DNA of 55,590 nucleotides, taken from the NCBI RefSeq assembly GCF_003113265.1, contig NZ_PUIV01000026.1, forward strand, positions 1-55,590. The letters run 5' to 3'. The DNA is from Methylosinus sporium. GTDB taxonomy: Bacteria > Pseudomonadota > Alphaproteobacteria > Rhizobiales > Beijerinckiaceae. How positions within the stretch are numbered: position 1 is the stretch's first letter; every line of letters begins with the position of its first letter. A model generated the notes under the pieces. It searched no databases. It had not been told where the DNA came from and saw nothing but the letters and a program-made list of their open reading frames with translations. A program made the position numbers and the translations under genes. Shown here piece after piece: positions 1 to 55,590 of the stretch.

Positions 1-1
1 G

Positions 2-964
2 CCGGAGGACAAGCCCGAGACCCCGCCGCCGCCCAAGCGCGTCGCCGCTCTGCCGCCGACGCCGGAGCCGCCACTCCGCCCCACTCCGCCCAAAGCCGAG
101 CCGCCCAAACCCGAACCGCCGAAGGCGCAGCCGGCCAAGGCGGAGCCTCCCAAGCCCGAGCCGCCGAAACCCGAGCGCGCCAAGCCCGCGCCGACGCCGC
201 CCGAGCGCGAAGAGCCGGAAGAGGCCGAGGTGGTGAAGCCCAAGCCTCCCGTGCGTCCGAAGCCCGAGAAGGAGGCCAAGGAGACGCCGCAGCCTCCCGA
301 GAAGCCCAAGGACGAGCCGAAGCCCAAGAAAGAAGAAGCGAAGAAGGAGACGGCGAAGCCCAAGGAGACGGCCAAGGAGCCTACCAAGCAATTGAAGGTC
401 GATGAGGTGGCCAAGCTCCTCGAGAAGAAGAAGGCCGCCGAAAAAGGCGCGCCGAGCGAGTCGGACGACAAGAAGAAATCCGACAAGCCGCAGGCCAAGC
501 CGAAATCCGGCGACGAGGCCGCGCCCAAATCGAAATTCGACGCGGCCAATATCGCCAATCTCCTGAGCCATGAGGCGCCGCAACGCCGCGCCGCGACCGG
601 CGCCGATCTGACCAAAACCGCCTCGCTCGGCGCGCCGACCGCGAGCGCGCCGCGCATGTCGCCGACGATGCAGGCGCAGATCGACGCTTATACGGTGGAG
701 CATTATCGCAAATGCTGGGAGACCGCGCTGTCGGTCGACGCCCACGCCTATGTGCCGCAGGTGGAGTTCCGGTTCACGCGCAATGGCGCGCTCGACGGTC
801 AGCCGCGCCTGCTCAACCCTTCCGCCAATCCCGTGGAGCGCAGCCGCGGCGAGCAGGCGCTCGGCGCCGTGCGGCGCTGCAGCCCTATGCCGATTCCGCC
901 CGCCTTCGAAGCCTATTTCGATTATTGGCGCGTCACAGTGCTGAACATGACGAATGATATGTAA
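2..964 (+). CDS. tolA: TolA-like envelope protein, N-terminus cut by window edge
   Basis: The open frame runs in from the left edge, so the N-terminal membrane anchor is missing. Residues up to about 190 of the visible part are a Pro/Lys/Glu-rich tract of PKPE, PPKP and KKE repeats, as in the extended periplasmic linker of TolA. The last ~100 residues form a folded domain with a YRKCW-type start and two cysteines (in the KCWE and RRCSP segments), matching the small TolA C-terminal domain. TolA links the inner-membrane TolQR motor to TolB and Pal at the outer membrane during cell constriction. tolB follows 65 bases downstream on the same strand, which supports the call. The repeat tract could be confused with a TonB linker, but the neighbour argues for TolA. 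Confidence 0.8.
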   Translation, partial: PEDKPETPPPPKRVAALPPTPEPPLRPTPPKAEPPKPEPPKAQPAKAEPPKPEPPKPERAKPAPTPPEREEPEEAEVVKPKPPVRPKPEKEAKETPQPPEKPKDEPKPKKEEAKKETAKPKETAKEPTKQLKVDEVAKLLEKKKAAEKGAPSESDDKKKSDKPQAKPKSGDEAAPKSKFDAANIANLLSHEAPQRRAATGADLTKTASLGAPTASAPRMSPTMQAQIDAYTVEHYRKCWETALSVDAHAYVPQVEFRFTRNGALDGQPRLLNPSANPVERSRGEQALGAVRRCSPMPIPPAFEAYFDYWRVTVLNMTNDM

Positions 965-1029
965 CGCCTCCACCGTAGCCCGCCATCCGAACTCCCTCGC
1001 CCCCTGAGCAAGCCCAGGACCCGCATCTC

Positions 1030-2343
1030 ATGACGTTCCACCTCTCCCGCCGCTCCGCCGCCGGCCTCATCGCGGGCGCGGCCCTTTCCCCGCTCGTCGC
1101 CGCGCCGGCGCGCGCCGCGCGCGTGCTCGATCTGCGCGCGGGCGGCGGCTTTCAGCCGGTCTCCGTGGCGGTGACGAATTTCTCCGGCGACGAGGCGGCG
1201 CGCATCGTGACGAGCGTCATCGTCAATAATTTCAAGCGCTCGGTCTTCCTGCGCCCCATAGAGCCGGGCGCCGTCCCGGAGCCCGCCGGCGCCGAGGCCG
1301 CGCCCAATCTCGATCTCTTCCGCTCGATCAATGCGCAATATGTCGTCACCGGCCGCTCGCAGCGCGGCCCGGACGGGCGGCTCAAGACCGAGTTCCGCCT
1401 CTTCGACGTCTCCACCGGCGAGCAGGCGACGGGCCAGCAATATGTCACCGATTCCGCCAATATGCGCCGCGTCGCGCATCTCGTGTCCGACGCCGTGTTC
1501 ACGCGCATCACCGGCGAGAAGGGCTTTTTCGACACGCGCGTCGTCTTCGTCGACGAGAGCGGTCCGAAAGAGCATCGTCGCAAGCGTCTCGCCATAATGG
1601 ATCAGGACGGCGCCAATGTGCGCTATCTGACCCGCGGCGAGGAGCTGGTGGTCACGCCGCGCTTCTCGCCCTCCTCGCAGGACGTCACTTACATGTCCTT
1701 CGGCTCCGCCGATCCGAAGGTGCTGCTGCTCAACATCGAAAGCGGCCAGCGCGAGGTGGTCGGCAATTTTCCGGGCATGACCTTCTCGCCGCGCTTCTCG
1801 CCGGACGGCCAGAAGATCGTGATGTCGCTATCGCAAGGCGCAGCCACCAATCTCTATGCCATGGACATACGCTCGCGCACGACGACGCGGCTCACCGACA
1901 CCAACGCCATCGACACCTCGCCCTCCTATTCGCCGAGCGGCGGCGAGATCGTCTTCGAGTCCGATCGCGGCGGCTCGCAGCAGATTTACGTGATGGGTGC
2001 GAGCGGCGGCGGCGCGCGGCGCATCTCCTTCGGCCAGGGCCATTATTCGACGCCGGTGTGGTCACCCAAGGGCGATTACATCGCCTTCACCAAGCAATCC
2101 TCCGGCTCTTTCGGCATCGGCGTGATGAAGCCGGACGGCTCCGGCGAACGCATCCTCACCGAAGGTTTTCATAATGAAGGCCCGACCTGGGCGCCGAACG
2201 GGCTGTTCCTGATGTTCTTCCGCGATCCGGGCGGCGGCGGCGGCGCGAAAATCTACATGGTGGATATTTTCGGCCGCTCGGAATTCCCCGTGCCGACGCC
2301 GTCCTACGCCTCCGATCCGTCCTGGGGGCCGTTGCAGGATTAG
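1030..2343 (+). CDS. tolB: Tol-Pal system beta-propeller protein TolB
   Basis: A 437-residue protein with a signal peptide of about 30 residues ending in an AxA-type site (APARA). It has an N-terminal TolB_N domain (about 35-165) and then repeated propeller blades with motifs such as [40 protein letters not shown] and PTWAPNG. TolB is the periplasmic hub that binds Pal and TolA and helps outer-membrane invagination. The signal starts SRRSAAG, a twin-arginine-like pattern, so Tat export is possible, although family members normally use Sec. It follows tolA as usual. No pal gene follows: the next gene is convergent recG. Confidence 0.95.
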
Positions 2344-2476
2344 AACGTTTCCGGCTGACACGGACGCCGGTTCGGCGCTGGAAATCGACCTCTCCCGCGA
2401 TGGCGCTTATTCAAATGCGCGCTCCTCCGCGCCCCCGTGACGGCCGCAGCGTCTCGCGAGGTGCGAATGCGGCGTG

Positions 2477-4579
2477 TCATCCCGCCCGCAGCAGCTTCAC
2501 CGCCTCGTCGCGCTCGAAGAGGTAGAGCAGAACTCTCAGCGCCTCGCCGCGCGGGCCGGAGAGATCCGGGTCGCGGCGCAGGGTCAGCTCGACATCGTCG
2601 CGCGCGATCGCCAGCAGCCGCGCATGGGCCGAAAGATCGGCCAGGCGGAAGCCCGGCAGGCCGGATTGCCGCGCGCCGAGAATTTCCCCCTCCCCGCGCA
2701 GGCGCAAATCTTCCTCCGCTATGCGGAAGCCATCCTCGGTCTGGCGCAGCATCACCAGCCGCGCCTTGGCTGTCTCGCCGAGCGGACCTTTGTAGAGCAG
2801 TAGACAGGAGGATTTGCCAGAGCCGCGACCGACGCGCCCGCGCAGCTGATGCAATTGCGCGAGGCCGAAACGTTCGGCGTGCTCGATCACCATGACCGTC
2901 GCCTCGGGCACGTCGACGCCGACCTCTATGACCGTGGTGGCGACGAGAATGCGCGTCTCGCCCTGCTTGAACGCTTCCATTGCGGCGTCGCGCTCCGGCG
3001 CTTTCATGCGGCCGTGAACGAGGCCGACGATTTCGCCGAAGATCCGCGTCAGATCCTCGTGACGATCCTTCGCGGCGGCGAGATCGAGGTCCTCATTCTC
3101 CTCGACCAGCGTGCACACCCAATAGACGCGCGCGCCGGAGGCGAGCGCGCGGCGCACGCCCTCCACCACATCGCCGATGCGCGAGACCGGCAGCGCGCGC
3201 GTGTCGATGGGCGAGCGGCCGGGCGGCTTCTCGTCGAGGATGGAGCTGTCCATGTCGCCGAAATAGGTGAGCGCCAGCGAGCGCGGAATGGGCGTCGCCG
3301 TCATCACCAGAACATCGACGCTCTCGCCCTTGGAGCCGAGCGCCAGACGCTGCTGCACGCCGAAGCGATGTTGCTCGTCGACAACGGCGAGGCCGAGATC
3401 GGCGAAGGAAAGCTCGCTCTGCACAAGAGAATGCGTGCCGATAACGATATCGACGCCGCCGGCCGCGATGGTCTCGTAGAGACGCGCGCGCTCAGAGGGC
3501 TTGGCTCTGCCGGTGAGCAGGCAGAGGCGAAGGCCCGCCGCTTCGGCGAGCGGCAGCAGGCGCTCATAATGTTGGCGCGCGAGAATTTCCGTCGGCGCCA
3601 TCAACGCCGCCTGCCTTCCGCATTCGACGACGCTGGCCATGGCGAGAAGAGCGACGATGGTCTTGCCGGCGCCGACATCGCCTTGCAGCAGCCGCAACAT
3701 GCGCCGCGAGGACGAGAGATCCTCGCGTATCTCGACGAGCGCGCGCTGCTGCGCGCCGGTGAGCGCATAGGGAAGCGCCGCTTCGATGAGGCGCGTGATG
3801 CGTCCGTCGCCGGCGTTCTCGCGGCCCGGCTCGCGCCGCATCTTCGAGCGGATGAGCCGCAGCGCCAATTGCTGCGACAGCAATTCGTCCAGCGCGAGGC
3901 GTTGGCGCGCCTTGCTCGCCGGTTCTATATCGGCCGGCGACCTCGGGTTCTGCGCCGCGGCGAGCGCGCTCGCGAAATCGGGAAGGCCATTGGCCGCCAG
4001 CACGGAAGCGTCCTGCCACTCCGGCAGCTTGGGTAGGCGCTCCAGCGCTCCGGCGACGGCGCGCTGCACGAAACGCTCTTGCAGCCCTTCCGTCAGCCCA
4101 TGCACCGCCTCCGCCGGCGGCAACTTGGCGAGGCCGGCCTCGTCCAGCACGCGGTCAGGATGCACGATCTGCCGGCGCCCGTCATAGAGCTCGATCTTGC
4201 CGGAGACCCAACGCGTCTCGCCTATGGGCAGGCTGCGCTCGATCCAATCGGCGTTGGAGAGGAAGAAGACCAGCTCGGCGTCGCCGGTGTCATCCTCGAC
4301 ATGGACTTTGAACGGCGCCTTGGCGTAGCGCCCCTGCGGCTTGCGATGCTCGGTGACGCGCACCTTCAGCACGACCACGCGATCCGTCGGCGCCTCGGCG
4401 ATGGTGGGGCGCAGGCTGCGATCGACGAGATTGATCGGCAGATGAAACAGCACGTCGACGAGACGCGTCTCCTTGCCCGGCCGGGCGAGCAGCCGGTCGA
4501 AATGCTTGGCCGTCTTGGGGCCTATGCCGGGAAGGGCGGCGGCGCGGCCGAACAGCGGATCGAGGATCGAGGGACGCAT
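2477..4579 (-). CDS. recG: ATP-dependent DNA helicase RecG
   Basis: A 700-residue superfamily 2 helicase that remodels stalled replication forks and Holliday junctions. The N-terminal wedge/OB region is at about 60-150. Walker A GDVGAGKT is at about 300-307, the DEQH box at about 401-404, and motif III MTATPIP at about 426-432. The C-terminal helicase lobe carries the QLRGRVGRG motif typical of RecG/Mfd-type enzymes. Length is normal for the family and all helicase motifs are intact. It is convergent with tolB and lies just downstream, on the same strand, of an SDR gene (42-base gap). The ATG start gives the family's usual N-terminus with the LPGIGPK helix-hairpin segment. Confidence 0.96.
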   Translation of the reverse strand: MRPSILDPLFGRAAALPGIGPKTAKHFDRLLARPGKETRLVDVLFHLPINLVDRSLRPTIAEAPTDRVVVLKVRVTEHRKPQGRYAKAPFKVHVEDDTGDAELVFFLSNADWIERSLPIGETRWVSGKIELYDGRRQIVHPDRVLDEAGLAKLPPAEAVHGLTEGLQERFVQRAVAGALERLPKLPEWQDASVLAANGLPDFASALAAAQNPRSPADIEPASKARQRLALDELLSQQLALRLIRSKMRREPGRENAGDGRITRLIEAALPYALTGAQQRALVEIREDLSSSRRMLRLLQGDVGAGKTIVALLAMASVVECGRQAALMAPTEILARQHYERLLPLAEAAGLRLCLLTGRAKPSERARLYETIAAGGVDIVIGTHSLVQSELSFADLGLAVVDEQHRFGVQQRLALGSKGESVDVLVMTATPIPRSLALTYFGDMDSSILDEKPPGRSPIDTRALPVSRIGDVVEGVRRALASGARVYWVCTLVEENEDLDLAAAKDRHEDLTRIFGEIVGLVHGRMKAPERDAAMEAFKQGETRILVATTVIEVGVDVPEATVMVIEHAERFGLAQLHQLRGRVGRGSGKSSCLLLYKGPLGETAKARLVMLRQTEDGFRIAEEDLRLRGEGEILGARQSGLPGFRLADLSAHARLLAIARDDVELTLRRDPDLSGPRGEALRVLLYLFERDEAVKLLRAG

Positions 4580-4621
4580 TCGCGCCTTTTCCCCTATCGC
4601 GGACGCTTTGTCGAACGCGCT

Positions 4622-5395
4622 CTAATCCGGCAGCACGTCGGGCGTTTCCCAGGCGAGATGCTGGCCGCCGTCCACGGCGATCATCTGCCCGGTGACGCTG
4701 CGCGCCTCGGCGAGAAACACCACGGCGTCGACGACGCTGGACACATCAGCCGGCCGGCGCAACGGCACGCCGCGCGCTTCCGTCTCGAATCCCTTCTGCC
4801 CATGCACTGTGTTGGGAAACACCGGCCCCGGCCCCACGGCGTTGACGCGAATGCGCGGCGCGAAAGCCTGCGCCATGGTGCGCGTCGCCGTCCACAGAGC
4901 GGACTTGGCCAGTGTGTAAGTGAAGTAGCGCGGCGTCAGCCGAAACACGCGCTGATCGACGATATTGACGATCGCCCCTTCCGCCTCCTCCGGCAATTGC
5001 GCGGCCATGTCGCGCGCCAGCAGCAGCGGCGCGCGCAGATCGACGGCGAATTGCCGATCGAAGACCTCGACCGAAAAATCCTGCGCGGCGTCGAGCTCGA
5101 ACACGGAGGCGTTGTTGACGAGCAGAGTCACCGGCCCGAAGGCGCGCGCGGCGAGCCCCATCAGCGCCTCCGTCTCACGCGCGTCAGAAAGATCGGCGCC
5201 GACCACGGCCGCGCGGCCGCCCCTGGCGCGGATCGCCTGGGCGGCGAGCTCCGCCTCCTCTATGGAGCGATGCGAGGCGTGCAGCACTACCGGACGCCCG
5301 CAATGCGCCAGCCGCGCGGCGATCGCCAAGCCGATGCGCCGCGCCGCGCCCGTCACCAGAACCGGCCCCGAACCGCCTGCGCCGCCAGCGCTCAT
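4622..5395 (-). CDS. Short-chain dehydrogenase/reductase, pteridine-reductase (FolM)-like
   Basis: A classical NAD(P)-binding SDR of about 257 residues. The glycine-rich motif reads TGAARRIG near the N-terminus, the NNAS motif follows, and the catalytic Tyr/Lys sit in YTLAKSA. The basic RR in the cofactor motif is seen in pteridine reductases and FolM dihydromonapterin reductases, which favours NADPH and a pterin substrate. The C-terminus has the usual substrate-loop and VDGG segments. The frame opens at a GTG at 5437, but the ATG at 5395 puts the motif at the usual distance, so it is preferred. The exact substrate cannot be read from sequence. Confidence 0.78.
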   Translation of the reverse strand: MSAGGAGGSGPVLVTGAARRIGLAIAARLAHCGRPVVLHASHRSIEEAELAAQAIRARGGRAAVVGADLSDARETEALMGLAARAFGPVTLLVNNASVFELDAAQDFSVEVFDRQFAVDLRAPLLLARDMAAQLPEEAEGAIVNIVDQRVFRLTPRYFTYTLAKSALWTATRTMAQAFAPRIRVNAVGPGPVFPNTVHGQKGFETEARGVPLRRPADVSSVVDAVVFLAEARSVTGQMIAVDGGQHLAWETPDVLPD

Positions 5396-5783
5396 CGCCC
5401 GAATCCCCATCATGCCGCCGTGAAAGGCAATTCTCACGCCGCGCCGGCGCGGTCAATGCGCGGGCGAGACGTAACCATAGACGATTTTACCGATTATTAG
5501 GCAATGTAATCGACGCCACGTCTCACAGCGCCTCGAACATCCGGGGAATATCTCAGGATAAGCTCGATTAATTCTAAATATAACACGGTTTAGACACAAT
5601 CAATACAACGAGAAGCGCATCGGTTTTGCTTTGCGCCCAGCGCAACCTCGGGCGCGGCAAGGTTCCGTTAACGTGAACGATTTTAATTCGACTGAGCTCT
5701 GGCTGGGCCTTGCCCCTCGCCCGCGCCGAGTTTGTGACCGCGAGCCGAAGCCCCGAAGGCGCGCGAATGTGGAGTCGAGTTCG
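5396..5783. promoter_or_regulatory. Intergenic region between divergent SDR and porin genes
   Basis: 388 bases without a convincing gene. The part from about 5470 to 5700 is clearly richer in A+T than the surroundings (for example runs around 5480-5510 and 5560-5610), as expected of a promoter region for the strongly expressed porin downstream. GGAG at 5771-5774 serves as ribosome binding site for the porin ATG at 5784. No clear operator is seen. Confidence 0.45.
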
Positions 5784-6467
5784 ATGAGACCTATGCTGCT
5801 TCCCGCGCTGCTGGCGCCCGCCCTGCTCTGCGCCGGCGCCTCCGCCCTCGCCGCCGACCTGCCGCGCCGCGGCGCCCCGGTCGCCGATTATTACAGCCCG
5901 CCGCCGGCTTTCACCTGGCAGGGATTTTATATCGGCGTCAACGGCGGCTATGCGGCCGGCGCCTACCAGAATGGCAGCAGCAATCTGCTCGGCAATCCGA
6001 ACGGGTGGGTTATCGGCGGCACCGCCGGCTATAATCTCACCTTCGCTCCGAACTTCCTCATCGGCGCCGAGGCGGATTTCGATTTCAACAGCTCGAAGGA
6101 CGGACGTTCGCCTTTCATCGGCGTCTCCGGCAATGGCTCGGTCGACAACACGCTCACCATTCGCGCGCGCGCCGGCGTCACCGTCGATCGCGCTCTGCTG
6201 TTCGTCACCGGCGGCTTCGCGGGCAGCAACACCACTGTGAGCGCGAACAACGCCTTCCAAGGCTTCTACGGCCAGCAGTCGAAATTTCTCGCCGGCTGGG
6301 CGCTCGGCGCGGGCATAGAGTTCGGCGTCGCGCCCAATCTCTCGGCCAAGGCAGAATATCTCTTCACCTCCGTCGGCGGCGATCGCTATTTCGATTTCTC
6401 GACCAATGCGCTGCAGACGAATATCGACACGTCGACGATCCGCGGCGGCCTCAACTATCATTTTTAG
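5784..6467 (+). CDS. Outer-membrane beta-barrel protein (Omp25/Omp31-like)
   Basis: A 227-residue protein with a Sec signal peptide ending ALAAD, then a short proline-rich link and a barrel beginning WQGFYIGVNGGYAAG, the typical opening of Rhizobiales Omp25/Omp31 family barrels. Alternating beta strands continue to the end, including LSAKAEYLF, and the protein ends in a strand with terminal aromatic residues (GLNYHF), the C-terminal phenylalanine used for BAM recognition. It probably forms an 8-stranded barrel in the outer membrane. The frame extends upstream to 5631, but the signal peptide and the GGAG ribosome site fix the start at 5784. Ligand or pore function is unknown. Confidence 0.88.
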   Translation: MRPMLLPALLAPALLCAGASALAADLPRRGAPVADYYSPPPAFTWQGFYIGVNGGYAAGAYQNGSSNLLGNPNGWVIGGTAGYNLTFAPNFLIGAEADFDFNSSKDGRSPFIGVSGNGSVDNTLTIRARAGVTVDRALLFVTGGFAGSNTTVSANNAFQGFYGQQSKFLAGWALGAGIEFGVAPNLSAKAEYLFTSVGGDRYFDFSTNALQTNIDTSTIRGGLNYHF

Positions 6468-6476
6468 AGCGCGTTC

Positions 6477-6500
6477 CGATCGAACGGAATCGTTCGATCG
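6477..6500. repeat. Perfect 10-bp inverted repeat after the porin gene
   Basis: Arms CGATCGAACG and CGTTCGATCG are separated by GAAT, ten bases downstream of the porin stop codon. No T-run follows, so this is not a classical intrinsic terminator. It could be an extragenic palindromic repeat or a Rho-linked 3' stabiliser. Confidence 0.5.
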
Positions 6501-6613
6501 ATCAGATTGCGCTCGAACGAAAGAATGCCAAATGCGAACGCCGATCCCGCCGCCCGAGCGGGGTCGGCGTCATTCGCTCTCGCGCTCGTCCGTCGACGCG
6601 GAATTCGTTCCGC

Positions 6614-6757
6614 TCAATGCCCGTGCGGCTTGCTCAATGCGCGCGAGCCGGCTTTGAAAAGCAGAAAAACGACGATCGATACGGAGACGGCGGCGATCAC
6701 GACGGCCTCCGTGAGCAGAGCGAATACGATCGGATCATTGGCTCCGTAAGTGGACAT
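6614..6757 (-). CDS. 47-residue single-helix membrane peptide ending in HGH
   Basis: A very small protein: about ten polar residues (MSTYGANDPI), one long hydrophobic helix (about 11-32, rich in V, I, A, L), and a basic tail ending SKPHGH. A strong ribosome binding site, GGAGG with 8 bases to the ATG, lies directly upstream. That supports it as a real gene and rejects the longer frame starting at 6808. N-out or N-in orientation is not clear; the positive tail favours a cytoplasmic C-terminus. No family is recognised. It stands alone between the porin and the secreted Gly/Tyr-rich gene. Confidence 0.6.
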   Translation of the reverse strand: MSTYGANDPIVFALLTEAVVIAAVSVSIVVFLLFKAGSRALSKPHGH

Positions 6758-7003
6758 TGCCGATTCCTCCAGTCGCCTGTGCGATATTTCGAGACGCCAG
6801 GCTTGCATGAAAGATTAGGCCCTCGAAACGATGCGCGACGAGCGCGCGCGAGGCCGCAGCGTCAAACAACCGCAGCAGCGCGAATGATTTTGATTTTCGT
6901 CAAATAGGCGAGGTGGACGCGCGCGCACTCGCCGCTGCGAAACGCCGACATAGTTCAATCTCGTTCGCGCGACCATTGCAGCGCAGACGAAGGAGAATGC
7001 ATC

Positions 7004-7363
7004 ATGAGCACAGTCGTCAGATTGTCGATGATCGGCGTGTCGGCGCTCGTCATCGGACAGCTCGGCGTCGACGCCGCCATCGCCAAAGAAAAGCGATGTC
7101 GGCAAGTCTGCGAAGAGACGACCGAATATGAGCCGTCGCCGCCGCCATGCGAGCACAGGACGAGCTATGGGCGCCGCATCGTCGAGCGCCGGACCGTCTA
7201 TGTGGCGCAGCCCGAGATCGTGGCCGCGCCGGTGATCGCCTACCCCGCCTACTCCTATGGCTATGCCTACCCGTACGGTTATGGTTACGGCGGCTATGGC
7301 GGCTATGGCGCCGGCTACGGCCTCGTCGGAGCGAGCTTCGGCGGCTGGGGCTGGGGCTGGTAA
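7004..7363 (+). CDS. Secreted Gly/Tyr-rich low-complexity protein
   Basis: A 119-residue protein with an N-terminal signal (hydrophobic stretch to about residue 27, DAAIA). A charged segment follows with a CRQVCEE pair and a further cysteine (PPPCEHR), then a C-terminal half made of YGYAYPYGYGYGG-type repeats ending GGWGWGW. The AAGGAG ribosome site sits 8 bases before the ATG. Such glycine-aromatic tails occur in exported surface or matrix proteins. No enzymatic motif is present and the function is unknown. A GC-rich hairpin directly follows the stop. Confidence 0.7.
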   Translation: MSTVVRLSMIGVSALVIGQLGVDAAIAKEKRCRQVCEETTEYEPSPPPCEHRTSYGRRIVERRTVYVAQPEIVAAPVIAYPAYSYGYAYPYGYGYGGYGGYGAGYGLVGASFGGWGWGW

Positions 7364-7372
7364 AACGAGAAA

Positions 7373-7398
7373 GCGCGGCGCGGGGACGAGCGCCGCGC
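7373..7398 (+). other. GC-rich hairpin after the Gly/Tyr-rich gene
   Basis: A 9-bp perfect stem, GCGCGGCGC with GCGCCGCGC, with an 8-base loop starts ten bases after the stop codon. There is no U-tract, so it may act with Rho or protect the 3' end rather than terminate by itself. Confidence 0.5.
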
Positions 7399-7504
7399 CG
7401 CGCGAATGCGCCTATGGACAAATGCGCGTTCGACAAAAGTCTCGTTTGACAATGTCGAGACCGCGCCCGATAGTCGATGAGAGCAATTTTTTCGGCTGGC
7501 GAAG

Positions 7505-7873
7505 ATGATCGACGAATGTAAGGGCGAATTTCACAGCGCTTCCGATTCACCGAAGCTTTCCCGCCGCGCCTTGCTGGCGGGGCTACTCGCTCTGCCGGTC
7601 GCCGCGCTCGACGCCGGCTCGGCCGAGGCGCAATCGATCGGCATCGGTCCCCTCCAGCTGAATCTCGGCCCGACTGGCGGCTATGGCGGCGGCTATCCCT
7701 ATCGCACGCGTCGGCCTCCGCCGCGCCAGCGCGTCCATCACAGTGGCGGCGGCTCGCGGCACGCATCGCGACGCAGCCGTCGTAATGAAGGCGGCGGCCA
7801 GGCGAGCGGCGGCGGCGACAAGGGCGGAAGCCCCGCCAGCGGCGCGACGGGACTCGGCAAGCTGGATTATTGA
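7505..7873 (+). CDS. Tat-type signal, Gly/Arg-rich exported protein
   Basis: A 122-residue protein. A twin-arginine motif LSRRALLAG at about residues 18-26 is followed by a hydrophobic stretch and an AEAQ cleavage region. The mature part is short and of low complexity: GGYGGGYPYR, then Arg/His/Ser- and Gly-rich repeats up to the end (GLGKLDY). It has no cysteines in the mature part and no recognised domain. Together with the Gly/Tyr-rich gene upstream it makes a pair of small exported low-complexity proteins. Function unknown; a surface or matrix role is only a guess. The stop lies 18 bases from the stop of the convergent kinase gene. Confidence 0.65.
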   Translation: MIDECKGEFHSASDSPKLSRRALLAGLLALPVAALDAGSAEAQSIGIGPLQLNLGPTGGYGGGYPYRTRRPPPRQRVHHSGGGSRHASRRSRRNEGGGQASGGGDKGGSPASGATGLGKLDY

Positions 7874-7891
7874 TCCAGCCCGGCCCGCGGC

Positions 7892-9721
7892 TCAGTAGCG
7901 GCCGGCCTTGCGCAAGCCTTCCAGCGCCTCGGCGGCGCCGGGAAAACTCTGTTCCTTGGCGAGGCGATAGAAATCGCCCGCCCGTCGATAATCCCTCTTC
8001 AAAACATTCGGCACGCCGCGTTCATATATTTTGCCGAGCAGGAATTGCGCGCGCGGATGCCCCTGATTGGCGGCCTCGGTGAACCAACGAACGGTTTCGC
8101 CCGGATTCTCCTGGCCGCCCATGCCGTCGCCGTTCTGATACATGACGCCGAGCGCGAATTGCGCCTCGGGATAGCCCTGCGCCGCCGAGAGCTTCATCCA
8201 ATTCAGCGCCACATCGAGATTCTGCGGCCGCCCCATTCCTTTGAGCGCGGCCCAGCCGAGCTGGAATTGCGCCTCGCGCTGCTCGCTCTTGTCGCTGGAT
8301 TGAGCGAGCGCCTCAGCCATGCTCGCCGCCTTGAGATAGTCCTTGTCCTTGAGCGCCTTGCGCATGTCGGCCAGCGTCGCCGGCGCCGCCAGCGACGCCT
8401 TCTCGACGGCGGCGGTCTTCTGCCCCGGAACGGTGGAGGGCTGGCAATCGGCTATGCTGAAGCCGTCGTTGCATTTGGGCTTGGCGGCCGGCGGCGCATC
8501 ATTCGTCGCCAGCGCCGGGCGATCGATCTCGCCGCGCGCCGGCTTGATCTCGCCGATCTGGCCGTAATCCAAAGTCTTCGCGGTCTGACGACGGTCGCTC
8601 TCGATCTCCGCCATGCGGCGATCGCGCTCGACACGATCGATGTCGCGCTTCCTCGCTCCGCTGTCGTCGCCGCCGCCGCCGAACAGCAGAGGCGCGACCG
8701 CCGCGAAGGCGACGATCGCCACCGACACGCCTTGCAGCGCCGGATGCAGCGTTTTGAAGCGCCGGACCAGCGAAGTGGAGCGGCTCTTGGCGACCGCGAG
8801 AGCGACGGAAGGCAAGGAGGCGGCGGGGCCGGCGCTCGCGCTCGTCTCGGTCGCTCTGTCGAGCAAATGGGCGGGGCTCTGGATGATCGAGGTCGCATCG
8901 ACGCGCAAAGCGGTGGCGCCGATGGCGTCGCTGAAGGCGCGGATCGACGGATAGCGCTGCTCCGGCCGCTTGGCGAGCGCCTTCATGATCGCCGCTTCCA
9001 GCCCCGGCGTCACGCCGGGAATGCGCGGCACCAGCGGCGGCGGATCTCTGCCGATCTGCGCCTGCAGCAGCTCCACCTCGTCGAGCCCGGCGAAGGGCGG
9101 CGCGCCGGAGAGAATCTCATAAAGGACGATGGCGAGCGAATAGAGATCGCTGCGCTCGTCGCCCTCGCTGCCGCGGCGCTGCTCCGGCGCCATATAGAGC
9201 GGCGTGCCGATCGCCGTGCCGGCGCGCGTCATGCGCACGCTGCCTTGCACGCGGGCGATGCCGAAATCCATGATCTTCACGCGGCCGTCATTGCCGATCA
9301 TCAGATTGGACGGCTTTATGTCGCGATGGATCACGCCCATCTGATGCGCATAGGCGACGCCGTCCGCCGCCTGCGAGATGATGGCGAGACATTCTTTGAC
9401 GCCGAGCGGTCCGCCGCGCTCGCGCAGCACATCGTCCAGCGCGCGGCCGCGCACCAGCTCCATCACCATATAGAGATCGCGGCCGTCGGGCAGCAGCAAA
9501 AACAGCGTGGTGATATTGGGATGGTTGAGGCGCGCGAGGCTCTGCGCCTCCGCTTTGAAGCGCCCGACGAATTCCGGGTCTTGCGTCAGCTCGGGGCGCA
9601 GCGATTTGATCGCCACCTCGCGCTCGATGAAAGTGTCGAAGGCGACATGCACCTTGCCCATGGCCCCGGCGCCGAGCAGCTCGACGATGCGGTAATGGCC
9701 GATCATTCTCTGGTCGCTCAT
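7892..9721 (-). CDS. Membrane Ser/Thr protein kinase with periplasmic Sel1 repeats
   Basis: A 609-residue Hanks-type kinase. The glycine loop is GAGAMGKV (17-24), the ATP lysine is in VAIKS (39), the catalytic loop is HRDIKPSN (132-139), DFG is at 152-154 and APEQ is in the activation segment, so it should be active. A transmembrane helix at about 331-349 separates the kinase from a C-terminal part with Sel1/TPR-like repeats (about 485-600; for example AAQGYPEAQFALGVMY), probably periplasmic. It is the last gene of a three-gene set: the PP2C phosphatase stop lies 12 bases upstream. The pair makes a reversible phosphorylation switch, and the FHA protein of the first gene is the natural phosphothreonine reader. 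Confidence 0.92.
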   Translation of the reverse strand: MSDQRMIGHYRIVELLGAGAMGKVHVAFDTFIEREVAIKSLRPELTQDPEFVGRFKAEAQSLARLNHPNITTLFLLLPDGRDLYMVMELVRGRALDDVLRERGGPLGVKECLAIISQAADGVAYAHQMGVIHRDIKPSNLMIGNDGRVKIMDFGIARVQGSVRMTRAGTAIGTPLYMAPEQRRGSEGDERSDLYSLAIVLYEILSGAPPFAGLDEVELLQAQIGRDPPPLVPRIPGVTPGLEAAIMKALAKRPEQRYPSIRAFSDAIGATALRVDATSIIQSPAHLLDRATETSASAGPAASLPSVALAVAKSRSTSLVRRFKTLHPALQGVSVAIVAFAAVAPLLFGGGGDDSGARKRDIDRVERDRRMAEIESDRRQTAKTLDYGQIGEIKPARGEIDRPALATNDAPPAAKPKCNDGFSIADCQPSTVPGQKTAAVEKASLAAPATLADMRKALKDKDYLKAASMAEALAQSSDKSEQREAQFQLGWAALKGMGRPQNLDVALNWMKLSAAQGYPEAQFALGVMYQNGDGMGGQENPGETVRWFTEAANQGHPRAQFLLGKIYERGVPNVLKRDYRRAGDFYRLAKEQSFPGAAEALEGLRKAGRY

Positions 9722-9733
9722 GACCTCATGCCT

Positions 9734-10603
9734 CTATCGAACGACGACGACTCGCGTCGGCGGCGCGCCGTCCGCGAGGACTGAAATCTTCTGCGTCGCG
9801 GCCTGATCGCGCACGCCGGACGGCGGCGCGACAATCTGAAACACGCCGACCGAAATATTGTCGTGCCCGCCCGCCGCGAGAGCGGCCCCCACCAGCAAAC
9901 GGCAGGATTCCTGCGGCGCGCGATCGGGAACGACGGCGGCGAGCTCCGCCTCGGAGACGAGATTGGAGAGACCGTCCGAGCACAGCACGATGGCGTCGCC
10001 GATCTCGAGCGGCAGGCCCTCGGACCAGATCGTCGGCGCGATCTCCTTGCGCGTTCCCACAGCCTGGAGAATGACATTGCCGCCGGGGCTGCGCTCGGCC
10101 TCCTCCTGCGTCATCACGCCGTCGCGCACCAATTGCGCATGGAGCGTCTGATCGTCGGAGAGCTGCGTCGTCTCGTGGCCGCGAATGAGATAGGCGCGGC
10201 TGTCGCCGACATGGCCGAGCCACAGCCGTCCGCTGCGAATGACGACGGCGGTGCATGTGGTGCCCATGCCCTTGCATTCGGGCTGGCGCGCGCTCTGCTC
10301 GAAAATGGCGCGATTGGCCGCCTCGAAAGCCGCCTTCAACGCGCGCGGAGGATCGACGTCGAGCGAATAGAACACGCGGCGCACGACTTCCGTCGCGAGC
10401 GCGCTCGCCACCTCGCCGGCGGCGTGGCCACCCATGCCGTCCGCCACTATGGCGAGATAGCCCGATCTCGCCTCCGGCGCGTCTACAGCCGGCGCGACGA
10501 AGGCGACGCTGTCCTCATTATGGGACCGCACGCAGCCGACATCGGTCTGCATCGCGCCGACGACGCGGAATGCGTCGCCGGGAGCCTCGCGCCCCGTCGC
10601 CAT
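9734..10603 (-). CDS. PP2C-family Ser/Thr protein phosphatase (Stp/PrpC type)
   Basis: A 289-residue protein with the metal-binding motifs of the PPM family: HNED (about 28-31), VADGMGGHAAG (about 53-63), HVGDSRAYL, a central CSDGLS, and a C-terminal GHDNIS. It is expected to use two Mn/Mg ions to remove phosphate from Ser/Thr and so reverse the neighbouring kinase. There is no transmembrane segment, so it should be cytoplasmic. It sits between the FHA/protease gene (15-base gap) and the kinase gene (12-base gap), indicating one transcript. Confidence 0.93.
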   Translation of the reverse strand: MATGREAPGDAFRVVGAMQTDVGCVRSHNEDSVAFVAPAVDAPEARSGYLAIVADGMGGHAAGEVASALATEVVRRVFYSLDVDPPRALKAAFEAANRAIFEQSARQPECKGMGTTCTAVVIRSGRLWLGHVGDSRAYLIRGHETTQLSDDQTLHAQLVRDGVMTQEEAERSPGGNVILQAVGTRKEIAPTIWSEGLPLEIGDAIVLCSDGLSNLVSEAELAAVVPDRAPQESCRLLVGAALAAGGHDNISVGVFQIVAPPSGVRDQAATQKISVLADGAPPTRVVVVR

Positions 10604-10618
10604 TTTCTCGACCTTCGA

Positions 10619-12439
10619 TCAGTTGCGCTGCGCGCGCAGCAGGTCGCGCCCGAATTTGATCGGCACGGCGAGCGTCACGCGCGCATCGCCGCGGCTGCGG
10701 CTATAGGTGAACAGGCCGATGACCTTGCCATTGGCGTTGAACACCGGGCCGCCGCTATTGCCGGAGCCCGTGGCCAGCACGCTGAGCTGAATGCGCTCGC
10801 CGGCGCTGGTCAGCGTGACGCCGTCCTTCTCCTTATAGCCGGTGGAGAGCTTGGACACGATGCCGTCGGTCACCGTCGCCTCGGGAATGACCTCGTTCTG
10901 AACGCGCGTCAGGCCGTTCTCGACCGTGACCTGCCGCTGGACGTTCTCCACCGACACGCCGGGATAGCCGAGCACGATGACCTTCTCGCCGATCGTCACC
11001 GTATCGTCTTCGGCGAGCTCCACTTTCTCGAGGATTTGCGGAGAGTCGATCTTGATGAGCGCCGCGTCCGAGTCGGACGAGGCGCGCACGAGCGTCGCAT
11101 TGACTCCGAGCCGCGCGCCCGGGAAGCGGACGTCGAGCATCTCGTTGCGTCCCTCGAAGCTGCGCTGCTCGTTTTTCGTCCAGTCCGGAATATTGTTGCG
11201 GTCTCGCCGGCCGATTGCCTTGGCGACGTTCGACGGGAAGATGACGCCGCCGGCCTCGGGGACCCACAAACTCAGCTCGACGTAGTCGCCGCTGGCGAGA
11301 TCGATGACGCCGACAGGTTTGCGCAATTTCGCGTCCGCCGCTCCCGGCCCGCCGCCGGCATCGAAGAGGAAGCCGTAGCGCGGCGACTCGTCGTATGTGA
11401 CCTTCCAGCCCGCCGCGACATGCTTGTTGGTCAGCAGATATCCCTGCTCGCCGACGACGAATCCCGATCCGTGTCCCTCGCCCGCGATCTGCAGATTGGA
11501 GCGCTGATCGTCCTCGAGCGTCAGCCAGCGCACGACCTTGCCGTTGGGAAAGCGCACATAGGCCGGCAGCGTGTCCTTGCCGATCCTGAAAGTCTGATGG
11601 AAGATCGGCTTGCCGGTCTGCGTGTCGAAGAGACGCCAACGCAGATCGATTCGCGCGGTGGCGTTGGAATATTTGTTGTAGATGTCGAGCGGCGTCATGC
11701 CGATGAGATTGGCCTTCACCTCGCCCTGCAGCGAGGCGCTGCGCTGATCGGCCTGCTTGGCGTCCGCCTTGACGTCGGCGAGATCGGCCTGATGGCGCTC
11801 GTCGTCCTTGATCTGCTTCCAATAGACGGCGCCGCCGCCGAGCGCGATGAAGGCGAGCAGCCCCGCCGCCACGGCACCCCAGGTGCGGCTCACAGAGCGG
11901 CGCTCCTCGACGATCAGCCGCTGCACAGTCTCCTGGCCGACGCCGGCCTTGTGCGGAGGCGCCTCGGTCGATGTCGAGCTTATCTGGGCGACGGCGGTGG
12001 AGGCCGCCGTCTGCGCCGTCTCGATCAGCCGGGTCGCAGCGGAATCGTCGATGCCGATGACGCGCGTGCGCGCCGCGAAGCTGGCCGGGCGCGGCTGAAG
12101 ATCGAAGGTGAATTTCGGTCCCTTGGCGCCGCCGAGTTCGACCTTGTCCTCCGGCAGCAGTTCCGCGTCTTGCGAGATGCGCTGGCCGTTGAGGAAAGTG
12201 CCGTTGCTGGAATTGAGGTCGATCAGCTTGAACTTCAGATCGTCGCCTTCGCCCTCGATGCGGATGACGGCGTGCTGCCGGCTGACGACGCCATCTATGG
12301 TGGGATCGAAGGCGACTTTCGAGGTCGGATCGCGGCCGATGGTGATCTCTTTCAGATCGCCGATCGGAAGCTGCTCGATTTGATTTGCCTTCGACCCGGC
12401 CAAATGCCGAATAACGACGCGCTCGACGACTCCAACCAT
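10619..12439 (-). CDS. FHA domain - membrane helix - trypsin-like protease fusion
   Basis: A 606-residue protein. The N-terminal FHA domain (about 28-110) has the phosphothreonine-binding signature IGRDPTS, SRQHAVI and NSSNGTFLNG. A single membrane helix is at about 187-206, followed by a charged segment (210-245). A C-terminal trypsin/DegP-like domain has the likely triad His340 (TNKHVAAG), Asp458 (SDAALIKI) and Ser562 (GNSGGP). The FHA domain would be cytoplasmic and the protease periplasmic, so the protein could pass kinase signals across the membrane. The frame is open up to 13156, but the ATG at 12439 directly precedes the FHA fold and is chosen. It is the first gene of the kinase/phosphatase operon. 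Confidence 0.88.
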   Translation of the reverse strand: MVGVVERVVIRHLAGSKANQIEQLPIGDLKEITIGRDPTSKVAFDPTIDGVVSRQHAVIRIEGEGDDLKFKLIDLNSSNGTFLNGQRISQDAELLPEDKVELGGAKGPKFTFDLQPRPASFAARTRVIGIDDSAATRLIETAQTAASTAVAQISSTSTEAPPHKAGVGQETVQRLIVEERRSVSRTWGAVAAGLLAFIALGGGAVYWKQIKDDERHQADLADVKADAKQADQRSASLQGEVKANLIGMTPLDIYNKYSNATARIDLRWRLFDTQTGKPIFHQTFRIGKDTLPAYVRFPNGKVVRWLTLEDDQRSNLQIAGEGHGSGFVVGEQGYLLTNKHVAAGWKVTYDESPRYGFLFDAGGGPGAADAKLRKPVGVIDLASGDYVELSLWVPEAGGVIFPSNVAKAIGRRDRNNIPDWTKNEQRSFEGRNEMLDVRFPGARLGVNATLVRASSDSDAALIKIDSPQILEKVELAEDDTVTIGEKVIVLGYPGVSVENVQRQVTVENGLTRVQNEVIPEATVTDGIVSKLSTGYKEKDGVTLTSAGERIQLSVLATGSGNSGGPVFNANGKVIGLFTYSRSRGDARVTLAVPIKFGRDLLRAQRN

Positions 12440-12643
12440 AGGCCTGCCCCTAAAAAAAACAGCGACTTTGCTTCGGCGCGAAAAAAGGAAAAAAGCGCCT
12501 GCGTCGCCCCCACTTACAGAATACCAGCGGCGCGCGGCGCATCGCAAGAGGCGTTCCGCCGCCTCCAGGGCGCCGACTTGCGCCGGGCCGGCCGATCGTA
12601 TAGCACAAATGCGCTGGACGATGAGCGCGGAGAGCTTCGCCCG

Positions 12644-12874
12644 ATGAGCGAGAAGCCCTTGAACCTTGTGCATTTGTCGACTTTGGTCGCCGTGGCGATC
12701 CTGGTCGGAACGGAGCTCGTCGCGACCTCCTGGGCGGCCGGCTGGGCGCTCGGCGGCCTGTTTCAGCTCGATCCGGCCGTGAGCCGCATTTTCGAGATCG
12801 TCTTCGCGCTGGCCGGTTTCGTCGGCCTGTATTTCTTCATGCGCACAGCCGTCCGCCACGAGCCTATCCGCTGA
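12644..12874 (+). CDS. Small two-helix membrane protein
   Basis: A 76-residue protein with two hydrophobic helices (about 11-36 and 45-66) joined by a short FQLDPAVSR loop, and a basic tail (RHEPIR). GGAG about ten bases upstream of the ATG supports the start. The frame continues far upstream in antisense to the FHA gene, but that part is not protein-like. It lies 58 bases before the Tat-exported glucan gene on the same strand, so co-transcription is likely. No family is recognised. Confidence 0.65.
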   Translation: MSEKPLNLVHLSTLVAVAILVGTELVATSWAAGWALGGLFQLDPAVSRIFEIVFALAGFVGLYFFMRTAVRHEPIR

Positions 12875-12932
12875 TTTTTTATCAGCCTTCGGGCCGACGA
12901 CGAGCGCTTCCCCGCCCAGCGAGGTTCCCCGC

Positions 12933-14513
12933 ATGATCGACGACACCGATCGCCGCTCCTTCCTCAAGGCCGCGGCGGCCACAGGCGCGCTCGGCGCAAT
13001 GGGCGCGACCGACGCCGTGGCGCAGCGCGCGCCCGGCCGCCTCGACCTCGGCCCACCGGAGCCCTTTTCGTTCGAGCGGCTGAAAGAGACCGCGCGCCGC
13101 CGCATCGCCGAGCCCTTCCGCCCGCCGAGCCAGCCCGATTCGGAGATCACCTCCAAGATCGATTACGAGGCCTGGGGCAAGATCAGCTACAATACCGATT
13201 ACGCGCTCACCACCGGGGCCGGCCGTTTCCCGGTCGAATTCTTCCATCTCGGCAAATTCTTCAAAAAATCCGTTCGCATCTATGCGGTCGAAGGCGGCCA
13301 GGCGCGCGAGGTCCTCTACAATCCCAAATATTTCGACATGCCCGCGGATTCGATCGCCCGCCAGCTGCCGCCGGGCGCGGGCTTCGCCGGCTTTCGCATT
13401 CAAGAGCCCAAGGACGGCCCGCTCGACTGGCGCAAGAATGATTGGGTCGCCTTTCTCGGCGCCTCCTATTTCCGCGCCATCGGCGAATTGCGCCAATATG
13501 GGCTCTCCGCCCGCGGCGTCGCGCTGGACACTTGGGCGCCCGACCGGCCGGAGGAGTTCCCGGACTTCACCAATGTCTATATCGGCCCGGAGACAGACGA
13601 CGGACTGCCGCTGCATCTTCTGCTCGAAGGCCCGTCCATCGTCGGCGCCTTTCGCATTCTGGCGAAGCGCGGCAAGGGCGTCGTCATGGACATAGACTGC
13701 TCGCTGCATTTGCGCGGCAGTTTCGTTCGCTTCGGCATAGCGCCGCTCACTTCCATGTATTGGTTCTCCGAAACCAAAAAGCCGACTGCGGTCGATTGGC
13801 GTCCCGAGGTGCATGATTCCGACGGTCTCGCAATGTGGACGGGCCGCGGCGAGCGCCTGTGGCGTCCGCTCAACAATCCCGACCGCGTGATGGCCTCCGC
13901 CTTCTCGGACGAAAATCCCAAAGGCTTCGGCCTGCTGCAACGAGACCGCAATTTCGATCATTATCTCGACGGCGTGTTCTATGATCGCCGCCCGAGCGTG
14001 TGGATCGAGCCCAAGGGCGATTGGGGCAAGGGAACGATTCAGCTCGTCGAGATTCCGACCGACGACGAGATCCACGACAATATCGTCGCAATGTGGGTTC
14101 CGGCGAAGCCCGCCGTTCCCGGCGCGTCGTTCGATTTCTCCTATCGCCTACATTGGCTCGCCGACGAGCCCGATCCGACGCCGCTCGCGCGCTGCGTCGC
14201 GACGCGGCTCGGCAATGGCGGCCAGCCCGGCAAGCCGCGCCCCAGAGGCGTGCGCAAATTCATGGTGGAGTTTTTGGGCGGCCCGCTCGAGCGCCTGCCC
14301 TTCGGCGCGAAGCCCGAGCCGGTGCTGTGGTCCTCGCGCGGAAGCTTCTCCTACATCTACACGGAAGCCGTGTTCGACGGCGTGCCGGGACATTGGCGCG
14401 CGCAATTCGACCTCACGGTCGAGGGAGCCGATCCGGTCGAGATGCGGCTCTTCCTCGCGCACAAGGGCGAGACGCTCTCGGAGAACTGGCTCTATCAATA
14501 TCACCCGTTCTGA
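12933..14513 (+). CDS. opgD: Periplasmic glucan biosynthesis protein, OpgG/OpgD family, Tat-exported
   Basis: A 526-residue member of the MdoG/OpgG family, which shapes the backbone of osmoregulated periplasmic glucans. The N-terminus carries the Tat motif DRRSFLK (about 7-13) and an AVAQR cleavage region. Tat export is the hallmark of OpgD rather than Sec-exported OpgG. The mature part begins with FSFERLKE and YEAWGKISYNTDYAL, and later has the family's LYQYHP end. No opgH glucosyltransferase is adjacent, so the polymerase must be elsewhere. It converges with the glycosyltransferase gene, the two stop codons being 17 bases apart. Confidence 0.88.
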   Translation: MIDDTDRRSFLKAAAATGALGAMGATDAVAQRAPGRLDLGPPEPFSFERLKETARRRIAEPFRPPSQPDSEITSKIDYEAWGKISYNTDYALTTGAGRFPVEFFHLGKFFKKSVRIYAVEGGQAREVLYNPKYFDMPADSIARQLPPGAGFAGFRIQEPKDGPLDWRKNDWVAFLGASYFRAIGELRQYGLSARGVALDTWAPDRPEEFPDFTNVYIGPETDDGLPLHLLLEGPSIVGAFRILAKRGKGVVMDIDCSLHLRGSFVRFGIAPLTSMYWFSETKKPTAVDWRPEVHDSDGLAMWTGRGERLWRPLNNPDRVMASAFSDENPKGFGLLQRDRNFDHYLDGVFYDRRPSVWIEPKGDWGKGTIQLVEIPTDDEIHDNIVAMWVPAKPAVPGASFDFSYRLHWLADEPDPTPLARCVATRLGNGGQPGKPRPRGVRKFMVEFLGGPLERLPFGAKPEPVLWSSRGSFSYIYTEAVFDGVPGHWRAQFDLTVEGADPVEMRLFLAHKGETLSENWLYQYHPF

Positions 14514-14530
14514 AGACGCGGCCTTTTAGG

Positions 14531-15907
14531 CTAGCGCGCCTCGACGGCCTCATCGAGCCGCAGCGGATAGTCGCCCGTGCGCAAAAGGCCCGCCAGCGCC
14601 TCTGCGGAGCCCGCCCAGGACAAAATGTCGCAGGCGGGCGCGGCAGGCGGCGCGGCGAGCGTCTCCTTCAGGCGGGCCAGCAGAGCCTCGCTGTCGCCAG
14701 GCGCGAAATAGGAGACCCATTCGCCGCCGACCTCCCGAAACACGCGAATGTCGCTCGCTATGGCGCGCGCGCCGAAATGCGCGGCCTCGACCAGCGGCAG
14801 GCCGAAACCTTCGGCGATCGAGGGAAACACCAGCGCGCGCGTGCGCTCGTACAGATAGCGAAGATCGGCGTCGCTCGCGTCCTGGAGCCAGAACAGGCGC
14901 TGTCCGAATTCGGGATGCTCCAAAATGCGCCGCTCGAGCGCGCGCACATTCCAGCCCTTCGAGCCGACGATGACATAACGGACGTCGGCGCCCTCCTCCC
15001 ACCAGCGATCGAAGGCGCGAAGCGCTATCGCATGGCCTTTTCGCGGCTCCAACGTGCCGACGCTGAGATAGAGCGGCCGATCGCCCTCCACTGCGGCGAT
15101 GGCGCGCGGCGACGGCGCAGCGTCGCCGGGCGCCCGAAAATCCGCGCCGAGCGGCCACCAGCCGAGCTGCAAGCCACGCTTGCAGGGCAAAGACTTCATT
15201 CGGGCGTAGACCGCGAAATCGTCGATGACGGCCTTGGAAATGCCGACGATCGCATCGCTCTCGCGGACGAGAAGATCGAACCATTCCACAAAAGCAAGAT
15301 GCGCCGAATGCGTCACCACCGACGGATAGAGAATTGGAATGAGGTCATACAGGCAGCCGATGGTCTCGCCGCCCGCCCGCGCCACCTTGTCGATCATCTG
15401 CGAATATTCCGCGGTGAGATGCCAGCCGGCGTCGAGCAGCAGAAATTTGTCGCCGGCCGCAGGCGTTACCTCGTCGGGAAGATTCGCATGGGCGAAATGG
15501 GAATAGAGGCGCCCATTCTCCATGAAGACCGGAATTGCGGCGCCGCTCTCGACCATAGCGCGCGCGATTTCCCGCACGACGCGTTGAATGCCGGTGCGGC
15601 CGATGGTGCGATGAGTCGCCGTCATATCGACGAGCAGACGGGCGCGCGTCGCGGGCGCCGGAATATCGCCCGCAAGGGCCGTGCGCCACGCCCTGGCCGC
15701 ATCGCCGCCGGGCTTTCGCCAGACGCCGTCATGCAGCCGGCCGAGACCGACGAGGCGCGTCACAGTCCAATAGAATTCACGGGCCCGCGCATAGAGAAAT
15801 TTCGTGACGTCGTCGACCTCGCTGCGCGCGAGCTCGTCGATCTCCGCCTTCATCTCTCGCAGAAGATAGGCCTCGATTTGGCCATCGCCCGGCGTTCTTT
15901 CGACCAT
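14531..15907 (-). CDS. Glycosyltransferase, GT4 (group 1) family
   Basis: A GT-B fold glycosyltransferase of about 458 residues. The N-terminal lobe has a helical extension (about 1-85) and then LLVDMTATHR and TGIQRVVREI. The C-terminal lobe has the nucleotide-sugar binding features LSVGTLEPRKG and the SIAEGFGLPLVEAA motif, whose EGFGLP...E pattern is typical of GT4 retaining enzymes. The acceptor is unknown; a role in a surface polysaccharide is likely. The frame begins with a TTG at 15940; the ATG at 15907 with GAGG upstream is preferred. A second, related glycosyltransferase lies at 52631-53911. Confidence 0.85.
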   Translation of the reverse strand: MVERTPGDGQIEAYLLREMKAEIDELARSEVDDVTKFLYARAREFYWTVTRLVGLGRLHDGVWRKPGGDAARAWRTALAGDIPAPATRARLLVDMTATHRTIGRTGIQRVVREIARAMVESGAAIPVFMENGRLYSHFAHANLPDEVTPAAGDKFLLLDAGWHLTAEYSQMIDKVARAGGETIGCLYDLIPILYPSVVTHSAHLAFVEWFDLLVRESDAIVGISKAVIDDFAVYARMKSLPCKRGLQLGWWPLGADFRAPGDAAPSPRAIAAVEGDRPLYLSVGTLEPRKGHAIALRAFDRWWEEGADVRYVIVGSKGWNVRALERRILEHPEFGQRLFWLQDASDADLRYLYERTRALVFPSIAEGFGLPLVEAAHFGARAIASDIRVFREVGGEWVSYFAPGDSEALLARLKETLAAPPAAPACDILSWAGSAEALAGLLRTGDYPLRLDEAVEAR

Positions 15908-16077
15908 ATGTCCGCGACCTCGCTGCCGTCGTCGTGACAATAACGGGAGGGCCGAGCAAATCCAAACGCGCTTTCAGCGCCGGCGGGGCCCCGGATGTGC
16001 GGGCCTCGAATACGAAGACGCCGACCGTGATCCACTGACGGATCGCGGCCGGCGTGGCGAGAACGAGAGTGTCCCGC

Positions 16078-16194
16078 TCAACCCCCGTGGGAGATGATGG
16101 GGGCGAAGTGGATCAGGGTGACGATCAGCACGATCGCGCCGATGAACCACGCCAGAGACTTGACGATGTCCTTCCCAGAAGTCTGCAGAGCCAT
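16078..16194 (-). CDS. 38-residue membrane peptide ending in SHGG
   Basis: A tiny gene. The peptide begins MALQTSGKDIVKSLAW, has one hydrophobic helix (about 14-34) and ends PIISHGG, so its C-terminus carries a histidine. GGAGAAG sits at ideal distance (GGAG plus six bases) before the ATG at 16194, while the in-frame ATG at 16206 has no such site. It lies 142 bases downstream of the PCuAC gene on the same strand and may be the third member of the copper module. It could be a small subunit of a membrane complex; that is inference. No family is recognised. Confidence 0.6.
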   Translation of the reverse strand: MALQTSGKDIVKSLAWFIGAIVLIVTLIHFAPIISHGG

Positions 16195-16336
16195 TTTCTT
16201 CTCCATTAGACGCCGCCGCTCGTTTTTTCGAATTGGCTGCGCGCAGAGGCGTCGAGACGTCGCAGCTTGACCTATCGAATGGCGACATATTGCGTCGCGC
16301 GCAAGTTAATTTTTCGAGCAGCGCGATGAAAGCGGC

Positions 16337-16939
16337 TCACTGCGCCGGCGGCGCCTCGCCGCCGCCCTTCATATCCTCATGGCCAGAGCGATGATCCTCG
16401 CCCTGCGCGGCGCCTTCCTGTGGCGTATCTGTGACGCCGCGGCCATGCGCTTTTTCCCAACGCTCCATCGCCTCGGCGTCATGCGCATGTGCGGCGTCGG
16501 GCGCGTCGATGGACGCTTCTATCGGCAGCTCGCCTGCCTTTTCGAACACGAGAGTAACCTCGAACCCCCGGCCGACCGGATTGATCTTCTTGATGCCGGA
16601 GAGACGAATGAAAGAGCCTCCAGGCGCGAGAGCGACTTTCGAGCCATTGGGAAAGAAAATCGCATCCGTCGCGACTGCGAAATGAGGCGCGACATGCAGA
16701 GCGAAACCGCCGATCTCGGGAGATTTTACCGCGATGAGACGATCGGCAGCGTCGCCGCGATTGTAGACCGCCATGAAGAGATCGGCCTCGCTCTCGCCGT
16801 CCCGCGGCGCGCGCAGCCAGGGGTGCTCGACCTCGAGCCCACCCTTTCTATATTCGTGCGCGCTCGCGACGCCGAGCCCGCTCGCCGCCAATGCAGCGCC
16901 TCCGGTCAGCAATAGAACGCGCCGTCGATCGATAGACAT
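16337..16939 (-). CDS. PCuAC-domain periplasmic copper protein with N-terminal His (PmoF-like)
   Basis: A 200-residue exported protein. The signal peptide (MSIDRRRVLLL... to ASA) is predicted to cleave just before HEYRKGG, giving a mature N-terminal histidine. The PCuAC fold follows (about 40-150: HPWLRAPRDGE, AVYNRGDAADRLI, then FEVTLVFEKAGEL). The usual Cu(I) motif of PCuAC proteins (H-x10-M-x21-H-x-M) is not kept: FALHVAPHF retains His, but the later HxM position reads FIR. PCuAC domains of methane oxidisers are known to bind Cu(II) with a histidine brace, which fits here. The C-terminal ~50 residues are His/Asp/Glu-rich (AHAHDAE, DHRSGHEDM). AAGGAGG precedes the ATG. It lies 68 bases after the pmoD-like gene. 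Confidence 0.82.
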   Translation of the reverse strand: MSIDRRRVLLLTGGAALAASGLGVASAHEYRKGGLEVEHPWLRAPRDGESEADLFMAVYNRGDAADRLIAVKSPEIGGFALHVAPHFAVATDAIFFPNGSKVALAPGGSFIRLSGIKKINPVGRGFEVTLVFEKAGELPIEASIDAPDAAHAHDAEAMERWEKAHGRGVTDTPQEGAAQGEDHRSGHEDMKGGGEAPPAQ

Positions 16940-17007
16940 GCCCGCCTCCTTTTCGGCGAACCGCAATGTCGCGGCGCGCTCGCAACGACGAAGATGATCC
17001 GCTGCGA

Positions 17008-17577
17008 TCAGGCTCGCGGCGGCTTCGTCTTGAAGGAATTCTTGTACCAGAGTCCGAATCCGACCAGTCCCAGCCCCGCAAAAAATGCAGCGATGGTGAT
17101 GTCGCGGCTCTCTGTCTCGCCGACCGAGAAAGGAAAGCGCGAAACATACTCTTTCGTCTCGTCATCGCTTCGCGCCTTCACCAGGCCGATGAACTTGCCC
17201 TTTTTCTTGAAGTCGTATTCGAAATTGAGCGTGCCGGTGCGATATTTCTTCGGCTGCACATAGGTCTCGGTGTTTTGCTCGAGATTCTCGTCGTCGCGCG
17301 ACTGACCGACGTCGCGCAGAATGCGGATTTCCAAATTCATGTCGCGCAGCTCGTCCTGCACGGCGTCGAGAACGATGATGGTCGGGCCGACATCGGGAAT
17401 GTCGTCACAAAATTGCTCGCGCGACTTCAGCGGCTGATAGCCGGTGAAATTCATTTGATCGGGTCCGATCTTCATCTTGCATTGGCCTTCGTCGATGCTG
17501 ACGCCGCCATGCGCCTGCGCCTGCGTCGCCAGACCGATGCTCGCAAAAATCACGGCGGCTGAAATTCGGATGATCAT
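17008..17577 (-). CDS. pmoD: PmoD-like periplasmic copper protein with C-terminal membrane helix
   Basis: A 189-residue protein. The signal peptide of about 22 residues ends AQA, so the mature protein should start with histidine (HGGVSIDEGQ). A soluble domain of about 130 residues holds Cys33-x-Met35, Met42 in MNFTGYQP and Cys57 in EQFCDDIP, then TIIVLDAV. One membrane helix (about 160-176) and a short basic tail follow. This layout and the Cys/Met pattern match the PmoD/AmoD family of methane and ammonia oxidisers, whose dimer forms a CuA-type site. GGGAGG precedes the ATG at 17577; the longer frame to 17649 lacks a signal peptide at its start. It is first in the copper module, divergent from marR. 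Confidence 0.75.
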   Translation of the reverse strand: MIIRISAAVIFASIGLATQAQAHGGVSIDEGQCKMKIGPDQMNFTGYQPLKSREQFCDDIPDVGPTIIVLDAVQDELRDMNLEIRILRDVGQSRDDENLEQNTETYVQPKKYRTGTLNFEYDFKKKGKFIGLVKARSDDETKEYVSRFPFSVGETESRDITIAAFFAGLGLVGFGLWYKNSFKTKPPRA

Positions 17578-17654
17578 GGATTCCCTCCCGGCTTCGCGCG
17601 TCGTTCGCGCGCATGTTTTTTTTGCGAGCCGCCGCCGCCCGTCGCTCAATCGTT

Positions 17655-17684
17655 ATACGACGGATATATATCGTATAGCGATAT
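17655..17684. promoter_or_regulatory. Overlapping inverted repeats between pmoD-like gene and marR
   Basis: An A+T-rich island in GC-rich surroundings. ATACGA (17655-17660) is mirrored by TCGTAT (17671-17676), and ATATCG (17668-17673) by CGATAT (17679-17684). It lies about 80 bases upstream of the pmoD-like ATG and 124 bases before the marR ATG. MarR proteins bind such short palindromes in divergent promoters, so this is a likely operator overlapping a promoter. Binding itself is inferred. Confidence 0.5.
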
Positions 17685-17807
17685 AAATGCAAGACCGTTC
17701 TGCGCCCCCACGGATGCGCGCCCCGGCGGACGCCTTGACCGCGCGCAGGGCGAAGGCCATCATGCGCTTTCGGCCGGGGAAGGCCGGATGCGGGGAGAGC
17801 AAAAACA

Positions 17808-18305
17808 ATGTCGACGGCGCTCGAGAGCCGCGCTCAGGAAGCCGACGAAAGCCGTCCCTCCGAGGAAGAGCTTCGCGCGCTCGCGAATTTCCGCTATGCG
17901 CTACGGCAATTTCTCGCATTCAGCGAGCAGGCGGCGGCCGACGTCGGCCTCACCATGCAGCGCTATCAGGCTCTGCTCGCCATAAAAACCTTTCGCGCCG
18001 GCGCGCATATCAGCGTCGGCGAACTCGCCGAGCAATTGCTGATCCGCGACCACAGCGCCGCGGAGCTGGTGTCGCGTCTCGAGCAGGCCAAGCTCGTCAA
18101 ACGCAAGAACGACCCTCTCGATCGGCGCCGCTCGCTCCTCGTGCTGACGACGCTCGGCGACCGCCGGCTTTCGCAGCTCGCTTTCGTGCATCTCCGCAAG
18201 CTGCGCGCCGATAGAAGCGCCTTTCTGCGTCTCTTCGAGACAGAGCACGCGGGGGACGAAGCGGCGCAGGGTATTGCGCCCGACGAGCCGGCGCAACGCC
18301 GATGA
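17808..18305 (+). CDS. MarR-family winged-helix transcriptional regulator
   Basis: A 165-residue protein with the MarR fold: an N-terminal dimerisation helix (about 20-45), LTMQRYQALLAI, the recognition-helix region HISVGELAEQLLIRDHSAAE, and the wing with DPLDRRRSLLVLTTLG (the DRR signature). The ligand is unknown. It faces the pmoD-like gene across a region with inverted repeats and overlaps the next gene by ATGA, so it probably controls itself and perhaps the copper genes. The C-terminal ~25 residues are a low-complexity acidic tail not needed for the fold. Confidence 0.85.
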   Translation: MSTALESRAQEADESRPSEEELRALANFRYALRQFLAFSEQAAADVGLTMQRYQALLAIKTFRAGAHISVGELAEQLLIRDHSAAELVSRLEQAKLVKRKNDPLDRRRSLLVLTTLGDRRLSQLAFVHLRKLRADRSAFLRLFETEHAGDEAAQGIAPDEPAQRR

Positions 18306-18673
18306 GACGCGCCGGCCGTCTCGCACTCTCGCTTTCGCTTCTATTCGCATCGCTCTGCGACGCGGCTGCGGCGCAGGAAGCAGCGATGCGCCCCAATTTA
18401 TTCATCAAGCGCGGCGCCGTCGTCTGCCAGCGGCGACAAGATGTGATGAAGATCGAGCGCGCGACCAACAGTCTGCGCTATTTCGGCCAGCTTCGCGCGC
18501 TCGTCGCCGAGGGACGCTGCCGACGCTCTGTCGAGCGCGAAAAAATCGTCGCGATCGAACAAATCGAGCGGCATTCGATCGCCTCGATCCGAACCGACGA
18601 AAAGCCCGACGCCATTCGGTGGATCTCGGCGCGCGGCATTCGGCAGATCGAGCGCCGCTGGCGCCGTCGCTAG
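18302..18673 (+). CDS. Small secreted basic protein coupled to marR
   Basis: A 123-residue protein with a signal peptide (MRRAGRLALSLSLLFASLCDAAAA, cleavage near AAAAQ). The mature part is basic with two cysteines (VVCQRR, EGRCRR) that could form a disulfide, and ends RRWRRR. Its ATG overlaps the marR stop (ATGA), so translation is likely coupled. No domain is recognised. It may be a sensor accessory or an effector of the MarR circuit; this is only from position. Confidence 0.6.
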   Translation: MRRAGRLALSLSLLFASLCDAAAAQEAAMRPNLFIKRGAVVCQRRQDVMKIERATNSLRYFGQLRALVAEGRCRRSVEREKIVAIEQIERHSIASIRTDEKPDAIRWISARGIRQIERRWRRR

Positions 18674-18827
18674 AATCGCTCTGTGCTTCATCGAAACGCA
18701 GAAAGATCCGAGCTCTCGTTTCGACGCGTCTCCAACGCCGAACCGGCCTCCCGCTTCGGCTGGAAGCGCTGGCGAGCGCCTCCCGGAGCCGTCTCGAGAC
18801 GACGACTCCGAGTGACGAGCGGCCGGA

Positions 18828-19526
18828 TCAAGGCTGCGACGACGACCAAGGACGCATGAAACTCAGCACGGTCGCACTCAGCGTGCTGCCGGTGAGCACG
18901 ACGGTCGCGCCGAGCGCCAGAAGAGCGACGAGATTGAGCACGAGATCATTGGTGTTTCCCGCGACAGCGAGAACGCCGAGCACGATCGCGGCCAGACCGG
19001 CGAGCGCCTGAATGCCCGCAGAGCCAGAGGCCATCTCGCTCGCCAGAAACTCGCCGCTGAGGTTCTGCGATGGCGTGGCTTCGCTCTTCGCCTGCGCGTG
19101 GCGCAGCGTGTAGAGATGCCACACCGCATTGCTGCTGAGCACGAGCGCAGTGCCGAAAGCGATCGCCGCGATCGGCGTCAGAACGCCGGAGTTGATGCCG
19201 AGAAGCGAGAGCACGCCGAGCACAATTCCCGCCGCTCCGACGAGGAAGACAGCCGAGAGGCCGCCGGCGCCGAAATGTTCGAAATTCCCGGATTTCGCGC
19301 CCGCGGGGAAGATGATCTGCGCATATTCGGACAGCATAGCGCCGCCTTGAATGAGCAGAGCGACGCCGAACACGATCGTCGCGATTCCGGCCATGAGCGG
19401 CGGATTGACTCCGGCGAGCCCACAAACGGCGAGGACTATTGTTGCGATGCCTCCCACCGCATCGACGAGACCGCCATAAACTGCAGCGTTTTCTTGCGCT
19501 GTCGCCTCTCGGAAGGTCATGGACAT
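18828..19526 (-). CDS. Multi-pass membrane protein, HdeD-like in layout
   Basis: A 232-residue integral membrane protein with about six helices in two similar halves: GGIATIVLAVCGLAG and AGIATIVFGVALLIQGG in the first half, GLAAIVLGVLAVAG near the end. The repeated GI/LAAIVLGVLA theme resembles small HdeD/DUF308-type proteins. A polar loop near 145-170 carries LRHAQAKSEATPSQN. GGAGAG eight bases or less before the ATG at 19526 fixes the start and rejects the longer frame. Function unknown; related proteins are linked to stress but that cannot be shown here. Confidence 0.6.
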   Translation of the reverse strand: MSMTFREATAQENAAVYGGLVDAVGGIATIVLAVCGLAGVNPPLMAGIATIVFGVALLIQGGAMLSEYAQIIFPAGAKSGNFEHFGAGGLSAVFLVGAAGIVLGVLSLLGINSGVLTPIAAIAFGTALVLSSNAVWHLYTLRHAQAKSEATPSQNLSGEFLASEMASGSAGIQALAGLAAIVLGVLAVAGNTNDLVLNLVALLALGATVVLTGSTLSATVLSFMRPWSSSQP

Positions 19527-19744
19527 GAGGACTCTCCATTCCTGCAGCCCGGTTGCAACCCCGCGATCCATCTAGTTGCGCTGGCCGAGCCGGCAAGAGC
19601 GACGATCGCGCCGTCGCCGAAAGCGTCGCCGATCCGTGCGCCGACATCGATCGAGGCGCAGGAACCAATCCGCTTTGAACGTGTTCAGGGGAGTTGGGGA
19701 TTTGTTTTGTCGGGCGGATGGCCCCATTGGCGACGGAGGGCGTG

Positions 19745-20206
19745 ATGAAATACAGAACTCTCGAAGAAATAACTAAACTTGCAGGAGTCGAGCCCGTCGA
19801 GGCGCGGCGCGAGCAAGCCTCGCTGCGGCGCGCTCGATTGCAGCGGCTCGCGACTTTGATCGAAGCGCATGTCGGACGCATCCGCCTCTTCTCGATGATG
19901 GAATACGTGCCCGTGAAGGAGCGGATCAAGCTGCGGCAGGACGAGTCGCCGCTGTACATCGCCTTTCGTGACGCGCAATTTCGTGAGCAGGGCTTGAAAG
20001 GCGACCGTCTCGGCGACGCGATCGATTTCTTCCAGCTGTCCATGCGGGAGGCGCATCACATTTTCTGCGATTGCAATTATTCCGGCGCGATCACGCCCGG
20101 CGCAGTCGCCGCCCGCGCGCGCTCGATCGCCGAAAAGAAATCGCTCGGCGAGCTGTGGCGCAGCTTCACGCAGCTTCTCGGCCTCTGGCGTCTCGGACCG
20201 GCGTAA
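19745..20206 (+). CDS. Hypothetical cytoplasmic protein
   Basis: A 153-residue, mostly helical, charged protein without signal or membrane segment. Notable pieces are LEEITKLAGVEPVEAR at the start, a central MMEYVPVKERIKLRQDESPLYIAF, and a FCDCNYSG segment with two cysteines near 112-118. GGAGG ahead of the ATG at 19745 supports this start over the longer frame from 19694. It converges with the deacetylase gene (stops 21 bases apart). No family is recognised. Confidence 0.55.
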   Translation: MKYRTLEEITKLAGVEPVEARREQASLRRARLQRLATLIEAHVGRIRLFSMMEYVPVKERIKLRQDESPLYIAFRDAQFREQGLKGDRLGDAIDFFQLSMREAHHIFCDCNYSGAITPGAVAARARSIAEKKSLGELWRSFTQLLGLWRLGPA

Positions 20207-20227
20207 CGCCCGGCGCCGCGCCAAAAG

Positions 20228-21283
20228 TCAGGCCGCCATGACGCGGCGGCCTGCGTTCATCAGGGCGAAAGGCGCGCCGGACAAAAGAATGTCCAGCGCG
20301 GCGAGCGATTGATGCCGTCCGTTCACCGAGAGCCGCGGCAGCGCCAGGAGATGATCGCAGTGCGCGGGAAAAATCATGCCCGGACGCGTCGTCGCCGCGC
20401 TCGCGAAGCCGAGCAGCGCGGCGAGCTCGAACTCTCTTCGTCCCGCCGACGTCGGATCGCCGACCGGATAGCAAAAATGCCGAACCGGACGCTCCAGCTC
20501 GGATTCTATGCGCAGCCGACTCTCGGTCATCTCATAGATCGCCGCAGCGCAATCGACCTTGGCGAGCCGAGCGTGGGTGACGGAATGCGCGCCGACCGTC
20601 GCCAGTTCGTGACGCGAAAGCGCGCGCAGCTCGCTCCATCCGAGGCACAGGCGCCGCGTCAGCGCCAGAGGCTCGAGCCGCGCCTCGGCGGAGAGCGCGG
20701 TGACGACGCGCAGCAGCTCCGCCTCGTCCCCGGCGCGCAATTGCGCATAGATTTCTGCGAAAGCGGCGCGCTTTTCTTCCGCCGTCGCCGCGGCGCGCGA
20801 GACCCGCTTGCCGCCCGCGACGACGTCGACGCGATCGAGACGGCGGACCGCCTCCTCGAGCTCGACCCACCATAGCCGCGCCGACGCATCGGCGTAGCCG
20901 GCGGTGATATAGAGCGTGAAAGGCGCGCCATGGCGCTCCAGCACGGGCAGCGCATGTTCGACGAAATCCCGATAGCCGTCGTCGAAGGTGAGCACGGCGA
21001 AGGGCGCCGCCGAAGCGCCGTCACGCAGCCGCGTGAGCGCCGTCTCCAGAGAGACGATCGCAACGCCGCGCTGGCGCAGCCATAAGATCAGCGCGTTCAA
21101 GAACTCCGGGGTGATCTCCAGCGGCTGATTGGGCTCGAAAGCCTGCTCGAGCCGCGGCCGCACGCGATGAAACATCAAAATCGCGCCGAGTCCGCGCGTA
21201 AACGGCTCGGCCAGCCGATGAGCGCCGCTCGCGCGGAAAAACTCCATCCCCGCCTCGATCGCAAATCGACGCCATTTCGTCAT
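20228..21283 (-). CDS. Polysaccharide deacetylase (NodB/CE4 family)
   Basis: A protein of about 351 residues with the CE4 signatures: LTFDDGYRD (first catalytic Asp and metal Asp) and GAHSVTHARL (metal histidines, HxxxH), plus HFCYPVGD downstream. CE4 enzymes remove N- or O-acetyl groups from sugars such as GlcNAc polymers. No signal peptide is obvious, so the site of action is unclear; some GT-associated members act in the cytoplasm. It opens the exopolysaccharide region and is divergent from the FemAB-like gene. The ATG at 21283 has GGGAGG upstream and is preferred over the frame start at 21370. Confidence 0.85.
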   Translation of the reverse strand: MTKWRRFAIEAGMEFFRASGAHRLAEPFTRGLGAILMFHRVRPRLEQAFEPNQPLEITPEFLNALILWLRQRGVAIVSLETALTRLRDGASAAPFAVLTFDDGYRDFVEHALPVLERHGAPFTLYITAGYADASARLWWVELEEAVRRLDRVDVVAGGKRVSRAAATAEEKRAAFAEIYAQLRAGDEAELLRVVTALSAEARLEPLALTRRLCLGWSELRALSRHELATVGAHSVTHARLAKVDCAAAIYEMTESRLRIESELERPVRHFCYPVGDPTSAGRREFELAALLGFASAATTRPGMIFPAHCDHLLALPRLSVNGRHQSLAALDILLSGAPFALMNAGRRVMAA

Positions 21284-21392
21284 AGCCGCGCCTCCCGCGC
21301 TATTTTTCTCATCCCGCACCATCTCGAGGTCTCGTTGACCTTTCCTTGCTAGTGTCGCGAAGAAGCGCAAACATCAGCAATGCGGCGGCGGT

Positions 21393-22544
21393 ATGGTTAA
21401 CGCAAGAGCAGAAAACGTCATGGAGCTTTCGCGGTTCGAGGCGGCGGTCGACGACATCTCGCTCGACGTCTTCTCTTCTTTCGAAGACGCGCGCGACGAT
21501 TGGGAGACGCTCTTCGCCAATGCGCCGGCGAGCGCCTATCAATCTTTCGGCTTCGCGCGCGATTGGTTTCAGGCCTTCGGCCGCGCCCGCGGCCTCGAGC
21601 CGATGATCGTCGTCGCGCGCAACTCCGCCGGCGTGCGCCCGCTCGCGCTTCTCGCGCTCGGCGTTTCGCGCCACGGGCCGCTGCGGATCGCGCAATTCCT
21701 CGGCGGCAAGGAGAGCAATTTCAATCTCGGTCTCTTCGCCGCCGACGCGCGCCTCGACGCGGCCGCGATCCGCGCCGCGTTGCGCCGCGCCGCGCATTCG
21801 GCGGGCGTCGATCTCTATCACCTCGGCAATCAGCCGCTCGCCTTCGATGGCGTCGCCAATCCGCTCGCTTTGCTCGGCGCGACTCCGAGCCCGAGCTTCG
21901 CCTATGGGACGAGCCTGCCCGTGACAGTGAGCGAGCTCGACGCGCGCTTCTCGAGCGATGCGCGCAAGAAGCTGCGCAAGAAGCAAGCGCGGCTCGACAA
22001 AATGGGCGCGCTCGTCTTCGAGCATCGCGCGACGGGCGCGCGCGCGGGAGAGATTCTCGAGGCGCTTCTCACGCAAAAGGCCGAGCGATTGCAGGCCCCC
22101 TCCTTCGCGAAGGACGCCATGCGCGACTTTGTGCTCGGTCTCTGCGGCGGCGCGCTCGAGGCTCACGCCGTGACGCTGGACGGACGCATCATCGCGACCT
22201 ATGCCGGCTTCACCCATCGCGGGCGCTTTTCGGCGATGCTCAATTCCTTCGTGGCGGATGAAGAAATCGCGCGTTCGTCGCCGGGCGATCTGCTGCTGCA
22301 TTCGCTGCTGCGCGATCTCGTCGCGCGCGGCGTCACGCGTTTCGATCTCGGCGTCGGCGAAGCGCGCTATAAGAACGCCGTCTGCGACGAGACGATCGCT
22401 CTGGTCGATGCGCTCATTCCCGTGACGCCGCTCGGCGCGCTCGCCGCGCCGATCCTTTCCGCGCTCACGCGCGCAAAACGCGCCGTGAAGCAGAATCCGC
22501 GCCTCCTCGCTTCGCTCACGCGGCTGCGCCGCCTCGCGCGGTAG
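21393..22544 (+). CDS. FemAB/BioF2-like GNAT acetyltransferase of polysaccharide locus
   Basis: A 383-residue protein of the CelD/BioF2-like (Acetyltransf_6) type often found in exopolysaccharide clusters. The N-terminal half has WETLFANAPASAYQSFGF. The C-terminal GNAT half has SDARKKLRKKQARL, then GRIIATYAGF and FDLGVGEARYKNA, the segment that ends the fold in this family. It probably transfers an acyl or aminoacyl group to a sugar or lipid-linked oligosaccharide; the donor is unknown. It converges with the Wzz gene, the two stops being only about 4 bases apart. An internal ATG at 21420 is an alternative start. Confidence 0.75.
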   Translation: MVNARAENVMELSRFEAAVDDISLDVFSSFEDARDDWETLFANAPASAYQSFGFARDWFQAFGRARGLEPMIVVARNSAGVRPLALLALGVSRHGPLRIAQFLGGKESNFNLGLFAADARLDAAAIRAALRRAAHSAGVDLYHLGNQPLAFDGVANPLALLGATPSPSFAYGTSLPVTVSELDARFSSDARKKLRKKQARLDKMGALVFEHRATGARAGEILEALLTQKAERLQAPSFAKDAMRDFVLGLCGGALEAHAVTLDGRIIATYAGFTHRGRFSAMLNSFVADEEIARSSPGDLLLHSLLRDLVARGVTRFDLGVGEARYKNAVCDETIALVDALIPVTPLGALAAPILSALTRAKRAVKQNPRLLASLTRLRRLAR

Positions 22545-22547
22545 GGC

Positions 22548-24725
22548 TCAGGCGGCGGAAGCGTCGGCGGCGCTCTCCTCCTCGAGCAGGTAAGCGTCGG
22601 AGACGCCGGCCTGCGCCAGCTCGTCGATCACCGCCTCCGCAGCGAGCTCGGCGCCGCTCACCAGCACAATGTCGAATGAGGGCGCGAGAAACATCGCGCG
22701 CTCATAGTCGCGCGTCGCGAAAACGATGAAATCATAAGTCTGCGCCAGCGCCTCGAGCACGGGCTCGACGTCTTGATCATACTCCGCGGCGGAGCGGCCG
22801 CCCGGCATGACATGCAGGCGCGACTCCTGATCGCGATGAATCGCCTCGCCGAAGGTCGCGGCTCCGCTGGCGAGATCGGCGAGTCCGAGCGGCCGCGCGC
22901 GCTCGAGATCGGGAATGAGCCGATCATAAAGTCGCCCTTGCGCCTGCGCATCGGCCGCCACGATTATGGCGAGGCCGCGCCGCGCCAGAGCGCGCGACAA
23001 TGTCACGGCGCTGTCGAAGCTGCATTCGGCGTCGGCGCAGCCGACCATCAAAACTTTCACCGAAAGCGTCGCCATGCGCGCTGCGTCGATCTTGCCGACG
23101 ATGCCCGAACGAAATGTCCGCGGCGAGCGATTCTCGAGCTCCGGCGTGCGCCGCTCGGGAGCGAGGGCGAGGCTCGTCCGCGGCTCGTCCTCCTCTTCGG
23201 GCTCGTCGAAAACAGGCTCGCGCCGGCGCGCCGCGATGCGAATCTGCGACGGCGCCTCGAGCGCCTCCTCCTCGGGCGGAGCCGGAAGCGGCGCCGGCCC
23301 GAGGAGGCGCGCGCGTCCGCTGAGCAGCTCGATCGCGACGATCGAGCCGGCCGAGAGAACAAAGGCGGCGATCGTCGCGAAGGCGGTGATCGGAACCTTT
23401 TTCGGGAAGGAGGGAATCGGCGGCGCCACGGCGCGCTGAATGACGCGCGCGTCGGCGGGCGAGGCCTTCGGCCCTTCGCGCGCCAGCGCTTCTTGATATT
23501 TTGCCGAATCCGCCTCGAGCTGGTCTTTGAGCACGCGCGCGGCGCGCTCGAGCTCGCGCAATTGCACCTCATCCGCGCCCGCCGCGCCGGCGACACGCTT
23601 TTGCTCCTCCATCGCGCGGGCCAGATTTTCGACGCGCGCGGAAGCGATATGGGCCTCATTCTCCAGCGTGCGCGCGGTGCGCTCGGCGGCTCGGCGCCAA
23701 TCGGCGTCGAGATCGGCGAGCTGCGCCTGCAGCTCCTTTATGCGCGGATGGCCGGGCAGCAGCGTGCGCGATTCGAGCGCGAGCTGAGCGCGCAGCGACA
23801 CGCGCTGCTCGCCGATGCGGCGGATCATCTCATTATTGGCGACATCGGGAATCTCGCCGACGCGATTTTGCCGCAGCATGTCGCGCACGAGCCTGCCCTT
23901 GGCCTCGGCGTCCGCCTGGGCGGTGCGCGAAATGGAGAGCTGATTGGCGAGATCGCCGAGCTGCTGCGTGGCGATCGTCATATTGTTCGTGCCGGCGAAG
24001 AGGCCCGAACGCGAGCGGAAAGCCTCCACCTTGGCCTCGGCTCTGCTCAGTCGCTCGCGCAGATCGGCGACCAGCGGGCTCAGCGATTGCGCGGCGTCGC
24101 GCGCATTCTCGCGCTTCGCCTCGCGCTGAATGTCGATATAGAAGGAGGCGATTGCGTTGGCCGCCCGCGCCGCGAGATCGGGATCGCGGGACGAAAATTC
24201 GATCTGCAGCACGCGCGTCTTGGTCGGCGAGAGCACGAGCAATTTGTCGAAATATGCGTCCAACATGCGCTCTTCCGGCGCGAGCTTGGACGGATCCCGG
24301 CTCAGCCCCAGCATGACGCCGATCTTCGCGCCGAGCCCGAGGCCATTGGCGATCGGATCGAACTCCGTATTGCCCTGGAGATCGAGCGACTTCAGCACGC
24401 GGCGCGCGAGATCGCGCGAGGTGAGCATTTGAATCTGGCTCTGCACCGCCTCGGCGTCCGGCGCCGCGGTGGGATCGGCGCGCTCCTTGTCGGCGCGCGT
24501 CAGATAGCTCTCCTGATTCTCGAGCAGGACACGCGCTTCGGCCGTGTAGCGCGGCTTGACGACATTGACGAAGACCAGAGCGCCGAGAAAAGCCGCGAGC
24601 GTCACGCCGATCACGATGCGACGGCGCCGCGACAAGGCGCCGGCGATCTGCCCGAGATCGATCTCGCCATTCGAGATCTCGCCCCGGACGCTTCCCGCGT
24701 CGTCGTGAGAGTGGCCGAAACTCAT
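22548..24725 (-). CDS. Exopolysaccharide polymerisation/transport protein (Wzz/GumC) with degenerate kinase domain
   Basis: A 725-residue protein. It has a cytoplasmic N-tail, TM1 (about 36-56), a Wzz periplasmic domain, long coiled coil (about 200-425), TM2 (about 446-466), a proline/acid-rich linker and a C-terminal domain (about 550-715) related to BY-kinases (MRP/ParA-like). In that domain the expected Walker A (GxxGxGKT) reads VGCADAECSF, without Lys or Thr, and no C-terminal tyrosine cluster is present, so kinase activity is unlikely. Such proteins set chain length with a Wza exporter, encoded divergently next door. AAGGAG precedes the ATG at 24725. Confidence 0.87.
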   Translation of the reverse strand: MSFGHSHDDAGSVRGEISNGEIDLGQIAGALSRRRRIVIGVTLAAFLGALVFVNVVKPRYTAEARVLLENQESYLTRADKERADPTAAPDAEAVQSQIQMLTSRDLARRVLKSLDLQGNTEFDPIANGLGLGAKIGVMLGLSRDPSKLAPEERMLDAYFDKLLVLSPTKTRVLQIEFSSRDPDLAARAANAIASFYIDIQREAKRENARDAAQSLSPLVADLRERLSRAEAKVEAFRSRSGLFAGTNNMTIATQQLGDLANQLSISRTAQADAEAKGRLVRDMLRQNRVGEIPDVANNEMIRRIGEQRVSLRAQLALESRTLLPGHPRIKELQAQLADLDADWRRAAERTARTLENEAHIASARVENLARAMEEQKRVAGAAGADEVQLRELERAARVLKDQLEADSAKYQEALAREGPKASPADARVIQRAVAPPIPSFPKKVPITAFATIAAFVLSAGSIVAIELLSGRARLLGPAPLPAPPEEEALEAPSQIRIAARRREPVFDEPEEEDEPRTSLALAPERRTPELENRSPRTFRSGIVGKIDAARMATLSVKVLMVGCADAECSFDSAVTLSRALARRGLAIIVAADAQAQGRLYDRLIPDLERARPLGLADLASGAATFGEAIHRDQESRLHVMPGGRSAAEYDQDVEPVLEALAQTYDFIVFATRDYERAMFLAPSFDIVLVSGAELAAEAVIDELAQAGVSDAYLLEEESAADASAA

Positions 24726-24917
24726 CTGCGAACTCCTTGTAGCGCACAGACCATGTACAGAGATTATGGTTTCCGCGGGGTTAACCACGGCGACACGGCG
24801 CCCTCGTCGTGGCGATCCGCGTAACGGAGCGTCCAATCAGGCTTTGTTAACCATAGGCCGTTAAAAAATTTCCGCGGAACGTCGTTCTTAAGCTGTTCCT
24901 CGAGCCCGAGATTCTAA
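24726..24917. promoter_or_regulatory. Divergent promoter region of the exopolysaccharide genes
   Basis: 192 bases between the wzz-like and wza-like starts, with A+T-rich patches. GTTAACCA occurs at 24780-24787 and 24846-24853, and TTTCCGCGG at 24770-24778 and 24869-24877. An inverted TATGGTT/AACCATA pair lies at 24765-24771 and 24849-24855. The repeated blocks suggest a shared regulator binding in both directions; no binding protein can be named. Confidence 0.45.
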
Positions 24918-25484
24918 ATGCCGAGATATGGCTTTCTCCTATTCTGGCTGATGATGTGCGCGACATTGTCGAGCTGCGCCCTGCCCGGCGCCTATGTTCC
25001 AGAGCTGCTGGCGTCCTCGACCGAGGAGCCCTACACGCTCGCGGCCGGCGACCGGCTTCGCGTCATCGTGTTCGGCCAGGACGCGATCTCCAACAGCTAC
25101 ACTGTCGACGGCTCCGGCCATATTGCGATGCCGCTCATCGGCATCGTGCCGGCGGCCGGCCTCACGACCCAGATGCTGCAACATGAAATCGCCGCACGTT
25201 TGCGCAACGGATTCATCCGCGACCCCCGCGTCTCGGTGGAAGTCGAGGCGTATCGGCCTTTCTTCGTGCTCGGAGAAGTGATGACCGCCGGACAATTTCC
25301 ATTCGTCGAGGGTCTCACCGTGCAGAAGGCCATCGCCATAGCCGGCGGCTTCAGCCCGCGCGGCTATCAAGGCGAGGTGGATCTGACGCGCGACTTCGGC
25401 GGCGTCTCGGTCACCGGCCGCGTGCCCCTGCTGCAAGCGGTTCGGCCCGGAGACACGATCACGGTTCGCGAGCGGATATTTTAA
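24918..25484 (+). CDS. Polysaccharide export lipoprotein (Wza/GumB family)
   Basis: A 188-residue protein with a lipoprotein signal ending LSSC (lipid-modified Cys near residue 21). The polysaccharide export domain (YTLAAGDRLRVIVFGQ, then SGHIAMPLIG) and an SLBB-like segment follow (FFVLGEVMTAGQFPFVEGLTV, AIAGGFSP). It forms the outer-membrane part of the export channel. It is short compared with E. coli Wza, as in GumB-type exporters without the C-terminal membrane helix. The next gene, a glycosyltransferase, begins 9 bases later, so they form an operon with the sugar transferase gene. Confidence 0.9.
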   Translation: MPRYGFLLFWLMMCATLSSCALPGAYVPELLASSTEEPYTLAAGDRLRVIVFGQDAISNSYTVDGSGHIAMPLIGIVPAAGLTTQMLQHEIAARLRNGFIRDPRVSVEVEAYRPFFVLGEVMTAGQFPFVEGLTVQKAIAIAGGFSPRGYQGEVDLTRDFGGVSVTGRVPLLQAVRPGDTITVRERIF

Positions 25485-25493
25485 AGACGGAAG

Positions 25494-26723
25494 ATGCGAG
25501 ACGAGCGGCAGAGCCTTTCGAGCGACGATAAAGCCCTAGGGCGACTGCGCATCGTGCATGTGATGCGCGCGCCGATCGGCGGGCTCTTTCGTCATGTCGT
25601 CGATCTCGCCGGCGCGCAGGCGGCCCGCGGCCATGCGGTGGGGATCATCGCCGATTCCTCCACTGGCGGCGAGCGCGCGGAGGCGACCTTGCGAAGGCTC
25701 GAGCCCGCGCTCGAGCTCGGCGTCACGCGGCTCTGCATTCGCCGTCTGCCGAGCTGGACCGATCCGATCGTCGCCTTTCGCATCGCCATGGCGCTGAAAC
25801 GGCTCGCGCCCGATGTCGTGCATGGCCATGGCGCGAAAGGCGGGCTCTATGCGCGCCTGCCCGCTCTGCTGCCGTTTTTTCCGTCGCCGCCGCATCGACA
25901 TATTCGCGTCTACACGCCGCATGGCGGCAGCCTCCATTTCGATCCGGACGCGCTCGTCAATCGGCTCTATCTCTCGGTCGAGCGCGCGCTCGAGCGGGTG
26001 ACGAATTTCATCCCCTTCGAAAGCGCCTATGCGCAGAAGCGCTTCGCCGAGGCGATCGGCTTTTCCGGCTCCATGACGCGCGTCGTGCCCAATGGACTGC
26101 GTCCGGAGGAATTCGAGCCCATCGCGCCCAGCGACGATGCGGCGGATTTTCTCTATGTCGGCGAGTGGCGCCGCTTCAAAGGCGTCGACACGCTGATCGA
26201 AGCGCTGGCGCTCATACGCGACGAGACCGGCGCGGCGCCGCGGCTCGCCCTCGTCGGCTCCGGACCGGACGAAGCGGCGTTGCGCGCGCTCGCCGAAGCG
26301 CGCGGCATCAGCGAGCGGCTTTCCTTCGCGCCGCCCATACCGGCCCGCGAGGCGCTGCGAACGGGACGCATATTGGTGGTGCCGAGCCGCGCAGAATCGC
26401 TTCCCTATATCGTGCTCGAGGCGATCGCCGCGCGCACGCCGCTCATCGCCACCAATGTCGGCGGCATTCCCGAAATCTTCGGCGATCACGCGGATCGTCT
26501 CGTTGCGAGCGACGATCCGCGCGCGCTCGCCCGCGCAATGATCGCCGCCGGCCGCACGGATGCGGCGCAGCGACGTCTCGCCGCCGATCAACTCGCTGAT
26601 CGAGTAGCAGAAAATTTCTCTTTGTGTGCGATGGATGAGGCGGTGCTGCGCGGCTATCGCGACGCGCTGGAGGCCGTAGGACATCGCCGCGCCGCGGAGG
26701 CCGTCCTACCGCAGCGAGCCTGA
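25494..26723 (+). CDS. Glycosyltransferase, GT4 family, exopolysaccharide locus
   Basis: A 409-residue GT-B enzyme. The N-terminal lobe has the glycine loop APIGGLFRHVVDLA and DVVHGHGAKGG. The C-terminal lobe has FLYVGEWRRFKGVDTLI, LVGSGPDEAAL and VVPSRAESLPYIVLEA, the last being the GT4 nucleotide-sugar motif in ESLPYIVLE form. It most likely adds a sugar to the lipid-linked repeat unit in the cytoplasm. It lies between the exporter (9-base gap) and the polyprenyl-phosphate sugar transferase (16-base gap). Confidence 0.88.
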   Translation: MRDERQSLSSDDKALGRLRIVHVMRAPIGGLFRHVVDLAGAQAARGHAVGIIADSSTGGERAEATLRRLEPALELGVTRLCIRRLPSWTDPIVAFRIAMALKRLAPDVVHGHGAKGGLYARLPALLPFFPSPPHRHIRVYTPHGGSLHFDPDALVNRLYLSVERALERVTNFIPFESAYAQKRFAEAIGFSGSMTRVVPNGLRPEEFEPIAPSDDAADFLYVGEWRRFKGVDTLIEALALIRDETGAAPRLALVGSGPDEAALRALAEARGISERLSFAPPIPAREALRTGRILVVPSRAESLPYIVLEAIAARTPLIATNVGGIPEIFGDHADRLVASDDPRALARAMIAAGRTDAAQRRLAADQLADRVAENFSLCAMDEAVLRGYRDALEAVGHRRAAEAVLPQRA

Positions 26724-26739
26724 TGAGTGGAGTAGCGTC

Positions 26740-28257
26740 ATGTGTGCTTTCGCCCTACGCGACATAAAGGCGGCGCCGCCCGTCAATGACGACAGTCGCG
26801 CGGCCTCGAGGCTCGCGGAAATTTCCGCCGACGCCCGGCCGACTCCGGCCTATTCGCCGATCGTCCTCGCCGGCCTCGTCCGCAGTCTCGAATTTCTGCT
26901 GATCACCGCGGTCGGCTTCGCCGTGCATCGGCTGCATGTCGCGCCCGGCTATGGCTATGGCGTCGAATATTTCGTCGTCATTCCGGGCATGGCGTTGCTC
27001 TCGGTCCTCGCCTGGCAGGCGTTCGACCTCTATACGCCCGCCGCATTTCGCGCGCCGATCGGCCATGGCTCGAAGCTCGCCGCCGGCTGGACCCTGGTCT
27101 TTCTCGCCGCTCTGGCCGCGATCTTCTTTTTGAAGCTCGACAACGCCCTGTCGCGCGTCTGGCTGCTCGGCTGGTATGCGGGCGGGCTCGGCGTGCTGGC
27201 GGCGGAGCGCTTCGCCGTCTCGGCGATCGTGCGCACGCTGACGCAGCAGGGCAAGCTCGACCGCCGCACCGTCATCGTCGGCGGCGGCCCGATGGCCGAG
27301 CCGGTGCTGCGCGATCTCGCCGCCGCGCAGCAGGACAGCGATCTGCGCATTCTCGGAATCTTCGACGACCGCCGCGACGATCGCTCGCCGGACGTCGTCG
27401 CCGGCTATCCCAAGCTCGGCACGATCGACGATCTCGTCGAATTCGCGCGCCATACGCGGCTCGATCTCGTCATCTTCACGCTGCCGATCTCGGCGGAGGC
27501 GCGGCTGCTGCAAATGCTGCGCAAGCTCTGGGTGCTGCCGATCGACATTCGCCTCGCCGCCCACACCAACAAGCTGCGCTTTCGCCCGCGCTCCTATTCC
27601 TACATCGGCAATGTCCCGGTGCTGGACGTCTTCGACAAGCCGATCGCCGATTGGGACGTGCTGGCCAAATCCGCCTTCGACAAAGTCGTCGGCGCGCTCT
27701 GCCTCATTCTCTTCGCCCCGGTGATGGCGGCGGTGGCGCTCGCCATCAAGCTCGATTCGCGCGGCCCCGTGCTGTTCCGCCAGACGCGCTACGGCTTCAA
27801 CAATGAGCGCATAGAAGTCTATAAATTCCGCTCAATGTATGCGGACAAGCTCGACCCGGCGGCGGCCAAGCTCGTCACCAAGGGCGATCCGCGCGTCACC
27901 CGCGTCGGCCGCTTCATCCGCAAGACCTCGCTCGACGAATTGCCGCAGCTCTTCAATGTCGTGTTCAAGGGCAATCTGTCGCTGGTCGGCCCCCGCCCGC
28001 ACGCCATGCACGCGAGAGCCGCCGAGCATCTCTACGACGAGGTCGTCGACGGCTATTTCGCCCGCCATCGCGTCAAGCCCGGCCTCACCGGCTGGGCGCA
28101 GATCAATGGCTGGCGCGGCGAGACCGACACGCCGGAGAAAATTCAAAAGCGTGTCGAATGCGATCTCTATTACATAGAGAACTGGTCGATCCTGCTCGAC
28201 ATCTATATTCTCGCGCTCACGCCGATCGCGCTGCTGAAGACCGAGAACGCCTACTGA
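26740..28257 (+). CDS. Undecaprenyl-phosphate sugar phosphotransferase (WcaJ/GumD type)
   Basis: A 505-residue membrane enzyme that starts repeat-unit assembly by moving a sugar-1-phosphate, usually glucose, to undecaprenyl phosphate. It has several N-terminal membrane helices, a central CoA-binding-like domain (VIVGGGPMAEPVLRDL), and a C-terminal bacterial sugar transferase domain (from about 305). The last has KSAFDKVVGALCL, GPVLFRQTRYG, YKFRSMY, RKTSLDELPQLFNV and GPRPH, all hallmarks of the family. GGAG lies 8 bases before the ATG. It ends the exopolysaccharide operon. Confidence 0.93.
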   Translation: MCAFALRDIKAAPPVNDDSRAASRLAEISADARPTPAYSPIVLAGLVRSLEFLLITAVGFAVHRLHVAPGYGYGVEYFVVIPGMALLSVLAWQAFDLYTPAAFRAPIGHGSKLAAGWTLVFLAALAAIFFLKLDNALSRVWLLGWYAGGLGVLAAERFAVSAIVRTLTQQGKLDRRTVIVGGGPMAEPVLRDLAAAQQDSDLRILGIFDDRRDDRSPDVVAGYPKLGTIDDLVEFARHTRLDLVIFTLPISAEARLLQMLRKLWVLPIDIRLAAHTNKLRFRPRSYSYIGNVPVLDVFDKPIADWDVLAKSAFDKVVGALCLILFAPVMAAVALAIKLDSRGPVLFRQTRYGFNNERIEVYKFRSMYADKLDPAAAKLVTKGDPRVTRVGRFIRKTSLDELPQLFNVVFKGNLSLVGPRPHAMHARAAEHLYDEVVDGYFARHRVKPGLTGWAQINGWRGETDTPEKIQKRVECDLYYIENWSILLDIYILALTPIALLKTENAY

Positions 28258-28364
28258 CCCCAAAGCCTCGCCGCGGCGCGCGAAGGATCCACGGCCACGA
28301 TCGCGCAGAACTTCAACATGAGCAGAATTTTCCTTATTCTGCTTTAGTTTACCAAGAGAAGCTG

Positions 28365-28739
28365 ATGCAGCGCTCGAATCTTCTCATCGTCGCTTTCGCC
28401 GCGCTCGAAGGAGCGGCTGGCGTCGCTCTCTCCGCCGCGGCGGCGCATATTTCGAGCGCCGCCAACCTCGACACGGCGAGCCGCTTCCTGATGATCCACG
28501 CCGCAGCGGCGCTCGGTCTCGGCGCGCTGCTCGCGGCGAAGCCGCCGCTGGGGCGCTGGCTGACGGGCGTCGGCTTCGCCCTCCTCGCCGGCGTCGCGCT
28601 GTTTTCCGGCGATCTCGTCGCCCGTGCTTTCGCCGGCGATCGGCTGTTCCCCTATGCCGCGCCGATCGGCGGCTCGCTGACGATCGCGAGCTGGCTGGCT
28701 CTGGCGATCTGGGCGCTCGCCGCTCTGCGCACGAAATAG
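28365..28739 (+). CDS. Small four-helix membrane protein (DUF423-like)
   Basis: A 124-residue integral membrane protein with four hydrophobic helices. It starts MQRSNLLIVAFAALEGAAGV and has IHAAAALGLGALLAA, GFALLAGVALFSGDL and an APIGGSLTIASWLAL end. The SGDL and PxGG segments are typical of the YgdD/DUF423 family of unknown function. The frame extends upstream to 28158 inside the previous gene's antisense-like context, but the ATG at 28365 gives the full helix set. It is 108 bases after the sugar transferase and may be in its transcript. Confidence 0.75.
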   Translation: MQRSNLLIVAFAALEGAAGVALSAAAAHISSAANLDTASRFLMIHAAAALGLGALLAAKPPLGRWLTGVGFALLAGVALFSGDLVARAFAGDRLFPYAAPIGGSLTIASWLALAIWALAALRTK

Positions 28740-28847
28740 CGGCTGCGCCGCCGCAAGCGGCGGATGAGGCTATCCCGATCTGGACAGGCGCCGGAATCGC
28801 CCCCACCATCCGCGAGACTGAAAGCCTTGGCGTGGGGGCGAAGGGCG

Positions 28848-29240
28848 ATGGAACATTGGCGCGCGGAGGCGGCGCTCGGTCGGCGCGTGCTCGTCGTCGA
28901 GGACGAGCCGCTGATCGCGCTGGCGCTCGAGGAGATGCTCGCCGAGCATGGCTTCTGCGTCGTGGCCTCGGCCCAGACCGTCGCCGTCGCACTACGACAC
29001 GTCGCCGAGACGCAATTCGACGTCGCTCTGCTCGACCTTCGCATCGGGGCCGAGAGCGTCGAGCCGGTCGCCGATCGGCTCGACGTGATGGGCGCAGCTT
29101 TCGTCTTCGCGACCGGCTATGGCCGTTCGGCCCTGCCGCCGGCGCATTCGGCGCGCCCAATCGTCGAAAAGCCGTTCCGCACCGAGGCGCTGATCGCCGC
29201 CCTCGCCGCAGCTGCGCGCCGCGCCGCCCAAAAAGCCTAA
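28848..29240 (+). CDS. Single-domain response regulator
   Basis: A 130-residue receiver domain with no output domain. The acidic pair is in VVEDEPL, the phospho-acceptor Asp in LLDLRIG, the switch Thr in FATGYG and the lysine in VEKPF, so phosphorylation should be possible. No histidine kinase gene is nearby, so it is an orphan in this window. Proteins of this layout often relay phosphate between kinases. The frame begins at 28764; the ATG at 28848 leaves only a short tail before the domain and is preferred. Confidence 0.85.
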   Translation: MEHWRAEAALGRRVLVVEDEPLIALALEEMLAEHGFCVVASAQTVAVALRHVAETQFDVALLDLRIGAESVEPVADRLDVMGAAFVFATGYGRSALPPAHSARPIVEKPFRTEALIAALAAAARRAAQKA

Positions 29241-29324
29241 AAGACCAAGACGCCGAGACGAGGCTTGTCTCTCGCGATCACGCTCCATGTAAGGGGGGAG
29301 TTGCGTCAAAACGGGTGCCGCGTC

Positions 29325-30236
29325 ATGTCTTCGCGTAAAAGCGGCGATCGGGAAGCTCCCCGTCGTCGCCTCGCCGCCCTCGGCGGCCTGATCTTGAGTT
29401 TTTTCCTCATGGGGCTCGAGCCTCATCCCGCTTTCGCCCAGGATTTTTTCCAACAATTGTTCGGCGGCGGAGGCGGCGGCTATTCGGACTATGGCGGCGG
29501 CTCTTATCCGAGCTATCGTCGCCACGCCCACGCTAGGCGCCATGGCTATGCCCCGCAGGAGCGGCGCGTCTATGTCCCGCAAGCGCGACGGGGCGAGCCG
29601 CAGCTGCGCGCGCGTCGAGCCGCCCCCGGCGGCGAGCCGCAACGCGCGGTCTATGCCGAAGCGGCGGGCGGCGGGCGCTCTTACTGCGTGCGCGAATGCG
29701 ACGGTTATTTCTTTCCCGTCGGCCTCTATTCCAGCTCCAGCGACACGGCCAGCCATCAGCGCGCCTGTGGGCGTCTGTGCCCAGGCGCGCGGACGACGCT
29801 CTATGTGATGCGCGGCGGCTCCGACAATATAGAGGAGGCCGTGGCGGCGCGCGGCGGCGCCAGCTATTCACGGCTGATGGCCTCTCTCCAGCGCAAGAGC
29901 GAAGGCAAGGGCGAAGGAGAGAAGGACAAGGAATGTTCCTGCCACGCCGGCCAGTCTAGTGAGAGCTCGATCGAGGCCATCTATCTCGATCCGACGCTGC
30001 GCCGCGGCGACGCCGTCATGACGGCGCATGGCGTCGAAATTTTCCACGGCGCCAGCCGCTATCCCTATTCGAAGAACGACTTCCGCCCCCTCGCCCGCTC
30101 GCCCGATCTCGACGAACCGGTCCGCCGCCGCCTCGCCGCGATGGAGCGCGCCAGCAAGCCCGGCCGGCCGAGCGTCGAACGTCGCGCCGCGCGGCCGCTC
30201 GACGAGCGCCGCAGCCAGTCGGGTGGCCGCAGATAG
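29325..30236 (+). CDS. Exported DUF2865-like protein
   Basis: A protein of about 303 residues with an N-terminal basic segment and signal helix (LGGLILSFFLMGLEPHPAFAQ). It has a Gly/Tyr/Arg-rich region, a cysteine-containing domain (YCVRECDGYFFPVGLYSS, then ACGRLCPGARTTLY) and a further CSCHAG pair. This arrangement matches the DUF2865 family common in Rhizobiales, of unknown function and probably periplasmic. The C-terminal ~50 residues are Arg/Ser-rich. The true start is uncertain: 29325 has no good ribosome site, and the frame is open from 29265. Confidence 0.78.
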   Translation: MSSRKSGDREAPRRRLAALGGLILSFFLMGLEPHPAFAQDFFQQLFGGGGGGYSDYGGGSYPSYRRHAHARRHGYAPQERRVYVPQARRGEPQLRARRAAPGGEPQRAVYAEAAGGGRSYCVRECDGYFFPVGLYSSSSDTASHQRACGRLCPGARTTLYVMRGGSDNIEEAVAARGGASYSRLMASLQRKSEGKGEGEKDKECSCHAGQSSESSIEAIYLDPTLRRGDAVMTAHGVEIFHGASRYPYSKNDFRPLARSPDLDEPVRRRLAAMERASKPGRPSVERRAARPLDERRSQSGGRR

Positions 30237-30496
30237 GGCGGCAGCTTCTCTCCTTTCAGCAAGATTTCATTTGGAGAGCTACGTGGCGGATGGCGTTCAT
30301 GTGAACGCGAGCTATGCGCTCGAATTCATCCCGTTCATGCTCGGCGAACTCGGCAGAACCGTCGCGTCGAGCCGACGGGGCCGCTGATTTCGCGACAGCT
30401 TTTTCGAGCATGGCGCCTGGTCCAGAACGCGATAATCGACGGGATCGCGCCTCTGGCGGCGCGCGTCGCGTCGAAATGGTTCGATGATCCGCAGCC

Positions 30497-32749
30497 TCAA
30501 TCCATTGGCGCGGCATCGTCTGACGCGAGATCGCCGGGCGCCGGCGGCGCGCTCGCCGGCCGTCGCCGCGGCGTCCGCGACCAGGGCCGATCCTCGCCGG
30601 GGCTGCGGGCGGTTCGCCATTGCGCCGCCTCGCCGGAGAAGCGCAATGTCACAGCGCCCGTCTCCGCCAGCTTGCGGCGATCGAGAAGGATCGGCGCGCC
30701 GCAGCCCTCGGGCGCGTAAAAGGGCGCGATGACGATCGCCGCTTTGCTGCAATCCTCGATCAGCGCCTTGCGATCCGTCACCAGCGCGACGGCGCGGCCG
30801 TCTATCGCTCTCGCCACGCAGCCGAACTCGTCGCAGGAGACGCCGCCGCGCGCGTCCGCTGGCGCTCTGACGTCGGCGTCGGCGCGCAGCCATTGCTCGC
30901 CGACGAAGGAGAGCTTCCCGCGGCCGAGCAGAGCGAGCTCCCCCGAGGGCAGCCGCAGAGCCGCGGCGTCGCCGCTCGGCGCGACGGCGAGATCGAAGCC
31001 CTCGCCATTCGCCGCGCCGAACAGGCCGAGCGCGGCGAAGGGAATGGCCATCGCCCGGAACAGCCACGTCCGCCACAGAACGAGCGATAGAACCGCGAGC
31101 GACAGGAAAACCATCGCGAAAGGCGCGAAGCTCTTGACCGGCAGGCTCGACCCCGGCGCGGCGGCGATGAGCCGCGCAATGGCCGTCACCAGATCGATGC
31201 CGAAGCCGACATAGCGCCAGACCGGGCCGTCGAGACCGAAAGGATAGAGAAAGGCGCCGACGAGCGCTCCCGGCACGGCGAAGAATTCGATGATGGCGAG
31301 CGTCAGCGGATTGCCGATCAGCACATAGGGGCTCAATTCGTGGAAATCGCCCGCCATGAAGGAAGCCGTCGCCGAAGTGGCGCAGAGCGTCGCGAAAATC
31401 GGCGCCGCCGGCCCATGCAGCAATAATTCGCCCGCGCTCTCCCGCCAGCGCACGAAACGGGAGGGTGCGCGGCCGAAGGGCGGCGTCTCGCGCCGGCGCT
31501 CGATCATCGCGCCACGCGCCTCATAGACGGCGACGAGCGCCGCCACCGCCGCGAAAGAGAGCTGGAAGCTCGCGCCGAGCAGCGCCTCCGGCTGGAAGGC
31601 GACGATGACGCCGACCGCGAGAGCGAGATTGCGCATCGACAATGAGGGGCGGTCGAAGAGGACCGCGACCAGCATGATCGTCGTCATGATGAGCGCGCGC
31701 TCCGTGCCGACGCGCGAGCCCGTGCCGATGTCGTAGAGAACAGCGCCGACGATGGCGAGCGCGGCCGCCCATTTCTTGATCGGATAATTCAGCGCCAGCG
31801 CGCGCGAGAGCGCCAGCAGCCGCCGAAAGCCGACGAAGAAAATGCCGGCGACCAGAGTCATCTGCACGCCGGAAATGGTGATGATGTGAAAAATGCCGGC
31901 GCGGCGGATCAGCTCTTTCGCCTCCTCGCTCAGAAAATCGCGCTTGCCCGTCACCATTGCGGCGGCGATGGCGCCGGTGTCGCCGCCGAGCGCGCGATAG
32001 ACCCGCGCCGAAAGATCATTGCGCAGCCGATCGACGGCCGCGAAAAATCGCAGCGACAAAGGCGCCGGATCGGGCGGCGGCATGACGTCGATGCGGCCGA
32101 GCGCATTGCCGACGCCCCCGAGCCCCGCGAAATAGGCGTCGCGCGAGAAATCATAGCCGCCCGGCAGAGCGGCGTGAGCCGGCGGCAAGACGCGCGCTTT
32201 GAGGGCGATGAAATCGCCGGCCGAAAATTTCGTATCGCCGCGCGTCGTCAAGCGAACGCGCAGCGGGACGACGTCGCCCGGCAATCCCTCCGCGCTGGCG
32301 AGGCGCAGGATGAAACGCGCGCCATTGGGGCGCGGATCGAGCTCCTCGACGAAGCCGGTGAGAAAGCCGACGCCCGCGCGCGGAACAATGGGGGCGTCGA
32401 CGCGCGCGGCGCGCCAGACGGAGGCGAAAAATCCGCCGGCGACACAGGCGAGGACGAGAAAGAGAGCGCCCGCGCGATGCGCGCGCGCGAGGAAGGCGAG
32501 CGCCGAGAGGATTGCGAGGGCGGCCGCCGAGACAGCGAAGGAGGGCTCGCGATCGGCCGCGAAATAGAGGAGCGCGCCGGCGCCGGCGGCGACCGGCAGC
32601 CAGAGAAACGGCCGCCGCAGCGAAATTTCTTCGTCCAGCGCCGCGCGGGCGGCGGCCGAAAGCGACGCGACGACGATCGCGAAGGCGGGGCGGAAGGCGC
32701 CTCTCGCCCGATCGGCCGCGCCGGCGACGGCTTTCGCGCTCCAACTCAA
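30497..32749 (-). CDS. comEC: ComEC/Rec2 family DNA-uptake channel protein
   Basis: A 750-residue membrane protein with an N-terminal helix pair, an OB-like DUF4131 region (about 120-220) and the Competence domain of many helices (FHIITISGVQMTL, RALIMTTIML, NPLTLAIIEF). The C-terminal part corresponds in position to the metallo-beta-lactamase domain but has no HxHxDH zinc motif, as in many alphaproteobacterial homologues. It would form the inner-membrane channel for single-stranded DNA in transformation. The start is a TTG with GAGG six bases upstream. It is divergent from gltX, an order common in Rhizobiales. Confidence 0.88.
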   Translation of the reverse strand: MSWSAKAVAGAADRARGAFRPAFAIVVASLSAAARAALDEEISLRRPFLWLPVAAGAGALLYFAADREPSFAVSAAALAILSALAFLARAHRAGALFLVLACVAGGFFASVWRAARVDAPIVPRAGVGFLTGFVEELDPRPNGARFILRLASAEGLPGDVVPLRVRLTTRGDTKFSAGDFIALKARVLPPAHAALPGGYDFSRDAYFAGLGGVGNALGRIDVMPPPDPAPLSLRFFAAVDRLRNDLSARVYRALGGDTGAIAAAMVTGKRDFLSEEAKELIRRAGIFHIITISGVQMTLVAGIFFVGFRRLLALSRALALNYPIKKWAAALAIVGAVLYDIGTGSRVGTERALIMTTIMLVAVLFDRPSLSMRNLALAVGVIVAFQPEALLGASFQLSFAAVAALVAVYEARGAMIERRRETPPFGRAPSRFVRWRESAGELLLHGPAAPIFATLCATSATASFMAGDFHELSPYVLIGNPLTLAIIEFFAVPGALVGAFLYPFGLDGPVWRYVGFGIDLVTAIARLIAAAPGSSLPVKSFAPFAMVFLSLAVLSLVLWRTWLFRAMAIPFAALGLFGAANGEGFDLAVAPSGDAAALRLPSGELALLGRGKLSFVGEQWLRADADVRAPADARGGVSCDEFGCVARAIDGRAVALVTDRKALIEDCSKAAIVIAPFYAPEGCGAPILLDRRKLAETGAVTLRFSGEAAQWRTARSPGEDRPWSRTPRRRPASAPPAPGDLASDDAAPMD

Positions 32750-32969
32750 GAAAAGCCTCGGACTATCGCTGCTCGAATGAAGTCGAGCTCATGCTATATC
32801 CGAAACTGGCGCCGGCGCGAGCGCCGCGACGTCGAAAACGCGCCGCCGGATCGGTCACGAGGCGGCCCGCGCCGAGGCGAGCGCGCCCCGCCCCCCGCAG
32901 TTCCCCCCTGGCCCGCAGCGTGCTAGACGGGCCTCCACTCGAAATTCTCAGGAATCACCAGCCGCGCTC

Positions 32970-34397
32970 ATGTCTCAAGTCGTCACGCGCTTCGCCCCCT
33001 CTCCCACCGGCTTCCTCCATATCGGCGGCGCGCGCACGGCGCTGTTCAATTGGCTCTACGCCAAGCGTCACGGCGGGCGCTTTCTGCTGCGCATAGAAGA
33101 CACAGATCGCGAGCGCTCCACCCAGGGCGCCATAGACGCCATTCTCGATGGAATGCGCTGGCTCGGCCTCGATTGGGACGGGGACGTCACCTACCAATTC
33201 GCGCGCGCGCCGCGCCATCGCGAGATCGCCGAGGAGCTGCTCGCCAAAGGCAAGGCCTATCGCTGCTACGCCAGCGCGCAGGAACTGGAGGAGATGCGCG
33301 AGACCGCGCGCGCCGAGGGCCGCCCGCCGCGCTATGACGGGCGCTGGCGTGATCGCGACGCCAGCGAGGCGCCGGCGGGCGTCGCGCCGGTCATTCGGCT
33401 CAAGACTCCGCAAGAGGGCGAGACCGCGATCGAGGACGCCGTGCAAGGCCGCGTCGTCTTCCCGAACAAGGATATCGACGATTTCGTGCTGCTGCGCTCG
33501 GATGGCGCGCCGACCTATATGCTCGCCGTCGTCGTCGACGATCACGATATGGGCGTCACGCAGATCATCCGCGGCGACGATCACCTCACCAACGCCGCGC
33601 GGCAAAAGCACATTTACGACGCGCTGGGATGGGAGGCGCCGAGGCTCGCCCATATTCCGCTCATTCACGGGCCGGACGGGGCGAAGCTGTCGAAGCGCCA
33701 TGGCGCGCTCGGCGTGGACGCCTATCGGGCGATGGGCTATCTGCCGGCGGCGCTGCGCAATTATCTCTTGCGTCTCGGCTGGAGCCAGGGCGACCGCGAA
33801 TTCTTCTCGACGCAGGAGATGATCGAGGCTTTCGATCTCGAGAGCATTCATCGCTCGCCGGCGCGCTTCGATTTCGTGAAGCTCGAGAATATGAACGGCC
33901 ATTATCTGCGCAGCAGCGAGGATGCGGAGCTGCTCGCGGAGCTGATCGCGACCCTGCCCTATCTCGAGGGCGGCGCGGCGCTCGCCGCCAGGCTGGACGA
34001 GACGCGCAAGGCGCAGCTCGCCGCGGCCATGCCCGGCCTCAAGGCGCGCGCCAAGACGCTCAACGAGCTGATCGACGGCGCGGCGTTTCTCTTCGCCGAG
34101 CGGCCGCTGACGCTCGACGCCAAGGCCGCCGTGCTGCTGTCGCCGGCGGCGCGGGCGCATCTTTCCGTGCTGACGGAAAAGCTCGCCACGCTCGAAGAAT
34201 GGAGCGCCGCTGCGACCGAGAATATCGTGCGCGAGACGGCGGCTGCGCAGGGCGTGAAGCTCGGCGATCTCGCGCAGCCTTTGCGCGCCGCGCTCACCGG
34301 ACGCACCACCTCGCCCGGCATTTTCGACGTGCTGGCGATCCTCGGCGAGGAGGAGAGCCTCGCCCGCCTGCGCGACCAGGCGGCGCAACGCGCTTGA
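32970..34397 (+). CDS. gltX: Glutamyl-tRNA synthetase
   Basis: A 475-residue class I synthetase that charges tRNA-Glu (and in many alphaproteobacteria tRNA-Gln for later amidation). The HIGH-type motif is [14 protein letters not shown] (about 10-23) and the KMSKS-type motif is KLSKRHGA. A helical anticodon-binding domain fills the last ~150 residues with [17 protein letters not shown] and [12 protein letters not shown]. Length and motifs are normal. gltA follows on the same strand after 341 bases. Confidence 0.96.
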
Positions 34398-34738
34398 ACC
34401 GCCTGCGGGGGATGCTATAGTTTGTGCAACGCACAAGACGCCTCCGCACGACCCTATGCGCCGCGCCGCGGCGTCTCGCCCGCCACGCGCCCGGTCCTCG
34501 CGGCGCAGCGACCGACGCAATTCCGCCGGCTATAGCAGGAGGGTTTTGAATTTAAAGCGTTTGACATTCGTTCGACGGGACCCGGCGGTCGCGCGGGCGC
34601 AAAGCGCGCCGCAGATTCGAACGAAGCTCGCTCGTCGGTCCGATCCGCGGGGAAGCGCGGCCCGGGCATGGCGCAGAATATGCTGCGGTGTTTCGCCGAC
34701 AGCCGCAATTTACACGGATAACGCGAGAAGGTGGGGCC
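34398..34738. promoter_or_regulatory. gltX-gltA intergenic region with small inverted repeat
   Basis: 341 bases with no convincing gene. A 6-bp inverted repeat TTGTGC/GCACAA with a 3-base spacer lies at 34422-34436, about 25 bases after gltX. A TTGACA element is at 34561-34566 within a locally A+T-rich stretch, without a clear -10 partner. The region probably holds the gltA promoter and a long leader. Confidence 0.4.
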
Positions 34739-36025
34739 ATGACGAAAAAAGAAGCGTCCTTTCACACCGGCGAAAAAACCGTGAGCCTTCCGATCATGGA
34801 AGGAACGATCGGCCCCAGCGTCGCCGATATTCGCAAGCTCTACGGCGATACGGGCATGTTCACCTATGACCCGGGCTTCACCTCCACGGCGAGCTGCGAA
34901 TCCAAGATCACCTATATCGACGGCGACGAGGGCGTGCTGCTCTATCGCGGCTATCCGATCGACCAGCTCGCCGAGCACGGCGATTTTCTCGAGACCTGCT
35001 ATCTGCTGCTCTACGGCGAATTGCCGACGGCGACGCAAAAGGCCGATTTCGACTATCGCATCACGCGCCACACCATGGTGCATGAGCAGATGGCGCGCTT
35101 CTTCCAGGGCTTCCGCCGCGACGCGCATCCGATGGCGGTGATGGTCGCGTCGGTCGGCGCGCTCTCGGCCTTCTATCACGACTCGACGAATATCGCCGAT
35201 CCGGTCGAGCGCATGGTCGCCTCGACGCGCATGATCGCCAAGATCCCGACACTGGCGGCCATGGCCTACAAATATTCGATCGGCCAGCCCTTCGTCTATC
35301 CGAAGAACGACCTCGACTACACGTCGAACTTCCTGCGCATGTGCTTCGCCGTTCCTTGCGAGGAATATAAGGTCAATCCGGTGATGTCGCGGGCGCTCGA
35401 CCGCTTCTTCATGCTGCACGCCGATCACGAGCAGAACGCCTCCACCTCCACCGTGCGTCTCGCCGGCTCCTCGGGCGCCAATCCTTTCGCCTGCGTCGCG
35501 GCGGGCATCGCCTCGCTGTGGGGCCCGGCGCATGGCGGCGCCAATGAGGCGGTGCTGAAAATGCTCGCCGAGATCGGCACGCCGGACCGCATTCCGATCT
35601 ATATCGCCAAGGCGAAGGACAAGAACGACCCGTTCCGCCTGATGGGCTTCGGCCATCGCGTCTACAAGAACTACGATCCGCGCGCGAAGATCATGCAGCG
35701 CACGACGCGCGAGGTGCTGGCCGAGCTCGGCGTGAAGGACGATCTCCTCGACGTCGCCATAGAGCTGGAGCGCATCGCTCTGCACGACGAATATTTCATC
35801 GAGAAGAAGCTCTATCCCAACATCGACTTTTATTCCGGCATCACGCTGAAGGCGATGGGCCTGCCGACGACCATGTTCACCGTGCTGTTCGCGGTGGCGC
35901 GCACGGTCGGCTGGATCGCGCAATGGAAGGAGATGATCGAAGATCCGGGCTCCAAGATCGGCCGTCCGCGCCAGCTCTACACGGGCGAGAAGCAGCGCGA
36001 CTATCTGCCGATGTCCAAGCGCTGA
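34739..36025 (+). CDS. gltA: Citrate synthase
   Basis: A 428-residue type II (hexameric, Gram-negative) citrate synthase, the entry enzyme of the TCA cycle that joins acetyl-CoA and oxaloacetate. Active-site segments are visible: [15 protein letters not shown] (catalytic His), [10 protein letters not shown] (second His), [14 protein letters not shown], and the C-terminal Asp region NIDFYSGI. The short N-terminal beta domain ([29 protein letters not shown]) is typical of the NADH-regulated type. The ATG at 34739 after AAGGTGGGGCC fits the family's N-terminus. Confidence 0.97.
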
Positions 36026-36169
36026 TCTTTGGCGCTGACGTCCGAGCGCTGATCCTTTTCTCCGCGGCCTTCGCGTCGAAGATGCGATGGCCGAAAGACC
36101 CTGTGCGCGAGCGCACAGATTTCCGGCTCCGCTCCCGCCATTGTCTCCTCACCAAACGGGGAGGCGAAA

Positions 36170-36817
36170 ATGATCGAGACGGGGTCCTATGAATTGCTCT
36201 CTTTCGAGGAGGCGCGCCAGAAGCTACGCTTCGATCGCGAGATAAGCCTCGGTCTCTTCGACCTCTCCTCTTTCCGCATCGCCTATTGTTCCGGCGACTT
36301 CGTCTATGTCGGCGACATAGAGCTCTATCAGTGGATGTGGTGCGACAAGATCGCGGGCCTCGTCGTCGATGGCGACATGACGATCGAAGGCGATCTCATG
36401 GACAATTCCTTCGACGGCGCCGCGGCCTTCGTGCTGGCGCGCGGCAATCTCAGAGCGCGCACCGTCACGCTCGGCGGCGCCGAGGTGGTCGTGCGCGGCG
36501 ACCTGCGCGCGGAAGGCCCCGTCTTCAATAGCTCGACCGCGGGCCGCTGCGAGATCGGCGGCTCGCTCCACGCCAGCCATCTCGTCACCGACGATCATGC
36601 GACCGTCGTCGCCGGCCGCGCGCCGGCGCGCTCCTTCGCGCTCGGCTATGTCGATCCGACGATGAGCGAGAAGCTGCGCCCGGCGAAGTCATATCTCGAT
36701 CTGTTGACGCCGGAGGCGGCGGAGGAATTCGACGCGCAGTTCCGCGGCGCCGGCCCGGAAATCGTCATGCGCATCGTCGCGGCGATACGCGCCGGCCGTT
36801 CGGTGCTGCGCGTCTGA
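36170..36817 (+). CDS. Hypothetical protein with beta-helix-like repeats
   Basis: A 215-residue cytoplasmic protein. Residues ~65-150 show a repeating short-strand pattern (VVDGDMTIEGDL, FVLARGNLRARTV, VVVRGDLRAEG, CEIGGSLHASHL), which suggests a bactofilin-like or right-handed beta-helix fold that may self-assemble. The N-terminus has a WMWCDK segment. There are no catalytic residues of a known family. GGGGAGG precedes the ATG. It is the first gene in the accessory stretch between gltA and lpxB. Confidence 0.6.
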   Translation: MIETGSYELLSFEEARQKLRFDREISLGLFDLSSFRIAYCSGDFVYVGDIELYQWMWCDKIAGLVVDGDMTIEGDLMDNSFDGAAAFVLARGNLRARTVTLGGAEVVVRGDLRAEGPVFNSSTAGRCEIGGSLHASHLVTDDHATVVAGRAPARSFALGYVDPTMSEKLRPAKSYLDLLTPEAAEEFDAQFRGAGPEIVMRIVAAIRAGRSVLRV

Positions 36818-37254
36818 CGGTCCAAATCGCGAAATATCGAGAGCGAGCCCGAAGGCTCGCTCCCCCCGCCTCTCTTCCGCGAATCGAGCCGGCGCGACTC
36901 GAAAAAGACATGTTCCTCGCCGCCAATGGCGCCGTTCGCCTCACGATTCGAACAGTCGCTCTTTTTCACCCTGCGCGCGTTTTTTCATCGCGTTTCAATC
37001 ATCGATTTCAGCCCCAGCGAATCGCGAACGGCGCCGCGCGCGCGATTCGCGACGATCGGATCATTCGTCATGAGCCAAACGCCTCCGCCCCGCGAGCGGG
37101 CAAATCCCCTGCGCCCCGCGGCGGCGCCTGTGAACTCCATTGTCGCCGCCGCGACGACGGCGCATGATTTGGACGCGCGACGCAAATTCGTATTAGAAAC
37201 CGAACGCGATCGGACGATCGCGCAGCGGCCGACGAGACGATTCGGGAGACGACG
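36818..37254. other. Gene-poor region with two hairpins
   Basis: 437 bases without a well-supported gene. GAGCGAGCC/GGCTCGCTC around a CGAA loop (36841-36862) directly follows the upstream gene and could be its 3' end; a C-rich, not T-rich, tract follows. A second inverted repeat, GCGAATCGCG (37017-37026) with CGCGATTCGC (37041-37050), lies mid-region. A 65-codon frame beginning at 37071 overlaps the next gene but lacks a ribosome site. Confidence 0.45.
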
Positions 37255-38664
37255 ATGGGGGCTGTGAACGATTTGGCGCGGAACGAGGCGAGCCGCCCCG
37301 ATGCGCGACGTTCATGGGACGAGGTCGAGGCGCTCTATCGCGAAGAATGCGCGGCCATGCTGCGCGACGCGCGCCGTCATTACGAGCAGCGCGCAGCGCG
37401 CGAACAGACGACGATCGAAAATGTGCTCGCCGCTTTTGCGCGCGATTTCGACGCCTGGCTCGATCGCGAGCGGCGCGGGATCTCCTCGCCCAAGCCGAAC
37501 CTCTCCACATTGTTCGAAATCTGGCTGGAGCGCGGCGCGCGGCGGCTGGAGCCGCCGAGCGCGAGCCCGGAAGCCGACGCGCGATCGCAGGAGCTGGAGC
37601 AGCGCCTCGACGAAGGCGCACGACATATTCAGCAATTGGAGGAGCGGCTCGCCGAGGCTCAGCGCCGCGCCGCGCAAAGGGCGGCGGAGACGGCCGCCGC
37701 CATCGCCGCCGCGCCCGCGGCGCCGCGCGGCCTCGGCCGCGTCCTTCTCGCCATGGCGCTCGGCCTTTTCGTCGCGCTCCTCGGCGCGGCGCAATGGGCG
37801 CGGCAATCGGCGGCGACGCCGCCCGCACTGCGCGCGGCGCTCACAGGTTTCGACGCCTCCCTGAGCGAGCTGGAAGCGCGCGGCCGCGCGGCGCTCGGCG
37901 GTCTCGCAGCCGATCGGGCGCGCGAGGAGGCGCTGACGGCGCTGCTCCGCGAGGACAGGGCCTATGTGATCGCGCGCGCGGTCGCCGCCGACCCGCAGCT
38001 CGCCCGCGAAAGGATCGACGCGCTGGAGCCGAGCAGCCCGGCGCCCGTGGCGCAAGCGCCGTCCGAGCTTGCGCCGAAGGAACCGGCCGCCGCTTTGCCC
38101 CGAACCCCGCCCGCGGAGCCTGCCGCGCCGGACGTCGCGGCTCTCGCGCCGGAGGAGGAGCCCGAGCGGCTGCCTCCCGCCGTCATCGGTCTGCAAAAGC
38201 CTGCGACATTTCGTGGTTTCGAAAATCGCGACATCGTCGGGCCGACGTTCGTCACGCTGCGCAAGCTCGATCAGCCCGCCTGCGTCGCCGCTTGTCGGAG
38301 CCGCGACAATTGCCAGGCCTATTCCTTCGACCGTTGGAATCGCATTTGCCGCTTGAAGGCGACGGCGGGCGCTTTTGCGCTCAATCCGCGCATGACCAGC
38401 GGATTGCGCGATGATTTGCGCATCCCGCGCGCTCCCGCCGGCGCGCTCTCCATGGAGCGCTATCCCTCCAAGGCGTTTCCGGGCGCGGGCTATAAGACGA
38501 CGTCGCTCGAAGGGCCCGACGCCTGCGAGACCGCCTGCCGCGCCGAGGACGCCTGCATCGCCTTCACTTTCCGTCTCGACGAGAGCGCCTGTCATTTGTT
38601 CGAGAAGACCGGAGAATATTTCTCCAACGAGCTGGCCGACAGCGGCGGCAAGCGCCAGGATTGA
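37255..38664 (+). CDS. Membrane protein with two PAN/Apple domains
   Basis: A 469-residue protein. Residues 1-155 are charged and helical with coiled coil (about 110-150) and should be cytoplasmic. A membrane helix lies at about 160-180, then a Pro/Ala/Glu-rich linker to about 310. Two PAN-like domains follow, at about 325-395 (PACVAACRSRDNCQAYSFDRWNRIC core) and 403-466 (DACETACRAEDACIAFTF core), each with the CxxxC...C...C disulfide pattern. PAN domains bind protein or sugar, so an envelope-binding role is likely. The ligand is unknown. An RNA-like segment and terminator follow. Confidence 0.75.
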   Translation: MGAVNDLARNEASRPDARRSWDEVEALYREECAAMLRDARRHYEQRAAREQTTIENVLAAFARDFDAWLDRERRGISSPKPNLSTLFEIWLERGARRLEPPSASPEADARSQELEQRLDEGARHIQQLEERLAEAQRRAAQRAAETAAAIAAAPAAPRGLGRVLLAMALGLFVALLGAAQWARQSAATPPALRAALTGFDASLSELEARGRAALGGLAADRAREEALTALLREDRAYVIARAVAADPQLARERIDALEPSSPAPVAQAPSELAPKEPAAALPRTPPAEPAAPDVAALAPEEEPERLPPAVIGLQKPATFRGFENRDIVGPTFVTLRKLDQPACVAACRSRDNCQAYSFDRWNRICRLKATAGAFALNPRMTSGLRDDLRIPRAPAGALSMERYPSKAFPGAGYKTTSLEGPDACETACRAEDACIAFTFRLDESACHLFEKTGEYFSNELADSGGKRQD

Positions 38665-38719
38665 CGGGATCGGCGATCGAAACGACGTAATCCTCTCGCC
38701 CATCATCTTTTTTTCATGC

Positions 38720-38841
38720 GGCCTCTCCCACATATGGGGGATGCGCGGAGGGCCTGAGCCGAGCTATTCGGGTAGCGTTCTGCGATGATTTTTGTGTTTC
38801 GAGGGAGGCCGCGCGTCCGGAAGCGCGACCTCCCTTTTTTT
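38720..38841 (+). ncRNA. Candidate small RNA or structured 3' UTR
   Basis: In the ~200-base gap after the PAN gene there are three consecutive foldable units: GGCCTC with GAGGGCC (38720-38754) around an inner CCCA/TGGG stem, GCTA/TAGC with a TTCGGG loop (38763-38776), and a strong terminator hairpin with seven Ts (38803-38841). There is no open frame. It may be an independent sRNA or the structured 3' end of the PAN mRNA; no promoter is clear. Confidence 0.35.
38803..38841 (+). terminator. Intrinsic terminator, + strand
   Basis: Stem GGGAGG-C-CGCGC pairs with GCGCG-A-CCTCCC (one mismatch) around an 8-base loop, followed directly by TTTTTTT (38835-38841). A textbook Rho-independent terminator. 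It ends transcripts from the PAN gene or the candidate RNA before the opposing HDO gene. Confidence 0.85.
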
Positions 38842-38867
38842 GCGGCGCGTCGAAGCCGCCGCCTCCG

Positions 38868-39524
38868 TCAGGCCGGCGCCGCCGCGCCGCAGAGTTCCGT
38901 CGCCAGGGGGAAGGCTCCGCCATGATCGCGCGCGATCTGCCGTAGCATCAGCCCATAGAATTCGGCGGATTGGATCATATTGATCCCGATATCGGCTTTC
39001 TGGCCTTCGTCCAGAGTCTCGATCCGCTCGAAATCTGTCGCCAGATGGTCGATATCCGCGAGCGTGTGAACGCGGAGAAAACGCGCGCAACCGTCGCCAT
39101 GCGCTCGAACGACGCGGCGATACAGCTCCGGTCCGCCGATCGCCGCGAGCCCTTCCAGGACGATGACATAGCCGTAGAAGGCGGTGGAGCCCAAATGCTC
39201 GATCTTGAAATATTGCGTCTCGTACAGAGCCCTCGTGACCGCCCGTTCGGGATATGTCTCCACCTCCGCGCCGAGGCCGCGCAAATCCTCGAGCGCCAAC
39301 AGCTCATGGGAGTCCTCCTCACCGAGATGCTGGATGAAGCCGCGGTGAAGGACAGCGCTTTCGGCCGGACAACGACTCGCCGCCAGCGCCAGAAGCCGCG
39401 TCGAGTGACTCGTGAAATAAAAGGTCTGGGCCAGGAAATCGGCATAGGCCTGCGGCGCTTCCCAGGGAAAAGCCGAGGCGTCGTCCATCAATCGGTCGAT
39501 GAGACGATGAAGCTCGTCACGCAT
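38868..39524 (-). CDS. Haem-oxygenase-like diiron (HDO) enzyme
   Basis: A 218-residue all-helical protein of the TenA/haem-oxygenase-like fold, in the branch called iron-containing redox enzymes. Putative metal ligands are E70 and H73 (ExxH in EEDSHE), E124 (VLEGLA), and H153/D157/H160 (HTLADIDH, the HxxxDxxH pattern). The first-helix Glu of UndA-type enzymes is not clear. Characterised HDOs (UndA, SznF, BesC, CADD) use a diiron centre and O2 on fatty or amino acids. It has an ideal AAAGGAG site inside the upstream gene, which it overlaps by 8 bases, so the two are translated together. The substrate is probably the product of that acyltransferase. Confidence 0.72.
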   Translation of the reverse strand: MRDELHRLIDRLMDDASAFPWEAPQAYADFLAQTFYFTSHSTRLLALAASRCPAESAVLHRGFIQHLGEEDSHELLALEDLRGLGAEVETYPERAVTRALYETQYFKIEHLGSTAFYGYVIVLEGLAAIGGPELYRRVVRAHGDGCARFLRVHTLADIDHLATDFERIETLDEGQKADIGINMIQSAEFYGLMLRQIARDHGGAFPLATELCGAAAPA

Positions 39525-40224
39525 GTCTCGCTCCTTTGTGCAATTCCGAATTTTGGTCTGTGTGTCGCTTGAAGTCCCACAGATATCGAACGGCGCCGGC
39601 GACAGGCTCCTCGCCTTCGGTCACTTTTTGCGGAAAGAAAGCGATGAGATCGATCGGCGCATTGTGGCGGATGACGCCGGGGACCAGAGGCGTCCCGCCC
39701 AATCGGTAGCACGCGCGATGCACGCCGCGATCCGTCCGCGGCGCGCCCAGCATCGCATGTGCGCCCGACTCCAGCATTCGACGAATCATAAGCCCGATGA
39801 TGACGTCCATCATCGGCAGACCCAGCGCGCCGCCACGGGCCAAGGGATGGAGGGTGAGGCGGCTGGCGATAATGATGCGGCTCCCGTGCGACGCCACATT
39901 TTCGAGAGCGTCGACGGGCCAAGCGCCGAGCTGAGAATCGTCGCGCGCGCTCTGGAGCTCGAGATTCGTCCAGCGCATGAGCCCCATGGCGAGGCACTCC
40001 CGCTCACGGAAAATGCAGAGAATTTCGTTCTGCCGGCAAAACTCGTCCGAGTAGAGCCGCTCGGCCCCCTCCAATTCCCGAAAAGTCTCGAGCCACACCG
40101 TCCGCCATGTGGCGTAGGCGCTGTTGTAATCGCGCAATTGCTCCGGCGACGGGTCGGAGCCGGGCAGAGAAACGACTCTGAGCGACTTCAATACGCCGAA
40201 CGCGCTCACCTCGTTTCGAGGCAT
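39517..40224 (-). CDS. GNAT-fold acyltransferase (N-acyl amino acid / autoinducer synthase-like)
   Basis: A 235-residue protein with the GNAT core: beta4 SRLTLHP, the acyl-carrier binding loop ARGGALG, helix MMDVIIGLMIRRML, then GAHAMLGAPR and HRACYRLGGTPL. The N-terminal part (YNSAYATWRTVWLETF) and the overall length resemble FeeM-type N-acyl amino acid synthases and LuxI-like enzymes, which take acyl groups from acyl-ACP or acyl-CoA. The key LuxI residues cannot be assigned with certainty and no luxR lies nearby. GGAG 8 bases upstream of ATG supports the start. Tandem palindromes lie ~54 bases upstream. It is the first gene of the operon with the HDO enzyme. Confidence 0.65.
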   Translation of the reverse strand: MPRNEVSAFGVLKSLRVVSLPGSDPSPEQLRDYNSAYATWRTVWLETFRELEGAERLYSDEFCRQNEILCIFRERECLAMGLMRWTNLELQSARDDSQLGAWPVDALENVASHGSRIIIASRLTLHPLARGGALGLPMMDVIIGLMIRRMLESGAHAMLGAPRTDRGVHRACYRLGGTPLVPGVIRHNAPIDLIAFFPQKVTEGEEPVAGAVRYLWDFKRHTDQNSELHKGARHA

Positions 40225-40277
40225 GTTTCATACTCCAAATCACGAAGACCCGGCGCTGAACCTGGCCACGCATTTAA

Positions 40278-40300
40278 ATACAACTTTTGGTTGTATACAA
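40278..40300. promoter_or_regulatory. Overlapping palindromes upstream of the GNAT-HDO operon
   Basis: ATACAAC-TTTTG-GTTGTAT (40278-40296) is a perfect 19-base inverted repeat and overlaps TTGTATACAA (40291-40300), itself a perfect palindrome. They lie in a sharply A+T-rich patch (about 40265-40325) between the lpxB stop and the GNAT start. TTGTATACAA resembles operators of GntR-type regulators, but the regulator is not in the window. Confidence 0.65.
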
Positions 40301-40350
40301 TACAAATAACAATCAAATGTGCGGAGGCGTCGAGGAGAGGACGGCGATCG

Positions 40351-41502
40351 CTACGGCTTTGTGATATGAGTCAATATGCGTTCGGCGGCGCGTGCGCTGG
40401 GGCTGTCGCCGGCGGCGAGAACATGCTCGCGCACTTTGGCGAGGCCTCGCCGCTGTGCGCCACGCTCGACGCCGTCGCGAATGAGCGGCTCGAGAGCCGC
40501 GGCGAGCGCCGTCGGCGTCGCCCGCCCCTGCAGGAATTCCGGGACGAGCCGCTCGCCGAGCACGAGATTGGGCAATACGATGCTGTCGACGCTCACCAGA
40601 ATGCGCAAAGGCCATTCGATCGGCGCGACCTTATAGGCGACGGCCATGGGAACATCGGCGAGCGCCAGTTCCAGAGTCGCGGCGCCGGAGGCGACCAGAG
40701 CAGCGCGCGCGCGGCGGAAAGCCGGGAATTTTTGATCCTGCGACAGAAGATGCGGCCGCAGTCTCCATGATGTGAGACCGCGTTCGATCTCCTCCGCGAC
40801 ATGCGGCACGACCGGCAGAGCGACATCGAACGGCCCGCATGTTTTCGCGAGCATGTCCATCGTCTCGCCGAAGACCGGCATGAGCCGGGAGACCTCGGCG
40901 CGGCGCGAGCCGGGCAGCGCGAGAAGCAGCGGCGGCTCCGCCTCCCGCATCGCCAGTTCGGCGGGGGAAGGCGTGAGCGTCTCGAGACAGTCGAGCAGCG
41001 GATGGCCGACATAGACGCAGTCGGGACCGCCGAGCCGCCGATGCGCCGCCGGCTCGAAGGGCAGCAGAGCGAGCACTTCGTCGACATAGGCGCGCATCGC
41101 CCGCGCGCGGCCCGGCCGCCAGGCCCAGACGGTCGGGCTCACATAATCGACGATTGGCAGCGCCGGCCGAGCGCGCCGCACCCGCCGTGCGACGCGATGC
41201 GTGAAATCCGGCGCGTCGATGAGCACGAGGCAATCGGGCTCTGCCGCGAGCGCCGCGCGGGAGGCGCGATCGATCCGCTCGAGCAGCTGCGGCAGACGGC
41301 GCAACGGCGACAGCAGACCCATTACGGCGATATCGCCGAGCGGGAACAGGCTCGCGAGCCCTTCGCGCGCCATCGCCTCGCCGCCGACGCCCGAAAAGCG
41401 CATGTCCGGCCGCAGGGCGCGCAGCGCGCGCATCAGCAGCGCGCCCAGGAGATCGCCGGAGGCTTCCCCGGCGATGAGAAACACATGCGGCGGCGCTTCC
41501 AC
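40351..41502 (-). CDS. lpxB: Lipid-A-disaccharide synthase
   Basis: A 383-residue GT19 enzyme that joins UDP-2,3-diacylglucosamine and lipid X to make the lipid A disaccharide at the inner membrane. Family motifs include FLIAGEASGDLLGALL at the N-terminus, IDAPDFTHRVARRV, DYVSPTVWAWRPGRA (the SPxxWAW motif) and LLALPGSRRAEV. The start is GTG, only 4 bases after the lpxA stop, so the two are translated together. In most alphaproteobacteria an lpxI gene separates lpxA and lpxB; here it is missing. Confidence 0.95.
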   Translation of the reverse strand: MEAPPHVFLIAGEASGDLLGALLMRALRALRPDMRFSGVGGEAMAREGLASLFPLGDIAVMGLLSPLRRLPQLLERIDRASRAALAAEPDCLVLIDAPDFTHRVARRVRRARPALPIVDYVSPTVWAWRPGRARAMRAYVDEVLALLPFEPAAHRRLGGPDCVYVGHPLLDCLETLTPSPAELAMREAEPPLLLALPGSRRAEVSRLMPVFGETMDMLAKTCGPFDVALPVVPHVAEEIERGLTSWRLRPHLLSQDQKFPAFRRARAALVASGAATLELALADVPMAVAYKVAPIEWPLRILVSVDSIVLPNLVLGERLVPEFLQGRATPTALAAALEPLIRDGVERGAQRRGLAKVREHVLAAGDSPSARAAERILTHITKP

Positions 41503-41506
41503 CGCC

Positions 41507-42322
41507 CTAGCCCCGCGCCGGGCGCGGCGCGCAGAGCGGCCGCTCCCGCTCGGCGCGCAGAAAGGCGATCAGCGCCTCCACATCCTCGGCGCCGGAGAAA
41601 TCCCGTGCGACGGTCTCGATGCGCGCGGCCAGCGTCTCGGCGCCCGCCCCCTGTGGGAACAGGCGGCGGAAGGCCTCGCGCAAAAGAGCGAGGCGCGCGT
41701 CGGAAAAGCCGCGCCGGCGCAGGCCGACGAGATTGAGCCCGAACAAATGCGCGCGATTGCCGCCGGCGAGGCCGAAGGGAACGAGATCGCCCTCGAGCCC
41801 GGAGAGGCCGGCGACGAAAGCCTGCGCGCCGATGCGCACGCGCTGATGCACCACGGTCGCGCCGCCGATCGCGGCGTGATCGCCGATCCGGACATGGCCG
41901 CCGAGCAGCACAGTGTTGGAGAGCGTGACGCCGTCGCCGATCCGGCAATCATGACCGACATGAGAATAAGCGAGAAAGGCGCAATCGTCGCCGACGCGCG
42001 TCTGGCCGCCGCCAGCCGGCGTTCCCGCGTTTATAGTGACGCCCTCGCGAACGAGGCAGCCGCGGCCGATGACGAGCGTTCCCGCCTCTCCGCGCGATTT
42101 CAAATCCTGCGCCGCGGCGCCGAGCGCGGCGAAAGGATGAATCTCGGCGTCCGCGCCGATGCGCGTGCGCCCCGTCAAAACGACATGGGAGACGAGATGG
42201 GCGCGATCGCCGAGCTCGACCTCGCCGCCGATATGGCAGAACGGCCCGATAACGACGCCCTCGCCGAGACGCGCGCCCGCCTCGACGACGGCGGAGGGAT
42301 GAATGCGCGCGCTCGAGGTCAT
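41507..42322 (-). CDS. lpxA: UDP-N-acetylglucosamine O-acyltransferase
   Basis: A 271-residue left-handed beta-helix acyltransferase, the first step of lipid A synthesis. It starts with hexapeptide repeats (IHPSAVVEAGARLGEGVVIG), has the catalytic His region HVGHDCRIGDGVTL, and ends with the helical C-terminal domain (LNLVGLRRRGFS, a family signature). Length is normal. It lies 16 bases downstream of fabZ. Confidence 0.96.
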   Translation of the reverse strand: MTSSARIHPSAVVEAGARLGEGVVIGPFCHIGGEVELGDRAHLVSHVVLTGRTRIGADAEIHPFAALGAAAQDLKSRGEAGTLVIGRGCLVREGVTINAGTPAGGGQTRVGDDCAFLAYSHVGHDCRIGDGVTLSNTVLLGGHVRIGDHAAIGGATVVHQRVRIGAQAFVAGLSGLEGDLVPFGLAGGNRAHLFGLNLVGLRRRGFSDARLALLREAFRRLFPQGAGAETLAARIETVARDFSGAEDVEALIAFLRAERERPLCAPRPARG

Positions 42323-42338
42323 GGACCCGCCCCAGCGC

Positions 42339-42800
42339 TCAGGCGCCGATCATCACGCTCAGCTCGGCCTCGCAGACCAGCGCGCCATCGACCAGCGCCC
42401 GGCAGGCGTACCAATAAATGTCGCGCTTGCGGGCCTTTTTGGCGACATGGAATTCGACGCGGTCGCCGGGAATAACCGGGCGGCGGAATTTCGCCTTGTC
42501 GATGGTGGTGAAGAAGACCTTGCGCTGCGAACCCTTGGGTTGCATCCGCGCGGCGATGACGCCCGCCGTCTGCGCCATGGCCTCCACCAGCAGCACGCCG
42601 GGAAACACGGGATTCTCCGGGAAATGGCCCTGAAACTGCGGCTCGTTGAAGGTGACGTTCTTGATTCCGACGCCGCTCTCGTCGCCGTGAATATCGACGA
42701 CACGGTCGATGAGGAGAAGCGGGTAACGATGCGGCAGCAGCTCCAAAATCTGATGGATGCCCAGGGATTCCGGCGCCTCGGCCGTCGTTTCTTCGTTCAT
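42339..42800 (-). CDS. fabZ: 3-hydroxyacyl-ACP dehydratase FabZ
   Basis: A 153-residue hot-dog fold dehydratase of fatty acid synthesis. The active-site segment GHFPENPVFPGVLLVEAMAQ carries the catalytic His and Glu. LPHRYPLLLIDRV near the N-terminus is the standard family opening. GGAGG lies five bases before the ATG. Its place between lpxD and lpxA is conserved and lets cells balance hydroxyacyl-ACP between fatty acids and lipid A. Confidence 0.96.
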   Translation of the reverse strand: MNEETTAEAPESLGIHQILELLPHRYPLLLIDRVVDIHGDESGVGIKNVTFNEPQFQGHFPENPVFPGVLLVEAMAQTAGVIAARMQPKGSQRKVFFTTIDKAKFRRPVIPGDRVEFHVAKKARKRDIYWYACRALVDGALVCEAELSVMIGA

Positions 42801-42875
42801 TTTTTCCTCCGCTGCGGCGTCCGGTCGTCTCTTCGTCCGGCCCGTCTCATTCCCTTCCGACGTCCTGCGCCGGTT

Positions 42876-43919
42876 TCATTTCGTCTCGCGGCGCGCCAGG
42901 CGGTCAAGCAGCAGCTCGCCCCGCAAATGGCGACGCACGGGACGCGCCGGCGCGCCGCTCCAGCGCGCGCCGGCCGGCACGTCGCGGGTCACGCCGGATT
43001 TGGCGGCGATCTGCGCGCCCTCGCCAATGGCGATATGGCCGCCGATCGCCGATTGGCCGCCGAGGACGACGAAATTGCCCAGCTCGCAGGAGCCGGCGAG
43101 GCCGGATTGCGCGACAATGACGCAGCCGCGCCCGATGACGACGTTGTGGCCGATCTGGACCAGATTGTCGATCTTGGTCCCCTCCCCGATGATCGTGTCG
43201 CGCGTCGCGCCGCGGTCGATGGTCGTATTGGCGCCGATCTCGACATCGTCCTGAACGATGACGCGGCCGATCTGCGGCGCCTTCACATGGCCGCGCGGCG
43301 AAAGCGCGAAACCGAAGCCGTCCTGGCCGAGACGCGCGCCGGGATGAAGAATGACGCGATCGCCGATGAGCGCGCAGACGACGCTGACATTGGCGCCGAT
43401 CGAGCAGTCGCGCCCGATGCGGACATCCGGGCCGATCACCGCTTGCGGGCCGATCACACTGCCGGCGCCGATCTCCGCGCGGGGACCGATGACGGCGCCG
43501 GGATCGACCGAGACGCCCGGCTCCAGCCGCGCCGTCGGGTGGACGATCGCGCTGGGCGAGACGCCGCTCGCCGAGAACAGCGAGTGCGGCCGCAGCGAAT
43601 CGGGATAGAGCCGCGCCATGACGCGGGCCATGGCCTTGTGCGGCTCCGTCGTCACCAGCGGGATGACCCCGCTCGGCAGCGAGTCGAGATCGCGCGCGCG
43701 CAGCAGGCAGGCCGTCGCTCGGCACAGACGCAGCGCCGCCGCATAGCGTCTGCGGTCGTAGAAGGCGAGCTCGCCCGGCCGCGCCAGATCGAGCGGCGCG
43801 ACGCCGATGATGATCTCGGCCGCGCCGGCTCGGCTCTCGTCGATGCGAGCGCCGGCGATCTCGGCGACCTCGGCCGGCGTCAGCGGCCGGTCGAGGCGGA
43901 AAAACCCAGCGGCGCCCAT
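42876..43919 (-). CDS. lpxD: UDP-3-O-acylglucosamine N-acyltransferase
   Basis: A 347-residue acyltransferase for the third step of lipid A synthesis. The N-terminal uridine-binding domain (about 1-100, ending [10 protein letters not shown]) is followed by hexapeptide beta-helix repeats ([21 protein letters not shown] and many like it) and the His-containing [12 protein letters not shown] segment. It lies downstream of bamA, but a strong intrinsic terminator sits in the 177-base gap, so a separate promoter or attenuation is likely. Confidence 0.96.
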
Positions 43920-44009
43920 GCCGCGCTCCTCCCCATCGCGCCCGGCTCGCAGCCGGGACGAAAACCGAAGAGAACGCCGGCCGGCCCGGAGGCGGCTCGG
44001 CGCTCTCTC

Positions 44010-44053
44010 AAGAAAACGATCCCCGAGCGGCGGGTCTCGCCGCTCGGGGATCG
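44010..44053 (-). terminator. Intrinsic terminator between bamA and lpxD
   Basis: A perfect 15-bp stem (44017-44031 with 44039-44053; GATCCCCGAGCGGC core) and a 7-base loop are followed, on the minus strand, by TTTTCTT. It lies 44 bases after the bamA stop in the direction of transcription. Confidence 0.8.
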
Positions 44054-44096
44054 CAAATTCTAGTCGCTGTGTCGAAGGCGCGCCAGCGCGAAGCCT

Positions 44097-46586
44097 TTAG
44101 AAATTGGTGCCGCCGGAGAAGCGGAAGCGCTGCGTCACGTCGCCATAGGCCTTGGACAGCACCACCGCATAGTCGAAGCGGATCGGCCCGAGCGGCGATT
44201 GCCACAGCGCCGAGGCGCCGACGGAGGAGCGGATCTGCGCCTTGTCACCCGAGACGACGATGCAAGTGCCCTGGCCATAGGTGGGAGCCGTATAGGGATA
44301 GACGCAGGGCAGGTTGGCGACGCCATACAATGAATCGCTGAAGTTGGTCTGGCCTTTGTAGCCCCACAGCGTGCCGGCGTCGGCGAACAGCGCGCCGCGC
44401 AGGCCGATGTCCTTGGGCAGGCCCCAGATCGGGAACTGCACCTCGAGCGAGCCGCCGATATAATTGCTGCCGCCGAGCGAGTTGCCGCGCGAGCTGGTCC
44501 AGTTGGAAATATCGCGCGGGCCAAGGCCGCCCGGCGCGAAGCCGCGCACCAGAGTCGGGCCGAGGTTGAAATTGTCCATCACTCGCATCTTATAGTCGCC
44601 GAGCGCGAACATATTGCCGCCCTGCACGCGCGCGATGCCGACCACATCGTCCACGAAAGGAATTTCGTGGAAATAGCGCAAGTCCCCTGTCGTGCGCACG
44701 TAGCGGCTGTCCCCGCCGAGGCCGGCGATGTCCTGCGACGCCTGCGCATGAATGCCGTTCTTCGGATTGCGGAAATTGTCGAGCGAGTTGTACGACACGG
44801 TATAGCCGACGAGCGAGGTCAGACGCGTTCCCACCGATTCCTTGATGGCAAGCGAGGCCTCGCCATTGGATTGGCAATTGTAGAGAACGTTGAGATCGGC
44901 CTGCGTCGGCGCGTAGATATAACCATATCCCGGCGTATATCCCGGCAGCGGCGACTGACAGTCGTTGTAGGGCCGGTTGCTGTCGTTGGGGATGGAGATC
45001 GTCGTGGTGTAGAGCGAGTAGCGCGGCGCGAGGCTGATCTCCTCGGTGATCGGAATGCCGAAGCGCAGCGTGCCGCCGATCGAGGTAGTCGAATAGTAGG
45101 AGTAGTTATAAGCGTCCGACTTCTTCGCGAAGAGATCGAAGCCCGCCGAGAAGCGCTGATCGAGGAAGTAGGGCTCGGTGAAGCTGAAAGACACGCCGCG
45201 GGCGCGCTGGCCGGCCTGCACCGAGAGGCGCGTCGCCTGGCCGCGGCCGAGGAAGTTGCTCTCCGACACGGAGACTTCGCCGATGAAGCCTTCCGTCGTC
45301 GAATAGCCGCCCGACACGCCGAAATTGCCGGTCGCCTGATCCTCGACGTCCACATTGACGACGACGCGATCGGCCGCCGAGCCCGGCTCGTTGGTGACGC
45401 GGACCTTCTTGAAGAAGCCGAGGCCGTTGAGGCGGCGTTCGGCGCGATCGATCAGCACGCGATTATAGGCGTCGCCCTCGCCGATCTCGAACTCGCGACG
45501 AATGACGTAATCGCGCGTGCGCGTGTTGCCGCGAATATTGATGCGCTCGATATAGACGCGCGGACCCTCGTCGACCACGAAGCGGATCGCCACCGTCTGA
45601 GCGGCTGGATTGCGCTCGCCGCGCGGGCGCGCCTGCGAGAAGGCGTAGCCCTTCTTGGCGATCTCGCGGGTCAGCGATTCGACCGTCTTCTCCACAGCGT
45701 CGCCATTATAGACGTCGCCGGGCGAAAGACGCAGATAGGGTTGCAGAGAGGCCGGATCGATATCGGGTAGATGCGATTCGACATCGACATTGGAGACGCG
45801 ATATTGCGGCCCCTCCTCCACCACGACCGTGATGACATAGCCGCCCTGGGCCGGATCGAACACGGCGTCGGAGCTGACGACATGGAAGTCGGCGTAGCCG
45901 TTCTTCAGATAGAAGCGCCGCACCAATTCGAGATCGGAGGCGATGCGGTCGGGATCATAGACGTCGCTCGTCTTGATGAACGACAGGAAGTTCATCTCCG
46001 TCGTTTCCATCAGATCGACGAGACGGCCGGTCGAGAAGACCGTGTTGCCGACGAATTTGATCTCCTTGACGCCGGTCTTGTCGCCCTCCTCCACGGTGAA
46101 GACGACATCGATGCGCCCATTGGGCAGTTGCACCGTGCGATAATTGATCTTGGCGCCGGCGCGGCCGGAGCGCTTATAGATTTCGAGCAGGCGGGCGATG
46201 TCCTGCTGCACGACCGTCTGATTGAAGGAGCCATGCGCGCGCGTGCGCACTTCCGAGGTCAGCGTCTCCGTCTTGACCTTGCTGTTGCCTTCGAAGACGA
46301 CGCGATTGATGAGATTGGTCTCCGCGACGTGGATGACCACGCGTCCCTTCTCATGGGTGGCGCTCACATTGGAGAAGCGGCCGCTGTTGCGCAGCGCCTC
46401 CAGCCCCTTTTCGATCTCATCCGGGCTCGTGCCGGAGAAATAGGAGCGGATCACGTCGGAATCGCCGCGGGCGTTGCCGACGACGACGATATCCTGAGCA
46501 AACGAAGGAAGAGAGAAGCCGAGGACCGCCGATACCACGGCCGCCAAGAGATAGGAACGATTCCGAAAAGCCTCGATGGACCGCAT
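44097..46586 (-). CDS. bamA: Outer membrane protein assembly factor BamA
   Basis: An 829-residue Omp85 protein. The signal peptide (to about residue 31, SFAQD) is followed by five POTRA domains (to about 425) and the C-terminal 16-stranded barrel. The barrel carries the conserved RGF-type loop in VRGFAPGGLGPRD and ends FRFSGGTNF. BamA is the core of the machine that folds outer-membrane barrels such as the porin at 5784. The start at 46586 (AGGA upstream) gives the proper signal peptide; the longer frame to 46661 does not. The gene is downstream of rseP as usual. Confidence 0.97.
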   Translation of the reverse strand: MRSIEAFRNRSYLLAAVVSAVLGFSLPSFAQDIVVVGNARGDSDVIRSYFSGTSPDEIEKGLEALRNSGRFSNVSATHEKGRVVIHVAETNLINRVVFEGNSKVKTETLTSEVRTRAHGSFNQTVVQQDIARLLEIYKRSGRAGAKINYRTVQLPNGRIDVVFTVEEGDKTGVKEIKFVGNTVFSTGRLVDLMETTEMNFLSFIKTSDVYDPDRIASDLELVRRFYLKNGYADFHVVSSDAVFDPAQGGYVITVVVEEGPQYRVSNVDVESHLPDIDPASLQPYLRLSPGDVYNGDAVEKTVESLTREIAKKGYAFSQARPRGERNPAAQTVAIRFVVDEGPRVYIERINIRGNTRTRDYVIRREFEIGEGDAYNRVLIDRAERRLNGLGFFKKVRVTNEPGSAADRVVVNVDVEDQATGNFGVSGGYSTTEGFIGEVSVSESNFLGRGQATRLSVQAGQRARGVSFSFTEPYFLDQRFSAGFDLFAKKSDAYNYSYYSTTSIGGTLRFGIPITEEISLAPRYSLYTTTISIPNDSNRPYNDCQSPLPGYTPGYGYIYAPTQADLNVLYNCQSNGEASLAIKESVGTRLTSLVGYTVSYNSLDNFRNPKNGIHAQASQDIAGLGGDSRYVRTTGDLRYFHEIPFVDDVVGIARVQGGNMFALGDYKMRVMDNFNLGPTLVRGFAPGGLGPRDISNWTSSRGNSLGGSNYIGGSLEVQFPIWGLPKDIGLRGALFADAGTLWGYKGQTNFSDSLYGVANLPCVYPYTAPTYGQGTCIVVSGDKAQIRSSVGASALWQSPLGPIRFDYAVVLSKAYGDVTQRFRFSGGTNF

Positions 46587-46938
46587 TGTCAATCCTAAGT
46601 CCTCGTCGCGCCGTCGCCCGCCGAAAGCGGCGCGGCTCACGAACTGGGACAACGCACGCACCCTACCGCACGCCGTCCGATCCGATGTTCACCTTCTACA
46701 AGGTTTACCGTTTACTGCAAATGCCGAACGCCGCGAGTTTCCCCGTTTTGCCGGGCCCGTTGCCGCGAAGCCACTTTTTATGGTCAGCGTCGCGTTAACG
46801 TCGGGAACCCGCGGCGCAGACCGCGAGTCCCATGAGGCGATCCTGCCCAGAATGATGGCGAAAAGCGGTCATAATCGCTCGTATCGTCGAATTCGCCCGC
46901 GATTTCCGTGGGCAGAAACAAACGAGACGTGGAAACGC
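46587..46938. other. rseP-bamA intergenic region
   Basis: 352 bases with no supported gene on either strand. Only weak A+T-rich patches are seen near 46690-46730 and 46860-46930, which could hold a bamA promoter. No repeat or hairpin stands out. Confidence 0.4.
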
Positions 46939-48096
46939 TCAATCGATTCCCGCTCCGGTGACGCGACGCAGCAACCTGGCGATGTCGTTGTAGGTGGAGA
47001 ACACCATCAGCGTGCACACCATGGCGAGCCCGACTCGGAACGCGTATTCTTGCGTACGTTCCGCCAGCGCGCGGCCGCGCACTGCCTCGATCGCGTAGAA
47101 CAAGAGATGTCCGCCGTCGAGCAGCGGCACCGGCGCGAGATTGAGCAGGCCGATCGAGATCGACAGAATAGCGATGAGATTGAAGAGCGGGCCGACGCCC
47201 ACTTTGTCGATCGCCTTGGCCATTTGGCCCGAGACCTGCGCGATGCCGATAGGGCCGGACAATTGGTCGGTCGCCTCGCGGCCGACGACGAGGCCGCCGA
47301 GATAGGAGCCGGTCCGCTCGATGATCGTCCAGGTCTCTGTGACGGCGAGAACGAAGGATTGGCCGAGGCCGTAGCGCTCCTCGCGCTGATCGGCCGGATC
47401 ATTGCTGGCCTGCAGGCCGATCATGCCGATCTTGGTCTTGCCGAGCGCGGTCTCGATCTCCCGCAATTGCGGGGTCGCCTGCAGCGTCACATTCTGCTCG
47501 GCGCGGCGAACGACGATGCTCAGCGGCTTGCCGGTGGCGGAGGAGACAATCTCCTGCATCTTGCCGAAGCTGTCGATCGGCTCGCCGTCTATGGTGAGGA
47601 CCAGATCGCCCTTCTGAAAGCCGGCCTGCTCGGCCGCGCCGCCGGCCTGCACGGCGGCCACTTTGGGCAGCAGCACATTGCGGCCGAGAGAAGCGTAGAG
47701 AACGGTGAAAATGACGATCGCCAGCACGAAATTGGCGAGCGGCCCCGCCACCACGATCGCTGCGCGCTTCCACACCGTCTGGCCGAAGAAAGTGACCTTG
47801 CGCTCCTCCTCCGACATGGCTTCGATGCGCTCGGGATCGGGCACGCTGGCGCCATTGGCGTCGCCGTGGAATTTCACATAGCCGCCGAGCGGGATCGCCG
47901 CCACGCGCCAGCGCGTGCCGTATCGGTCATGAAAGGCCCAGAGCTCCGGCCCGAAGCCGATCGAGAAAGCGTCGATCTTGACCCCGCACCAGCGGCCGAC
48001 GAGAAAATGGCCGAGCTCGTGGAAGAAGACCACCATCGTCAGCACGAAGACGAAGGGGACGACATAGATGAGGATCGTCATGAGCAAGTCCAGCAA
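46939..48096 (-). CDS. rseP: RIP metalloprotease RseP
   Basis: A 385-residue site-2 protease of the inner membrane that cuts anti-sigma factors in the envelope stress response. The zinc motif HELGH is at about 26-30, a PDZ domain lies at about 120-215 (QAGGAAEQAGFQKGDLVLTI) and the third ligand is in LAPVPLLDGGHL. Four membrane helices are expected. Only one PDZ domain is clear, as in many alphaproteobacteria. It lies between dxr and bamA. Confidence 0.95.
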   Translation of the reverse strand: MLDLLMTILIYVVPFVFVLTMVVFFHELGHFLVGRWCGVKIDAFSIGFGPELWAFHDRYGTRWRVAAIPLGGYVKFHGDANGASVPDPERIEAMSEEERKVTFFGQTVWKRAAIVVAGPLANFVLAIVIFTVLYASLGRNVLLPKVAAVQAGGAAEQAGFQKGDLVLTIDGEPIDSFGKMQEIVSSATGKPLSIVVRRAEQNVTLQATPQLREIETALGKTKIGMIGLQASNDPADQREERYGLGQSFVLAVTETWTIIERTGSYLGGLVVGREATDQLSGPIGIAQVSGQMAKAIDKVGVGPLFNLIAILSISIGLLNLAPVPLLDGGHLLFYAIEAVRGRALAERTQEYAFRVGLAMVCTLMVFSTYNDIARLLRRVTGAGID

Positions 48097-48157
48097 AGCG
48101 ATACTCCCGGCGAACGCTACGACCCGAGAGTCCGCCTTTCTGGCGGCGCCCTCTTGG

Positions 48158-49399
48158 TTACTGAAGCGTTAACATGCCCGAAGCCTGGTTCATCGCCAAG
48201 GCGCCGCGCGATCTTTCTCTCACAATATGGTCAATGGCGAGGGCGTCCTCAACAGTCGCCGGCTCACGCGCCGTGCCGTCCAGGAGCGCGGCCTCCAGCG
48301 CATCGGCGACATGAGCGGCGATTCCGGAAAAGCCGATGCGGCCGGAAAGGAAGGCCTCCACCGCTATCTCATTGGCCGCATTGAGCACTGTGGGGAGGCC
48401 GCCACCCGCCCGCATCGCATCGAGCGCGAGGCCGAGCGCCGGAAACCGCTCGAGGTCGGGCTTCTCGAAAGTCAGCGCGCCTAGGGCGACGAGATCGAGC
48501 CGCGGCGCCGGCGTCTCGATTCGCTCCGGATAGGCGAGGCAATGGGCGATCGGCACGCGCATGTCGGGACGGGCGAGCCCGGCCGTCACCGAGCCGTCGG
48601 CGAAGCTCACGAGGCCATGCACGATGGATTGCGGATGCACGATCACGTCGAGCTTTTCCGCCGGCACGCCGAAAATATGATGCGCCTCGATTAGCTCGAG
48701 GCCTTTGTTCATCAAAGTGGCCGAATCGATCGTGTTCTTCGGCCCCATCGCCCAATTGGGATGGTTGAGCGCCTGCTCCACAGTGGCGGCGGCGATCGCC
48801 TCCTTGCTCCAGCTGCGGAACGGGCCGCCCGAAGCGGTGATGGTCATTTTCTCGATTCGCGAGACATCCTCGCCGCCGAGCGCCTGGAAAATGGCGTTAT
48901 GCTCGCTGTCGATCGGCAGCAGGCGCGCGTTTTTGTCATGCGCCATGCGCATGAAGGGCGCGCCGGCGCAGACGAGGCATTCCTTATTGGCGAGGGCGAC
49001 CGCGCGTCCGAGCGAGAGAGCGGCGTGGGTCGGCTCGACGCCGGCGGCGCCGACAATGGCCGAGACAACGAGATCGGCCTCGCGCGTCGCCGCCTCGATC
49101 ACGGCCTCGCGCCCGGCCGCGACCTGGATATTGGTCCCGGACAGCGCCTCCTTCAGCGCCGCATAACCGTCCTCGTCGCGGATGGCGACGAATTCGGCCT
49201 TCACCGCCAGCGCTGTGCGAGCGAGCGCCGCATGGTCGCGCCCGCCGGCGATCGCCGCGACGGAATAGCTCTCCGGATCGCGCATAAGCAGATCGACCGT
49301 CGAGCGCCCGATCGAACCGGTCGCGCCGAGCAGCACGACGCGCTTGGGCGCGCGGCCGCGCGGCCGAGTGAATTGTTCCGATCCCGCCCCAGTCGTCAT
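48158..49399 (-). CDS. dxr: 1-deoxy-D-xylulose 5-phosphate reductoisomerase
   Basis: A 413-residue NADPH enzyme, the second step of the MEP isoprenoid pathway. The NADPH motif LLGATGSIGRSTVDL is at about 23-37, metal and substrate binding are in LPIDSEHNAIFQ and ASGGPFR, and NPNW-like HPNWAMGPKNTIDSATLMNKGLE is present. It supplies precursors for undecaprenol (uppS upstream) and hopanoids (hpnA in the window). It starts 6 bases after the cdsA stop. Confidence 0.97.
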   Translation of the reverse strand: MTTGAGSEQFTRPRGRAPKRVVLLGATGSIGRSTVDLLMRDPESYSVAAIAGGRDHAALARTALAVKAEFVAIRDEDGYAALKEALSGTNIQVAAGREAVIEAATREADLVVSAIVGAAGVEPTHAALSLGRAVALANKECLVCAGAPFMRMAHDKNARLLPIDSEHNAIFQALGGEDVSRIEKMTITASGGPFRSWSKEAIAAATVEQALNHPNWAMGPKNTIDSATLMNKGLELIEAHHIFGVPAEKLDVIVHPQSIVHGLVSFADGSVTAGLARPDMRVPIAHCLAYPERIETPAPRLDLVALGALTFEKPDLERFPALGLALDAMRAGGGLPTVLNAANEIAVEAFLSGRIGFSGIAAHVADALEAALLDGTAREPATVEDALAIDHIVRERSRGALAMNQASGMLTLQ

Positions 49400-49405
49400 A
49401 GTCGC

Positions 49406-50272
49406 CTACCAGATGAAAATTCCGGCGGCCAGGGACTCCTGGCCGCGCAATCCGCCGAGCATGGCCGCGAAGGCGCTGGCAAAGATGAAGCCGTCGACGC
49501 GATCCATCACGCCGCCGTGACCGGGGATGAGCCGGCTCGAATCCTTGACGCCGAAACGGCGCTTGATCCAGGATTCGAAGAGATCGCCGGCCTGCGCCAG
49601 CGCCGCCGCGACGAGGCCGACGAAAAACAGCGGCAAGGTCGCCGCCGCGCTCCAGCGGCTGAGATAGACGACGCAAAGGCCGAGAAGCGCGCCGCTGGCG
49701 ACGCCGACCAATGTTCCAGACCAGGTCTTGCCGGGCGAGACGCGCGGCCACAGCTTCGGCCCGCCGATCAGCCTTCCGCCGAAATAGGCCATCACATCGG
49801 TTCCCCAAACGACGGCGAACAGCCAGGCGATGGAGATCGCGCCATAGTCGGGCGAATGGCGCAGCACATTGGTGGAGACGATCAGCGAGCCGGCGTAGAG
49901 CAGGCCGGCCGGGGCCCAGAGCCGGCGTCCCGGCCCCGCCAGAATCGCGAGAATGGCCGAGAAGGCCGCGAGAGAGGCCAAAGCCGCCGGACCGCCGCCA
50001 TGGGCGGCGAAAGCCGTCGCAGCCGCGAGCGAAGCGCCGCCGAGAGCAAATCGCGCGAGCGCCATTTCGCCGCCGACGATGCTCTGCCATTCCCAGGAGA
50101 CGGCGAAGCCGGCGAGCAGCCAGAATAATGCGAAGGCGTCGCCGCCGACATAGAGCGCGACCAGCGCGGTCGCGATGAGCGCCGCCGCCGAGCCGATGCG
50201 CGGCCCGAGATCGGCGAAACGCGCGCCCCTGTCGCCGGCTCCGGCGCGGGGCGACCTCGACGGCTCTCTCAT
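49406..50272 (-). CDS. cdsA: Phosphatidate cytidylyltransferase
   Basis: A protein of about 288 residues with several membrane helices, making CDP-diacylglycerol for phospholipids. The family signature near the C-terminus is seen in [22 protein letters not shown] (S-x-x-x-x-x-x-x-K-R-x-x-x-K-D and H-G-G-x-x-D-R-x-D), with the upstream [10 protein letters not shown]. The ATG overlaps the uppS stop (ATGA), so translation is coupled; the longer frame to 50425 is rejected for that reason. Confidence 0.95.
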
Positions 50273-51048
50273 GAAGCGGTCTTCGCTCTGCGATCGGCGG
50301 TCGCCAATCCGCCGAAGCGTCGATCGCGCTGCGCATATTCGTCGATCGCCGCCTCGAAATCGGCCCGGCTGAAGTCCGGCCAATGCACCGGCACGAACAG
50401 CAATTCCGCATAGGCGGCCTGCCACAGCATGAAATTGGACAGGCGCTGCTCGCCGCTGGTGCGGATGATGAGGTCGGGATCGGGCATGTCGGCCGTATCG
50501 AGGCGCCGGGCGATGGCCTCGGCGTCTATGTCCTGCGGGCGCAGGCGGCCGGCGACGGCCTCCTCGGCGAGCGCGCGCGCCGCGGCCGCTATCTCCTGCC
50601 GCGCGCCGTAATTGAAGGCGACGACCAGAGTGAGGCCGGTGTTGGCGGCGGTCGACTGCTCGGCCTCGAGCAGAAGACCGGCGATTTCGGCGGCGAGATC
50701 CTCGCGCGAGCCGATGACCCGCACGCGGACGTTGTTGGCCTGCAGCTCGGCGAGGTCATTGCGGATGAAGCGATGCAGCAGCGCGAGCAGGCTCTGCACC
50801 TCCTCGGGCGGCCGCGACCAGTTCTCCACAGAAAAGGAATAGACGGTCAGATAATCGACCCCGAATTCGATCGCTGCCCGCACCGTCTTGCGCAGAGCGT
50901 CGACTCCGCGCCGATGGCCCTCGAATCGCGGCAGGCCGCGCGCCGCCGCCCAGCGGCCATTGCCGTCCATGATCAGGGCGACATGACGCGGCGCCGCTCT
51001 CGGCGCCAGAACCGGCGCCCCCAACTCCAATATGCCACCGTCTCCCAT
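50269..51048 (-). CDS. uppS: Undecaprenyl diphosphate synthase
   Basis: A 259-residue cis-prenyltransferase that builds the C55 carrier used by cell wall and exopolysaccharide enzymes. The catalytic Asp sits in [11 protein letters not shown], followed by [18 protein letters not shown] and the C-terminal [20 protein letters not shown]. The frame reaches 51117, but the ATG at 51048 gives the usual short N-tail; the exact start is not certain. It overlaps cdsA by 4 bases and lies 65 bases after frr. Confidence 0.95.
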
Positions 51049-51113
51049 TTCTTCCGCGCCACCCTCAAAGCTCAAGCCGCAAAAACGGCTCGTCGCGACA
51101 ATGAAAAGACAAA

Positions 51114-51674
51114 TCAAACCTGCATGATCTCTTTTTCTTTTTGCGCGAGCATCGCATCGATCTCGCGCACCGATTCGTCGGTCGCCTTCTGCACCTCGGC
51201 CTCGTGACGCTTGGAGTCATCCTCGGGCAGGGCGTGATCCTTCAGCAGCTTTTTCAATATGTCGATGCCGTCGCGCCGCACATGACGCACGGAAACGCGC
51301 GCGTCCTCGGCATATTTATGCGCGACCTTGACCAGCTCCTTGCGGCGCTGCTCGTTGAGTTCGGGCGTGCGAATGCGCAGCACCTGCCCCTCCACCGTCG
51401 GCGAAAGCCCGAGATTGGAATCGCGTATCGCCTTGTCGACCGCGCCGACGAGCGCCTTGTCCCACACTTGCACGGCCAACATGCGCGACTCCGGCACGCT
51501 GATCGTCGCCACTTGGTTGAGCGGCGTGGCCTGGCCATACGCCTCGACATGGATCGGCTCCAAGAGGCTCGCCGAGGCGCGTCCGGTGCGAAGCCCGCCG
51601 AGCTCGTGCTTGAGGGTCGCCAGCGCGCCCTGCATACGGCGTTTCAGTTCGGGCAGATCGAAAGTCTGAGCCAT
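51114..51674 (-). CDS. frr: Ribosome recycling factor
   Basis: A 186-residue protein of normal length that splits post-termination ribosomes with EF-G. Family segments are [31 protein letters not shown] and [18 protein letters not shown]. It is in the conserved pyrH-frr-uppS order, 134 bases downstream of pyrH. Confidence 0.97.
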
Positions 51675-51808
51675 AGGAAACTTTGCCTATTCGTGAAGTC
51701 TGTCGGTTCGAACGAGCGGGCCCGCGCCGGCTCCGAGGTCGGAGCATTCTCTTAGAACAGAATCCGCCGAGGCGGAAATCGCCGGCCGCATCCGAGGGGG
51801 TCGTCCCG

Positions 51809-52537
51809 TCAGGGAACGACGTGAGTGGCCCGCCCTCGTCCTTCCAGCACGGCGCGGATCGCCCCCTCTTCCGCGATGGAGAAGACGATTATGGGAATCT
51901 TGTTCTCGCGAGCAAGAGCGAAGGCGGCCGTATCCATCACGGCGAGGCTCTTGGCGATGGCCTCGTCATGGGTGAGCCGCTCATAGCGCCGGGCGGAAGG
52001 ATCGCGCTTGGGGTCGGCGGTATAGACGCCATCGACCTGAGTCGCCTTCAGCACGGCGTCGGCTGAGAGCTCGGCGGCGCGCACCACGGCGGGCGTGTCG
52101 GTGGTGAAAAAAGGCAGGCCGGTGCCGCCGGCGGCGATGACGATGCGGCCTTTGGCGAGATGGTGCAGCGCCGCTCGCCGCGAATAGGATTCGCACAGCG
52201 AGGGCATGGGCACGGCCGAGAGCGCTCGCGCCTGGCGCCCCTGCGCCTCGATCGCCTGCTCGAGCGCGAGCCCGTTCATCACCGTCGCCAGCATTCCGAT
52301 CGAATCGGCGCGCGCCCGCTCTATGCCTTTGTCGGCGCCTTGAATGCCGCGAAAGAAATTGCCGCCGCCGACGACGACGGCGATTTGCGCGCCGAATTCG
52401 GCGGCGGAGGCGAGATCGGCGGCGATGCGCTCCAATGTCGGCGCATGAAGACCATGCGGCGCGTCGCCCATCAGCGCCTCGCCCGAGAGCTTGACGACGA
52501 CCCTCTTCCATTTCGGCGGGTTCGACGGCTCCGTCAT
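51809..52537 (-). CDS. pyrH: Uridylate kinase
   Basis: A 242-residue amino-acid-kinase fold enzyme that turns UMP into UDP. Motifs: VVVKLSGEALMG at the N-terminus, VVVGGGNFFRG, GTGLPFFTTDTPAVVRA and DGVYTADPKRDP. The ATG at 52537 with AGAGG upstream gives the usual N-terminus; the frame reaches 52603. It heads the pyrH-frr-uppS-cdsA-dxr series in this window; tsf and rpsB, its usual neighbours, are not upstream. Confidence 0.96.
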   Translation of the reverse strand: MTEPSNPPKWKRVVVKLSGEALMGDAPHGLHAPTLERIAADLASAAEFGAQIAVVVGGGNFFRGIQGADKGIERARADSIGMLATVMNGLALEQAIEAQGRQARALSAVPMPSLCESYSRRAALHHLAKGRIVIAAGGTGLPFFTTDTPAVVRAAELSADAVLKATQVDGVYTADPKRDPSARRYERLTHDEAIAKSLAVMDTAAFALARENKIPIIVFSIAEEGAIRAVLEGRGRATHVVP

Positions 52538-52630
52538 CTGCGCCTCTCTTTCGCTGGCCGGCCTTGCTCCGACCTTAATAGGAAACCGCCGCCGCCCCGG
52601 CAAGGCGCGTCGCCACGCAGGGAGCCGCCC

Positions 52631-53911
52631 TCACAAAGCGCCGAGGAATTCGTCGATGATTCTGAAAAAGGAGGCCGCGTCGCGGCGCGGGAAACCCTCG
52701 AGCCGACGCAAGGCCGCGATGCGGCGCGGCGAATCGGCGTCGCAATAGGCGAGGATAGCGTCGCGCCAGCCGGGACCGTCGAGCGGATCGACATAATCGA
52801 GCGAATTGGCGGCGATCTCGCGAAATGTCTCTATGTCGGAGGCGATGATCGGCGCGCCGCTGGTCGCGGCCTCGGCGATGGGAAGGCCGAACCCTTCCGC
52901 GAAGGAGGGCGCGAGCGCGGCGCGGGCGCCGGCGAGCAGCCGCCGCATGGCCGGCGTCGACAGGCCCGAGGCTTCCACCACATGGGGGCGCAACGCCGCG
53001 CAGCGCTCCAGCATGGCGAGCACGTTCTGATTGTGCCAGCCGCGCTTGCCGACGAGGACCAGCTTGGGCGTGCGCGCGCCCTCGCGCTCGACGAGCTCGC
53101 GCCAGACATTGAGCAGCATCATATGGTTCTTGCGCGGCTCGATCGTGCTGCAGAGGACGAAATAAGGCGTGTCGGCGAGGCGCGGATCGGCGAGCGCCTT
53201 TCGCTCGAAGGCGGGAGCGACCGGAAGTCCGGCGACGCAGACGGAGAGATCTTTCCTGCCCTGCTCTTCCGCATATTCCCTGACCCGACGCGCGACGGAG
53301 GCGGAGGCGACGACGACCCCGGCCGCCCGCCGCACGATATTGCCCATGACGAGGCGATGCTTGTCGCGCTCGGCCGGGCGGAAGAATTCGGGCGCGTCCA
53401 GCGGCAGCAGATCGGCGACGAAGAAGACGGGCCTCACGTCCGGCCGCGACTCCAGCCAGCGCAAATGCCACTCCTTATGCATGGGAAACTGGCTCGCATT
53501 GAAAAAGACGGCGCCTGGCGGCGCCTCCGAGGGCGGCCGTCCGAGGCGCAGCGCCCAGCGGCGCATGGCGCGCCAATTCTCGGGAACGACGCCCCAATCG
53601 CGTCTCGCGATCCGCGGAGCCGTCCGTCCCGCGGGCGCCGCGCCGAGCGCGGCGACGAGGCGCTCGTATATTTTGTCCTCGCCGAAATCGATGAACTCGT
53701 TCCAATAGGTCTCTATGTCGGTGAGCGAGCGCAGCCCGGCCTCGGCGGCGGCGAGGCGCGGCCCGAGCGCCGCGGCGGCGAGCGCGACGCCGCCTGCGCC
53801 CGAGAGAAAATGCCGCGCCAGAATAAAATCGACCCGATCGATGCCATTGGGCGTCGGATTGAGCGCGCGCGTCACGAGACGCGTGACGTCATAGACGACA
53901 GGCCGCGTCAT
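52631..53911 (-). CDS. Glycosyltransferase, GT4 family
   Basis: A 426-residue GT-B enzyme. The N-terminal lobe begins VVYDVTRLVTRAL and NGIDRVDFILARHFL, comparable to the start of the glycosyltransferase at 14531. The C-terminal lobe has FVLCSTIEPRKNHMMLLNVW, LVGKRGWHNQNVL and SFAEGFGLPIAEAA (donor motif EGFGLP...E). The shared features suggest two paralogues in one subfamily. Its ATG overlaps the stop of the six-cysteine secreted protein gene (ATGA), so they are coupled. Donor and acceptor are unknown. Confidence 0.82.
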   Translation of the reverse strand: MTRPVVYDVTRLVTRALNPTPNGIDRVDFILARHFLSGAGGVALAAAALGPRLAAAEAGLRSLTDIETYWNEFIDFGEDKIYERLVAALGAAPAGRTAPRIARRDWGVVPENWRAMRRWALRLGRPPSEAPPGAVFFNASQFPMHKEWHLRWLESRPDVRPVFFVADLLPLDAPEFFRPAERDKHRLVMGNIVRRAAGVVVASASVARRVREYAEEQGRKDLSVCVAGLPVAPAFERKALADPRLADTPYFVLCSTIEPRKNHMMLLNVWRELVEREGARTPKLVLVGKRGWHNQNVLAMLERCAALRPHVVEASGLSTPAMRRLLAGARAALAPSFAEGFGLPIAEAATSGAPIIASDIETFREIAANSLDYVDPLDGPGWRDAILAYCDADSPRRIAALRRLEGFPRRDAASFFRIIDEFLGAL

Positions 53912-54246
53912 TTGCGGCATCGCTCGCCCCGCTCGCGGCATCGCCAATGGTCGATCACATCGTTCGACTCGCGGATCACGCGCTCACTCTCCTTGGTGAG
54001 ACATTCGCGATAATGGAACACAGAGGCGATATAGGCCTCCACCTCGCGCCCACAGGCGTCGGCGGGCCGGCCAGGCATGAAGACGCAGGGCGGCGATCCC
54101 GGCGGCACGCAGAGATTGAAGCCGGGAGAGGCCTGCGGAAACGCCGGCGCAGGAAGAAAAAGCGCCGCCGCCGACAAGGCGAGGCGCGAGAAAGACAAGA
54201 AGCGCCGCCCCGCTCCGCGCGCGGACGGTCGCCGATCGATGATCAT
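53908..54246 (-). CDS. Small secreted six-cysteine protein
   Basis: A 112-residue protein with an N-terminal basic segment and signal helix (LSFSRLALSAAALFLPAPAF). The mature ~75 residues hold six cysteines (LCVPPGSPPC, DACGRE, RECLT, WRCRERGERC), an even number that fits three disulfides. No known domain. Translation is coupled to the downstream glycosyltransferase by a 4-base overlap. The ATG at 54246 is preferred over the longer frame from 54309. Confidence 0.6.
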   Translation of the reverse strand: MIIDRRPSARGAGRRFLSFSRLALSAAALFLPAPAFPQASPGFNLCVPPGSPPCVFMPGRPADACGREVEAYIASVFHYRECLTKESERVIRESNDVIDHWRCRERGERCRK

Positions 54247-54321
54247 CCGACGCTCTTGATGAAAAGTGACACGGGGCGAAGAATTGCCCCGTCGCGGGGC
54301 TGCGCGCAAGGGCGCAGGCGC

Positions 54322-55374
54322 CTATTCGCCGAGCGCGCCGCCGGGGGCCCGGCGCGCGGCCTGCGGCGGCCCGCGCTTGGCGCGGTCGCGTGCGCCGAAC
54401 CATTCGACCGCATCGGCGAGCGCATGGCGGTAGGGTCGGGAACGATAGCCGAGCTCGCGCCGCGCCTTGGAATCGTCGAAGAACATCGTCACCGCCGAGA
54501 GGCGCAGGCTCTCGACATTGAGGAAAGGCTCGCGGCCGGTGAGGCGCGCCAGCGCCTCATTGGCGTGGGCGACCGGCAGCAGCGGCCAGCGCGGCAGCCG
54601 CATCAGCGGCGGGCGGCCGCCGCTGAATTTCGCGACCTCCGCGAGCAGCTCGGAGAGCTCGACATTCTCGCCGCCGAGGATGTAGCGTTCGCCGATGCGC
54701 CCCAGGCGCAGCGCGGCGAGATGGCCGGCGGCGACATCGGCGACATGAACGACGGCGAGGCCGGTGTCGACATAGGCCGGCATATTGCCGCGCATCGCCT
54801 CGAGCACGATGCGTCCGGTCGGCGTGGGGCGCACGTCGCCGGGCCCGAGCGGCGCGGAGGGATTGACGATGACGGCCGGCAGAGCGTCGCGCTCGACCAT
54901 TTCCTCGACCAGACGTTCGGACAGGAGCTTGCTGCGCTTATAGGCGCCGAGCCGATCGCAGACCGCGAGCCGCCGCGTCTCGTCGCAGAGGCCGGAAGCG
55001 TCGGGCGCGAGCGTCGCGACGCTACTCGTATGGACGATGCGCTCGACGCCGGCGCGCAGCGCCTCCTCCATGACGATGCGCGTGCCCTCGAGATTGGTGC
55101 GCATGACGATAGTCGGATCGGGCGCCCACAGCCGGTAGTCGGCGGCGACATGGAAGAGATAGCGAACGCCGCGAAGCGCAGCGCGCAGACTATCGCGATC
55201 GGTCACGTCGCCTTCGAAAACTTCGTATTGGGGGCGGAGATTGGCGCGCGGGCTCGTCGGCCGCACGAAGGCGCGCACGCGAAACCCCTCTTCGTGCAGC
55301 AGGGCGGCGACCGCCCCTCCGATGAAACCGCTCGCGCCTGTGACGAGGGCGATGTCCCGCATGTCGCTCGTCAT
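54322..55374 (-). CDS. hpnA: Hopanoid-associated sugar epimerase HpnA
   Basis: A protein of about 350 residues of the extended SDR family. The NAD motif is TGASGFIGG near residue 14, the catalytic Tyr/Lys are in YKRSK, and GPGDVRPTPTGRI and LGGENVELSELL are family features. HpnA acts in hopanoid side-chain synthesis (a sugar-epimerase-like step). No squalene-hopene cyclase or other hpn gene lies in the window; the flank beyond the right edge may hold them. The ATG at 55374 is preferred; the frame reaches 55437. Confidence 0.85.
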   Translation of the reverse strand: MTSDMRDIALVTGASGFIGGAVAALLHEEGFRVRAFVRPTSPRANLRPQYEVFEGDVTDRDSLRAALRGVRYLFHVAADYRLWAPDPTIVMRTNLEGTRIVMEEALRAGVERIVHTSSVATLAPDASGLCDETRRLAVCDRLGAYKRSKLLSERLVEEMVERDALPAVIVNPSAPLGPGDVRPTPTGRIVLEAMRGNMPAYVDTGLAVVHVADVAAGHLAALRLGRIGERYILGGENVELSELLAEVAKFSGGRPPLMRLPRWPLLPVAHANEALARLTGREPFLNVESLRLSAVTMFFDDSKARRELGYRSRPYRHALADAVEWFGARDRAKRGPPQAARRAPGGALGE

Positions 55375-55521
55375 GGCCAAAGCGTCGATCGACTCCGCTG
55401 CGCCGGCGCCCGAAGCGCCGTTCTCACTCCGCAGCATCTGGGACGCGCTCCTCCAAAAGCAAGCGCCGCAGCTCCAAGGTCGTGAGCCGCCAAAACCGAG
55501 CCCGCCGACATGCGCGCGCCG

Positions 55522-55590
55522 TCAGCCGGCGGAGGCGCTGGGGAGCTCGTTTTCGAGCGGCTCGGCGGGCTCGGCCGGAGCCGGCTCGGC
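55522..55590 (-). CDS. C-terminal end of an unidentified gene, cut by window edge
   Basis: A minus-strand frame enters from the right edge and stops with TGA at 55522-55524. The 22 visible residues are Ala/Pro/Glu-rich and end SASAG. This is too little for a name. It would lie upstream of hpnA, 147 bases before its start, so it may be in the same transcription unit. Confidence 0.35.
   Translation of the reverse strand, partial: AEPAPAEPAEPLENELPSASAG

Follow-up and report, generated by a model that had tools for sequence, protein, structure and literature searches.

We propose that three adjacent genes of the alphaproteobacterial methanotroph Methylosinus sporium belong to a MarR-repressed module for periplasmic copper handling, a regulon that would comprise a PmoD-like protein (PmoDL), a PCuAC protein, a 38-residue membrane peptide (sm38) and an 89-residue secreted protein encoded elsewhere (p89), with a relay that likely leads to pMMO and with sm38 gated by an RNA pseudoknot. 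Sequence comparison gives this reading, taken as a whole, a probability of about 0.58. The three genes lie in a row on the minus strand at positions 16078-17577 of the 55,590-nucleotide stretch analysed (contig NZ_PUIV01000026.1, positions 1 to 55,590; hereafter the window), as a previous sequence-only reading had reported, and encode PmoDL (17008..17577), PCuAC (16337..16939) and sm38 (16078..16194), with intergenic gaps of 68 and 142 nt. Divergent from PmoDL, on the plus strand, lies the gene for a regulator of the MarR winged-helix family (17808..18305; PF12802, 43.6 bits), whose protein sequence contains no Cys. The group had been described as a small peptide and its partners facing a MarR regulator; the regulator is indeed divergent, but the gene it faces is PmoDL and not the peptide. 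A conserved neighbourhood, which had been suggested as a check on the module, is found: the divergent MarR/PmoDL pair is kept in 10/10 Methylosinus genomes, the PmoD copy of one of them (G004) being broken, and recurs at three Methylocystis loci (L162, L163 and L167; the PmoD match at L162 lacks the first 44 residues).

The divergent promoter contains two 13-bp palindromes of the type RTCGYNNNACGAY, 21 bp apart, which we designate operator copy 1 (ATCGTATAGCGAT, 17670..17682, 22.8 bits) and copy 2 (ATCGTTATACGAC, 17649..17661, 13.5 bits). Read along the PmoDL strand, copy 1 comes after a CTTGCA box and before an A/T-rich box, both assigned by eye. Palindromes placed after the CTTGCA box, one of them preceding the A/T-rich box, would suit a repressor; a scan for the sigma-70 consensus called no promoter at the operators. 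A loose form of the site (RTCG-N5-CGAN) occurs at least once in 13/13 aligned promoters, three of which come from Methylocystis, and 10 of the 13 have two such sites, spaced 21 or 23 bp from start to start; the sites in the L056 promoter do not fit the strict operator form. The loose tandem is found at 40 places in 9/10 genomes, only 11 of which are at PmoDL (7) or p89 (4) and 29 elsewhere. For the operator matrix, from which three of 26 pattern matches were excluded (L040 at 5, L163 at 107 and 147), 99% of 770 background windows of 400 bases score under 12.0 bits and the top one scores 17.4, the background including two stretches (L139, L140) that hold sites between pmoB and pmoD. The latter palindrome is related but different, with inner letters of the ATCGCANTGCGAT type, and we set it aside as an instance of the same operator because these letters differ; its resemblance suggests that another regulator may read such sites.

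In strict form, the tandem occurs at two places in the 3.79-Mb genome, and at none in a backwards control. The second place, C20:46923-46957, precedes the gene for p89, a secreted Cys-rich protein of 89 residues that ends in CEAKCGC. All six close p89 orthologues (E < 1e-13; G000, G002, G003, G005, G006 and G008) have an upstream site of at least 20 bits, and five of the six have a site pair 22 bp apart; in G003 the gene neighbours of p89 are different and the site pair is still present. None of seven remote p89 relatives has an upstream site above 7.4 bits, and the p89 gene was not found in G001. Sites also accompany the other genes where these stand apart. At L167 (genome G182) PmoDL, PCuAC and sm38 have separate sites above 22 bits; the unlinked PCuAC of this locus has its own site of 25.8 bits, the only one among five PCuAC upstream stretches scanned. 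Unlinked sm38 genes have their own sites at L062 (19.7 bits) and L167 (22.1 and 17.7 bits), with weaker or more doubtful cases at L165 (14.8 bits), L159 (15.1 bits at -331) and L133 (21.8 bits, 345 bases off), and sm38 at L043 is preceded by a match of 10.3 bits at -92 and by a perfect palindrome at -469. In the source genome a weak operator-like palindrome (16274..16286; 10.9 bits, empirical p 0.02) lies 92 nt before the sm38 start, where L062 and L043 have one too. A strict site is absent from 22/27 sm38 upstream stretches, seven of which are in a module-type cluster. Taken together, PmoDL, PCuAC, sm38 and p89 appear to be co-regulated through common operator-like sites. A literature search on MarR, methanotrophs, copper and PmoD operators returned the regulon in no title among the matches listed; the search was a weak one, and we do not claim absence from print.

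PmoDL (189 aa) carries Cys33, Met35, Met42 and Cys57 and a hydrophobic C-terminal stretch. The PmoD-like identity suggested from this pattern is upheld by its sole PDB match, PmoD 6cpd (phmmer, E 1.2e-19, residues 32-153), though profile searches of Pfam and NCBIfam returned no PmoD-type family, and the two invariant Cys of the PmoD cupredoxin domain are present as C33 and C57. The protein fits the Cx8MxnC class of PMC6189053 and not the CuA-subclass motif Cx7MxHxnC, having Cx8M spacing and no His near the Cys. According to the covered portions of that study, Cx8MxnC PmoD binds copper without CuA, the class is located near PCuACs, and PmoD occurs only in genomes encoding copper membrane monooxygenases (PMC6189053); PmoB (PF04744) is present in 10/10 Methylosinus genomes, the source genome included. 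Likeness to the published class (PMC6189053, 6cpd) extends, as far as those portions go, to the signal peptide, the two invariant Cys, the cupredoxin homology, the C-terminal helix, the Cx8M motif and the PCuAC neighbour.

The signal peptide of PmoDL (17512-17577) is predicted to be cleaved at TQAQA|HGGVS, leaving His as mature residue 1; here and for the other module proteins, cleavage sites and transmembrane helices were read by eye from sequence and conservation. We classed 84 distinct PmoD-type frames, gathered by likeness to PmoDL with near-copies included and hence no even sample of the family, and found AxA|H where cleavage is expected in 56/57 Cx8M frames (55 flagged by script, and L031, whose ASA|H lies outside the script range), 3/3 Cx9H, 1/1 Cx8MH, 0/6 CxnC and 0/12 non-Nitrospira CuA-type (Cx7MxH) frames. 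Two Nitrospira CuA-type frames also have it. At least one gene enters the count twice under two starts (L109, L265), and three truncated frames were left unclassed. An N-terminal His, predicted for PmoDL and the Cx8M frames, is a feature not met in the covered portions of PMC6189053, where the PmoD constructs bore a vector-derived Ser-Met ahead of residue 1, so that the proteins studied had no free N-terminal His. The mature domain of PmoDL contains no His besides residue 1, which excludes a two-histidine brace within one chain. The sequence-only reading had extended the histidine brace to PmoDL, and this we rule out; the sequence would allow at most a mono-His copper site or an intermolecular one.

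PCuAC, 200 aa counted from the ATG of MSIDRRR, matches PF04314 at 52.5 bits against a curated cut-off of 29.4, and has PDB matches to 6p1g/6p1f and to PmoF1 (6p16/6p17), in agreement with its earlier annotation. Its signal is twin-arginine-like (DRRRVLL) with predicted cleavage at GVASA|HEYRK, which again makes His mature residue 1, and the alignment to 6p1f starts precisely at this His; signal sites exposing His1 had been called for both precursors, and AxA|H is seen in both. The canonical PCuAC copper site is H(M)X10MX21HXM. This motif is not found in our protein, where FALHVAP stands in place of the expected HxM. The orthologous PCuAC at the same locus in G003 (L043) is identical to 6p1f over all 131 residues. 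We take 6p1f and 6p1g to be structures from Fisher 2019. PCuAC has His1 and further conserved His and is homologous to PmoF1 (6p16), and a two-histidine brace is likely here by homology, as the sequence-only reading had held. Covered portions of PMC8424229 and PMC10952591 state that the PmoF of Fisher 2019 binds copper via a histidine brace, and the same study is cited in what was covered of PMC12537917. The module protein is homologous throughout to the PmoF/PCuAC proteins of methanotrophs (6p16, 6p17, 6p1e, 6p1f and 6p1g), with which it shares the N-terminal His; the only difference seen is a His/Asp/Glu-rich tail past the crystallised stretch.

The module is encoded apart from pmoCAB, as had been noted: the PmoB matches of the source genome are on contigs C22 and C11, whereas the module is on C30. 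Each of the ten Methylosinus genomes has exactly two PmoF-like PCuAC genes (E < 1e-45), one at the module and one elsewhere, and in the four genomes inspected (G000, G003, G005 and G007) the second copy sits in a pmoD-copC-copD-PCuAC tail. The module resembles this extended pmo operon tail in its kinds of genes, and copC and copD are found at the module locus itself in two genomes. In G006 (L041) the order is PmoDL-copC-copD-PCuAC-p156-p89, with copD split over two frames and no sm38, and in FeB_33 (G007, L062) it is PmoDL-PmoD(CuA type)-copC-copD-PCuAC followed by sm38, copC being named by likeness. Unlike the tail, the module is without pmoCAB and has a divergent MarR gene, sm38 and operator-like sites common to p89. 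Searches of Pfam and NCBIfam gave no match for p123, p89 (two sequences) or p156 (two sequences). Other close relatives of PmoDL form a second set, next to lolD/lolE-like genes (named by eye) in 7/8 loci compared, as the reference to ABC transporters in the covered portions of PMC6189053 would lead one to expect.

Both the gene pair and the chemistry of its products are already known. As far as Fisher 2018 was covered (PMC6189053, Fig. 3 legend), a copper-induced, pCuAC-adjacent pmoD lies outside the pmo operon in M. trichosporium OB3b (MettrDRAFT_3934), and copper induces the pmoD/PCuAC pair in parallel with the pmo operon and csp1. With one of the two PCuACs in the pmo-type tail, in the four genomes inspected, and the other at the module, MettrDRAFT_3934 is most likely the module locus, an orthology assigned by gene arrangement rather than by sequence match. 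The main texts of two OB3b transcriptome studies do not mention pmoD, PCuAC or MarR. The system had been put forward as a candidate for an undescribed one, which does not apply to the pair and its copper induction; the regulon, its p89 member, the sm38 family and the RNA leader go beyond the pair and are additions that we did not find described in the literature searched.

The module may alternatively serve copper buffering or tolerance, in line with the copC and copD neighbours in relatives, or electron transfer, given that electron delivery and stabilisation are kept as options for PmoD in the covered portions of PMC6189053, instead of loading pMMO. The same portions restrict PmoD to genomes with copper membrane monooxygenases and have the presumed orthologous pair induced along with the pmo operon and csp1 (PMC6189053), which speaks against this alternative, and we regard it as unlikely.

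The third gene encodes 38 residues from a MALQ start with GGAG just upstream, and its product has one hydrophobic helix. A 42-aa version starting at 16206 was rejected because that start is lost in the orthologue L056 and GGAG fits MALQ. Nine of the ten Methylosinus genomes carry intact sm38 at the module locus, in each case less than 5 kb away from PmoDL or what remains of it; G006 lacks the peptide. Among Methylocystis, 12/39 genomes hold 18 copies (1 to 5 per genome, at varied places): three are beside MarR and PmoDL, one is behind copD and PCuAC, and 14 have none of the copper proteins of the module within the stretch taken, some of these being short contigs. In a sample drawn evenly across the host's family, 8/149 genomes and 2/43 genera gave matches, one of the eight genomes resting on a doubtful 38-aa frame of G006. 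On this distribution sm38 is a family of Methylosinus and Methylocystis. The G006 frame matches sm38 at E 2.5e-4 and is grouped with doubtful relatives of the type MHSNAE..., a 33-aa genus peptide that we set aside as an sm38 relative (E 0.02 to 0.24 in six genomes, beside other genes). For sm38 itself dN is well below dS, for example 0.11 versus 2.7 between the source genome and L043. These rates and the retention in 9/10 genomes are more than chance would give, and on this evidence sm38 is under purifying selection, in keeping with the earlier call of a tiny membrane peptide. An alignment of nine sequences has A31, P32, I34, S35 and H36 among its invariant residues, in a conserved C-terminal APIISHG. 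The peptide has no Pfam or NCBIfam match, and a search of PDB sequences, a library without chains of unknown residues, gave one chance-level match (E 0.62).

The sm38 leader contains a predicted H-type pseudoknot (16206..16269, minus strand) with the helices GCUGCG/CGCAGC and GACGCC+CUGC/GCGG+GGCGUC, which stops 14 nt ahead of the start codon. We counted a leader as passing when its best H-type score had p ≤ 0.05 and the element ended 5-22 bases before the start. This was so for 22 of 27 sm38 leaders, which are not independent and include several near-copies, versus 2 of 120 controls drawn at random from 169 leaders of other genes (7/120 had p ≤ 0.05, two of which were also suitably placed), at 100 shuffles per sm38 leader and 40 per control. 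In passing sm38 leaders stem 1 has 6-12 pairs and stem 2 has 5-13, and the element ends 12-20 bases upstream of the start codon; two of these leaders, L170 and L172, form a different stem 1. The five that fail are L063, L165, L167, L173 and L174, with a similar fold drawn for L173 and L174 at p 0.06 and 0.15, respectively.

Covariation was scored in an alignment (A4) of 16 of the 27 leaders, which omits near-copies (L039, L040, L056, L171, L172), differently shaped leaders (L133, L159, L163, L166) and the pseudoknot-less L165 and L167, and which holds L063 and L170 under the family structure, their own best pseudoknot having another stem 1. Two-sided changes are found at 13/21 pairs, and the covariation score of 0.335, compared with 0.225 in shuffles, was equalled in 0/500 shuffles, a result that leans towards structure because leaders without a fitting shape were excluded from A4, while the 22/27 test covers all. 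Of the five covariation measures one, the number of further pair types, did no better than the shuffles (28 versus 27.7). Pairing is 82.8% and falls to 31.5-42.5% when the partner strand is slid. A stem 2 covariance model built from these 16 sequences, the source-genome element among them, matches that element at 62.5 bits. When 17 genomes were scanned, 16/16 matches above 38 bits lay directly upstream of sm38 genes and the next match was at 23.5 bits, among candidates scored (150 per genome, out of the 1297 to 2980 that a first look gave); the model missed six of 22 known sm38 copies (G120, two in G177, G182, one in G188, and G192).

Rfam 15 returned nothing at gathering level in five loci scanned, and for positions 15900-18400 only two matches, far below gathering and away from the sm38 leader. 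The plain minimum-free-energy fold is unremarkable for five of six leaders (z -0.39 to -0.86; L043 has z -3.0). This would be expected if the two pseudoknot helices cannot be counted together, and we do not take it as support. A broad literature search on structured RNA in Methylosinus and Methylocystis gave none among the matches listed; it was likewise weak and carries no claim of absence from print. Small pseudoknot riboswitches acting on translation include the SAM-II, SAM-V and preQ1 kinds. The sm38 leader resembles these in having an H-type pseudoknot immediately ahead of the ribosome site, but differs in having no Rfam match and in being seen at one gene family only, and its riboswitch action is putative. 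That the leader is a new metabolite- or metal-sensing class of pseudoknot RNA in alphaproteobacterial methanotrophs, tuning a peptide that aids the copper loading of, or belongs to, methane monooxygenase, atop a MarR regulon of PmoD, PCuAC, peptide and Cys-rich protein, is a speculative extension that we think unlikely to hold in full.

A tiny hydrophobic single helix behind a structured leader is also what would be expected if sm38 were a small membrane protein acting on its own, perhaps one akin to type I toxins, with the tight leader blocking its translation and the copper neighbourhood partly accidental. The 1 to 5 copies at varied places in 12/39 Methylocystis genomes would fit such a protein, as would the 14/18 Methylocystis copies without module copper genes in the stretch taken. 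However, 9/10 Methylosinus genomes have a single intact copy, always at the module locus, some unlinked copies have operator-like sites of their own, and the C-terminal APIISHG is conserved, which together make this explanation improbable. Type II pMMO crystals contain unassigned helices. The covered portions of two papers make no mention of them. In principle, sm38 could be an unrecognised helix subunit of pMMO that is made together with the copper suppliers: its known range is so far limited to two methanotroph genera (PmoB was checked in Methylosinus alone), and small membrane subunits are known in archaeal ammonia monooxygenase, according to the covered portions of PMC10030591. The sm38 gene is not beside pmoCAB, is absent from the pmoB-bearing G006 and was not found in 27/39 Methylocystis genomes, and the PDB search gave no sequence match of note (chains of unknown residues being outside the library); a subunit role is thus highly doubtful.

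In the module that we favour, MarR would bind the palindromes and repress transcription of the module, and would let go when copper is plentiful, whether it senses the metal directly or not; such copper-dependent release is suggested by the published induction of the presumed orthologous M. trichosporium pair. Secreted PCuAC would bind Cu(II) via its N-terminal histidine and pass the metal to membrane-held PmoDL, with its Cys/Met/Met/Cys cluster and free His1, which may in turn supply periplasmic copper sites, most likely those of pMMO. A copper relay to pMMO between two histidine-brace proteins, suggested by the His at the start of both mature proteins and by the brace published for the homologous PmoF1 in the portions covered, is very improbable, since the mature domain of PmoDL has no second His. 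In the favoured module, sm38 would act as a small helper of the membrane copper step, and its synthesis may be gated a second time, at translation, by the RNA pseudoknot.

The covered portions of PMC6189053 describe as open both the route of copper to methane monooxygenase and the cause of the activity loss when the enzyme is isolated. Two vector-derived residues in the 2018 constructs would have masked the N-terminal His predicted for non-CuA PmoDs, whose copper site may merit re-examination. The leader of sm38 is a structured RNA element whose only target seen is a single gene family. Our analysis provides a candidate operator, a likely regulator and four apparently co-regulated genes, which are testable in Methylosinus.

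At the copper locus, in which marR is transcribed divergently from the genes for the PmoD-like protein, PCuAC and the 38-residue membrane peptide sm38, the Methylosinus genome G004 carries a broken PmoD-like gene (L056:5059-5537), with MarR, PCuAC and sm38 all intact. The FeB_33 cluster encodes a CopD with a cytochrome c domain at its C-terminus (L041:1571-3523). An sm38 relative is also found in Methylocystis G026 (L134:6817-6939). Some 2.5 kb away from it lie genes related to the polysaccharide-deacetylase and GNAT-like genes located at 20228-22544 in the window; relatives of PmoD, PCuAC and MarR are all absent from the 14 kb taken.

Two secreted proteins are encoded among or beside such genes. 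The first, of 123 residues and no known family, is encoded on the plus strand of the window (18302-18673) by a gene that shares 4 bases with the end of marR; among the other nine Methylosinus loci compared, a relative adjoins marR only in G006 and FeB_33. The second, of 156-158 residues and with a CLFxCxPT start (L163:6402-6872, L161:5252-5722, L162:5280-5750 and L044:1162-1638), recurs in Methylocystis between the copper genes and sm38 and follows PCuAC in G006. The two such proteins scanned against Pfam and NCBIfam returned no match.

In 9 of the 10 Methylosinus genomes (L060:18996, L139:6530, L140:7114, L237:1062, L239:5038, L242:1028, L245:146, L248:111 and L246:4353), a palindrome of the ATCGCANTGCGAT type, which is near the candidate MarR operator in sequence, is located between pmoB and pmoD, or ahead of pmoD if the contig breaks off there. 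The sites score 16.3-19.8 bits (12.9 in G006); no such site was found in FeB_33 or in five further pmo stretches (L238, L240, L241, L243 and L249). G003 has an additional candidate operator pair upstream of a sulfate-permease-family gene (L203:5003-5039, G003:C1:4096502-4096538). On contig C11 of the genome of the window, the PmoB profile matched twice (C11:317462-318475; 55.1 and 47.7 bits), and no counterparts of these two matches were reported for the remaining nine Methylosinus genomes.

We located two further small membrane peptides in the genome of the window. One, of 33 residues (MHSNAEVFKALAGIIGALAFFIVVIHQLTRLLG; C7:41377-41478, L135:6378-6479, and also L112, L113, L115, L116 and L121), is kept in six Methylosinus genomes and bears a weak likeness to sm38. 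The other, of 35 residues (MLHKVQELKWVVLWILVTIFVFAIFIPTVNRALNL), is encoded on the minus strand (C22:58561-58668, L138:3562-3669), divergent from the second pmoCAB set, and shows 80-100% identity across all seven Methylosinus genomes inspected. It may possibly provide an extra helix for the enzyme of this second pmoCAB set.
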